NCBI RefSeq assembly: GCF_021134715.1
Contig: NC_060026.1
Span: 14,685,001-14,749,000, forward strand
DNA from: Daphnia pulex
Taxonomy: Eukaryota; Arthropoda; Branchiopoda; Diplostraca; Daphniidae
Direction: 5' to 3'
Length of the DNA stretch: 64,000 nt
Position 1 is the first letter of the stretch; every line of letters begins with the position of its first letter. Shown here piece by piece: positions 1 to 64,000 of this stretch. Both the position numbers and the translations under genes were made by a program. The notes under the pieces are model-generated. The model made no database searches. It was not told the DNA's origin and was given only the letters and a program-made list of their open reading frames with translations.

Positions 1-79
1 CGTAGCTGGTTTCGGACTGAACATTTGTTGTCATTATTCCCTTCGCAGTCTCCCTCCCTAACCGGTGGATTACAATGGT

Positions 80-1596
<1,517 letters not shown>

Positions 1597-3159
1597 GGTG
1601 GAAAATGTAGATCTGCTTGGTTCACACCTTCCCTGCTTAAAGGCACCTAAATGTAAAATTAATTTTGTAACACATGGGAACAACACCACACCAAACTGGA
1701 TAAACTGATAGCTCGCACTTCAATGCCCTGAAGTGCTCAATTTTATCACTGGCTTTAGAACAAACAACTTCATTTTAGGGCAGTTAACTTTTTTACTTTC
1801 TTACTGCACTCAGGTGTTACCATATTTTAACTGAATGTACAATATGTTGGGTCATCAACAAAGGATATGACCGGTTTAGGTGGACGAAAAAGTTGAAGCC
1901 TCGCGGCTAGTCCACATAGTACTTTGGCATTTTCTTACCTGCAAGATGGAAGGTGTTTGAAATAAATCGGTTGTTGTTTGGCGTTGGACAGAATCTAATA
2001 GCTCGGCCGGCAAGAAGAAAATTTGAAAACGAATATCGAAAAATCTTTGCGTAGATTACAATGTCAGCAGCCACAACGTATGAAACTTTTCACGTTCATT
2101 TGTCGAAGAAAGTTACCCAGCCTTGCGACGCTCCCACTCCCAGCCAGCTAAAAAAGCCAGCGACTAGTTCTCTCTGATGAAGAGCATGGTGGCTCAATAA
2201 GAAGTAGTATCGTTTAAAGCCGCCAGATGCCCACGTAATACCAAATCAGTTGAAAAAGTATCGTTGAAAAAGGCTTGTTAGCTAATGATTCTATCTGCAA
2301 TTGCCATTTAATGCTTTTGATTTAATGGCGAGAGTATTTTAATGAATTACATCAGAATTGAACAGCAGCTTTCGATAAACGTTTTGGAAATTTTACTCGA
2401 ATTCCGAGGTTTTAAGTGCCATCTTACGGCGTTACACTCAATCGAGGAAACGCGTGACGACAGAAAAAAATGGCCGGTCAACCGATCGCCGAATAGCTAT
2501 CTCCTCAATTTATTATTTATCTCTCAGCCCTGACGTCCGCCCTTTGGGTTGATGATGGGCAACAACCCGTTTCCTGCAACCTTATCTCATTATGCATCTG
2601 AAACATTTTCTTGCATACCTTCTTTGCGCCCTTCTTCTACTTAATATATATTGTTTGAAGAGCACGACGAAACTTCTTTTGGCCTTTTGCAACGTGGGAC
2701 ATATAGCAAAGTGAATCTTTGTCGAACAGATGATATCGCATATTTAGAACATTAGTCGCCTCAATACCAACAATCCAATAGCATACCAGATTAGATTTTG
2801 CCTAGCGGCAAACACTTCAACCATGTTGAATTCAAATAGCAATCTTTTTTGGTTTTTACACACCGTAAACTATTTAAAGTATTCAGTTCGCCAAATAAAA
2901 ATAAATACAAATACATAATAACGTGCATGCAAGTAATAACTATGGGAATTTTGACAAGGAAACGACGGAGGTGGGGATTCGAAGGCTTCTATCCCTTCCT
3001 TCTTTTTTCAGAGTGTTCTACGGCGAAAGAACATGTCAAAGCTTTTCTTGCCATGCCCATGTGCTGCAAACGGATTAGAACGTCGGCCAGTCTAAACTTT
3101 ACGGGACACGAAGGCTCTTCTTTTGTTGATAAGCTCTCGCAAGAAAAAGAATATTCGAC
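1597..3159. other. Intergenic region between divergent genes
   Basis: About 1.56 kb between the CK2 alpha start codon and the C18orf63-type gene. It should hold both promoters and the 5' leader of CK2 alpha; acceptor-like and donor-like sites near 1640 and 1940 suggest a leader intron, but I cannot fix it. The longest open frames here (for example 2849-3163 on +) show no recognisable domain. Confidence 0.5.
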
Positions 3160-4661
3160 ATGATGAAGTGCATTTGCACGATTCATACTCAACATTTAGT
3201 CGACTGGAAATATTCGCAGTTTCATTTGAATGGATCGATCACAGGAAAAGAAGCTTGTCACTACCTTATTTCTCAACGTAGTCAACTGTTTTGCAACCCC
3301 ATAAATCAGCACCAACAGAAAATTGGCATTCTCTGCCATGTTGAACAACAAAATGGACTTTTCAAAGAACTAATTCAACTTGATCTGATATCCCCGGCGT
3401 CCAAAATATTCACTCGGGTGGCTTCTCTCGAAGACATTAGATTTTCAGTTGCGTACACACTCTCTGTTCGACTCGCTGTAGCTTGGAATCCTGTCGGGAA
3501 ATGGTTTATTCATCGAGAGCAGCAAAATTTTTTGGATGTGGAAGACACAAGTGAGACGTTTCAGGCAGTCCAATTTGAAATACGCTTATCAGGTGACCAC
3601 AATTCAAATGCGATTGTAAATTAATCGAAAATACAATCTTTCTTTCCCTTTTTTAAGGATTCCTTATTGAAGTGTGGGTCCGCGGTGGAGAACTGAAGCT
3701 GTATCCGATTTCACCCCACAATTTAGTTATGAACTTGGAGGATCTCATCCGTTTCAGAGAAGATTCAAATGCAATCGTTAACTTTGAACCTAACCCTGAT
3801 CACCGCTTCTTCTACTTGCCAAAGTAACTACATTATTGTTTGTTTTTACAAGTCGGATAACTCGCTTTTTTCCTAATTAGGGTTAGAGTCGGCACCTTAA
3901 TTTCAGTCAGTCGAAACCTGCCTGAATCTTCTCCGTTTCGTAATTACGCTGACCTGTGCAACTATTGGCAGCAACAGGTGACAAATCATCAATATCGTGA
4001 GCAAGTGTTAACTTGGTAATTTACTGTTTTACTTTTCCTTTAGTACGGGTACAACTTGCCAGAGGAGTCGACTGGAATGGTATACTTTAACGTGGCATTT
4101 ACAAACGTAGGACCGTCACGTATCATTTACACGTATCCATCTTGCTGCGTTTTTCTTGAGCCACCACTATCAGTCCCGATATCCAATAAGAAATCACTTT
4201 CCATCATTCGGCAATTTTGGAATTTTTTGGAACCGCTTCTCGCTTGTTTTCCCGGACAAATGATGGTGCAGCCTTGGTTGACTAATCCATTTGTGAGAAT
4301 CCCGCTACAAGAAAAATGCGCCGAAGACCTTAAACAGGATGTCAAAATGAAAGCTCTCATTGGATGTGAAGAACAGATCGAAGGTACTTCAAAGTATTTT
4401 CCACAGGCACCTATTGAGAGTTTCACAAGAAAGCAAGAAAACAAGCCGTCCAACCCGAAAAAGACCCAATTCAAAAAGAAAACATCCGACTCCCCACGAA
4501 TGACCAACAGTACAATCACACAATACTTTTCTAAGCAAAATCCGAACGTCAAGATCCGCCGCACTGCCACCAAAGTCACGTTTAAAGTATGTTGTTTTGC
4601 CAATTCAAACTTGCCATTTTCGTTCATAATCGGATTTATTATTTTTTTCCAGCCGATGTGA
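3160..4661 (+). CDS. C18orf63 homologue (DUF4708 family)
   Basis: Uncharacterised family; no biochemical role is assigned from sequence. Exons 3160-3592, 3658-3823, 3881-3977, 4044-4586 and 4653-4661 give 415 aa. It aligns by eye with human C18orf63 over the whole conserved part: SVAYTLSVRLAVAWNPVGKW near residues 105-125, FFYLPKVRVGTLISVSRN, then SPFRNYADLCNYWQQQYGYNLPEE across two splice junctions, and IIYTYPSCCVFLEPP. The start was chosen because the 3160 Met puts the N-terminus at about the same length as the human protein; a second Met follows at once. The basic tail (KKTQFKKK) is followed by STITQYF, a PCNA-interacting-peptide-like motif, and KIRRTATKVTFK. The last coding exon is only 9 bases (PM stop). 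Confidence 0.82.
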
Positions 4662-4886
4662 TCGCGTTAAGAGAATAAGGAGGTTCATTAAGAAGCCTGA
4701 AAGTCATTATATCGTATAACCGGCCTTTAATTGTTACATGGTACCATGTAGTATCACCCTGGAGTTATTTAAGGGGTATTAACGCAAGCTACAAGCAGAT
4801 TATTTTCCTGTGGAAGAGCCAAGCTCATCGTACATTTTTTTTTTTCAAAGAATTGTTGACTATGTAGTCTGATTTTGTCGTAACAC

Positions 4887-4892
4887 AATAAA
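4887..4892 (+). promoter_or_regulatory. Poly(A) signal AATAAA
   Basis: AATAAA about 225 bases after the stop of the C18orf63-type gene, inside the 270-base gap to the convergent FAM210A-type gene. Likely the polyadenylation signal of the upstream + strand gene. Confidence 0.55.
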
Positions 4893-4931
4893 CTGTCATA
4901 TAACTTTCACAATGTATACATAAGGGTTATC

Positions 4932-5815
4932 TCACTTTTTAAGTTTTTTCTTGCCGAACGTCATCCGTTTCTTTAAATCAGTTCTATGTTGTCTTAGTTT
5001 TCCCCGGAAAACGTCACCTCGCTTGGAGAACTCATCCTTATGTTTTTGGTAGAACACCTGCATTTTCTCTTTGGATGCTGGTTTGATGTAGCCCCAGCGC
5101 GTAAGATAATTTATGGAAAGAGTGGTGCCTATGGGAATATGTATTGTATATTAACTTATCTAGAGTGTGATGGTAATGATGAATAAAATTGTAAGTTACC
5201 TCCAACAGTCACAGCATAACGTGCAGGACTGGCCACTTTATAGAGCGCATAAGTTAGGGCATAGTACCCCACACTTGAATTTCTAAGAGGATTTATGATT
5301 TTTTCACCAACTCCTATATTTTCTAGTAGTGCAACAACATCTAGGCCACTGTAACACAACAGATTAGGAAATTCCTAAAAAAACACATAAAGACGGTATT
5401 ACTTTTTAACTGCAAAGTAGAAGCCACAGGTCCAAACGGCAGAAGTTGCAACATGTACAGGAATCAGGACATACCAATAGTCCTTGTACATTTGTTTAAA
5501 TCTTTGAAAGAGTGAAACCTTAGCTGGAGGGCTATCAGAATTTGATTGGTCTTGTGCTTTACTCGGCACTTCACTCTTAGCCTTTTCTTGCTCTGACTGT
5601 TGGTTACCTTGAGCATTATAAATAGTTGAGATGTGTAGAGATTTGGAAAATGAATTACATGGCTTTCGTGAGTAGTATCGGTTACATAAATCGAACCGGT
5701 AAACATCACATGTCGGACGTTGAGTAGTCGGAAATTTGACAACTACAGACGCAAGTACCGGATGTGAACGAAGTAAATAGACTGAACTGATACATCGCGT
5801 GACTAAGGCAGACAT
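4932..5815 (-). CDS. FAM210A/B-like mitochondrial DUF1279 protein
   Basis: Three exons (5403-5815, 5200-5348, 4932-5128) give 252 aa. The DUF1279 core is clear: FQRFKQMYKDYWYVLIPVHVATS (about residues 105-127), a membrane-like segment SAVWTCGFYFAV, then GLDVVALLENIG and YALTYALYKVASPARYAVTVGGTTLSINYLTRWGYI split over the exons. The first 90 residues are rich in Arg, Ser and aliphatic residues, lack a hydrophobic core, and fit a mitochondrial targeting peptide, as in FAM210A. A Lys-rich coiled tail (KKRMTFGKKKLKK) ends the protein. Family members are inner-membrane proteins linked to mitochondrial translation; that role is taken from the family, not seen here. FAM210A and FAM210B cannot be separated by eye. 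Confidence 0.9.
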
Positions 5816-6479
5816 TTAGTTTAAATGTATCAAAACTTTTCAAATGCAACAACAAAATGTAATTTCATGGCATGTGGACTCACGTATACCAATCTTGCCG
5901 AAACGTCGCAGCAGACGATTCTGATCGACATTAGGGTAACCATAGAAACGATTACATTTGAATGCAATTTGTTCATCCGTTTTTTATGATGTAAAAGATT
6001 ATAAATAAGAAAGTAATTGTAACCTTGGTTACGCAATAAATTACTTAAATAAAAATGCATGTTGCCATTTAAAAAATCGAAGAAACGGCATCATGCAATA
6101 AAAATTCCCTTTTAAAATTTAAAATTAAATATTTGTGATCTGCCAAGTTTTTTTTTTCTTTTTTCACTTGACATTATCCAAAGAAAAATTCAAGTGAAAA
6201 CAAAGGGAGTTTCTCGGCTGTTTTCCTGCTGTTCCCAAGCCAATTTATTTCTAGTCACAGACTTGCTTTCGTCGTGTGAGTGTGTCGTCTACCATTTCAG
6301 TTTAACTTCTTATGCAGTAGAGGTCGGTTGCCGGTTGGTCTTTAGCAGGTCTCAGCTTTCTTGTTGTTCGGTCAGACAGCCACTCTTTCTTCTTCAAACT
6401 ATTTGATATCAAAGACATCTTGGTTTGAAGGGAAGAGTTTGACTTATTTGTTACCGTCTTACGAGGAAGGGAGAGAGAA
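5816..6479. promoter_or_regulatory. Shared promoter region, FAM210A-type and GMPR
   Basis: 664 bases between two divergent start codons. AT-rich in the middle (6060-6170) and pyrimidine-rich near 6200-6400. It must carry both promoters; no clear TATA box or other motif was seen. Confidence 0.5.
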
Positions 6480-8241
<1,762 letters not shown>

Positions 8242-8416
8242 AGATGCCGTCTAAATCTTTTTACATTTCATCTCCGCAATATTGCGCAATTATAGTAATC
8301 ATGGTTTTGTGTGGTTAGCGTGTTTCTTAATACACTTCTATCTTCGATTCTGAATTAAATTTTCCAACTCTTATTTAAATAGTATGCAGTATTGTATCAA
8401 CAGAATTACAAGTTAG

Positions 8417-9410
8417 TTACACAAGTCTGGGCTTTTTCTCTGGTGGAGGTTTGTTGGCTTGAGGTTCTGTTTTAACTTCTACCTTAACTTCGACTTTAGT
8501 ATTTTCTTCTGTTAATGCTCTTTGTTCGGGTTGTTGATTGGTAGCTGGATAAGGAGTATTTTTAAGAGGAAACTTTTTGGCAAGGTCAGCAAGCAAAACG
8601 TTAACTCGATGCCTTTGGAACATGGAACCACTCTCCTCCTTTGCTTTTTCCTTCGAACTCTTTTTCTGTGCTTTCTTCTCATCTTCATCTTTCGATTCTG
8701 TCTCCTTAAACTCCCACCAATAACCTTAAAAATACCAAAATGATAATAAAATTTACTTAAAAAATGTAAGAAATTGTATACCTTTGCTTGGGTGATATCT
8801 TGAGTATGTCCTAGCTTCATCAAAAGCCCCTTGGAGATGATTGACTGTTGTAGACTGATTGAAAAAAAAATTCTAATTAGTTTAGACTGATACTAGAACA
8901 TTTTCCGATTTTCTTACAATTCGAGAATTGATCACAGAACCAAGATCTGGTGCTTGATAGACTACACCAGCAATAATGTAGAAATCTGCAAGTGGAGTAA
9001 CTACAGCTGCAGAATGCCTATGCTGCTTTCGAATTACATACAAAATTGGTTCTTGAACATGAAGAAGCATATACTCAAGTCCTGTCAAGTTACTGTTGAA
9101 TTTTATAAATGATTAATAGTAAAGTTTTAATTGAATGTGGTTTGTAATATACTTGAGGTGTTCCATATTGAGACGCTGCATTTTGACAATTTCATTGTTG
9201 CAAGTTCGATCATAGAAAGGGTTTGTAGTTGACTGAAAGTAATCCATTACATTGGTAGGATTAAGAATGGGTATCCAAGCAGAGTCATGCCAAGAAATCC
9301 ACAAAAGGTTATCTAGAATGCATGGAGGGAAAAAAGTTGTTTTTACATAATGGCCGATTGAATTGAGGTTTCCTTAGAGAATTGATGACCCACCTTTAGA
9401 ATCACCCATT
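8417..9410 (-). CDS. MED6: Mediator complex subunit 6
   Basis: Head-module subunit of Mediator, which links activators to RNA polymerase II. Exons 9395-9410, 9153-9312, 8918-9092, 8782-8854 and 8417-8724 give 243 aa (human 246). Conserved blocks: [86 protein letters not shown], then [17 protein letters not shown] and a charged tail ending EKKPRLV. The first coding exon is only 16 bases (MGDSK plus one base). The gene is tail to tail with GMPR, with 175 bases between the stops. Very secure. Confidence 0.96.
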
Positions 9411-9888
9411 TCGAACCAAATTATATTCCTCCTTGTTGTTTGAACTCAAATTGATTTACACAAATTTTCATACGAGTGTGTAAACAACAATAATTTTATT
9501 TTGAAGTATAACGGTAAGAAATTAAGGCCTAGCTTAGAAATGCTACAAACAGTCAAGCAACGCCATCTATAAAAATCTTGAAACCAGAAAACAAGAGAAT
9601 GGAATGGCCGCACAATTTTATCGTGAATTTTCGGTGGGAAAACGCTTTTCGTTTTGCCTTTTTGATCTTTTTTTTTTTCTTTTCACTTTCATTTACCAGT
9701 TATTTCCCCCATCATTTGCCTAGCGCAGAAATAGCAGAATTAAGATAATAATCAATTGTGGTTATAATTGTATTTCTTTAAGTAAAATCAGGGGTTTTCT
9801 AAGAAGAACAATAAGATTGAAGATTATCAAGCAGGTTGAAGTTAGAATTTAGTTAAAATTTTGATGGAAAATTTCCATTTGTTATGAA
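9411..9888. other. Gap between MED6 and the C1q gene
   Basis: 478 bases holding the MED6 promoter and the 3' end of the C1q gene. It contains CGCCATCTAT at 9561-9570, one of several CTCF-like words in the window. No open frame of note. Confidence 0.5.
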
Positions 9889-12070
9889 TTAGACAATAAT
9901 TTTCTGAACAAATTCTTCCTCCAATAAGATTCCAGTGAAATGAGTGAAGTGAGCACTATCGTCATACAGAGACACTCCTGGTGACATGCAGCAAATTTGT
10001 AGCCAAACTTTATCGCCTTTTTTCAAATTCAGCGTCAACTGTAGGGTCAGTTGACTCTTTAAATCAGCGACGTTGTGAGCCTCTTCAGTCCGACCCTCTG
10101 CAATTTCACCACCATTCAAATAAAGTTGAATGCCTAAATAAGCAGGGGAAGGTGAAGCTGGAAAATTAGCCAGTCCAGTGAAGGAGAAAAAATACGTTCC
10201 CGATCGCCGGGACTTGAATACTCCCGATGTGGAATCCATTGCATTTCCGTAGTTGATAACTTCACGCTGGAACGGAATCGGAACTGATTTTGTGCTGAAC
10301 GAATCGTATCTGGTAACGTAGAAATGGACGGGTAAGGATTTTATGTCGACATATCCAATCCAGTTTTGTAAATCTGTCAGATAATTTATCGTAAGTTTCC
10401 ACGTTACAGAAATAATTTAGTTGGGGGCTAATTTGCTACTTACCATTTTCGCTTGGGGAAAAGTCGCAATAAACAGCTTCAAACTTTGTCGATCCCTTAA
10501 CAAGAAATATTCCGCTGATTTTATGCCCCATTCTCTGCAAATCTTCACATGAGGTTGGCATTTTACCGATGTCCATTATTTCGTTTTTTCTTTCTGTTTA
10601 AATAAAATTAAATTGAAACATCAAAATAAATTTAATTCCAATTTCAGGAGAAAAAGGAGTGAGGGTTACTATTTTAGTACCGTAAATTTCTTTTTTCAAA
10701 TCTTCGACGGTGTTCTTCAGTTTTTGCCATTCATGGGATGGGGTCAATTTTTCTTGTTGGAAAAAATTTATGGGCGTTGACAGAATGGCGGTCGTATAAT
10801 TTACGCGCACTACTTTGTCTTGAAGTAACTGAGTGTCACGGAAATTGGCTAGATTGATTTTGCTCAAGTGCATGGGTTTGGGTACGAATTTTTCTCCATT
10901 CCACTCAACGTGATCTTTAGTTTCCTGGTAAAATTTATCTGAATCTTCTTTAGAAATGGAACTGTGGCCAGACAAATCAATATCCAGGGAGCCTTTTAAT
11001 CCAGCTAAATAATCTAACTCCAACCGGCCTCCCCCTTTCTTGGTATTCGTGTAGATTTCCACCAATTTCTTCTGGGCATCAATGTCCATTTTTGTGTAAG
11101 CATCATTCAAGATTTGTGTCGTTTTGTCCGGTCGATAATTATCATCGTTCCAGTAAACCGAATCCCACATCGTGTCGGTTTGCCCTTTGATGGTCGACCT
11201 GGAAGAGATGAGCAAATTCTCCAACATTGTATAAATTTTCTTTCCTGAACTAGTGGATACAACATCCGAGTCCACGAACGTGTCCATCCGGATGTGGGTG
11301 GCCATTTCAGTTATCATTTTCTTTTCGTCGCCGGCCGTGAGAAAAATTTCTTTTTCAAAACCAAATTTCTGCAAGAGCTTGTTGGCCATGTCACCCGTTG
11401 TGACACTTTCAATTTGGATGACCCTTTCTTTGGTATTGGCCGTTTTCAACGACAAACTGAAAAGAAGTTTGAAATGGTGAAACTGTTGCGGATCGGAGCG
11501 CATTGCCTCGGCCAGTTTGTCGCAGTCACTTTGGTCAAAACAGTTGAGAGTCAAGCAAATCTCCTTATTGTTGTTCATTGGTTTCCAATCAGTGGGCAAA
11601 TAAAAAGATGACGTAGGCGAGGAAGTGGCCAGAATCACACTGTCGAGTGGAAAAACTTCCACCTGGTTAGGTTTAATTTGTCGATCGAACATATCGGTCA
11701 ACCAGTTGACCACTTTATTTCGAACATCGTTGTTCCACATCTCCACATGGAATCGCATTTCTGGCTGATTTGTGACGCTGTTGAGTTTGCTGACGGCACT
11801 TTCGTGATGCAATAGAGCGATAGGAGCGTAATAATACTTGTGTTGGTTAGATGTCGTATTTGGCTTATAGTTATCAACGTGTTGGTAAATGTTGACGCCA
11901 AAATTGCCATACTCAACATAGCCAAGCCTCTCTCGGGATATCTGCAAATTATTCCAAGGGTAAGTATCGGGAGTGGAAGGGTCTGAATTGTCCGACAGTT
12001 GATTTGTACAAATAACAGCTGCAGCCAGGAGAAGCATTGCCAATAATTTTGACGGGCACAAGTTCATCAT
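9889..12070 (-). CDS. Secreted protein with C-terminal C1q domain
   Basis: Three exons (10681-12070, 10444-10593, 9889-10373) give 674 aa. A signal peptide is clear at the start (MMNLCPSKLLAMLLLAAAVICT). Residues of roughly 35-460 form a region I cannot assign to any family; it opens with YPWNNLQISRERLGYVEYG and contains N-glycosylation sequons. Then comes a short linker MPTSCEDLQRMGHKISGIFLV with VYCDF, like the fibrinogen-type leader (CxxL, YCD) found before C1q in many crustacean proteins. The C1q jelly roll covers about the last 150 residues: GVFKSRRSGTYFFSFTGLA, IQLYLNGGEIAEG, LKKGDKVWLQI and FTGILLEE. Probably an extracellular lectin-like or structural protein; its function is unknown. 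The first intron donor (G then GTACTA at 10680) was chosen because it is the only one that keeps ERKNEIMDIGKMPTSC in frame. Confidence 0.82.
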
Positions 12071-12582
12071 TTTCTGTTTTATATTATAAAAATTCCTTTT
12101 TGAAACCTAAACGATTATAATAATAGAAATATTTTACTCACACATTTCTGAAATCACGTAATCTATATGGGTGATCTTAATATGTGTAAAACCATTAAAA
12201 AAATTTGCTATTTAAAGTTTTCTATTTACCTTTTTCCTTCGACAGAAAGGTTAATACACGTAGGACGTAGCCTGTGCACTATTTCGATTAAATGAAACCA
12301 ATGAAACCACAATTTATCAGGGTTGTTATCTTATTTTAAATGTTACGCTATCTATAAGATATGACGACGAAAAAATTAGAAAAGTGCGTGGGCGTCATCA
12401 TTGGTGAAAACTGAAAACTGAACTTCGCGCCTAAGCGGCAGCGCCACCTATTAAACATTTAGATTTATGGAAAATCAGGCAACGTTGCGACTATCCAATG
12501 TCTCCTTAAACTTCAAACGTCATAGTAATGTTCAGTTTACGTTCGTTGTTATAAATGAATTGAGTCCCCAAAAAATAACATC
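12071..12582. promoter_or_regulatory. Shared promoter region, C1q gene and HAUS8-like gene
   Basis: 512 bases between divergent start codons. GCGCCACCTA at 12441-12450 resembles the core of a CTCF/insulator site. No clear TATA box. Confidence 0.45.
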
Positions 12583-13852
12583 ATGGATAAACCCGTACCA
12601 AAAAGGGCCGGCCTTGCTATACCAAGAAGCAGAATTCCTTCCAACAGGTACTCTTAGAACAAATTGTCAATCTTTTCAGTCTACCATGGCTCATCTTGGA
12701 CAAGTTTAACATTCTTATTTCTGTGAATAAGCTCTACTCCAAGTAGTGTTATACCACGACGAGGTACTTCTACCCCAACAGGATCATCAAGCAAAAATAG
12801 GAGCTGCAATTTTTCCCCAATCACAAACCCGGATTTCTCTAAATCATCTGCCGGGTCAACCGACAAACTTGAACCAAAGCTGCTCAAACCTCTGGGTCAG
12901 TGAAATAATTAAATTTGTCTTGGTTATGATCACTTAAATATATAATGCTGGTTTCTTTTTTCGTAGGCCCATCATTTCCTGCTCAACAAACATTAGCTGA
13001 AAAGAAATTAGCCCAATCAAGAACAAAATTGTCTACTGAAGAGCAAGCTACATTGATGTACATGATGTATCAACAGCAACATTTCCTAAATAATCAAATT
13101 GAAGAATCTAAAGACAGAGTGTTGGCAGAATGCAAGGTAAACAATATACGATTATAACATTAATGTATACTCTTATTTAATTTTTTAACAACACTCCTAA
13201 CATTTTAATTGAAAATGGTTTCAGGAACAAATGGAAGACCTCTGGAATTTGATCAAAATTAAGGAAAACAAAATTTCCCAAATCAAGGAAAGGAAGAGAC
13301 TTGAAGAAATGCGGTTGGAACTCACTTCTCAGATTGAAGTATTGGAACCAATTGTGAAGCAAACAACAGGTTTGTCAAAATGTTCACATACTAGAGACAT
13401 TCTTGAATCTTGGTTTGCATTTGTATTCAGATGCACTAAGTACTGTAACCCCTAAAGTTAAAGAGCTAGCAGATGGTTTGGACATCTATCGCCATCAGAT
13501 TCGTCTAATTGATATCAATGAATTTAAAAAAGAAGAAACAGATGAATTGATCAAAGTTTTTAAGAACAGCACAACTCTATCCGATAACATTCAGGTGGAA
13601 AAGTTTGATGAGTTTATTAAAGCCGCAAGCGTAATTTCTGATCTAAACGGAACTACTGCTATGCAAATTGGAATCATGGAGGAGTATGTCTGCGTTATTT
13701 AAAAAAAAAACTCTTTGTCTAGGTCGAAATAAATTATTTTCTGTTTTAGATGCCAGAATATGATGTCGCAATCGATTACTCGGCTTGGCCAAGAACTAAC
13801 ACTGAGAGATACAAAAACGGACTTTAGAAAATTAAGCGATTTGGATGTATAA
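12583..13852 (+). CDS. HAUS8-like augmin complex subunit
   Basis: Six exons (12583-12647, 12732-12895, 12967-13136, 13225-13369, 13431-13683, 13750-13852) give 299 aa. Residues 1-75 are basic and Ser/Pro-rich (KPVPKRAGLAIPRSRIP, TPTGSSSKNRS), like the microtubule-binding N-terminus of HAUS8. The rest is mostly coiled coil. The stretch QATLMYMMYQQQHFLNNQIE to LEPIVKQTTDALSTV lines up with human HAUS8 in order, spacing and several residues (TLL...LNN, CKE, LE...E.LEP, then TALDTTRHELPVRSI against DGLDIYRHQIRLIDI). Augmin recruits gamma-tubulin to spindle microtubules for branching. Similarity is modest and judged by eye, so another coiled-coil protein is possible. Confidence 0.6.
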
Positions 13853-14516
13853 AAGTTACGTTTTGTTTATATTGTAAGATTATTTCTGTCATGATAATTA
13901 AATACTTTGATAGAAATCCAACCATTTCCTGTCATTTGTTTCTTACTGCGCTTCTATTAATGGGTAGGTTAATCCCCAAAACCATGTTGTTTGTATCTAT
14001 GAAATAGCGGGAAACATTTAATAAGCATCGTTTTGGTTCTTTTTTAACTTTTTTCCATAGGAATAACATTTTCTATATATTTAACGAGCAGCATAAAAAT
14101 AATTAATAAACTACGGCACTGCAAGATTCAAATTAATTTAAAAAAATTCAGTTAAGAAAAGGAATATAGGTTTTTTGTCCCAGTCGAACAAAACGTTTTT
14201 CAATGAATTTAAAATTTAAATTACAAACGACAATTTTAATATATTCGAAGTTTATTCATTGATAAATTTTGGTGATAAAATTAACACGGCGTATCTTTGA
14301 TTTTAATAAGTAAGCGGAGTAGATATTGAAGCAAGGTACGAATAATACAACGTTCAGCATTTCTATTGTTTGAAATTTTGAAATTGAAAAGCTTCGTGTA
14401 ATTAGGAAAAAGGTAAATTTTGGCATACAAGATGCAACAACCAAATTTGCCAAAAATGAATATGAAATTTAACACACAGAAAGAACCAATTGCCTCTTCA
14501 TAGTAAGAACATTAGC
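13853..14516. other. Convergent 3' region of HAUS8-like and LITAF genes
   Basis: 664 bases of AT-rich sequence between two stop codons, holding both 3' UTRs. Reverse-strand open frames at 14256-14475 are short, Phe/Ile-rich and look like chance. Confidence 0.5.
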
Positions 14517-15091
14517 TTAAAAGTGGCTGTATCTCCCCAAGTATGCTTTGCAATTTGGACAAGCATGATGAACATTCATGCACTCAGGAATACAGCAGGG
14601 GATAAGGCAACAGCCCAACCAACATCTGGTAATAAAAATATATGTGTTATATCAATGTGTAACTCTTAAGAAATTGCTGACTGTGTAATACCCAAATAGA
14701 ACTAAAAGACCTCCAGAAAGCCAGGCAATCAGACCAGGTTCAGTACGCACAGAAGTGTCAATTTCAGCATGGCAATGTGGACAGACCTGTAAAGAAAGAA
14801 GATAGAGAAAATAAAATATATAATTAACTGTGGAGGGAAAAACTAACAGTGTGTGTTGTTCCGGGTCCAACAGGTATCACGGTTGTCACAATAATAGGCT
14901 GCTGGTTGGTTACATCTATTAAAAGAGATAAACATTGTGATTTTGAATGTGAGGCACATTTCCCATTAAAAGTTAAAATACTAAAAAAATGCTTTACTTT
15001 GATGAGGAGTAAAGGGGCTTGATGGATTAACACCACCCACTGCTTCCATGTAAGAAGGAGGGGCAGCTGGAGGAGGACCTTGTTTACTCAT
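14517..15091 (-). CDS. LITAF-domain membrane protein
   Basis: Four exons (14998-15091, 14848-14915, 14692-14786, 14517-14625) give 121 aa. The N-terminus is Pro-rich with PPSY (a WW-domain ligand used by NEDD4 ligases in this family). The LITAF domain has a first Cys pair CPHC, a hydrophobic membrane-inserted hairpin PGLIAWLSGGLLVLFGCWLG followed by CCLIPCCIPECMNVHH, and the second Cys pair CPNCKAYLGRYSHF at the C-terminus. This is the full family layout of a monotopic protein on the cytosolic face of late endosomes and lysosomes. Its start lies 659 bases from the divergent RAD9 start. Confidence 0.93.
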
Positions 15092-15750
15092 CTGTGAAAT
15101 AGTTTATGGAGAATCCAATGAATTATTGGTAAATTGGTAATCAGAATATCAGACCAACATTAACTTCAATGTTTTGTATTCTGAATCATGAAAGAGTTTA
15201 AATTTTATTTGTTATTACCTTAGAAAGTCATGCAGTACAAGTAAGTTATTCACAAACGTTTACACTCTGTGCTCTAGTTAACACTACACAGCTGTTCTTA
15301 AGCTCCGCCCCATGACTTTTCAGAATGTAATCAGCAGGAATTGGACAGCGGAAAAGCTGATGTAATTGAAAGTCTTCCAATGTTTCAGAATGTTATAATT
15401 GAAAACCATTGATAAATCAAGGGGAAAAAAAATTTCCTTGAAGTACCTCAGCAGATAAGACCGTCTTCTTTATCTATGGTTAAAAGTACAATCAAGTTTC
15501 AGTGACTTGCAGATGTGGCCGAAATAATACGAGTCACGCTCGTCACTTGTTTCATTTGTTTACATCTTCAGTGAAGATAAAATCTCAACAGCCAATCGGG
15601 GCATACTTGAAAAAATTCATTTCCGTGTCGTCTGCGTGCTAAACATTCTAAACGTGTTATCCGGGACATGGGGTTACCGATATAATTTCTGGCGGCATTT
15701 CGAATTTTTTTTTAGTGCAAACAACTAAATTTACATTGAAGTAAAGAAAA
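15092..15750. promoter_or_regulatory. Shared promoter region, LITAF and RAD9 genes
   Basis: 659 bases between divergent start codons. A leader intron of the LITAF gene may end near 15240, but this cannot be fixed. No motif stands out. Confidence 0.45.
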
Positions 15751-17389
15751 ATGAAATGTCTTTTGGATGCAACCAGTGTTAAGGGTACGACATGATGTTT
15801 CATTTGATTGTACTAAAGCAGTTGAAAGCTAAAACACTTTCTTTTATTCTTTAGTTTTGGCGCGAGCCATACACTCATTGGCTAAGATAGGTGATGAATT
15901 GCACATTTCACCAATGGAAAATGGATTAACTCTGAAGACCGTCAATGCTTCCAAATCTGCCTATTCAGCTTTCAATTTTCACCTACCTTTTTTTCTTGAC
16001 TACACGCACATAAGTGAAAATACTGTTCACGCTGATCCAGAAGAAGATACTGTGATTAAATGTAAACTTCCCATGAAGGTCTGACAAATAACTTTAATGT
16101 GAAGTATTGTGTGTTTACAATGATGTTTTGTTTCCAGTCCATCTTGTCTGTATTTAGGTCGATCGGAAGCTTGGAAAAATCAGTTGAAACATGTAAGATA
16201 ATGCTACCACTTCTTGAGGCTCTGTTAATCATTGAGTTCAGGTGCAAACATGGAATTGTTAAGTACTTCAACTTAAGATACTTTGAATGTGAAAGTGTTG
16301 AAGTAAGTCCTTTGATTTGGTCTCGCCAGACTTTTAATGAAAATAACCTAAAAATTCATAGGCAGAATTCTCTAAGGAGGGTTACCCCAGTAAATTTTCC
16401 TGCTCTTCACGTTTTTACAATGAAACTCTTCAAAGTTTTCATTCAAGCACTCAAGAAGTTACTTGGTAATCCAACAACATAATTGTCATGTTTAAATAAC
16501 CTCAAATTTCGTTTATTCTTTCAAGGTCCCTTGCAATGGATCAAGTACATTTGAGTAACCATATTGATGATGAAATAGACCCATCCAAATGTGTTCGTAC
16601 GGAAGTCACGTTGGTCAAGGATGAATTCATTGAATTTAACGTCGCTCTGTGTACTCAAGTTACATTTTGCTTGAAGGAATTACGAGCTATTTTGGCCTTC
16701 GCAGAAGCCCTGAAACTCGATCTTGATTGTCGAATGGAAGGCGCCGGACAGTAAGCAATATTTCATTTTACTTGTGATTCAAAAGTTGCATCGATTATTT
16801 ACGGAATTCCTTCTACCAGGCCTGTTTTGTTCAGTCTACAAAAGGATGACTTGTATTCAGCAGATTTTCTCCTTGCAACTCTAACGCCTGCTCTGGACAC
16901 TACGGCATCCATTAGTTCGCGAACTGCCAAACACGAAATGTCAGTACAAGGCAATACCTCCAACCATCCGTCTCCTGTCCCTACCCTGAGGAATAAAACA
17001 GGTAACAAAACAGGCTTGAAAGGGAAGTCAGGATCTTGACATACATTGCTCTCCTCGTGAATTTTCTAGATTCCAGGACCATTTCGCGTGCCAATTTGGT
17101 CGATTCTAGGAACGGTTCTCGTGCAAGCACGACACACACTCGTTTACACACACCTTTGATACGACAAACGCCTGTTAACGAGGATCATACCCCACGTCTT
17201 AACAGTCTATCTCTTATCGAGCCCCATCCGTTTCCTGATATGGAAGTAGATTTGGAACCCGAAATTCAACCACCTCCTAATAAGAGAGCTCGGGCTCGCT
17301 ACATATTTCAGAATTGTCTCAAGTTAACACAAGAATACAGAGAGCGACCAACTGAAGTCTTTGCTCCGGATTCAGAGGAAGATGAATAG
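15751..17389 (+). CDS. RAD9: RAD9 checkpoint clamp component
   Basis: Subunit of the 9-1-1 (RAD9-RAD1-HUS1) DNA damage clamp. Seven exons (15751-15784, 15855-16078, 16138-16302, 16362-16465, 16526-16750, 16820-17001, 17070-17389) give 417 aa. The PCNA-like part shows MKCLLDATSVKVLARAIHSL, GDELHISPMENGLTLKTVN, KSAYSAFNFH, the domain-1 motif MKSILSVFRSIGSLEKSVE, CKHGIVKYFNL, and the second-domain TFCLKELRAILAFAEAL followed by PVLFSLQKDDLYSADFLLATL. The last 130 residues form a low-complexity tail with a basic PPPNKRARARYIF and the acidic end DSEEDE, matching the position of the phosphorylated RAD9 tail that binds TopBP1 in other animals. Vertebrate RAD9A and RAD9B are not distinguished. Confidence 0.95.
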
Positions 17390-17600
17390 CAAGAGACGAA
17401 ATAACCCTTTCCCGGCTTTCCCCTCATCCAACGATTTTGTACATTTTTCTTTCGCCGAGTTAACTCAGTATTGTTTTGTGTCAGAATTTTGTAACGGTAC
17501 ATCACTGTATCCTATATAATGATCACAAAAGTTAAAGTGCCATTAAATGTTGATCAGTCCATTTTTTATTTATTCGTGCCATTTCAATGTCATTTTCAAA

Positions 17601-20600
17601 TTATTTCTTTAGAAGCATGGACCGGAAATCGGCATTGCTCTTCGAAGCACTGGCGGGAACACTGACGGGTGGCGGCATGGTGGAAGACTGAGATGTCTGG
17701 CGAAGGACGGCGTTTGGAACAAACGACACTTGCGTTCTCCTTACCCGTGTTCCGCCACCCAAAGATAGTTCATCCTTGTCCAGGTTTCTGTCTTCGCGAC
17801 GTGGAGGTGGATTGCTTAACGCAACCGTCAAAACTTTGTCCTGGAATGTAGTTCCGTCTGTCTGGTTCATAGCCATCGTCGCTGAAACTTCATCTTCGAA
17901 TTCAACGTAAGCCAGACCTTTGGGCTTTCCTTTATATTTAATTAAATAGAAGTTAGTAAAGAAAAAATAAATTTAATTTAGATTATTAAACGCTACCGTT
18001 CCGTAACGTTACTAATCGAACGTCCTTCAGAATTCCAAATTTTTTAAACAGAGCTTCCAAGTCTTCTTTAGTAGTAGTGAAAGCTAAGCCTGTTATAACA
18101 TCAAATAGATTTGGGATAAAAACAAATTAAGCTCGTACCTAAAGATCGCAAATACGTACCTTTGATAAACAGTTTTTTCTTTTCTAATGTTGACTGGTAC
18201 TTGAAAGCTGGATGCTTCAATGCTGCGTCCGGTTCGCTTGGAGACATGAAAACCGGTCGTCCTTTCATGAGCTCACGGTCCCGCTTCAGAACTGCTCTCG
18301 CTTCATCCTAAGATAGTTTTAAATGAATTTAACGGACAAGCGTAGGAAATTTAATTATGGAAGTTTACTTGTGAAGAAAATTCGACAAAACAAAATCCTT
18401 TGCAACGTTGTTTGTAGTCCAGAACAAGACGTATGTCCGTTATGGTGCCGGAAGAACTCATCATGTTGCGTACATCTTGTTCAGATGTTTCGTAGGCCAG
18501 ATTGCTTAAAAAGACCGTATTGGCATGACGGGAAGGATCGGTAACCGGTTTAGGAATGACAACGGGCTTGCTAGCAGGTTCGGTGGCGTTTACTTTAGGT
18601 TCAACTTTCTTTTTGGGAACAACTTTCGTACTAGTTGCTGCGGCATCATGGCTTATTTTAGGTTTTTTGGCAGGCACGGGTTTCGATTCTTTCGCATCTT
18701 CAATCTTTCCTCGTTTCCTACCTTTAGCCGTTTCTACTTCTTGAACCGTTTGCCCCTCTCTTTCTTTATTAACCTTCTTCATCCGAGCTTCACACCTGGC
18801 ATATTTAAACAATTAAAATCAAAATTTTCAAAAGCTTTAAATTATTTTTCAGACCTCTGTTTAGCGATATCCATGGTTTGTAAGTCTCCTTCTTCGCGTT
18901 CAAATTGCAGCCATTGCTTAACGATCAACTCTGGCCAATCGGACGAAGAGACTCCATTTAGACTCTTCGTAAATAATTTGCGGACTTCTTCTTTATTGTT
19001 ATCGTGTGTTCTGTTATAATAAGCATTGTGTTAATATAACTCTAATAGAATTAACTAATTAGATCAATAACCTTTCAAACTGAACACGAGCCAGCCACCA
19101 CTGAGCAGATTTACTGTGTCCCCGGCTTATAATCTTGCTCCAGAGGTCTCGAGCTTTAGGCATATTATTCAGCTTTTTTGCTTCGAAATATGCCCAATAT
19201 TGTAGCAGTGTACACTCCGGGTCTCCTTCGACATCATAAGCTACAAAACAAAAAAGTTATAGTTTTTATATTGGCGATTTCATTGGTCTTAGAAAAACTT
19301 ACTTTGATCTAAATGTTCGGTCGCTCGTGTAAAAGCTTCACGAAGTTGAACGATGTTCTCATTGTCACTGTCACCCCATGTGCATTTTCGTACAAGGTAT
19401 TCAATGAAACTCATCCAGACGGACAGCAAATCGGCCGCTGTTGCTAGTCCCGCATTGAAAGCCTTCTCTACTAAACCTGTTGAGTAAACCCTTGAATTAT
19501 TAACGTAAAAAACAATATGAATGGTTATTATAATTCGCTATTTATCTACCTGCAATGAATCCATCCTCTTTTTTGTAGCGCTCGGCAGCCAAGATGTACT
19601 CAGACCAGATGGGTCCGTTCCACGGACAGTTGCGGATTGCTCGTTTAAAAATGGCAAAAGTGGTTTCTGCGGCTTTGAATTGATGATCGACGAACTTGCA
19701 ATAATCGTTCCAGAATGAGTCATACAGCGGCATCTCGGCAACAATACGCTCGAAAAGTGCTTGAATGCGAGCAGGATCTTTAAATTCATTCATCTCGAGA
19801 TCCAAATACGTACGGTAAGCTGCAACCTTGTGGTCGTTTTCAACAGCGATTATCAGGGTGTCTTCTATGGGTGCTATCTTTTCCATTTGTCCCTTTGCTT
19901 TGTCATAAGTGGCTTTGACATGTGGTTCAATTTTCTGATCCAAAATCTGAAGCCACTCATTGTATTCTGTCCAAGTTCGCTCCTGAAAATAAGACTTCAG
20001 TAAGAAGAACAAATCTACGATATTTAAGAAATTTACCATATCCAGCAAGGGAACGGAGAGTTGACGGTTGAACAAATGCGTGATTTTTTGGGCTTGACTG
20101 GTCTTCTCAGTTTCACTTCCACCTTTAGTTGTTTGATATATCGCCATTTCAAAATCGCGATAAGAATCCCACAGCAAAGCCCCCTTTACAACATGAAGTC
20201 CTCCATGTCGAATGGCTTCTTCCATAACTGCTCTAATTTTTTTCAATGCTTCAACACCTCCAATATCCATTCCAGCAAGACAAAATTGGATGTATTCCAC
20301 CCAAATATCAATATCTGAAAATGATAATATTTATATTTTGAAAAGTTGAAAATTTATATTTTTATATACTTAAGTAGTCCTCTGTTGCCCTTTGAAACAG
20401 CAATTCAATTTTCTTTTTGTCTTCATCTGTTAATCCAAGTTTAATTTCATCTCTTAGCCAGTCAAGCCATAGTTCTAAATAAGAGAATAAGGAATGTAAA
20501 AAAAAAATTATCTAAATTGTTTATTAAATCTTACCTTCAGTCAGAGGATAAATGGCATGCATAGATTCTCTGGCATATCTCAACTGATCTAGTTCCCCAA

Positions 20601-20893
20601 GTTTTTGTAGAGAACTAATCAGTTCAACATGTGTGTTGTAGGCATTTGGAGATTTTGCGAGCTAAAAACATACAATTTTTTTAAAAATTGAACCAAAAAA
20701 TTCACAAACATGGGAAAACACTTACTTCTTTTCTTAGTTCAACAATTCTTCTCTCGAGAACATAATGCTCTTCCCTTTCTTTTTCTGAATCATCAGAATC
20801 AGAGCTGCCTGACCCATTAGGGTTGTCATTGCCTTCAAAACTCATTTCTTCAGTCTCATCTTCCTCAGCAAAACCTTGCTGGACATCCATCAT
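17601..20893 (-). CDS. SART3: SART3 spliceosome recycling factor
   Basis: RNA-binding protein that re-anneals U4 and U6 snRNAs in snRNP recycling; nuclear. Twelve exons (20726-20893, 20535-20661, 20370-20474, 20037-20314, 19550-19982, 19303-19476, 19072-19240, 18855-19010, 18369-18795, 18160-18307, 17997-18089, 17601-17929) give 868 aa. An acidic N-terminus is followed by about ten HAT repeats (for example NAYNTHVELISSL, ELWLDWLRDEI, DIWVEYIQFCL, FWNDYCKFVDHQFKAAE, GPIWSEYILAAERY), a basic NLS region (KGRKRGKIE, PAKKPKI), two RRMs (RNP2 NTVFLSNL with RNP1 CKGFCFVEF, and LFIKGLAF with PKGLAYVEF) and the C-terminal LSm-binding-type motif SNADFRSMLLKK. MMDV at 20893 is taken as start; an in-frame Met lies at 20929. 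Confidence 0.95.
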
Positions 20894-21261
20894 GAAGCTC
20901 TTTTTGTGTATGTGTATAAATAGAAGCACTTGTACTGTATAATTCTTTAATAATTCGAGATCGAGTTTTGGGGTTGTTGGGTTAATTTCAAAGACAACAC
21001 AACATTACATCGATGTTGTTCGTATTCGGCACGCACAGCCTAGCGGCAGATGAATGAACTATCAAGCAGAAGACTTAAATCTTCACATGAATCACATCTG
21101 CTATTCTGCTTAACATTAATTGATTTGATTGACTGTTGAAAACAACACATCCAAGACGATCGCTCAACGAAATTCGAAATATACTTTATTTAGCTTTTTT
21201 AAAGAGTTGAAGAAATATATTTCCAGTGATTTTTAGACTTGGTTGACTCTTAAACAAAGAA
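20894..21261. promoter_or_regulatory. Shared promoter region, SART3 and BTB gene
   Basis: 368 bases between divergent starts; the tightest head-to-head pair in the window. No clear core-promoter motif recognised. Confidence 0.45.
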
Positions 21262-22309
21262 ATGGAAAACAAGACGAATTTTAAATCTCTGGACGATCTG
21301 TGGACTCGGAATTTGTTGGCCATGTATAAAAATCAATGTCACGCAGATGTAACTTTAATTTGTGAAGGAAAAAAAATTTTGGTTAATCGTTCTGTTCTCG
21401 CTTCGCTTAGCCCTTTGTTTAGCCAGTTGCTATTGGGTTGTGATTCCCATGTTGAGCCTGTCATTTTCCTTGAAGGATTCAGGTAATAGTCATTCCCATT
21501 TGAAACTTATTAAAAAATAACCATTTTTATCTTTTACCATTCAATAGTTATAAACCTATGGTCTGCTTGGTTAATTACCTTTACAATGGGATTGCTGAAG
21601 GATCATCAGTCGACTTGGTGACAGTGTCCACATATGCCAAAGAACTTCAAGTCAAAGGTCTTGTAAAATTACATGGGAAAGAACAATTCCAAGTGGAAAT
21701 ATTAGAAAAGAGAAAGGTTGAGGAACAGCTGCAAAAGCTGCAGTCGCATGAAATTGAATGTGATTCTGATTCAAGCTCAAATGAAGATGAAGATCTTCAA
21801 ATAATTTATGAAAATGTTCAAGAATCTCTTCCCACAAAAACAGATGATTCAAATGAAAATTTGACCAAAAACACAGTTTCTTCAGAAATCAATTCTAAAA
21901 GGAAAAGGCAAATCTCCCAGTGCTCTACACACACTGAAAAGAAGATTATTTTAGAGCCAATTCCAGGTACAAAAATAAAATTGTATTACCAGTCTGTATA
22001 GTGATCACAAATTTGTCTATTTTCTTTACGGCAGAATCATCTAATAATTCAAAATCTGCTGTTGCAGTAAAAGCCCTCAAGTGCTCTATTTGTAAAGAGA
22101 CATTTAATGCAAAAACAGAGTTAAGAAGTCATCTTGGAATTCATCATTCCGAGCAGCTGACTTGTAGCATCTGTGGAAAATTGTTTACCTCGCGCATTAC
22201 TTTAAAGAGACATTTAAGGAGGCACATTTCTTCACTTGATGGCCTCCTTGGTTCGTTGTCACAGTGCCAACTTCATCTAAACGAGCCGTCAGATAACATC
22301 GCCAATTGA
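21262..22309 (+). CDS. BTB/POZ protein with two C2H2 zinc fingers
   Basis: Three exons (21262-21482, 21548-21966, 22035-22309) give 304 aa. An N-terminal BTB domain (LLAMYKNQCHADVTLICEGKK, LVNRSVLASLSPLFSQLL, MVCLVNYLYNG) is followed by an acidic, Ser-rich linker with SDSSSNEDEDLQ and a basic cluster SKRKRQ. Two C-terminal fingers follow: CSICKETFNAKTELRSHLGIHH and CSICGKLFTSRITLKRHLRRH. Probably a nuclear DNA-binding repressor that dimerises through BTB. The BTB lacks the FCLRWNNH start of the lola/tramtrack group, so it is a different class from the BTB locus at 33-38 kb. No named orthologue recognised. Confidence 0.85.
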
Positions 22310-22733
22310 CTTTAACTTCTAGTAAAGATGATCAACCATAACTGTAAAATTTTTATTGCAATTCTCCTTTTGGCCTATTGCACCAATATCCGTCTCAAGT
22401 AAGCATGTTATTTTCGATATTTGGTATGTGCACTACCCCTATATATTATTTTGAATAACTTAAATTGATTGCATTTGCTATTGAGTTCTGTGGGCTGATA
22501 AGATATGATAAAGATTTTCTGATAATTAATAATTTAAAAAGTCAATCGTTATGCATAATTGCGGTTGCGTATTTTTGTACGACGCCGTCTGGTGGCTGAA
22601 GCTCACGATACAATACAATAACAACAGTTTTGAAGTAAACAAAGTGCTGGCGGTAATATTTACTCCTTAAAAATATTATATTTACCATTTTCAAAATTCA
22701 AACTTAGTTTTAAAATATTCTTAAAGTGCAATA
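22310..22733. other. Gap between BTB and methyltransferase genes
   Basis: 424 AT-rich bases holding the BTB gene 3' UTR and the methyltransferase promoter. No feature recognised. Confidence 0.5.
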
Positions 22734-23926
22734 ATGTCTCAGAGATATTTTGAAAGTGTCACACATGCTAATGTTTATGCTAAATTTCGCCCGTGTCCGC
22801 CGAAGCAGCTTGGAAATAGAATAATTAACTATCTTAAAGAAAAGGTAACTTGAAAATCTTTAGGGTTTGAATTTTGACCCAGGGCAGTGACTAAACTGAG
22901 GACACATGAAATTCCTGTTTCATGTTTTGCAGTATGAAGGGGAACTAAGCCTTTGTTTGGACGCTGGGTGCGGAAATGGCCAGAGCAGCAACCTATTCTC
23001 ATCAGATTTCAAAAAGGTGATTGCAACAGATGTGAGTTCTGCTCAAGTCACTGTTGCAAAGACCATGAATCATCCATCCAACATTGAATTTCTGTAACAT
23101 GAAGAATTCATTTTTTTTTTTTAAACCAAAACAACCAACAAAATGAATTTATTATTTAGGGTAAGCCCTGCTGAACAAATTCCTGCTAAAGAAAGATCAG
23201 TGCAAATTGTCAGTGCTAGCCAAGCATGCCATTGGTTTGATCTACCCCAGTTTTTTAAAGAAACTAAAAGAGTTCTTTGTTCAAATGGTATTGTGGCCTT
23301 GTCAGGATACACATTTCCTAAATTTATACATCCAACCAGAGAACAAGACTTTCAAAGGGCTTTTGATTTGGTACTAGATCTAATAATTTATGGTAGCCTA
23401 ATTGTCTTGGACTATAATCTTTCTTTCTTGTTCTGGAAATAGCTTTATTACCAAAGAACAGGCCCTTATTGGGGAAGTGGTCGTGAACTCGTAGATAACG
23501 AATATTCTAATATAGTGCTTCCGTTTGAAGATTTCATAAGGTATCCTACATTTGAATGCTCCAGAATTTACTTGAATGAATCTTGAAAAACTTCATTTTT
23601 TTCATGGACATTGAGAGAGGAGTTTTGGACAGAGGAAACCAGAACAACTATTTCAGAGTTTGTTGGGTACATTACTACTTGGTCTGGTTACCAGAATTAC
23701 TGCAAAAACCATGGAGCCCAAGCAGGAGAAAATTTTAACTGAATTTACATCAAGGTATCAAATTACATTGCTGCTTAAGTATTATTGTTCATCCCAACAC
23801 CTTTCTTTTGTGTGTCTGACATTTGGTGACAGCTGCCTGAAAGCCTATGAGGACAATAAAGACGAGGGGCAGTTTACAATAAGACGTAAATATTTTTTGC
23901 TGATGGGGCGCAAAGGAAAAGAATAA
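22734..23926 (+). CDS. Class I SAM methyltransferase, one-base frame break
   Basis: Methyltransf_11-type protein like the animal homologues of Dictyostelium DDB_G0268948; substrate unknown. Exons 22734-22844, 22933-23093, 23160-23370, 23443-23540, 23616-23754 and 23833-23926. Seen: SQRYFESVTHANVYAKFRP at the N-terminus, SAM-binding motif I LCLDAGCGNGQSSNLF, the acidic residue in KVIATDVSSAQV, the family motif ASQACHWFDLPQFFKETKRVL, GIVALSGYTFP, then FVGYITTWSGYQNYCKNHG and the C-terminal FTIRRKYFLLMGRK. The exon sum is 814 bases, one over a multiple of three. TWSGYQNYCKNHG and LTEFTS lie in frames one base apart, the shift falling in or near an AAAA run at about 23729-23732. Either a sequencing or assembly slip, an allele, or an early pseudogene; all splice sites and motifs look intact. 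Confidence 0.8.
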
Positions 23927-24729
23927 TGTCGAAAAGTCAATAAACCAAGGATGCTGACATATGTTCCATGAAAAGAAATAAAATAGTTTGATTTTAAAAC
24001 ATTGATTATTGGTGAGTTCAATATAAAGGGAAATGCAACTACAAGCTTAAACCATACAACTTTGTTTGAAGTTGAAAGTAAATGTTTATGTAACCGTGAT
24101 GACCTTTCATCCGGATCTGTCTCCTAATGCCCCTATCCTATCTGAGTACTCGGTACACTCTGAAGGAACAGAAAACGTAAACAATTAAAGGGAATTCTTC
24201 GCATTTCGCCTGTCAGTTGTTTTCTGTTAGTACATGAAACATCCGTTAGTATGAATCGTCGCATAGTCGCTGGCCTTTTTCTTTGGTCGTTTTCCCCGCT
24301 AGAGCGATCATTCGGACGCCATTTTCAGGGGAGGGGAAAAATCACATTCTGGAAAAGAAGTCCGTCAAAGAGACTTGTTAAGCAGTGTTTCACCCTATAT
24401 ACATTCGCAAAGCGACCAGTGTTAAATAAGTTTTGCGTTCATGAAGGTCAGAATCCGTTCCAGCGTGTACGCCAAGGCAGATTGCCTGAACTTATGGTTG
24501 AACAATAACTTCAAAATTTGAGCAAGAGGGGCCCCACTTCAGCTCAGGCACCTGTGCCACTGCTATGGCACCAGTAGTGAACGCTCCCAATTCTGATAAT
24601 TAAATAGAATTGGTCGTTTGAAACCCCGTCCTACCACTATCTGCATAAAAGTGCTGTGAAGTTTCTGGCAAGATGTCAAAGTGATTCCAGTTGGTTGCCG
24701 GAAACCCCCATTAATCAGCTGGAATCTTG
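23927..24729. other. Smrter 5' region and leader
   Basis: 803 bases between the methyltransferase and the first Smrter codon. It includes an 85-aa open frame at 24251-24508 (start ATG) that has no recognisable domain and looks like an upstream ORF in the leader. A candidate donor (GGTAAG at 24738) lies just after the proposed start codon, so the true leader structure is uncertain. Confidence 0.4.
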
Positions 24730-27700
24730 ATGGAGACGGTAAGATCTCTCCCACTGCCATCTCACAGCCCTGCAGCTAGCAGTCCACGAGTCAACACAAT
24801 GCCATCCAGTTATGGACAGACTCCAACCAGGCTGCCCTCTCAATCTACTTCGGGACCATTACCGATTGCTCACATTGGAAGGTATCAAATCTAGGTTAAA
24901 TTGAAAACACGAGGAACCGGAGAGATGATGCCATTGTAGTTCTGATTCCTTTTCTTCTTGTAGACCTCCTGTTCGACCTATGCTGGATGGATCACCATAC
25001 AAAATGAGGTCCATGCCTGTGGCAGCTGGAGTCAACAGTGGCTTGAGTCTGGTGCCATCAGCTCATTTATTGCAAACGAGTCACGTAGGTCCGGCTACCG
25101 AACCTGTTACGCCTCCTCCACCTCAGGTCTCCCACTCGAACTTGTCGCAGGTGGCCCGTGCACATCCGTACGCTGCCGCTCTCCCTGCGGCTCCATTGCC
25201 TCCAAACAGCAGCGCCATGGAACGTTATTCTTCTGGCCAGTCATCGATGCCTTCATCATCGGGGATTTATTCCAGTTCGCCCACTTATAGTAGGGCCGAG
25301 CCCGCTGTTTTCCCTTTGCGATCGCCACCCGATCGTTCTGGGGAATTCCGTAGACGTCTTACCCTTTTGCCATACTCCGGACTGTCACCCATGGACTATG
25401 GCGGAGGTCCACCTGGGCTGAGTGGCCCTGGACCAGGAGGTGGAGGCAACAGCGGCGTTGGTGTTGTTAGTGGTGCTGCTTTAGGGGGTAGTAGCGGAGG
25501 AAACAGTGGAAGACATCATACCCTGACTGGACACCCTTCTCAGATGGCATATTCAACAGCTCCGATGGAATCCTATCGTGAACCGTTGATGTTGCCCATT
25601 GCCCCCGCCGTGGCTAGCGCGAACGAATCTGCGCACAAAAAGTTGCGCATCAGTGATGGCGAGCCACTGTTAATGAAAGCCACTTTGGCCCAGCCGTTGC
25701 GAATCGACACGCGGCCCGTTTCGGCTTTGGCGCCTTTGAATACAGGCCCTCAGATTGTACCCGTGCATCGCGAGTCACAACCAGCCTACATCCCACAGGT
25801 AGAAGCCATCAGCCCAACTCTTCCTGGTGATGGCGAGGACCCGCTCAAAAGGGACGATTCACCTTTGCGTTCCACGAAAGATGAACTTTTAAAGCAAATC
25901 ACAAAGGTAATCAATGAATCTACTGAAGAATGATGGAATTTTGGCACAATGTTTCTTTTCTTTCTGCATAGGTGGATGGTGAAATAGCAAAGGTGGAAAA
26001 TAACATAACCAAATTGAAAAAGAAGCAACAAGATCTAGAAGAGGCCGCCAAGAAGCCTCCGCCGGAGCATGGTGAATTAAGAACACAAGGAACAGGACCC
26101 AAGAACCAAAGCGTCGCTCAGCTTATCTACGCTGAGAACCGTCGGAAAGCGGGCGAGGCGCACAAGATGCTTGCGTCGTTGGGTCCAGCAATAGACCTTC
26201 CTCTCTACCACCAGCCGTCCGACACAGCCGTGTACTTACGCAATCGGACGCAGTTTCAGGCTTTTCGGCCGAGGTTGTTGAAGTTTTTACGGCGTCGCCA
26301 AAAAGAGAAAGAGGGTCGCCACCGCTATCTGATGAAGACTTACAACAAATGGATGAACGAGTGGGGCAAGCGAGTTAGCGACCTTGAGAAGGCCAACAAC
26401 GTCCTTTCCGTTGTAGCCACCGGGGCAACTGTTGCTGCAACGACGACTGTTGCAATTACCTCGGCTGGCAGCAGCACATCAACTGCTGCTCCTACTGCAT
26501 CCGGCGTTACGGTAATGTTGTTCATAAAAAAGTTGTTTCTTTCGAGATGATCGAAATTGACATTTTCCCTCGTTGATTTCCTCTCAATTAAAGCAGCCAA
26601 ACTCGGTCTTTGGACGGAAGAAGGAGCGAGAGTTTTATGAGAAGGTATTCCCAGAGTTGCGTAAACAAAGGGAAGATCGGGAAAGGTTCAGCCGAGTGGG
26701 ATCGCGAATTAAATCGGACGCAGATCTGGAGGAGATAATGGATGGCCTTCAAGAACAAGAGGTAACACACAAAGTTCCAGTCACCATTTTGTGCCCGTCT
26801 GGCATAACTTGAGAGGGGTGTAGGTTAGATGGATGTTCATAGATTTCGACCTTTGGATATTTACATTCTCGATTTCAAACATTGGTCAGTGAGACCGAAG
26901 TGATCTTTTATCTTATCCATTCTGTGTTGCTACTGGAATGTGATCTCACTAATTTATTGACTTTTACTCGTGTTGCTTGACGATGCTGATGACTTTATCT
27001 CTTTGTTGGTTTAGAACGAAGATAAAAAGATGCGGTCATTAGCTGTGGTACCACCGGTATTACTAGACTCTCGGGAACGACGGTTGTGCTTTGATAATCG
27101 TAATGGCTTGGTTGAGGATCCCATGGCTGAATACCGCGAACGTCCGTTACTGAACGTTTGGACTGAACAGGTTTGTCTTATCTTGGCCTTCTGTCCCGCT
27201 TCGTTTAAAGCTAATTACCACGTTTTATTTTTTACTTTAGGAAAAAGAGATTTTCAAGGAAAAGTACCTGCTGCATCCAAAGAATTTTGGATCAACTGCC
27301 TCGTACCTTGAGCGCAAATCAGTGGCAGATTGCGTCCAATTCTATTATCTCTCTAAGAAGACAATCAACTACAAGCAGCTGCTTCGTAAAACGAAGATGA
27401 AGAGAAATACGAGAGCGATGCAAAAACCAAATGCTGCTGCCGCCGCCGCTGCAGCGGCGGCTGCGGCTGCTGCGGCCGCTGCTGCTGCTGCCGCTCAGAA
27501 TCAAAGTCAATCGATAAACGATGCGCCCGGTACTGGAGTAACGACACGCCTTCAACGAGAGCAGCTGATGCGCCAGGAAGCCATCACTACGACCTCTAGT
27601 TTTAGCCAATCGACTGCCACAACCACCTCCGCTACGTCGGCGTTGAATAGCAGCAGTACGACGACAACGACCACCTCTTCATCTTCCGTAACTGAAACGA

Positions 27701-30174
27701 CAATTGTTTCTGCTGCTCCCTCGATAGCAAATTCCAGTACCCCCGCACAGCCTGAACCTACTCCGACTGCCACATCCGAATCGGCTTCTTACAACAACAA
27801 AAGCCCCAAAGGAGAAAACAGTATGGACACAGTCAATTAAAAATCTTTGTAATATTTATATTGTATTCATTTATTTATGTTCGCTTTTAAGGCTGTGACA
27901 GTACTGAGGACGATGACGATGAAGAAGATGAGGAAAACGGATTAACTTCTGCCAGCGCTTTCGGCACCGGCGGCCCTCATCCCTGTGTTGTGTGCAAAGC
28001 TGTTTTGGAGCACCACGGCCAGAGTAGACCCTTGCCTAAACATCAAGCTTCCCAATATGGATTAGCGGTAAGAAAAAAAATAAAGGAGCTTGTCGACTTC
28101 TTCCAGAGCATCGCATTAATCCGGCTGTTTGTTATTTCATGTAGGAAGTTGATGTCAATGCCGAGGCACGAGTTTGTAGCGCTTGTCGTTGTCGTGTTGT
28201 GAGAAGACGCATCGTCCAATGTCCTCTACCCACATGCCCGACTGCGAAAAGGCGAGTGAAGCGTTTGCGTCCATTACCAAACAAATGGAACGAAATCCCG
28301 GCCGATATCCGAACTGCGTTGGAGAATGAATTTCAGGTATGGTCGATTGCGTTTTTTTTTTTTTACGATCGCGGTTAGTTCATTTTTACAACTTTTCCCC
28401 AGATCGGACAAGACATGCCCAAATGCTGTTCGACTTGTTGCAATCGCATCAGCCGCAAATTAGCTGCGCTTACTGGGCAAGCGCCCACCGGTCAAACCGA
28501 AGGCTCGAGTATTGCATCTGAATCGGTTCAAGACGAAACGAATGCGCCGAGAACAGAGGAAAGCAGCGTAACATCGGGTCCACCAGCGGGGAATTCTGTC
28601 GTTGTCGATGTCAAGCCCGAAATAGCTCCAAATAGAGAAGAAGGTCCAGTGGTGGAGGAGAAAACGGTTCGCCAGGAACCGCAGATTTTGCCTCCTCATC
28701 CGCTGACGATGGTGGAGCCGCGTCCTGTGGCCAGAATCATTCAACCTGTTGGTGCAGACAACTCAGAAACGGACAGTGCCGATGAAATGGGGGCCAGTCA
28801 GAATGCGGCAGCCGAAGCTCAAGCCAACAACAACAACATCAACCCGCATGCCAATGTCAGTCGCAGTAACGGCAATATTGGACAGGTATTGATCGATGTT
28901 ATTCTGCCATCGAAAAGACAAGTCCCGAGAATATCTTTGTTACAGGAGGCCTTGACCGTGCGAGATTTAGTGTCTAATGTCATTGAGAGTCACTTGAAAC
29001 GATCTGATCTTCAGCACATGTCTGCTCCGCTCGGCGTTGGCTCCCCCGTTTACCCGCCGGGACCGTCGGAATCGCCGACCATCACGTCCATTCTGAAAGA
29101 TTCTCAGCGTAATTACGCAGTTGGTCGAAGTAGTGCGCCGTTGACGATCGTCACCAATACGGCGCCCACTCAGTCGCCACGTTTGATGATGTCGCAACCT
29201 CACGATATGAAGCAGCAAACGATCCTCGTTATCGATCAGCCTCAAACTGTACGTTTTCTTTGTTTGTTTTTGTTGTAACGTGGAACGTGTTGTAACTTTT
29301 TTGTTTGTTTTTTGTTTGGGGAATTTTGCAGTCTCATTCAGCCCGAAGGTCATCTCCGTACCCACCTCCTGCCGTTATGGGACAGATGTCACATCCGGGA
29401 AAAGCCCCTCTTGGTCCCAATGACGAGTACAGTGCCAGTCTCCCACGCGAAGGTTTGGCATTCCACCAAGTTCAGCAGACGATGCGTGACTTTGAGCGTG
29501 AGCGAGCGCGGATGAACCGTGACGTTGAGGGTCAAACTCTTGACTTGTCGATGCCCAAAAAGCGTGATAATAAGGATTCACTAATGCCGCCGAATCCATC
29601 GGCGCAAGGGCCGTCTTACGGTCTTAGTGTGTCGCCTTATGCTCCCCCTCCACCAGCTCACTCGAAGACGAGCAAAGAACAACAACAGCAGCAGCAGCAG
29701 CAGCAACAACAACAACAACAACAACAACAGCAGCATTATCGGGGCCCTCCTGGTTCGGCAGGTATCGACCCAATGGCTGGATATTCGGCTGGCATGAGAG
29801 CTCCAGCTCCTTACCCACCCAGATCGACTCCACCCGCTCCCAATTCTTCAAGACCACCAGCTGGCTCAATTATGCAGGGCACTCCGCTCTCTATCTCGTC
29901 GCCGTCTACAAATTCCTTACCAGTGCAGCTGCAAATACCGAGAACGGATGGGTTGATACGCCCTACCGTCCAAGGTCGTGAATCATTGACGGGTTCCATT
30001 ACACAGGGTACGCCCATTACTGTGAAAGATCTGGAGACGAGATCGGGTTTGCCACAAAGTGGGTCCCATTCTTCTCATCCTGCTTATGAAGCCTATTACC
30101 GAGGTATGCCAACGCCTCAACAACAGCAGCAGCAGCAACAACAGCAACAACAACAACAGCAGCAACAACATCAG

Positions 30175-30210
<36 letters not shown>

Positions 30211-32201
30211 GCCGGTCCACCCCGACTTCCGTATCAACCCGACCCACAGTCATATTCCAGACAGATGATCCTCAGCAATGATTATCTGTTATCGCAACAA
30301 ATGGCAGATCGAAATCGCGGTGGAAGGGATCGAGAACTACTCGGAGGATCTTTACAACCTCAAATGCCCGTCACCTCGAGACCAAACGATCGACAACCTC
30401 CGCCTCCCCCTTCTCACCCAGCGTATCAACACAGACCTCCGTCGCCCATGTATGTGCAAAAACTTCCTTCCTACGTCATGGATCAACACCATGGCTACCC
30501 TTCGCATTCGAGTGGTGGTGGACTCCCTCCTCCACTCCAACAACACCAGCCCCCACCGCAGCACCAACAGCCGCCTCAACCCCAACAGCAGAGGCAAGGA
30601 GTCATCCAGCGAAATTCGTCCGTGCCTTCAGCGCGCCAACCTGATCCACGACCGTCCCCGCCCGCTCCCAACCCGTTACAGCAACAAAATAATCAAGGGC
30701 GGACATCTTCGCCGGGTGGACTCCTTAATCTGGGACCTGGAGGAGGAGGTCTCCATTCCAGCAGCCGACCCAATTCGATTGTCGGTGGTGCTCCTCCCGT
30801 TTCCATTTCTCCAAGGGGCGACTCGATTTACGTGCACGACGCATTCGCTTCGCTGGTCAACGCTGCCGCCGCTCAGCCGAGTCTTCCTGTTCCGGATCGT
30901 GATCGAAGGGATCGTGAAAGAGAGAAGGAAAGAGATCCAAGAGGTCATCTGCAGTCTTTGCCCGTTTCCAGGTAAATTAACGCAAACATTAATTTTGATG
31001 AAGTAGGATGTCATGTAACATGTTTTCTGCTTTGATTAAAAGGTCAATGCATCCGGATAGAAGAGAAGAAGCAATGGAGCGAACCATGGCGTACCAACGG
31101 GAGTCGCCTAAAATTGCCAGCGGCCCTCCAGGACAATCCAGTGCTGGCGGTGCGCCCGGTGGTGGTGACTCTACGCTAACGGCCGCCTCTCTCATCGACG
31201 CCATAATCACCCATCAAATCAATCAGTCTTCGAATCCTAACGATATGGTTGTCACCAATTCCAAAACCAGCAACGACAGCTTCTACAATCGGTTTAGGAG
31301 GAATGCTAGTCCTGTCGATACACGTGGAACGAGTTTAGATCATCCCCGTGCTGGACACAAGGAACAACAGCGCCATGAAGACGCACCTCCGCCATCATCC
31401 GGCATTCCGCCGCAACAACGGCCTCCTTCGTCGTCTCCTTCATTGCCCCCGCCACCGCAAGGATCCTCAAGCAAAGCTGCTTTTACATTAGGAGAACATA
31501 TTGAATCCATCATTGCCAAGGATTTCCATCAAGGATCTGGAGGAGGAGGAATGCCCATGCCCGGCGAGCAAGATTGGGGACCAGAATGGCAACGGCGTCA
31601 GGCTGAGTTTTCGAAATCCCGTATGGCAGCTCCCGAGTCCTTGATGAACGATTACGTCAAGAGCCGTGCAGCCCTTGATTATGCTGCCAAATGTCGGGCT
31701 GGCGAAGGGCAACAGATGCAAGATTATGGTCTACTTCGAAGTAGTGGTGGCGGTGGAGGAGGGGGAGAACCTGATCCTCGTCAACCCGCCATCTCCCCCC
31801 TTGACTACGTCAAGAAAAAGATCGTCGAAGTGATGCGGACTTCTTCAGATGGTGGTATTCCAGCCGGAGGAGGAGGTGGTGGTGGAAGTTCCAATCACGA
31901 AATGGCGCCACCAAGTTCACCTGCTGGCCGACGTGGAATCAGTCCAGCTCCATCGCCCAACAAAAGACCACGCATGAACGAGGATGAAAGAGGTGGACCC
32001 TCTCCAGTTGTACCGCATTATATTTCAACACCTTATCCATCCATGGGTTATCCATATTCTATCCAGCCTAACGTCCCCATGAGCAGCAGCGCTCCAACTG
32101 CCGTCACCTCCGCATCGACCAGTTCGACTGGCAACCAAACAACAGGCCAGCCAGTTGTTTTGCTATCCTCTCAATATGAACCTCTCTCAGATGAAGATTG
32201 A
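24730..32201 (+). CDS. Smrter: N-CoR/SMRT co-repressor (Smrter)
   Basis: Nuclear scaffold that joins unliganded nuclear receptors to HDAC3. Eleven exons (24730-24881, 24964-25906, 25972-26511, 26594-26761, 27015-27170, 27241-27820, 27892-28067, 28145-28336, 28403-29248, 29332-30971, 31043-32201) give 2183 aa. In order: [24 protein letters not shown] coiled coil, [21 protein letters not shown] with LPLYHQPSD (deacetylase-activation region), [18 protein letters not shown]1 ([42 protein letters not shown]), a 21-Ala tract, a Cys-rich module ([24 protein letters not shown]), two SIMQGTP/SITQGTP repeats, poly-Gln tracts, CoRNR-like boxes [23 protein letters not shown] and [12 protein letters not shown], and the terminal [11 protein letters not shown] that matches the N-CoR C-terminus. 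A second SANT domain was not found. The start may instead be 24799 or a Met in an unseen upstream exon. Confidence 0.95.
27433..27495 (+). repeat. Poly-alanine tract (GCN repeat) in Smrter
   Basis: 21 Ala codons in a row with mixed GCT, GCC, GCA and GCG, so encoded by an interrupted repeat rather than by a pure trinucleotide run. It follows SANT1 directly, where vertebrate SMRT has a Gln tract. Confidence 0.9.
29680..29733 (+). repeat. Poly-glutamine tract 1 (CAR repeat) in Smrter
   Basis: 18 Gln codons mixing CAG and CAA. The complementary frames give long spurious poly-Val/Ala frames on the minus strand. Confidence 0.9.
30118..30210 (+). repeat. Poly-glutamine tract 2 (CAR repeat) in Smrter
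   Basis: About 30 Gln codons interrupted by a single His, mixing CAG and CAA. It lies between the SITQGTP repeat and the conserved [15 protein letters not shown] block. Confidence 0.9.
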
Positions 32202-33316
32202 TGAAAACGTAACAAAAAAAAAATATATTTAAAAAAATTTGAAAAAAAAAACTTTAAAAAAAAAACTAAATAACAAAAACAAAAAAATCTAATAATAAGC
32301 ACGCTCTTCTTCTTTCCACTGAGCTTTGTAATTGGCTCTTTTGACGGCCAATACAAGGAACTGGATGCTGAACAACGGATCGCTTTGTTTCAGGTACTCA
32401 AATGAGTTGTTTCAATCCAGCAACTGAATTCTAAAACAAAGCTACACCCCTCCCCCATCATCATCCAACATCGTCTCTACTCCTTTGCCTGTTAACTTTA
32501 TGTGGTTCGTTCATCATCATGTTGTCTTTGAATTGGCTGATTCTTTCTCGAATCATCCGCAACCTTTCCGATAAGGTGTTGACTCGTTTTTTTTTTGGTT
32601 TCTACTTGCCCATATTTTTTTTTGGTATGTATGTGTGTTTTTGAATGACTTTTGAAAGTCTGTATGTGTGTGCATGCGTGTACCGCAAAGCGTTTTGTCA
32701 TTGATAACTGGAAGAAAAAGGAATCTTGGATGTACATTATGTGTGTATATTCTGTTGGATTTGGGACACAGGAGTGAATCGGTTCCAATACATGACCGAC
32801 ATTTTTTACGTGATTTCTTCTATATATTTTTTAAATTGTCAAACAAAGGTCAATTGGTTATTCATGTATTCAAATTTATAGTTGAATTGAATCGGTACGA
32901 GAAATCTTAAAATTTCGTCATGAAAACAAACAAATGAAGCGTGCGCAATAGGAGCGGCAAAATGTTTCGAACTTGTTCGAACTGCGTTGATCGAAAGATA
33001 GGTAGCGTTGCTGAGCTCAGCCTAGTCGGCGTCGGCCATATTTGAAAGAATCGAGAAGCAGTTACGTGTCTCGTATTTCCCGTTTCTGGAATATTTAATT
33101 GAAAGATTGATCTTGTCTATTTTCTGGAATCGTCGGCTTTTATTTGCTTCACTGGTTAATTTGTCGAAAGAAGGTGTTTGACTTGTCCGTTTGTTTCACT
33201 GTTCAAACCAGACAAAGGAAAAGATTTAGTATGGCTTCTGAATTTCATATACCAATTCAATGCAAATTCATTCTTTTTATCTTGTTTTTCTACAAAAATA
33301 GGTCTCAATTCCAGCA
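32202..33316. promoter_or_regulatory. Smrter 3' UTR and promoter of lola module 1
   Basis: 1115 bases. 32206-32300 is a very A-rich stretch that may contain the Smrter poly(A) site. From about 32408 onward the sequence is repeated at high identity at about 36059-36940, so this is the left part of a duplicated promoter/leader unit of the BTB gene. Confidence 0.6.
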
Positions 33317-34455
33317 ATGGATGCCGAAGAATTCTGTGTGCGGTGGAATAACCATCACCATGTTTTAGTTAGTGTCCTTGACAAATTATTGGAGAAGGAA
33401 TCTATGTGTGATGTGACTCTTTCCGCTGACCATCAATTTGTTAGAGTTCACCGACTAGTATTGTGTGCTTGCAGCAACTACTTTGAGGTTAGCTAATTAC
33501 TATTTTTTTAGATTATGGTAATTTGTATTCAAATGCTTTTATTTATTTTCCAGGAAATGCTGAGCAAGCAAGTCGACAAACAGGCATTCATATTCTTAAA
33601 AGATGTCAGTTTCCCAAATCTCAGGGCACTGGTTGATTACATGTATAAAGGAGAAGTAAATGTTGCCCAGGAACAACTTGTTAGTTTTTTGCAAACAGCT
33701 GAAGCCCTTGATATCAAAGGTGAGTTATTTTTTAACATTGATCCTACCACATAGATCCAATTTTGCGCTCTTGCAGGATTGGCATACAAAGAAGGTGACC
33801 AGTCTAAATTCAAATCTGGTCAAAATGCAAGGACTAATGCTGCCAAGAGAACATTAAGTGAATCAACATCAACTCCGTCAGTTGTATCGACTCCCAGCAA
33901 TTCTCAACGACCCGAAAATGACAACATTTCACACACTCCTTCTCAGAACCAATCATCCTCTAGACCAAAACCGCCTCCTCCCATGAAAGCTCATGTGGTA
34001 CCATCGGAATCTCCTACACATCCAGCGAACACAGACTTAGATGACCACTTTGTTGTAGTCGATACGAAAATGGAATCGGAATTAGAATCTGACCACATAG
34101 AAGACCAAATAGATAATAACGGACCAGAATCATCACGGGTATGTGTTAAAAGAGTGGCTGAACTTTTCTTAATAATGTTAATTTTTAATTTTTAAAAATC
34201 CCAGGACTGTGACGACGACTGGAGCACATCTGACAACGGCATGATATCCATTGTACCCAACTCGACCCGCGATATTACCTTTGGTAATATATAAACTCCC
34301 AGTCATAGTTTATAACACACCCGTATTTTTAAAAATGTATTTTTTTTTATTCCAAGGCCCCTCTACATCAGACACGCGAATGGGAGACAATGTTGCCGGA
34401 CCCTCAGGAACACAACCCAAGGCTAACAATTCATCTAGCGGCGCAGCATCTCGAG
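33317..34455 (+). CDS. lola: lola-like BTB common exons, module 1
   Basis: Five exons (33317-33487, 33554-33719, 33777-34138, 34205-34283, 34357-34455; 877 bases) encode a shared N-terminal part of 292 aa that ends in splice phase 1 (AASR then one G) and needs a 3' exon to finish. The BTB domain is of the lola/tramtrack/broad type: [76 protein letters not shown] Ser/Pro-rich, then acidic linker follows, with [14 protein letters not shown] and [13 protein letters not shown]. Compared with module 2 it has Val for Leu in FCLRW, Ser for Ala in TLAAD and Asn for Asp in FPDLRAL; the module 2 residues are the usual ones in this BTB class. Likely a nuclear transcription factor. Its 3' partner may be the exon at 35103 or the downstream finger exons. 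Confidence 0.85.
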
Positions 34456-35102
34456 GTAGGCATTCCTCTTCAATATTAGTCCTCTACTTAGTGCTAGATT
34501 CTCTCTCGTACCGTAGTCTGCTCTCTTTTTGATCCGCCTTCCTTCAGCCCCTTAGAAAACAGAAAGACCGCCTTGGTGTCGTTGTTCACGACATTCACGT
34601 GGATGAACTTGCATTAGTGTCCCGAATCAGGTTTTTTTTTTTTAAATTCCTTCAGTCTTGCAACATATCCCTTATTAATAAAACTTTAAGATGGTTTTTT
34701 TTTTTAAATTTCAATCATTGAACTTTAAGTTTAAAAATAGGAAAATATTAGTTGAGCAAACTAAACGTAAATGCAAATAACTTGTAAGGATATCAAACTG
34801 TGAATGAAAAATCCCACAGGATTGCAGTTGCGAAAGGGAAGTGTTGATACGAGGTTATTCGACACGAGGTGATTTAAAAGGGTGCCACATACACACCGTT
34901 TCTGTCTGATTGTTTTTACCCCACCAAAAAAAAACACGAAAGAACATTGCTCCATCAACAACCTTATTTAAACGGTTTTTTCAAAACCTGTAAAAAATGT
35001 CAGAAAACGTTGTTGGCATACCGTTTAGTAACGGAATGCTGATTAGTGGGGCTGACGCCCATACCATGAACTAATTATTCATTTTATAAAAAAAAAATGC
35101 AG
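34456..35102. other. Intron-like gap after lola module 1
   Basis: 647 bases. The first 215 are shared with the region after module 2; 34680-35102 is unique to this copy, AT-rich, with several A and T runs and no convincing gene. Confidence 0.5.
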
Positions 35103-35500
35103 AACTAAGAGCGAAAAGAAATGAAGAAACACTGGGAGCGAGGGAATTGAGATTGCGTGCTGTTAGGGAACGTTACGCCGCAAGGAAACGTAATAAAACC
35201 CAAGAAGAAAATATCCTATATCGGGCTGAACAGGCTAAACGACAACGTAAAGCACGTCAACAGGAAACGCCCGAAAAGAGAGAAGAAAGACGCAGAAAAA
35301 ATAGAGAATACTATCAGATTCGACGTGCAGCAGAAGAAGCCGAAGCTGATCTTGCGAGAAGACGCGTAGAAGAAATGCATCAAGGAATTCGTCTTACTGA
35401 AGAAAAACAGGAGGTGGCGGGATTAATCGTATTTCTGGCCTCTACATCAGACACGCGAATGGGAGACAATATTGCCGGACCCTCAGGAACACAACCCTAG
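35103..35500 (+). CDS. Arg/Glu-rich candidate terminal exon of lola module 1
   Basis: An open stretch of 132 codons beginning after a TGCAG acceptor and ending at a TAG. Spliced to the phase 1 donor at 34455 it reads in frame (877 + 398 = 1275 bases). The first 110 residues are a highly charged, probably helical region: ELRAKRNEETLGARELRL, RERYAARKRNKTQEE, then RQQETPEKREERRRKNREYY and RRAAEEAEADLARRRVEEM. The last 20 residues ([19 protein letters not shown]) are a third copy of the lola fifth exon, fused in frame and cut by a stop. The R-x-x-ETPE-x-R-x-x-R style resembles repeats at the N-terminus of some Helitron-encoded proteins of arthropods, which is an inference. The acceptor has a poor, A-rich pyrimidine tract, so use of the exon is unproven. 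Confidence 0.45.
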
Positions 35501-35584
35501 GCTAACAATTCATCTAGCGTCGCTGCATCTCGAGGTAGGCATTCCTCTTCAATATTAGTTCTCTACTTAGTGTTGTTATTAGTC

Positions 35585-36067
35585 TTTGCCCGTTTCCAGG
35601 TAAATTAACGCAAACATTAATTGATGAAGTAGTATGTCATGTAACATGTTTTCTGCTTTGACTAAAGGGGAATGCATCCGGACAGAAGAGAAGAAGCAAT
35701 GGAGCGAACCATGGCATACCAACGGGAGGCGCCTAAAATTGCCAGCGGCCCTTCCCTCCCCGATCAGGACAATCCAGTGCCGGCGGTGCGCTCGGTGGTG
35801 ACTCTACGCTAACGGCCGCCTCTCTCATCGACGCCATAATCACCCATTGAATCAATCAGTCTTCGAATCCTAACGATATGGTTGACACCAATTCCAAAAC
35901 CAGCAACGACAGCTTCTACAATCGGTTTAGGAGGAACGCTAGTCCTGTCGATACACGTGGAACGAGTTTTGATCATCCCCTTGCTGGACACAAGGGACAA
36001 CAGCGCCATGAAGACGCACTTCCGCCGCAAAAACGGCCTCCTTCGTCGTCTCCTTCAGTTTCAATCT
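35585..36067 (+). pseudogene. Fragment of the Smrter 3' end
   Basis: A decayed copy of the end of Smrter exon 10, the 71-base last intron and the first part of exon 11 (source 30955-31440). It keeps [17 protein letters not shown] and [25 protein letters not shown], but small insertions and deletions and a TGA in place of a CAA codon in the CoRNR-like LIDAIITH region break the frame. The copy stops inside the Pro/Ser-rich part and joins directly to sequence matching 32408, so the receptor-binding end and the stop are missing. Confidence 0.85.
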
Positions 36068-36940
36068 AGCAGCTGAATTCTAAAACAAAGATACACCCCT
36101 CCCCCATCATCATCCAACATCGTCTCTACTCCTTTGCCTGTTAACTTTATGTGGTTCGTTTATCATCATGTTGTCTTTGAATTGGCTGATTCTTTCTCGA
36201 ATCATCCGCAACCTTTCCGATAAGGTGTTGACTCGTTTTTTTTTGTTTCTACTTGCCCATATTTTTTTTTTGTATGTATGTGTGTTTTTGAATGACTTTT
36301 GAAAGTCTGTATGTGTGTGCATGCGTGTACCGCAAAGCGTTTTGTCATTGATAACTGGAAGAAAAAGGAATCTTGGATGTACATTATGTGTGTATATTCT
36401 GTTGGATTTGGGACACAGGAGTGAATCGGTTCCAATACATGACCGACATTTTTTACGTGATTTCTTCTATATTTCTTTTAAATTGTCAAACAAATATTAA
36501 TTGGTTATTCATACGTATTCAAATTTATCTAGTTCAATCGGTACGAGAAATCTTAAATTTCGGCATGAAAACAAACAAACCAAGCGTGCGCAGGAACGGC
36601 AAAATGTTTCGAACTGCGTTGATCGAAAGGTAGGTAGCGTTGCTGAGCTCAGCCTAGTCGGCCATATTGGAAAGAATAGCGAAGAGCAGTTTACGTATCT
36701 CGTTTTTCCCGTTAGTTTTGTTTCTGGAATATTTAATTGAAAGATTGATCTTGTCTTTTTCTGGAATCGTCAGCTTTGTTTACTTCACTGGTTAATTTGT
36801 CGAAAGAAGGGGTTTGACTTGTCCGTTTGTTTCACTGTTCAAACCAGACAAAGGAAAAAGGTTTAGCATGGCTTCTGAATTTCATACAACTTCATTATTT
36901 TTATCGTGCTTTTCTACATAAATAGGTCTAATTTCCAGCC
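36068..36940 (+). promoter_or_regulatory. Promoter and leader of lola module 2
   Basis: Near-identical copy of 32410-33316, with small indels. It includes the GCTGAGCTCAGCCTAGTCGG stretch (about 36639-36661) kept in both copies. Both copies keep an ATG with the short frame MASEFH before a possible leader intron that ends in an AG just before the BTB start codon. Confidence 0.55.
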
Positions 36941-38077
36941 ATGGATGCAGAAGAATTCTGTTTGCGGTGGAATAACCATCACCATGTTTTAGTTAGTGTT
37001 CTTGACAAATTATTGGAGAAGGAATCTATGTGTGATGTGACTCTTGCCGCTGACCATCAATTTGTTAGAGTTCACCGACTAGTATTGTGTGCTTGCAGCA
37101 ACTACTTTGAGGTAAGCTAAATATTATTTTCGTAGATGCTGATGGCAATTTTTTATGCTTTTATTTTCTTTCCAGGAAATGCTGAGCAAGCAAGTCGACA
37201 AACAGGCATTCATATTCTTAAAAGATGTCAGTTTTCCAGATCTCAGAGCACTTGTAGATTACATGTATAAAGGAGAAGTAAATGTTGCTCAGGAACAACT
37301 TGCTAGTTTTTTGCAAACAGCTGAAGCCCTTGATATCAAAGGTGAGTTATTTATTAACATTTATCCTACCACATAGATCCAATTTTGTGCTCTTAAGGAT
37401 TGGCATACAAAGAAGGTGACCAGTCTAAATTCAAATCTGGTCAAAATGCAAGGACTAATGCTGCCAAAAGAACACTAAGTGAATCAACATCAACTCCGTC
37501 AGTTGTATCCACTCCCAGCAATTCTCAACGACCCGAAAATGACAACATTTCACACACTCCTTCTCAGAACCAATCATCCTCTAGACCAAAACCGCCTCCT
37601 CCCAAGAAAGCTCATGTGGTACCATCGGAATCTCCTACACATCCAGCGAACACAGACTCAGATGACCACTTTGTTGTAGTCGATACGAAAATGGAATCGG
37701 AATTAGACTCTGACCACATGGAAGACCAACTAGATAATAACGGACCAGAATGGGCATCACGGGTATGTGTTAAAGAGTGGCAGAACTTTTCTTATTAATG
37801 TTAATTTCAATTTTAAAAAATCCCAGGACTGTGACGACGACTGGAGCACATCTGACAACGGCATGATATCCATTGTACCCAACTCGACCCGCGATATTAC
37901 CTTTGGTAATATATAAACTCCCAGTCATAGTTTATAACACACCCGTATTTTTAAAAATGTATTTTTTTTTATTCCAAGGCCCCTCTACATCAGACACGCG
38001 AATGGGAGACAATGTTGCCGGACCCTCAGGAACACAACCCAAGGCTAACAATTCATCTAGCGGCGCAGCATCTCGAG
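36941..38077 (+). CDS. lola: lola-like BTB common exons, module 2
   Basis: Five exons (36941-37111, 37176-37341, 37398-37762, 37827-37905, 37979-38077; 880 bases) encode 293 aa with the same domains as module 1 and the same phase 1 end. The BTB keeps canonical residues ([36 protein letters not shown]), so this copy is probably the one under stronger constraint. Exons 4 and 5 and the intron between them look identical to those of module 1, and 34251-34532 and 37873-38154 translate to the same 93 residues. It lies directly before the zinc-finger exon array; all nine array exons start in the phase that its donor requires. Confidence 0.9.
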
Positions 38078-38437
38078 GTAGGCATTCCTCTTCAATATTA
38101 GTCCTCTACTTAGTGCTAGATTCTCTCTCGTACCGTAGTCTGCTCTCTTTTTGATCCGCCTTCCTTCAGCCCCTTTTGAAAAACGCTCTGGTGTCGTTGT
38201 TCACGACATTCACGTGGATGAACCTGCATTAGTGACCCGAATCAGGTTTCTTTTTCTTGTTTTAATTCCCTCAGTCGTGCAACATTACTTTTATAAGCAG
38301 ACACGCTGAAGATGTCTAGTTTTTATTGAACCCGGAAGAGGAAGAAAGGGTAGATAGACAGAAATTAGGTTTCATAGCTAAAGAAAAAACCAAATATTCC
38401 GAACTTGACGGGTGACTTTCTCCGAATTAATGTATAG
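38078..38437. other. Intron after lola module 2
   Basis: 360 bases; the first 210 match the region after module 1. Nothing else recognised. Confidence 0.5.
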
Positions 38438-38697
38438 GTGACTTTTTGGACGTACCCGTGGACGACAGTCACGACACGAATCGAATGATTGCCCCGGCAG
38501 TCTCGGCAAGGGGTCCTGCAACCGTTTGTCCGCGATGTTCGGTCAGGTTCCTTCGGGTTAGTGCCCTGGTCGCCCACTTGCATTCGAACAAATGCGACTC
38601 GGTGACTATGTTTAAGTGTCCTTTAGCCTCGTGCACTTTCACCACACGCCACCAAGGAAATCTCAAACGACACTTTTTGAAGTGGCACCCTTTATGA
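38438..38697 (+). CDS. lola: lola alternative 3' exon A (two fingers)
   Basis: Begins after TGTATAG; with the G left by the common exons it reads GDFLDVPVDD, then a C2HC-type finger CPRCSVRFLRVSALVAHLHSNKC and a C2H2 finger CPLASCTFTTRHQGNLKRHFLKWH, ending HPL. Its second finger has four residues between the Cys pair, unlike the other exons. 880 + 260 bases is a whole number of codons. Confidence 0.85.
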
Positions 38698-38958
38698 ATC
38701 AAATGCAAATTAAATTCACTCAACAATTCTTATTTTTGTCCCTCCATTACCTGTGCTGTTTCTCTTCAATAAACAGAACTCAGATTGATTTTTTGTAGAC
38801 ACAAAATCTGTCAAATCAAACGACCATGCGAAAATTGAATACAGGCAGCAACTCTTTTTGAAATTTTGACCAATTAATTTTGAGCAAAGTTATTTTGACT
38901 CTTTCTTTTTTCTCATTGGTCCCTTGTTTTTGTTTTTTTCTCCCAACTCTTCTGTTAG

Positions 38959-39320
38959 GGTACGACATGGACGATCAGTCTCTTGACGAACGCTTCGGTT
39001 GCCCGAATTGCCGGCGGAGTTATAAGCATAAGAAACATTTGTACCGCCACCTGCGCCAGGGATGCGATGAAATGACGTCGGAAGCGGCGGCGGCGGCGGC
39101 TGGCCAACGCGACGGCCTATCCAGTCATATTCCCATCTTCCGTTGCAGCTTGTGCTCGTATACCACGTACTTGAGGGCTTCTCTGTTTCAGCACACGCAA
39201 ATCGAACACGAACAAACGGTTATTCCTCCCTCTCTGCGCGCCAGTTCTATCCACTTTCTTTTGAATTCCTCTGCGACGCAAAACGTTCCAGTTGTAGATA
39301 AAAATACGTCCCGATTGTAG
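38959..39320 (+). CDS. lola: lola alternative 3' exon B (two fingers)
   Basis: Reads GYDMDDQSLDERFG, then CPNCRRSYKHKKHLYRHLRQGC (C2HC) and CSLCSYTTYLRASLFQHTQIEH (C2H2), with a run of seven Ala between them. The tail of about 35 residues is the longest in the array. Confidence 0.88.
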
Positions 39321-39514
39321 ATGATTAGAATAAGAAGAAATCCAGTTCGAAATAAAAATGTGTTAAAATGTAAGAAAAAACAAGAAATTGATTTCGATTA
39401 TTTTCTGACTACTACCGCGAGTACTTGGGAAATCATTAAATCTGATTTCTCTGTTTGTTTATTTTTTTATTTTTATTTTTTTTCTCTTTAATTTCACTCG
39501 GTTGCTGCTGGCAG

Positions 39515-39783
39515 GCGTCGCTGAGGACGTGCTCCAAGGTCGCCATGCTTGCCCCAATTGCCATCGGACTTATAAGCTTAGAAGACTCGTGTTCCGTCAC
39601 CTGCGCAAGGGCTGCGATTTAGCGACAACGGAAACGATGGCCAATTACCACGGATACAAAACTCCGCTTCCCGCATTCCGTTGCAATTTCTGCCCTTTCA
39701 TTACGTTCATTAGGGAATTCCTAAAAACACACAATCAAAAAGAACACGGCGGCGATTGCCAACCGAGTTTGAAACGCGCTTGA
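39515..39783 (+). CDS. lola: lola alternative 3' exon C (two fingers)
   Basis: Reads GVAEDVLQGRHA, then CPNCHRTYKLRRLVFRHLRKGC and CNFCPFITFIREFLKTHNQKEH, ending SLKRA. It is close to exons D and G, pointing to tandem exon duplication. Confidence 0.88.
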
Positions 39784-39976
39784 ATCGCTTGTTCTTGTAT
39801 TCGTTTATTTTAAAAAAAAAAGTATCGATGTGAAATCCTGCCGATGAGATTCTGGATCTTTTTGATTTTTGTTTTCGCTCGTGAATGATTTGAAATTTCT
39901 TTTTTTCTTTTCGAATTTGGTTCAAAGTCTCATGGGTGTCCATTGTTGTTTTTTCTCAAATGTTCTGACCATCTAG

Positions 39977-40200
39977 GTGACGAGGTGGACGGTCAATCTC
40001 GCGTCGGTTGCCCCAATTGCCAACGGACCTATAAGTCCAACAAATTTTTGTACCGTCATCTGCGACAGGGTTGTGGCGAAATAGCGTCCGGCTACCGAGA
40101 AGACCTTCCGTGTCATCTGCCCGTCTACCGTTGCCATGTCTGTCCTTACATCACGTTCATTAAGGGATTCTTGCACAGACACTCTCAGACTGCGCACTAG
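39977..40200 (+). CDS. lola: lola alternative 3' exon D (two fingers)
   Basis: Reads GDEVDGQSRVG, then CPNCQRTYKSNKFLYRHLRQGC, the shared spacer GEIASGY, and CHVCPYITFIKGFLHRHSQTAH, with the stop right after the last His. Very similar to exon G. Confidence 0.9.
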
Positions 40201-40448
40201 ACCGTTGAGACCTCAATTATCTAACCAGCGGCTGCCCCCCATCTTTGCTCTTTCTTTCTTGGTCCACTTTTGACTCACTACTCACTAGCAACTCTCTCCG
40301 GTTTCACCTAGAGAATCCATTTTTTTGAAATGCGACTAATACAAGTCCCCAGTTGAATGAATCGGTATTTTTGATTATACATTTATTATTTTATTTTATT
40401 ATCAATCGTTCTCTCTTACGTTTCTGTCAAATCCTCGATGGACAGTAG

Positions 40449-40603
40449 GTGATCAAGATCAATCGAGGGTGTCTTGCCCGGCTTGCTGTCGGACTTGCAA
40501 GGATAGGCGAAATTTGTTAAACCATGTACGTTACAGCGCCAAGTGCTATCGACCGAAAATCTTGCAACTCCTCGGACTTAGGCCGAGAAACAACCTCGTC
40601 TGA
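40449..40603 (+). CDS. lola: lola alternative 3' exon E (single finger)
   Basis: Reads GDQDQSRVS, then one finger CPACCRTCKDRRNLLNHVRYSAKC, followed by a basic tail ending RPRNNLV. The second C2H2 finger is absent, so this would be a one-finger isoform or an exon losing function. The phase and the total (1035 bases) are still right. Confidence 0.75.
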
Positions 40604-40871
40604 ACGAAAAATTGTAGGAGACGAAATCGAGTCGGAAAATCGGCTCCCAATCAATTTGATTTCCCCGTCATTCCGACGTTCTTCTCTGTGCACGCATTAG
40701 GCCACTTTGAAAAAAATTCGCTTTCTCTGGATTGTAATTTGTTTTTTCGGTTATTAGCTCAGAATGATAAAGATTGGGAAGTCTCTAGTTGAGTTACTTT
40801 GATTTGATGATCCTGTTTTTATCTGAATGGTTCTCTTTCTCCGTTTTTTGTCCCATCTTCTGAACCCACAG

Positions 40872-41320
40872 GTGATGACGGGAAGGACAATCGAGTCATT
40901 TGCCGGGTCTGCCATCGGACTTATAAGTCGTGGAAAAATTTGTTGCAACATTTGCGCCGGGACAACACGGGCTGCGCACAACCCAACCTCATCTCGCTCA
41001 TCCAAGAAAATCGCAGAGTCTCGTATAGGGACTTTGCGCGAACCCTGGCCATCGAGGCCGACCCTGAAGCTCACCAACCCCTGATCAAATGCCCCAATTG
41101 CCATTTCAGTTACAAGTTTAAGAAGGATCTGTACCGCCACTTGCGCATGGGCTGCGACGCCATGACGACGGCGACGACCGTCGGCTCCCGCGACGGCCAG
41201 CTGTGCGACTTGCCCGTCTTCCGTTGCAATTTTTGCCCTTACGTCACTTTCGTCAAGTCGTCCGTGCGCAGACACGTTCAAAGCGCCCACAGCAATCGAT
41301 CCCACAATGCGACTATTTAA
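40872..41320 (+). CDS. lola: lola alternative 3' exon F (three fingers)
   Basis: Reads GDDGKDNRVI, then CRVCHRTYKSWKNLLQHLRRDNTGC (related to the first finger of exon H), about 45 residues of linker, then CPNCHFSYKFKKDLYRHLRMGC and CNFCPYVTFVKSSVRRHVQSAH. The longest array exon; it looks like two exon units fused, the first having lost its second finger. Confidence 0.85.
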
Positions 41321-41443
41321 AGAAATCCGCTTTTTTGTTTTTGTTTTCTATTTGATGTCCACTTTTTCCAACTTTCACAGAGAGGCCGATCCTAATTGAT
41401 TTGATTCCTTATTTGTCTTTTGTCGCCCCATTGCCGCCGACAG

Positions 41444-41706
41444 GTGCCGAAGTGGACGAGCAAACTCGAGTTGTTTGCCCCAATTGCCATCGGACTTATA
41501 AGTACCGAAAACTCTTGTATCGCCACCTGCGACAAGGATGCGGAGAAATAGCTTCCGGTTACAGCCAAGACCAGCCATGCCCTCTGCCTGTCCACCGTTG
41601 TCCCTTGTGCCCTTACATCACATTCATAAGGGGATTTCTAAACCGACACGCCGTCACCGCTCACGGCCAAACCTCCATGCATCCGTCTTCTTCTTCCCAT
41701 TTGTAG
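41444..41706 (+). CDS. lola: lola alternative 3' exon G (two fingers)
   Basis: Reads GAEVDEQTRVV, then CPNCHRTYKYRKLLYRHLRQGC, spacer GEIASGY, and CPLCPYITFIRGFLNRHAVTAH with a short Ser-rich tail. Closest relative in the array is exon D. Confidence 0.9.
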
Positions 41707-41877
41707 TCTCTCTCCAAATATTCAAATTAGCGGCTAGTAATTGCATATATCCTCAGATCAGGCCTTTGTATAAAGTTGAATCGAATTTTCATTGGTGAAT
41801 TTTGTTTGTTTCTTCTTGTCATACTATGGTCCACAAAATACCTTTCAAACTCTCTCTCTATATTCTGGCTGATGCAG

Positions 41878-42170
41878 GTGACGAGTCGGGCGTCTATCTA
41901 TCTGGGCGAGTCAGTTGCCCCGTCTGCCGTCGGAATTATAAGTGTAGGAAACATTTGTTGCAACATCTTCGCCGGAATTACCAGGGCTGTGCTCAGCCTC
42001 ATCCCGGCTTGCTGGTCGGACAGATTTATTCGCACTTGCCCCACTTTCGTTGCTCTTTTCACTCGTGCTCGTACATCACTTTCGTCAAGAAGTTCCTCCA
42101 CGAGCACGCCCTAGAAGCCCACGGCGTCGCCAGCGTCGTTGAAGGACCCGATTTGATGGATAGTCTGTGA
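41878..42170 (+). CDS. lola: lola alternative 3' exon H (two fingers)
   Basis: Reads GDESGVYLSGRVS, then CPVCRRNYKCRKHLLQHLRRNYQGC and CSFHSCSYITFVKKFLHEHALEAH, ending DLMDSL. The first finger has seven residues between His and the last Cys, as in the first finger of exon F. Confidence 0.88.
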
Positions 42171-42429
42171 ACAAAAAATCTAATCTATCCCTCCCAAAAA
42201 ATAACCCACTCATGATACTCGTATTTAAATGTTTGCTGTTTTATAACAGTTTCCCCCCTCTCCCCCCTTCGTCTTGTGCATTCCATTTGATTTGATTTTG
42301 ATTGAGTTCCGTTTAGATGTGAAATATTGCGCATTGGAAATGTTTGACAGAAAGATTTGGAATAAAAAACAAATTGAACAAAAATCATCTGTTTGATTTC
42401 TGCTTCGAAATTCTGTTTCGGTTAATGAA

Positions 42430-42690
42430 TGACGCCGTGTCTTTATGGATAGAAACGATCGAATCGGTTGTCCCAAATGCGATCGCAAGTCCTTACAAGA
42501 GTAAAAAGTGTTCGACTGCGGTAGCCCAGACATTCTGTGCTCCTACAAATCGTTTAGAAATTATTTACAGTATCTCAACAAAAGAATCATTCAAATCGTT
42601 TCACGACATGTCCAACGACGAGAAAAATTCCCTCTCGTGCCATTTTGTCCAGTTTTTCTTGAGATTTTATAAATCTGTAGTACATGGTGG
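42430..42690 (+). pseudogene. Decayed lola zinc-finger exon
   Basis: In one frame the text reads DRNDRIGCPKCDRKSLQE and then a stop, where intact exons have VxCPxCxRTYK. The remains of a second part follow further down (PFCPVFLEIL). No usable acceptor was seen before it. Probably a dead member of the array between exons H and I. Confidence 0.45.
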
Positions 42691-43072
42691 AGTTTCTGTC
42701 CAAATAAAATTGTCTGATCTTTTGTCTACCCGCTAGTTAGCCTGAAAAAAAAAATGTTGTAGAGCTTCGGGTTTATATACTACAATATGCCGATCGTTGA
42801 TATTCGTCGTTAATTGGATCGGAACTTTCGAAATGTTTGGTTTTCTTTTCTGGCAATCTTGTTAGCTTTTTTTTTACAGCCTAACGAATCGTTGTATGGG
42901 TCTACAATGAAACAAAAAGATTATTACAAAAGGACTCGCTCAAGACTAGTATATAGGGCCTCGAAATTCCCACATCAAATTGATCATTCTTTAATCGAAA
43001 TTCACACCATTTGTGTAATGATTGCTGTTGTTTCATCATTTTCATTCCTGGATTGTTGGAATTTTTAACTAG

Positions 43073-43218
43073 GTGGAGCTCCATTCTCGATGTCCTGTCC
43101 GAATTGCTTCAAGTGTTACACTCACCCAAATTCTTACACCAGGCAATTAATTAAACATTCCTATGAATCTAACCCAAATCGCACTCGTGTAATCTATTTT
43201 TCCTTCAAAAAATACTAA
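43073..43218 (+). CDS. lola: lola alternative 3' exon I (single finger)
   Basis: Begins after TTTTTAACTAG with GGAPFSMS, then CPNCFKCYTHPNSYTRQLIKHSYE, and ends KKY. 880 + 146 bases is a whole number of codons. The finger is divergent: the last ligand could be a His or Asn-rich end and no second finger is present in the exon. Confidence 0.65.
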
Positions 43219-43227
43219 TTGAAAAAG

Positions 43228-43330
43228 GCACGTGAAAAACGAGTGCGTGGCAGTCGAACCGAGATTTGTGTGCACCGCTTGTGGATCCCGTTTCCGCCGT
43301 AAATCCTACCTCAAAGATCACTCCTGTTCG
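43228..43330 (+). CDS. Orphan C2HC finger exon (possible)
   Basis: Open segment reading HVKNECVAVEPRFV, then CTACGSRFRRKSYLKDHSC, with a donor TTCG/GTAAAT after it. The finger is convincing, but the acceptor phase does not match the common donor (the common phase gives an immediate stop), so it would need another upstream exon. A small exon at 43727-43774 (ATKGNRVAFVSTTNS stop) could follow it in frame. Confidence 0.4.
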
Positions 43331-46286
43331 GTAAATATTCTGCATAGTATCTCTTATGTTTCTATCCCTATTAATTTTCTCCGCTTTTTTATTGCCTGTG
43401 TCTGGCTACTACTAACTACTGTACACCATCTGTCGCACGTTTCAAATGATTTTCTTTTTTCTTTCTTCAACGAAATAAGAAAATCTGATTGATGAGTCGT
43501 GACAGTCGGCCTTCTTAGAGACGGGATTTTCTAAGAGAAGACTCAAACACATTTCAGAGAGTCTCCCGGATATGTCTTGTATGCAACTTTCTCTTTGCTT
43601 CCATTTCTTATACGTGTACTCTATATAGCTGGCTGCATCTTTACGATCTGACATGAATCACATGAATCGGAAAATCCCATTCCAGCCCATTTTCTCTCTG
43701 ATGATGTTGTTGTTGTTGTTTTCTAGGCAACCAAAGGCAACCGAGTCGCCTTCGTCTCAACCACCAACTCATAATCTCCCCCGTCTCCAATAAGAAGAAA
43801 GCCCCATAAGCTCTTTTGGGTGTGTGTGTGAACCACATAATTATTCTGTGTGTCCCTCCTGTTTCATACATGTACATACCACCTGCCCCAGCAATTGTTG
43901 GTTCCAACCGACGACGACTCAGATATGTACCTCATAACTTTAACGGATTGGCTCTCTTCTACAATTCGCTCGTTTCAAATTGTCTGGAATTGGCGACGTC
44001 CAAAAAAACAACCAAAAAGAGGCGGATCCTTTCATACACATCGCATATAGTCCGACAACCAAAAAATGCACCTACAAAAAGAATAACAAGCAGTCACTGA
44101 AGGGTTTTACAAGGTTGAACAACCCGCGTGAGTGAGTTGCTGCTACTTATATATCATACCGCGCCTTCGTGATTCGATTGAAGGAGCCTCTCTCCTATAT
44201 GTTTATAACCCCACCAAAAATACAGAAAACCCCAAAGTCTCTGTTCTTCCTATTCATGTGTATTCACGAAATATGTTTTTTTTTTTATTTTTCATTTTTC
44301 ATTTGTTTTGTAATTTTGGTCTTGTTGTCGACTCCGTCCCGACTCACGGTCTGCCGTCGCGGCGGAAAGTTTTGACGTCACTGCACGCAGACTGCTGTTG
44401 ACATTGGTGTTGAACAGTTGTGTTTTTTCGACGTTCGTGCGTGAATGTGAGTGTTCCCCCCCCCTTTCATTGTTTTTCGTGTTGTGCCCTGTTACACACA
44501 GAGATTGACGGAATAAAAAAAAAACGAATTTTATTTCTAAAACCGAATTTAGGCCGGATAATCGTTGCCGGTCACGTCATCGCGTTTTAGAGATTTGACT
44601 TTGTGATGTTGTTGTGATGTTGTGATTTATCCAGGCAAGTTTATTTGTCGTCGTCGTCTATTTACTCGTCATCTTTTTGGGTATTTTGTTCTCCAACCGG
44701 TTTCCGTCCGATTTGTTGGTTTCCGTCCGTCTTTTTCCCGACTTGTTGCACTTTTTTTCGGCTGTTTGTGTTGGTTGTGTGTCCATTTCCGCTGGATTTT
44801 TTGAAGCAAATGACATCACCGTCACGTTGTTATTGTCAGATAATGACACGTGCAAAACTAGTCGTTTATCGCTCTCGACAAAACATCGTTGGGGTTGGTA
44901 CAATGCACATTGTTGCCTTTCGTGAGCGTCGGTTCGCTTTCAGTGTGGCGATGTATATATGGCTCTTGTACACATCTTCACCAGCCTTACATTTTGCTTT
45001 TGTTTGGTTTCAAGATAAGGCGGGGAGGAAATAAATTAAAACTGGTTTGCTGGCAGGAATGTGTAGAGTAATAATCACGGCTGCAGTTGAGTAGTCACGA
45101 CACGCTAGAGATGATTCTACGATGACTATAGTAGTTTGGTGGGAAGATTTTGTTCTTTTTCCGTTTTCTTTCTTTTTGTTTTATTTTAACGAAGGAAACC
45201 AGGTGGTGGTCTCAGCGCCATCTCTTACCGCGTGAATTGATGCTGAACTGATGGCCTGGAATAAAAAAATATTTCGTCGAAACATTAAAAAAAAAAACGA
45301 ACGAAAAATCGTGAAATAAAAAAAAACGGCGGCGTGGAATAATAATTGCTCGTGTAGCGGTTGTGAAAGAATTTTCCAAGATTTCCTTTTCGTGCAGCAT
45401 TTTTATTTCGGTGAATCTCTAGCGTTTTAAATTTCACTCGGCGGGTTATGTAGTTTAATGGGTTATTATTACGGGATTTGGTTGAAAAATCCAATAGATG
45501 GCGCAAGTTGTTTTTATTGATTTCAGCCACTCAAACCTGTTTTTGTTTCAGTGGCCGTGAGAAAAATTTGTCTGCGTGATGTGTGTTATGTGACGTCTCG
45601 TTTTTTTTTTCTCTTTTTTGTCGAGGGGGGGATTCGTAATTTCTTTTATCAGCAATAGACACACACACTAATCGTTTAGAAATTCCTGTCCCTCGTTGAT
45701 ATTTATCGTCGTGCTGCCTTTTCCATCCCAGCGCCGCTCAATTCTAAGCCATTATGCTGGGTGGTTCAGGTTGGTTGGCTTTCAGACCTGTTTAAGCACA
45801 TTTCTCTTCCACTGTTGTTCAAAACTCTCCTCCGCCAATTGGCCGTGCTTTGAAATAAAAAAGAGTCGCTTTTGATTCACTCCAGTCAACAATGAGAAAA
45901 GAAGAAGCAAACATCTTGTTTGAAAGTTGGATAATTAAGGCTTTCTTTCTTGCTCTCGTCTATCACCCAGGACCTCATCATTTGAGATTGCACTGATCTT
46001 GCGCACAGTTGACAGTCCCCTTAGCTGTGTATTTAACCCCCCCTTTTGAAGTACGTTTAATTTCCTTTTTGGTTTTGGGGCTTTGTGTCTCTTTCCATGT
46101 GGGGGAGAGAAGGACAGGTGTGCAGTTGGGAAGCATTTATATTTCTGTTTCCTGACGTTGTATGGTTGTAGGCTATTTAACAGTATTCTGTGAAGCCCTT
46201 GCTCCACATGTATCAAATTGCCATGCGAAATCTGACTACGGTGTGTTGTTTCTCTTTTCCCTCCAGGTTTCACTCACAGCAAGCAA
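43331..46286. other. Gene-poor region before the CCSER-like gene
   Basis: About 3 kb with no coding region that I can support, apart from the small possible exon at 43727-43774. Pyrimidine-rich in places (44270-44330, 44640-44800). It probably carries the promoter, leader exons and first intron of the CCSER-like gene. CTCF-like words GCGCCATCT (45215-45223) and TAGATGGCGC (45495-45504) occur here. Confidence 0.5.
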
Positions 46287-49200
46287 ATGGGCAATTGTGT
46301 TTCGTCACAGAGCCAGCAGGCAGTGGTGGAGAAACAAGCAGCAACTGGCAGAGGCAGAAGCATAGTTTCTCTTCGCAAGGTAAATGTGTTTTTATTTCGT
46401 TCTCTGCCCACAAGTTCCCTAGTTACACTTGTTTGAAACAAACCAAAACAAACGCTTTATAGTGTGCAGTGTGCATCATCGTTGATCGAAAAATCGACAA
46501 CAAAACACGTGGGTTGAGAGGGTACGATAGGTTTATCGAACGCCTCGGCGCAGGCGCAGCAACCATCCAGTGGAAACCTTAATGTAAAACGGTATTGATT
46601 ATCAAAGGGTGGGGGGATCCATCTTGTTGTTGTCCTTCTACGCCTTTCCACAGTCTTGAGACGACATCCTTGACGCATCCGGCTCTCTCTCTCACTCTCT
46701 CACTCCAGCACAGTAGATATTCTTGTGTAATTATAATTGAAAGTTTGAAGTTTTTGATAATTTCGGGGCTGAATTCGTGTCGTGGCGTTGATTACTCTCA
46801 TTTTATATCTCTTGAACCGCTCTCTCTCTCTCTCTCTCTGTACGTTGTGCACGAGATGTACAAAGTTTCAAGTGCGTGACATTTGACCCAACGTTCTTCT
46901 TCTTTTTTTTTTTCTCCCCCCATTGTATTCAGGCTGCAATGGAGAAGTATCCGGTTCCCACCAAAAACCGCTTGGTCCTCGGCAACGAAGGGACAACTGG
47001 CGGCCTCAGCAACAATAGCAGCTGCAGTAACAACGCCCCAGCCGGCACACAACAGACCAACGATGCCGGCAACAACGACATAACGCAATTACGCTCGAAA
47101 TTACGGCCACCCTCCGTCATCATCGCCAGGCCGGTCAGCATCCAGCTGACTAATAAGAGTGGCATTGACACCAACGGCAACATACCTCGACCCTCTAGTC
47201 TACCCCGTCTGTTGAAAACGTCAGATAACAACGCCACGGCCAAGATTGAGTCGCTCCAGCAGCAGCAACAAGCCAAACCATCCAATTTGACGGGCTGCGC
47301 CACGTTCCGGACCGTCAGTTTGGATTCCAAGAACCGGACGATTCTCAATCCGCCGCCCGTAGTCTCGGCTTCATCGAACAAGACATCGACGGCCTCCAAG
47401 GATTCGAGGTCCGTCTCCCCTTCGCCATCGAGCATGTCCATAGCCTCGAGTTTCGGCTCGAATAAAAGTCATTCGGTGGCCGATTCCGGAATCGCCACTT
47501 GCTCCAGCAGCCGCTCGCAGTCCACCATTTCCGAGCGGAAGTCGGCCCTGTCTCTGAAATTCGGTTTCTTCACCAAGAAGACGGCCGGCGCCACTGAAAC
47601 CAAGAAAGCCAACGTCGATCGAATCAATTCCGCCAATAGCATCCTGACGGCCACTCCGCCTCCATCTTCGGCCGTCAGTAAACTTCGCGGTACATGCGAG
47701 TTGCCACGTCAGACTAAATCGCCGCGTCCAACTTCCCTCCGCTTAAGTTCGTCGGTTACCGTTGGATCAGCCGGCGTCCAGCGAGTGACGGGCAGGATAC
47801 AGCAGCCGGCAACCCATAAAAGTCCGGCTAGAATGCCGACTCCCCAATTGACGTCGATAAAGAACAGAGCCGCTTTAGTGCTGGGCCGGAGTAAAAGTTC
47901 CGATTACAAATCGGTGGAGCTCAGGCCGCGGCTGAGCGTCGAGGCTATCGTGGCTTCTCTCGAACAAGAAATCCGACATCAATTGGGTCCAGAACCGCCT
48001 CCATTGGCCCTCAGTCCCAAGAAGGAAGTCAAGGAAATCTCGACTCCGGCCGAGAAAGTTGAAGTGGAGCGATTCGGCATCGAGACGGCCTCCAAGGCCC
48101 AAATCGAATTCGTCGACGAAGATGAGGACGAAGATTTCATCGAAGATATCGAACTTCAACTTCAAACGCCATCCAGCGCCGCCGAGTGTCAGCCTTCTCC
48201 GTCAGTCATTTTATAAAAATTTTCTTAAAACTTATGCAAATTACTTTGTGCATAAAATTTGAATTTTTCGGTTGTTAATTACAGGGAAGGCGACGATCAA
48301 AGTCGAGACGAAGGTCATCATGGCGACGAGGAAGATTCTAATGCAACATCCATTTCAGACGCCATGATAGACGATGAAATTGCCGACCAGCCCGGTCTTG
48401 TCATGCTCGGACAGGTTGATTACTGTTCTTACTCTGTTGGTTTTCTTTTTTTCTTTTTCTTTTTTGGGTCTGTTCTTGGTTTGATGATGGCCATTTAAAT
48501 GTAAATTATTCTTTTGTTTTTTTCTAGTCGTACTCAGTTCCGGCGTCGCCGATGCATTCTTGGAGATCCGAACTGTTTCATTACAACCTACCGCCCATGT
48601 CCATGATCAATTATCCGCCGTCGGAAGACGATCAATCGGACGTCTCATCCTACCATCACAGGTCAGTGCGTTTGTGGTGTAATGGGAGTCGTTTCGGCGT
48701 GAACGTCGTGTTCCTCCAGGGGCGTTCCAGTCGAGTAGATTTCCAAGGGCCTTTCTTCTTTCTTCTTACTATTTTTCAAAACTTCTCCGGTAGCAGGTGG
48801 TCCGCGGGCAAGAAAGCGTGACGTTTCAGATCGAACGCATTCGTCTGTGATGAAAAGCAACTGTGCACCTTTTTCTTTCGTTCTTTATTATTATTATTTT
48901 TTGGTTGTACACCTCTTACCACTACAACCAGTAGCTGGACGCCATTTTGTTTCCTTTTTCTCTCTGCTTCAAATTTTTAGTTATCGGTTTCAGAACAAAA
49001 GTGGAGTGGCAGCGTATCAGATCATATAGACGTTGGGGAGGGAAGCAGCTATATCGATTTTACTATTTCATTTCACCGTTTTCATGCGTCCATGGTTGCG
49101 ATCATTTCTTGTCTTTTTCCTGGTTGTCTCGTCTGTCGTTGCGCCCAGCGCTGCAGACGGACGCTGGAATTCCGCCAGAGAGTTGTGAGATAGAAGCTGG

Positions 49201-51864
49201 AACAGCACGGGACTCTTTTCTTGGCTCTGTTTTGGTGCGCCGGCCGTTGCTTCTGTCTGCATAGGTATTTTTTTTTCTAAATTACGATATGTACATGCAT
49301 ACAATTTACTCGTTTTTGTTGTTTTTGGAGGGAAACAAATTCCTATCTTTTTATCTTTTTTACCCTTTTACGGTTTTAAAACAGTTAAATGTCCGTCTTG
49401 GAAATAACAAACAAACAGATGCCGCTGTCTGGTTGTTGTTAATTTATTGACCGGTCAACTTATTATTCATTCGGTTATCGTTTCGGTCGGCTTAGAAAAA
49501 CCAAAAAGTTATTCTTCTTTCTGGAAGGGAAAGCGTAGAGAAAAAAATGGCCATTTTGTTTCTTTGGTCCTCGGTCCCTTTTGTTGAGTTATTTTGGGCC
49601 CGTAATTTATCCAAGTGAAGTGGGACCTTCGACAGGCGTAGTAGTAACTGCACGCTGGGTGAACTTGACGACGTTCGACGCTTTTAAACATTCTTTTAAC
49701 GCAAGTAAATGGCGAGCGGACACCTGCCAGAACAATTCATCGGATGGCTGGCGACTTACCAGCCAAAATAATATTATTATGTAATGGGGTAGTTTTTTTT
49801 TTTTGTTTTTCTGTTTTATTTGGACGCCTGCCCTTAACACGCCCAGCCTAGAAGAAAAACCAACCACAAGGGCAGCGAACTTATTGCTCGTGTTTTCTTT
49901 CCTCATCCATTTCGATTGTTTTTTCTGTCTGTCTGTGTTTGTTTTTGTCTTTTTTTTTTAATTTCTTTTGGCTTCGGCTCAAAGAGCCTGATCACGAACC
50001 GAAAAGTTCATCTTCTTGACTGAGGGAACGAGTTTTTGTTCTTATTTCACGCACGTCAACCGTTAGCTCGATGAACTCCCGTTGGTCACATTGTCATTGC
50101 CACCGGATGAACCGCTTCAGCTTCCCGTCTTTTCACTCAAAACTGTTCAATCAATTGAAATAATGAGGCAAAAATCGTCTGGACAGGTTGAAATTCCCGC
50201 ACTATCGCCTCTTTCTCACGACAAAGAAGAAGAAAGAAAGAAGAGAGTTGAATGCTCTGCTGTGTCCATGGCCGTCGTCGTTACTGCCCAGTGGAAATCC
50301 CCCCCACCTTATAACTCCATTGCACTTGATAACACATGAAATTTTTCCCATAGTGAACTCGGAGGAAATGCCGCTGGGCATTGGCCGTCCGTTGTGGAGG
50401 AGAGACGAGAGAGGCTTAGTCTTGTTCTTCTCCTCTCGTCGTGAGAACGTGTGAGAGATACGTCAGTTTGCGTTCACTTGTCGACCAGTCATTTCTCTCT
50501 CGTGTGTGTCCAGGATATTTAGTCCGGCTCGTGTGCCCATGCGGTCGAAAGGGACAGAACCATCTGTCCGTCTCTATTGTGTCTGATTATTTTTGGTCTG
50601 TGCGCTGCTGCTGCTGCTGCTGTAGAGCCCTGGTTATTATTTTTAGCTGTTTGAAGGATTTTGGGCGATAGCTTAGAGGAAAAACTAAGCCAAGAGATCG
50701 ATTTCTTGTTTGCAGACTAGTGCGACGACGCGTTGCCAGTGTCAGCGATATCGACGACGGTCTCAAGGAGTCGCCCGTGGCAGCGGCGACGGCCAGCAGC
50801 AGCAGTCCTGTTGCTCCCGCCGATGGGATCAGGGCGTCGACGATGAGAGCAGAACTCTTCAACTCTCCGTCGTCCAAGCATCGAGAGAGCAGCAGCACCA
50901 GCTACTGGCCGCCCTCGGAAGCCACCATCGTCATTGAATTGGAGGAGTACACGAGTATGGCCAACGAGCTGGCCGACATCAAGTCTCAGCTCATCACTTT
51001 GCAGAATCTTTTGGTAACTAATTTGAAAAATTAAAAATTTGACTTTCGATTGAACTTTTTTAAATTTTTTCAAATTTTTCAGGTGGAAACGGTGGCAGAT
51101 GGCGGAAGCAATTGCGGTGGCATAGATCCGCCCGGATCGCACACGGCGCCTCTGTGGGACTTGAAGCGTGATCTGGTTCTCTTGCGAGAGGAACTCCAGG
51201 AAAAGAATACGACAATCAAGACTTTGAAGAATCAACTGCGGGCCGTCAACGGCCGGACATCCGTCAACAAGAACAAGGAATCGACGGCCACCACCAAAGC
51301 TTCAGCTTCGTGCAATGTAGCCACTCAAACTGACAGGGTAATAATCATATGTTGTTATGTTTTGTATTTTTGTAGTTTGGAACCTTAATCTTTTATACTT
51401 TTTTTGAGTAATCGCGTTTGGTTAATTTTTATTTTTCTTCTTTTTAGCCCCGAAGTGGCGCCTTCACCAACGGTCTATCCCCGTCTGATAACGACGAGGT
51501 TCAATTAGTCAGGTACGATTCTTTGTACTTGTGTGTCACCAGTAGTTTCGTAACCTGATTATATCGAGCTCGGACAACTTCTAAAGTCCTTTTCTCTCTC
51601 TTATCTTTTGTCATTTCGTCATGTACTGCAGCTTTAGGATAGGGCAGGTAAAACATCCAGGGGAGAAGGGTCTTTGAGTTTTTCTTTTGGTTTTTCCGAT
51701 ATTTGTTTATTGCACGCGGTTTTCGATTGGAACATTTCGAAAATTATTCTAATCAAATGTTTTTTCTCGATTTTATTTTGATGCGCAGCAGTACTAAATT
51801 GAAGCTGCCCACCGTTTCTGGGTTACCTGTCCGGTCACGTCCGATCAGATTGACGACTAAATGA
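46287..51864 (+). CDS. CCSER1/2-like coiled-coil serine-rich protein
   Basis: Eight exons (46287-46379, 46933-48200, 48285-48414, 48528-48661, 50716-51013, 51083-51337, 51448-51512, 51789-51864) give 772 aa. The first exon starts MGNCVSSQSQ, a good N-myristoylation plus palmitoylation signal. A long Ser/Pro/Lys-rich disordered region follows (SVADSGIATCSSSRSQSTIS, KFGFFTKK). The C-terminal part has the order seen in human CCSER2: an acidic DEDEDEDFIEDIE, a short conserved segment around DEIADQPGLVMLGQ, coiled coil ELADIKSQLITLQNLL, a second coil LKRDLVLLREELQEKNTTIKTLKNQL, and VATQTDRPRSG where CCSER2 has YTQTPWRR. CCSER2 has been linked to microtubule bundling; that is family knowledge. A 2 kb intron separates exons 4 and 5. 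Confidence 0.68.
46820..46839. repeat. (CT)n microsatellite
   Basis: A run of about ten CT units in the first intron of the CCSER-like gene. Confidence 0.9.
48662..50715 (+). other. Long intron of the CCSER-like gene
   Basis: 2054 bases, far longer than most introns in the window. No convincing nested gene; T-rich stretches and a CTG repeat near 50607-50623. Could hold alternative exons or enhancers. Confidence 0.6.
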
Positions 51865-54800
51865 TTTGACGACCCAATCATTCAATCAGCTTCTTTATGC
51901 CGTTACGTAATATCGGAATTTTTCCATTCTCCGTCAACTATTCTTCTTATTTTCCTTATCTAAAATTAAAACACACCATGAATTTCCGATTCACCATCTA
52001 TGATTATGTTCTCGCACTGTATCCCGTTGGTTTTCCTTTTCCCTCCCGTGATTCCGTCATTGAAATTGTATGTACATTCTCGATTGCAGACAGGCTAATA
52101 ATGGTAACGTAAAGCTTTAAAATAATAGGATAGGAGTTCATAACCGAGAGAGAGAGAGAGAGCTTATTAGGTTCCACACACCAGAATGATCTAATTCGGT
52201 TTAGATGTGTAATTCCCTAGTCATTTTCTACCCCCGATGTAATAACTTACCGTATATTATTTACGTCTGAAACCTTTCTTTTTTTTCAATTGAGAAGGCA
52301 AAATAACTAAATTAATCGAAAGCACAAGTATCTTCAACGCATATTCAAATTAATTATTAAGGGAAAAGGATTTTTTTTTTCGTTCAATTCCGATTCAAAT
52401 GAGAAAAATAATCACATAGTACTAACAAAGCCGGACATCTAACCATCTTTATTAACGCCAATCACCTCCACCCACCCCACTTTTTCCCTGCTATTATAAA
52501 AATTACAATTGATTTCTTTTGATAGATACTGAAAGTATTTTTGGGGGGTTTTTTTCAAAGTCACTCAACAACTTATAGCTCGCCGTCTCCTTATTTGTCG
52601 ATCCCTCCAATTCCAAGTGTTTTGTTTAGATTTGCTGTTCATCGACGTTGACGTATAAAAAACCACACATAACTAGGAACCATATAACTGCATTAATTCT
52701 TGACCCCGTATTAATCCTTACTTATATACCGTCCTTATTATTAATTTTTTTTTTTTGGCCCCTGTGTTTTTTGTTATAGTTTTTTTTTTTTTTTGTCCTG
52801 AACAACATCACAACAACAACAATACATGGCTTGGTTGATTCCGCCACATTCCTCTGATCCACGCCCTTATTATTGATTTTATGGTTATTTTTTATTTTTA
52901 TTTTTTTAACTTATTTATTTTTCCTACTAACTATTTATTGATCGGCGGGGGATTTATTATATTCGCTCGATCCTTGTACAACATCTACTATATAAAAGAA
53001 AACTTTTGGCGAATTGGATCGATCGGATCAATTGGAAACCCCTCCGAGTATTTCCCCCCTCCGATCCGTTTATCGTAATCGTGTACGTAATTGTATCCTC
53101 AACTGAAATGTAATCAGTGCATATGTAATTGGGTGTACGGCAAGAGATAATCCGAGTCCTATCAAATTACACGGTCTACGTATATACCCAACGTGCGTCA
53201 GGATTTCAATTTACGTCACTGGACGAATTTTTTGGGGGTTTTCTGTTATTGGAGTCGAAGGACCCCCTGGAAGGATTCGGAACTGAGTTGGGCGTGTCGC
53301 CAGAGAAGGAAAGTTCACATCCTGAACAAATGGTGGTAAGTTAACTTTTAAAAAATTTCCTTTTTTATAGAAAATTGAAATCAATCACTAAGCGCCATTT
53401 TGATTCCATTTTCTCCAAGTTAAAATCTCATTTTCTTTTTTTTCTTCCATTTAGGTGATGCGATTCCCGTACACTAGATGGATGATTGTTATATTCCCGC
53501 GTGAAAAAAAAGGCTATTCGCTAAGTGAAAAGTAGAAAACAAAATCAGATGGCACGTGGCAGTACACGCGGCGTTTGTTATTGATCCGCCCTCTTTCATC
53601 TCTCTTCAGATCCCATCGCCACTTGCAGGATCTTCAATTAAAAAAGGTATTTAGCTAGTAGACTCGATGCCCTGTCAATAAGCTTAAAAGTCGAAAGGGA
53701 AATCGCGTGCCCTCTTGGGTTTATTCTAGTGAAGCTCGGCTTATTCTTGTCTGAAAATGGGATTTACCCCAAACAGTAGAAATTGCTACATTTTAACCCC
53801 TTTTTCTTATCTAATCGCTCCTTGTTTCAAAGGCTTCCAACCCTTTGATTTCAGCCAGACGAATCCTTTCCAAGGATTATAAAACACATTTCCAAAAGAA
53901 AGATTGCAACCCTTTTGAAAATGTGTCACGCAAACAAATCAATAATGAACGTAAAATCGATAACGTGATTTTGATTAAGTCTTATAAAACCACACCCGAA
54001 CTAAATAATAATAATCAGAACACACAATTTCTATTCTATATGCCAAATTTTCGCTAAATTCGGACACGTGTGTGCTGGGACCCTGAGACACTCAACATTT
54101 TGGTTTGTTTATTTATACGCGAGGGAACTAAATTCTTATCACCTAATCCCGTTTTATGAGGGTGAAAGAGTGCAAGTATAGTAGTTGCGTGAGTGTGGCC
54201 TAGTTTTCACCCCCTTTCCTCCCGCGGTATATATCGTAGTGACCAAAAAACTTACAACTCCGTCTTTACCTTGACACAGACACAGTTAGTGCGTTTGCGA
54301 TCTAAACGTACATAACAATTGATTAATAAGGCCCGCACCCCGCCTACTTCTTTCTCTCGGCTGCAACACACTGGGGTATGGCGTCTTTTAAAAGTTGAAG
54401 GTTTCCTTTTCTTCGACCTCGTCCACATACCGAAAAACCCGATGCGCGTTTCATTCCGATTCAGGTGACCCAATGACCGCTAGCAGCGACCCGCCCCGTT
54501 CGTATATTTTAATTTGTTATCCCGCAATTCCAGTTCGATGTAGACCGCAGTCTCAACATTGACCCGGTTGATGTGGACGGTGGTCATCAAAGTTTTAAAA
54601 ATCGTAAAAACCAAGATGATCTGACCATTGATTTGATTAAATTTGATTTTGGGAAACTTTCACCTTCGCCTTTCTCTCGCGGCTGTCGGATATGATCCCC
54701 TCTACATTCCTGACATCTCTGAGCATCAATTTCTTATTTTTGATTATAGAGTGACGACTCGGAATTTATATACATGTTTTCCCAATGTTTCTGGGCGCCT

Positions 54801-55970
54801 TCATCGCTCAATTTTATGTTACCGTAATCAATGAGGGTTTCTCTCTCACTGGGTCAAGGGCTGACGACAAAGAAACCACTTTGATTTCGTCACCTTTGCC
54901 CGGAGATATAATACCCTTGCTGGATCTCACGTTGGATTTTGTAGAGGAAACGCGCGTGAAAGACACACACGCCGCAGCATTTTTAATATATAGAACTTTC
55001 TCCGAGAAATCAGTCGATAATATCTGGCCTGAATTCTTACGTAGTATAGTAGAATATCATAACTTTTCCTCTCTATTCCTTAAAAGGCGAATGCATTTAT
55101 CGTATGGGGCCATCTCCCAGAATGTTGATGGGCCATCCCTTCTTGATTGATTGACAGACTGTGATGGATGCTGGATCATCGCAGCGTGGGGCAAGAAAGT
55201 GAATCAGGTCCGCCGAATAATAAAAGCGGATTAAGAGGGTAGTATGCAAACAATCCCAGACGGCGAAATGAATTTGGTCTAATGGGGACAAGGCTAGTGG
55301 GACGAATTACGCATAACGCCGCGAGTCAACATGCAGGTAGTTGGACAAATCATAACAACAACAATCGACGTCAGCGTCGTCGTGCTTGATAACAGCGTGA
55401 TCCACCTCGTTTTGATATCCTCCATCGATTTCTCACCCTCTTTGGGGTTGACCAAAAATTGCATTTGAAAAATTTTCAATTAAAATCGATGATTGAAAGA
55501 CGCGCTAAATAGCCAACCGCCTACAAACGCATCCGTGTCGTCACCGATTAGGGCTAAACAGCGTCCAACCGTTTTTGGCATAACTAAATAACAGTTGTGT
55601 GTGATGCTCACCTTCACTTTCTATGCTAATCTCGCAGGATGTTTTGCGCATGCCAGTCTACACACACACACACACTCGACGAGCCCTCAATCTGGTATAA
55701 ACACCTGAAGGTAAAAGAAGGACGAGGAATGAGAGAGAGAGTAAAAGAAAAATAAAAAAGAAAAAATATAAAAACAAACGAAAACGATAGAGGAACCCTG
55801 AACTAGTAAACTCCCCTCTTCTTCTATTCGACCAAATCTATATATGTACTCTATATTCGTTCCTCTCTTTTCTCTCCCTCTGCCCACCCTCTTCTTCGTC
55901 CGTCCTGTGTGTTAGGATAGACCCATGTGTCTCTATACCTGGAGAATTCATCAGAGCCGAGCGAGCGGCC
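51865..55970. other. Gene-poor region between CCSER-like and protease genes
   Basis: About 4.1 kb. The first part is the CCSER-like 3' UTR. Open frames such as 53129-53344 and 54785-55150 have no domain similarity and no coding look. Contains short repeats: (GA)n at 52146-52162 and (AC)n at 55661-55674, plus several long T and A runs around 52740-52910. Confidence 0.5.
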
Positions 55971-55977
55971 CCACTAG

Positions 55978-56016
55978 TATATAACAGCCGTGGCGAATGG
56001 CGTATAAACCATCAGT
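55978..56016 (+). promoter_or_regulatory. TATA box and initiator of the serine protease gene
   Basis: TATATAA at 55978-55984 and an arthropod-type initiator ATCAGT at 56011-56016, 36 bases from TATA start to the initiator A. The start codon is at 56201. A second TATA-like GTATAAA lies at 56002. Confidence 0.6.
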
Positions 56017-56200
56017 CGCAAGTCGGTCAACGCAAACGAAAGACACCCATTCAATCTTGCCCACAGTCGCTTTTTCGGTTCCTCCGCAACTATACAAAAG
56101 AATTTTTCGAGTCGAAAATTACAGTCGAACGTTATTCATTGTGATTTTTTAAAAGTCAGTTTTGGTTTTTTCGTTCGTGTAGCAGTTTAATATTTTCATT

Positions 56201-58549
<2,349 letters not shown>

Positions 58550-59261
58550 ACCGGATATCAAACAATTAACGGCCCTTTACACCGTACAACGACACATCCA
58601 CCCGATCAACCAACCCACCTATAAGGAGCGAAGGATCCATGATCTCATCCGGTCAGCCTTTTTATAAGGAATTCTTGTACATTTCATATATATTTCATTT
58701 TCCAGCACAATCAAATTTTATTCGATTAAGAATAGCACCTTTTTCAGTATCCCCTAAACGCACGATTAATCCTAAACAGGTTACTATCTAATTATCTATT
58801 ATCTATATATATAATTATAAATATTTGTGTATATTATGTATATTTATTTACTAAAAAGGGATCTCTGAATTGTTTTTGAAAGAAAGATAACCGACAAACG
58901 TAAATATCTGGCCTTCAAGTTTTCTAATGAATTCTCGTTTGACATATTAGTATACATAAATCGATAACGTGTGTGTTCAATCGTTCTAGTTTTTGGTCTG
59001 TACAGCTCCCGTTTTAATTGTGGATATTGTAACATATAATCTTGGAAAGTTTAAACGAATACATTATTATTATGCGAGCAAATAGTTAATATCAAGGAAT
59101 TGTCAAGTTGTTTTTATTTGGTTTGTTCATAATTGCCTTTTTGTGCGGTAATTCATTTGAAAAAATTTACTGGCGAAACCAACAGACGTAATCGTTTGTA
59201 TCGCCACCAGGTGGATTGGCAATTGTAATCGAATATTTGGCGCCAAATTGTCGAGATCGAT
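58550..59261. other. Convergent 3' region of protease and Ly6 genes
   Basis: 712 AT-rich bases holding both 3' UTRs. CGCCACCAGGTGG at 59202-59214 is a good match to a CTCF core and sits between the two genes. Confidence 0.5.
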
Positions 59262-59999
59262 TCAGGTCCTCTGCTCAGTTTTGAAGAAAATCCAAAGGAG
59301 AAAGACGATGGCGGCAAGTCGGTGGTCGAAAATCAAGTGGTGGGCGTCATTTCCGATATTGCAAAGTTTCTCTTTGCAGCAGGAGATACAGGCGTAAAGC
59401 TAGTGAACAATGTGTTATCATCAGTTAAAGTGTTAAAGTGAAAATGTCTTGATGTGGATTTACCTTGGTCCTTTCTCCCAGAATTAAACATCCAGGCTCA
59501 CATTTAGCAGAGCAGTTTCGTTCAATGTACCAGAGTGCCAATGGCGACGTGGCATTCTCCGTGTAGGAGAATCTTTTGACCTGCATCAAAAAGGTAAGAT
59601 TTAGTTTTCTTTTTATTTCAACATGTCGGGATAGAAATTGGGTTAGAAATTCGTGATTTTCACCATGCATGCTGTGTGTTGAGAGCCACATGGTTCGTTG
59701 AAGATGCTAGAATTGACCGCTAGATGGATACACTGGTCTCCGTCCTCGAAGCTTCTACACTGATGGCAAGTCAACGGCGGATGATTCTGATTTGGTTGAC
59801 CATTATTATTATCGGTGATTGTTGTTGTTGAGGGCCCACTGAATTGTCTGATCCTCCTCGTTAATAGAGGCTCTTGATTGTGAGCAATATCGAAACCACT
59901 CGAATCATTTTCTTTGACCCACAACTGGCCGTGTCCGGTCGTCCAAAGCAGAGCCGAAATTGTCACCAATAACACGAGCGAATCAAGTTTAGTCGACAT
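59262..59999 (-). CDS. Quiver/sleepless-like Ly6 (uPAR-type) GPI-anchored protein
   Basis: Three exons (59664-59999, 59464-59580, 59262-59399) give 196 aa. Signal peptide (LDSLVLLVTISALLWTTGHG), then about 55 residues of Thr/Asn/Pro-rich linker with a basic LTRRIRQF, then a three-finger Ly6 domain: CHQCRSFEDGDQCIHL, CGSQHTACMVKRFSYTENA, RNCSAKCEPGCLILGERTK, and on the last exon LYACISCCKEKLCNIGND. The CC...LCN end and ERNCSxxCEPGC block are typical of the quiver (sleepless) group. The last exon was found by reading the minus strand; it ends with a hydrophobic LAAIVFLLWIFF, fitting a GPI-anchor signal. Quiver proteins in flies modulate potassium channels; a role here is inferred only from family. 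Confidence 0.85.
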
Positions 60000-62900
60000 G
60001 ATATCACGTGGTCATAATCCTCTCGTCGAGTCGAATATTTTTCCAACTATTTCCGGGCTGGCCCCTAGTACACACACACACTGGACTAATAACTTTTGTG
60101 GAGCAACTTGAGAGTAAAACAATTGCCATAGGAATTTCACACCACTAGCCCCTACGGTTCGTTCAGTTGGGACGCAGACCATCAGCCGCCATTTGTGTTA
60201 AAAAACATGAACGTTAAAATAAAAGGAAGGATCGATCAATGACACACACACACTGTAGTTCCTGCGCAAGTCTGGTAAAATCTTTGCTCACATGCGCGCA
60301 TGAGTCAATAATTCAACACCCCCCTGGTCCAGCAGGAGCTGTGCGTCAAAGAAATAGGAGCCTACTAGGCCGAACAGCAGTTGCACGAACAGTTGACTCG
60401 AATGTTATTCTTTATATTGCCCCCAAAAACAGCTGTCGTCGAATTGTTCTCGCTTTTAAACTATCGACTGATTTATTTGTCCAGTTCACTCGACACGAAA
60501 TAAAACTTTAAATGTCTAAGGCTCTCCCCCCTTCTTCTCTATGTTGTAAAAATCAGCCGATTGGTGAGGATAGACAAACAGCTATAGTAGGGGAATATAT
60601 ATATAACGTGAGAAATGGTTAGGAGGCAACAACTAGTAGAAAGGGCGCGCCGGAATTCGACGATTTATTTTATTTCCCTTTTTCTTCTTCTTCTTGTCAA
60701 TGTGACATGGAATTTCTCTTTCCTGTTTTGTGTGTGTAGGCAACACACAAACATACAAACCTTTTTTCTTTTCTTGTATAGAGTTGGAAGTGTCTTGTGT
60801 ATAGCCGGATGACATCCCTTCCTACCAAATATGCTAATCTACCTTTTTCTCTTTTGAAGGTTTGAGCTGCTGGTGACGTTGTCTCGTAAGAAATAGACAC
60901 TCGGTCATGAGATTTGAATGCGGCCGACATTCCATTTTGTATGGTGAGACAGGAAATCAGAAAAATAGTATAAGATTCCTATTTTCTAGTCACGGGGGTC
61001 AAGTGGATGGATGCGGGACTCAACCAATTGAACGTGATTTATAGCCCCTTTTTATATCTATTAAACGCTATAGTGGTGGTCGGTGGGGGGGGGGGATAAC
61101 CAAAAAGAATAGAGGAGGGCTAATCTCGATATAAACAGATAAACTAGGGAGTGATTTAATTGGTGGCAATTATAGATTTGGTGGTTGTAATAGATCGGGA
61201 AGAAGAACTCGCTAGCGACCACCATGAAATTAAATATACGTTCGATAGTTTATTGGAAATGACATCGGGATTCTGTTATTATAGCTAGGAGAAAATAGAA
61301 TAGGCGCCAACTCAATTGATTCCATCCGGTTTTATCTTTTTTTTTTGTTTAGGTCCGGGCGGAGAACCGGAAAAATACCACGTCAATATATCAACAAAAG
61401 AAATAAAATCCATTCAGTTATATTTAACATTTATTTTTCCAGGAATTTAAAAAAAAAAAAAACGTTCCATTCATTCGACGATTGGCGCTGATGGCGTGAG
61501 TCGAAAAAAGAAACTCGACGCAATTTCTTTTTTCTGAACGCCGGAATTCTTCTTTGATGCTAACGAGTCGTCCGTGTTAACACGACGCCGACGGCGGCAC
61601 ACACATCTCCGTCCGTCAGTGAAGTGTTGCGTGATGTGAACGTGCATCGCTTTTCACGTGGGTGCGTGTCAAGTCAACTGAAACCCGCAGAGATCGAAGT
61701 GTAAAAATACGAAGGAAAAAAAAAACTCAAAAATGTTCTAAACGACACGAAAATAGACGCATCGTTAATTACCGCTAGATGGCAGCCGGTCCATTATCGT
61801 TCATTCCCGATCCCAATTAAATGATTAGCCTCTTATAATATTTCTTCTCTTAAATTTTTTTGGGGTTTTTCTTGTTTTCCTTAGAAAATAACCAAAACAA
61901 AAAGATTAAGGTTCATTTTTGGGGAATGTGTTTAGATAAGTCGGACCTCCGCTCATTGGTAAGCTAATCCCGCGGGCCAATGTTTTTCAAAAATAACCGA
62001 GAGAGTAAGTTTATGAACTTGGGGTTGTATATTAGTCCGTTCGGTTCCTCTTGTGTGTGGGGGGAGTAACTTAATCCTACAGGAGACTATCAAATGTTGT
62101 TGGCTGCGTCCATCCTTCATTCCCCCCACCACCACCATGATGGTCGCCGTCCTCTTCAAAAAGAAGAAGAAAAACAAATAAATAACTTATACCTCCCGTG
62201 AAGAGTCATCATCGTGAGCTCCTCCATTTTCTTCTTTAGAATTTGATGATGTCAGTCGTGCGATATACTAGTTCTCTTAAATAACAAAATGTTTCGAGAC
62301 ACATGATTGAATGACTCATCCACGACCTTCTTCTTCTACTTTTTAAAATGGCGTAGGGGGGAAAGAAATTCCAACAATTTCAATTGCGGTTTCACCGACA
62401 CACACCATTTTTGGGGATATTTTGAATTTGGCGCCGCTGGTTAGGTAATACATATCATTCAAAAATGGAATGATTCATGGGAATTTGATACGGGTCACCT
62501 TAATGGAATCACCACGTCACACGCCCACAGATAATGAGAGACGTGTGGGTTGGACGTGATTCGATAGTCAATAATTTTTGAATGCATTTAAATTTGTTCA
62601 TCACTATATATATCTAGTGACCGGAAAATAAGCGCCAAATAATCATTCAAATGACATGCATACGAAATGAGCTCTGGGGCTTTGTCGCACGGGCGCAGCA
62701 GCTGTTTCGTGACCAACTTTGGAATTTGATTTGATCATTTCCAGAAAATGAAAGAACATTTTTTGGCGGTCAGTTTCGAAAACGCCCTTAAGGTGTTACT
62801 CTTCTATTTTATGTGGATGATCTAATTAAACCCCCTCACAAACACACACATTGTTGTGGATATTTTGATGGCCAGATATATGTTTATAACTTTTCCAACT

Positions 62901-64000
62901 AACCCCCTACAGGTTTTTATTTTAAACTCAAATATTTTTTCTTTTTCTTGGAATTAACTTTTCAGTTTCATCTCGGGAATGTGTCCAACATCATTTACAA
63001 TCTGCCGTTTGATTGTTTTTACACGCTGCACCGGACACACCAACTTCCAACTTTTTTATTTTCCCCCAACTTGAATAACAACAATTTGAGGTTTGATTGG
63101 ATTCAATGAAGTGTGTTGTTTTTATTTTTAAAATTTTTATTTTAAAATAAAAACAAAAAACTCGTTTCTTTACGTATAGGAATCGAATGAGTCGTCGTCT
63201 GGAATGAGATCATCGAGATCTTAAATTACTTGGTGTGTGGTTTTGGATCAAGTTCATTACCGACTTTATTTTTATTTATTTTATTTAAAAAAAAAATATT
63301 TTTCTTTCTTTAACCAGAAAAAGGGAAAAAAATTAAAAGTCGTTTGTTTACAACCCAAAGGCATTTGCTGGAAAGGACCAAGATGGCGTCTGGTGGTGGC
63401 ATTTTAACAACAGTTGGTCCATCTCTCATCGTCTGGTGGAAGGTCGGCCCCTAGCTTTTAAATCAAATAAACACACTTTGCACACACACACACACACAGA
63501 CAATATATATACAGACACCCCCGTCTAGCAGCAGCAGCCGTGTGTCAAGGATATTTCCTTCTAGGAAATGAACAAACAAAAGGAATTCGACCTCAAATGA
63601 CCTTGTTTTTCTTTTAATTTCCCAGGGTCATTAACCCTCTGGGGCGTGACGGAAGTTTGAAAAATGATTTACACTCTTCCAGATTTAAATGGCGGAAATC
63701 CCCCCCATCAGAAAAAAGTTTGCGATTAGAAATTTGGCCCCCCCTTCTATAAGAGTCACCCCCTGGGCGGATACATATTCTCTCTGGAGGATTTTTAACA
63801 CATGTAGACATAGAAACTATACAAGATAAAAAAACAATTTGCAATGGTGGTGGTGGCTGATGGTGAGTTAATTCTTGTAAGACATTCCACCGCCTTTTGT
63901 CAAAAATTTTTTTAGCCAGTCGGCGAAAATGAATAACCGGTTGTTTTTGTCTTTTTTATCTGAAAAGAATTTTCTCTTTTACAGTGATAACTTTCATTCA
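60000..64000. other. Right-hand gene-free region
   Basis: About 4 kb with no coding region I can support. The left part is the promoter of the Ly6 gene. A G run lies at 61085-61095 and (AC)n at 63480-63498. A GC-richer patch at 61555-61690 has an initiator-like TCAGT and a CACGTG E-box and may be the leader of a gene outside the window. AAGATGGCG at 63380-63388 matches a YY1-type motif, and a CTCF-like word lies at 61772-61786. Confidence 0.5.

Follow-up and report, generated by a model that had tools for sequence, protein, structure and literature searches.

Two tandem BTB modules before a single zinc-finger exon array at a lola-like locus of Daphnia pulex

The 64,000-nucleotide stretch of the Daphnia pulex genome analysed here (the window) carries, in direct order, two 5' modules (33317-34455 and 36941-38077) upstream of a single array of alternative 3' zinc-finger exons (Table 1). 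Coordinates, phases and frames proved to be as claimed in a preliminary description of this DNA: each module comprises five open exons with zero stops and GT-AG introns, the outgoing phases being 0, 1, 0, 1 and 1, so that both share a phase-1 exit, and the encoded proteins differ little (10 non-synonymous changes, and one residue absent from module 1, giving 292 versus 293 residues). The array, single as had been proposed, consists of eight exons (38438-42170) whose phase-1 acceptors open finger frames; exon 40449-40603 encodes a single finger. Where several acceptors were offered for one finger frame, one was picked by hand. Three more open stretches (ending at 43492, 43656 and 43937) were excluded from the array, being unlike finger pairs.

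Table 1. Features of the locus; positions are those of the window.
Feature	Position	Strand	Remarks
Copy 1 of upstream-gene 3' end / leader / putative promoter	32409-33316	+	aligns to 36058-36940
Identical tract, second	32625-32825	+	201 columns, zero differences from copy 2
Module 1 (exons)	33317-33487, 33554-33719, 33777-34138, 34205-34283, 34357-34455	+	BTB plus linker, phase-1 donor; Pfam BTB E=2e-25
Identical tract, first	34194-34553	+	360 difference-free columns relative to module 2
Dispersed-repeat insert	34667-35438	+	genome matches listed, including itself: at least 9 and at least 51 for two query stretches
AATAAA, possible poly(A) signal	34677-34682	+	just past end of module-1 homology
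Helitron fragment, N-terminal ORF part	35089-35426	+	match to C2 element
Third partial exon-5 copy	35439-35572	+	96.3% to exon 5; acceptor missing, in-frame TAG
Degraded copy of upstream gene's coding tail	35581-36057	+	89.4% identity to 30953-31442
Copy 2 of leader / putative promoter	36058-36940	+	homologous to copy 1
Module 2 (exons)	36941-37111, 37176-37341, 37398-37762, 37827-37905, 37979-38077	+	Pfam BTB E=1.9e-26
Array exons	38438-38697, 38959-39320, 39515-39783, 39977-40200, 40449-40603, 40872-41320, 41444-41706, 41878-42170	+	mostly finger pairs

The repeated block exceeds what had been described, as it also takes in the tail of the upstream gene, a third exon-5 fragment and a Helitron-derived insert between the modules. 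BLAST aligned 32409-34666 with 36058-38285 at 92.6% identity over 2283 columns (E=0), far above chance. Farther upstream the coding tail recurs as well, 966 bases (31443-32408) being missing from copy 2, and the copied tail is frame-broken by 1- and 11-nt gaps and stops (18 substitutions and 4 gaps in 419 sites). These alignments show that a tandem duplication took in the end of an upstream co-repressor-like gene, the leader and all five BTB/linker exons of a lola-like gene. The copy that has diverged more is module 1, which is without an array directly of its own.

Two tracts within the block are free of differences between the copies. For the 360-column tract, the maximum identical run in 20000 shuffles had a mean of 97 and reached 239 at the largest, and a paralogous copy on another contig (C9) differs at 13 of 345 sites across 34205-34553. 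On this alignment evidence, the two tracts were homogenised between the modules by gene conversion, due to which donor 34455 and exons 4-5 are the same as in module 2. Of the material now lying between the modules, the Helitron fragment matches a C2 element with a 1710-aa open frame containing Helitron_like_N (2.3e-58) and PIF1 (9.1e-55), and covers only part of the region preceding these domains.

Paralogous copies of similar divergence lie on two other contigs. The one on C9 has a full open module beside a damaged partial array, while that on C12 is broken, with exon 2 lost and frame-breaking deletions. Since the C9 module is open despite its damaged array, an open module alone is no proof of use. 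When finger exon 41444-41706, the one array exon searched, was used as query, matches at E<=0.001 were confined to the window locus and the C9 copy; a search of viral contigs using residues 1-234 of the module-2 protein found no relative.

The identification of the gene as lola could not be upheld, and we call it lola-like only: a reconstructed fly Lola BTB sequence has better matches elsewhere in the genome. With this query C6:3189148 ranked top (62%), and the best match in the window, exon 1 of module 2 (55%), came 19th among the 84 matches listed, 150 of 159 candidates having been scored and the window match being split by introns. Over the whole BTB, identity to this fly Lola sequence was 54% for module 2, 63% for C6_3.19 and 62% for C9_4.38. 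Orthology to fly lola is not supported, the window BTB not being the genome's best match to the fly BTB query. Within the genome, the window BTB groups in a clade of eight rows, all lola-like BTBs (99/99), and its eight downstream exons form an alternative 3' exon array with finger pairs, as is characteristic of lola. Fly lola fingers are C2HC+C2H2 pairs; a composed lola-type pair used as query had 42 genome matches listed, none of them in the window (150 of 220 candidates scored). Both modules encode a BTB domain recognised by Pfam, and PDB BTB chains match module 2. TTK-type BTBs carry FxLRWN at the N-terminus (PMC11426971), which FCLRWN of module 2 fits and from which FCVRWN of module 1 deviates at L.

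Comparison of module 1 with module 2 revealed one 3-nt gap in 699 coding sites versus 16 gaps in 615 adjacent non-coding sites; 18.2 coding gaps were expected and one was observed (P=0.0011 with only half of the expectation assigned to module 1). Because coding gaps are few relative to non-coding ones, whereas the upstream tail duplicated alongside shows frame breaks, the reading frame of module 1 seems to be held by selection. For the BTB codons, dS was 0.105 and dN 0.015 (dN/dS 0.14), whereas the module-1 linker, with 3 synonymous and 6 non-synonymous changes (dN/dS 0.59), points to weaker constraint than in the BTB part; the linker of module 2 compared with the C9 copy gave a dN/dS of 0.06. 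A deficit of non-synonymous changes is not firmly established (9 of 17 module-1-only changes), with P ranging from 0.019 to 0.105 depending on the assumed neutral fraction. In an unrooted three-way comparison, copy-specific non-synonymous changes were distributed as 9/13 in module 1, 0/13 in module 2 and 4/13 in the C9 copy. Three changes in module 1 had been assigned to conserved BTB residues; this holds for CVRW (L8V) and TLSAD (A36S), which lie at positions without variation across all 11 other BTB rows counted (one 113-residue row left out), but not for FPNLRAL (D79N), a variable position. L8V and A36S also fit relaxed constraint.

We tentatively favour, at a probability of roughly 0.45, the explanation that module 1 supplies the same gene with a second promoter and a second BTB half, its transcripts joining the shared finger exons. 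Following tandem duplication, the upstream copy diverged by several percent, two tracts were homogenised with module 2, and a Helitron fragment now lies behind module 1. Module-1 transcripts might reach the array by skipping module 2, a path that crosses the AATAAA at 34677, the Helitron fragment and all of module 2; alternatively, module 1 may join module-2 exons, its phase-1 exits being compatible in frame with exons 3 or 5, or its transcripts may be trans-spliced by analogy with fly lola. A shared array with a two-by-n isoform choice is plausible, the earlier proposal that either module could splice into any array exon being a statement about phase compatibility only. Partner choice may shift with the two altered residues of the module-1 BTB, A36S and, in the FxLRWN strand, L8V. 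Identical phases, few coding gaps, the dS and dN of the BTB codons, a donor identical to that of module 2, the trans-splicing known at fly lola, and the broken frames of the upstream tail and the C12 copy count for a second BTB half; weak linker constraint, the infirm deficit of non-synonymous changes, the open C9 module beside its damaged array, two changed invariant residues and an AATAAA possibly ending transcripts early count against it.

Less probable, although deserving attention, is expression of module 1 as a short BTB-only protein that reads into intron 5, ends near the AATAAA and competes with BTB-finger proteins. A canonical AATAAA does lie 222 bases downstream of donor 34455, with none at the corresponding place in module 2, and the clearest selection falls on BTB codons; however, by rough estimate one AATAAA per about 200 AT-rich bases is unsurprising, and donor 34455 is intact. 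Read-through past this donor would add 25 residues before a stop, which is not special because module 2 has the same read-through. More doubtful again is that module 1 is a young functionless partial duplicate, still unbroken, with gene conversion keeping it similar to module 2. Its excess of copy-specific non-synonymous changes (unrooted), two at invariant BTB residues, its relaxed linker, and the partial copies of the locus elsewhere (C9, where an open module accompanies a damaged array, C12 and the exon-5 fragment) agree with such decay, but indels are nearly absent from module-1 exons relative to introns and leader, and frames did break both in the C12 copy and in the duplicated tail of the upstream gene.

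We consider it improbable that module 1 is spliced to the Helitron fragment, whereby its BTB would gain a basic repeat domain of transposon origin, and just as improbable that module 2 makes BTB-zinc-finger proteins while module 1, its BTB strand altered and its C-terminus exonised from the Helitron, makes a fusion of BTB and transposon sequence. Read in phase 1, the Helitron frame stays open behind acceptor 35103 (132 aa) or 35205 (98 aa), terminating inside the exon-5 fragment, and its best self-match falls at a 23-residue lag (17 matches), reminiscent of STPR repeats (PMC4821344), which are defined by four tandem 23-residue repeats. Against this, a phase match has a one-in-three chance, the AG concerned sits within the open frame of the C2 Helitron, dN/dS relative to that element is 1.24, some other lag outscores 23 in the tested stretch of the C2 parent, and the fragment's frame matched no Pfam family above its cut-off. 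An acceptor score, itself weak evidence given a training set of 19 acceptors that left out 40449 and included many paralogues, placed 35103 at the 61st percentile among AGs from window position 1000 to 63000 (35205 at the 94th); listed array acceptors 38438, 38959, 41444 and 41878 also score under the 90th percentile (38959 at the 44th). Least probable of all is an assembly artefact merging two haplotypes: the two tracts of high local identity could suggest one, but it is very unlikely because the array is single and only the 5' part doubled, copy 2 has lost 966 bases of upstream tail, the Helitron fragment and third exon-5 piece intervene, and similarly diverged copies occupy two places on other contigs.

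Should both modules feed the array, as we favour, each DNA-binding end would have two BTB versions under two promoters, offering a natural test of how BTB partner choice is set independently of DNA binding. The complexes formed in a cell could change with the presence of a second, altered BTB, TTK-type BTBs reportedly forming hexamers and mixing widely (PMC11426971). A dying module 1 would be an ordinary partial duplicate. At this locus an exon-array regulator has been subject jointly to duplication of part of the gene, to gene conversion and to insertion of a transposon. We found no description of it in the titles and abstract beginnings of open-licence papers; a Daphnia pulex paper mentioning BTB treats a BTB-HTH gene, with no "lola" or "longitudinals" in the portion available (PMC13322756).

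Among known systems, Drosophila lola likewise joins one BTB/common exon set to many alternative 3' exons, mostly C2H2 (PMC4667647, PMC11426971, PMC12692577), and its isoforms are made by trans-splicing (PMC4667647, PMC12692577); the Daphnia pulex locus differs in having the BTB half twice. Within the same genome, lola-like loci at C9:4.38 Mb, C9:8.83, C7:12.19 and C9:7.12 (twice) belong to the same BTB clade, have lola-type fingers nearby and, like the window locus, show a BTB divided at residue 57 or close to it (an estimate from where the tblastn pieces end), although at C9:7.12 Mb, where two BTB parts stand in tandem, a separate finger exon follows each of them. Common BTB 5' exons are also trans-spliced to alternative 3' exons in mod(mdg4) (PMC12692577, PMC4667647), which has a single set of common exons and, in most 3' ends, a FLYWCH motif rather than C2H2 (PMC4667647). 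Tandem duplicates undergoing gene conversion resemble the present modules in being direct-order copies with perfectly identical tracts, but here the doubling is limited to the 5' half of an exon-array gene.

The two tandem lola-like 5' modules, each of five BTB/linker exons, lie where the preliminary description placed them, and an exon check likewise bore out that both are open throughout (5/5 exons each, with GT-AG introns) and exit in phase 1, with identical outgoing phases of 0,1,0,1,1. In a window self-comparison, 32409-34666 and 36058-38285 are 92.6% identical. A scan for acceptors and open frames identified eight array exons that have phase-1 acceptors and carry finger motifs, a count that leaves out three more open stretches judged not finger-like. 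The exon-3 acceptor of module 2 (37390-37397) reads TTAAG, versus TTGCAG in module 1 and TTACAG in the C9 copy (a dispersed relative on another contig), a one-base loss with a lower acceptor score.

Coordinates of the modules, the shared array and related copies
Feature	Coordinates	Location	Remarks
Module 1	33317-34455	window	
Module 2	36941-38077	window	
Finger-exon array	38438-42170	behind module 2	eight exons
Insert	34667-35438	between modules	composed of dispersed repeats
Exon-5 fragment, third copy	35439-35572	between modules	96.3% identity
C9 copy	C9:9468482-9472295	contig C9	full open module (exons 1-5); partial, damaged array
C12 copy	C12:6218709-6219817	contig C12	broken partial module

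The preliminary description has promoter, leader and five exons doubled, but the copied block is larger, its left part being the end of the upstream gene's coding sequence, present twice (30953-31442 versus 35581-36057, 89.4%); copy 2 of the block lacks 966 bases relative to copy 1. The copy-2 version of this tail has four gaps, of which those of 1 and 11 bases break the frame and the others measure 3 and 18 bases, with stops in all three frames. From a SANT-like stretch, we take the upstream gene to resemble the NCoR/SMRTER co-repressor, an identity for which three ORFs submitted to Pfam gave no confirmation. Two stretches of the insert match at least 9 and at least 51 genome places, themselves counted. 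Its part 35089-35426 is called a Helitron fragment since it matches the beginning of a 1710-residue open frame on C2 bearing Helitron_like_N (2.3e-58) and PIF1 (9.1e-55), a call resting on the coding match. Pieces of the insert also occur in a tandem repeat at C2:12104000-12117500 (unit ~4.58 kb, 97-99% identical); a further tandem repeat at C5:3301000-3304600 (unit ~779 bases, ~98% identical) extends beyond the stretch examined.

Across the assembly (133 Mb, 13 contigs), where the window is C10:14685001-14749000, the six matches listed for query 36900-38300 were module 2 itself, module 1 (94%), the full C9 module (96%), two C12 pieces and the exon-5 fragment. The matching pieces of the C9 array lack window 38928-40018 and 40104-40419, its exon 1 is frame-shifted and its exon 7 has lost the first cysteine. 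Exon 2 is missing from the C12 copy, whose frame is broken by deletions; this copy adjoins a stretch 92% identical to window 9289-9497.

Modules 1 and 2 share difference-free runs of 360 (34194-34553) and 201 columns (32625-32825), against a mean maximum run of 97 and a highest value of 239 over 20000 shuffles (P=0.00085 for the 201-column run). Over 34205-34553 the C9 copy differs from both modules at 13/345 sites and the C12 copy at 15/348; the tract is therefore not merely conserved, and the identical tracts appear to be gene conversion between the two modules.

The C9 module, open beside a damaged array, warns against taking openness alone as proof of use. Outside the identical tracts (32848-34204), there is 1 gap (3 bases) in 699 coding sites versus 16 gaps across 615 non-coding ones (P=7e-5 by Fisher test; P=0.0011 when the expected gaps are halved). 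Between modules, dS is 0.069 and dN 0.019 for exons 1-3, and dN/dS is 0.14 for the BTB part and 0.59 for the linker. With the copy-specific changes given next, this reads as probable purifying selection on the module-1 BTB part through most of the copy's life, with the linker held more weakly. In a three-way comparison, copy-specific synonymous/non-synonymous changes numbered 8/9 in module 1, 1/0 in module 2 and 11/4 in the C9 copy, the comparison being unrooted, so that the module-1 count may take in part of the other branch; a test on its 9/17 non-synonymous changes was marginal (P 0.019 to 0.105). The single synonymous change of module 2 stands against 8 and 11.

The claim that module 1 is altered at conserved BTB residues stands for L8V (CVRW) and A36S (TLSAD), at positions invariant in 11/11 other BTB rows counted, but not for D79N (FPNLRAL), which like A100V falls on a variable position. 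In TTK-type BTBs, FxLRWN is reported to form the first strand and to be important in dimer formation (PMC11426971), and the module-1 changes may affect partner choice.

For module 1, we rank first a putative joining to the shared array, as its frame, its donor and each of its five exons are retained and lola-type genes already combine one BTB half with many ends. By phase compatibility, its exit would permit splicing to array exons, to module-2 exon 3 or 5, or to the Helitron frame, and its exon 2 could also join module-2 exon 3; AATAAA at 34677 would permit an early end of its transcripts.

Of the 13 BTB rows placed in a tree, some joined by hand, eight from this genome form a clade (99/99) that takes in both modules and the C9 copy, with the BTB split at or near residue 57 as judged by tblastn piece ends; the other five loci adjoin lola-type fingers. 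Clade and fingers together place the gene in a lola-like group that has expanded in this genome. At C9:7122400-7126800 (minus strand), two tandem lola-like BTB parts each have a lola-type finger exon behind them. The preliminary name lola holds for the build, but orthology is not supported: fly Lola lies outside the clade, and its BTB best matches C6:3189148 (62%) among the matches listed, the window's first match being 19th of 84 listed, a rank lowered partly by an intron-split match. The window gene is built like fly lola, yet among the matches listed its BTB is not the closest in-genome match to that of Lola.
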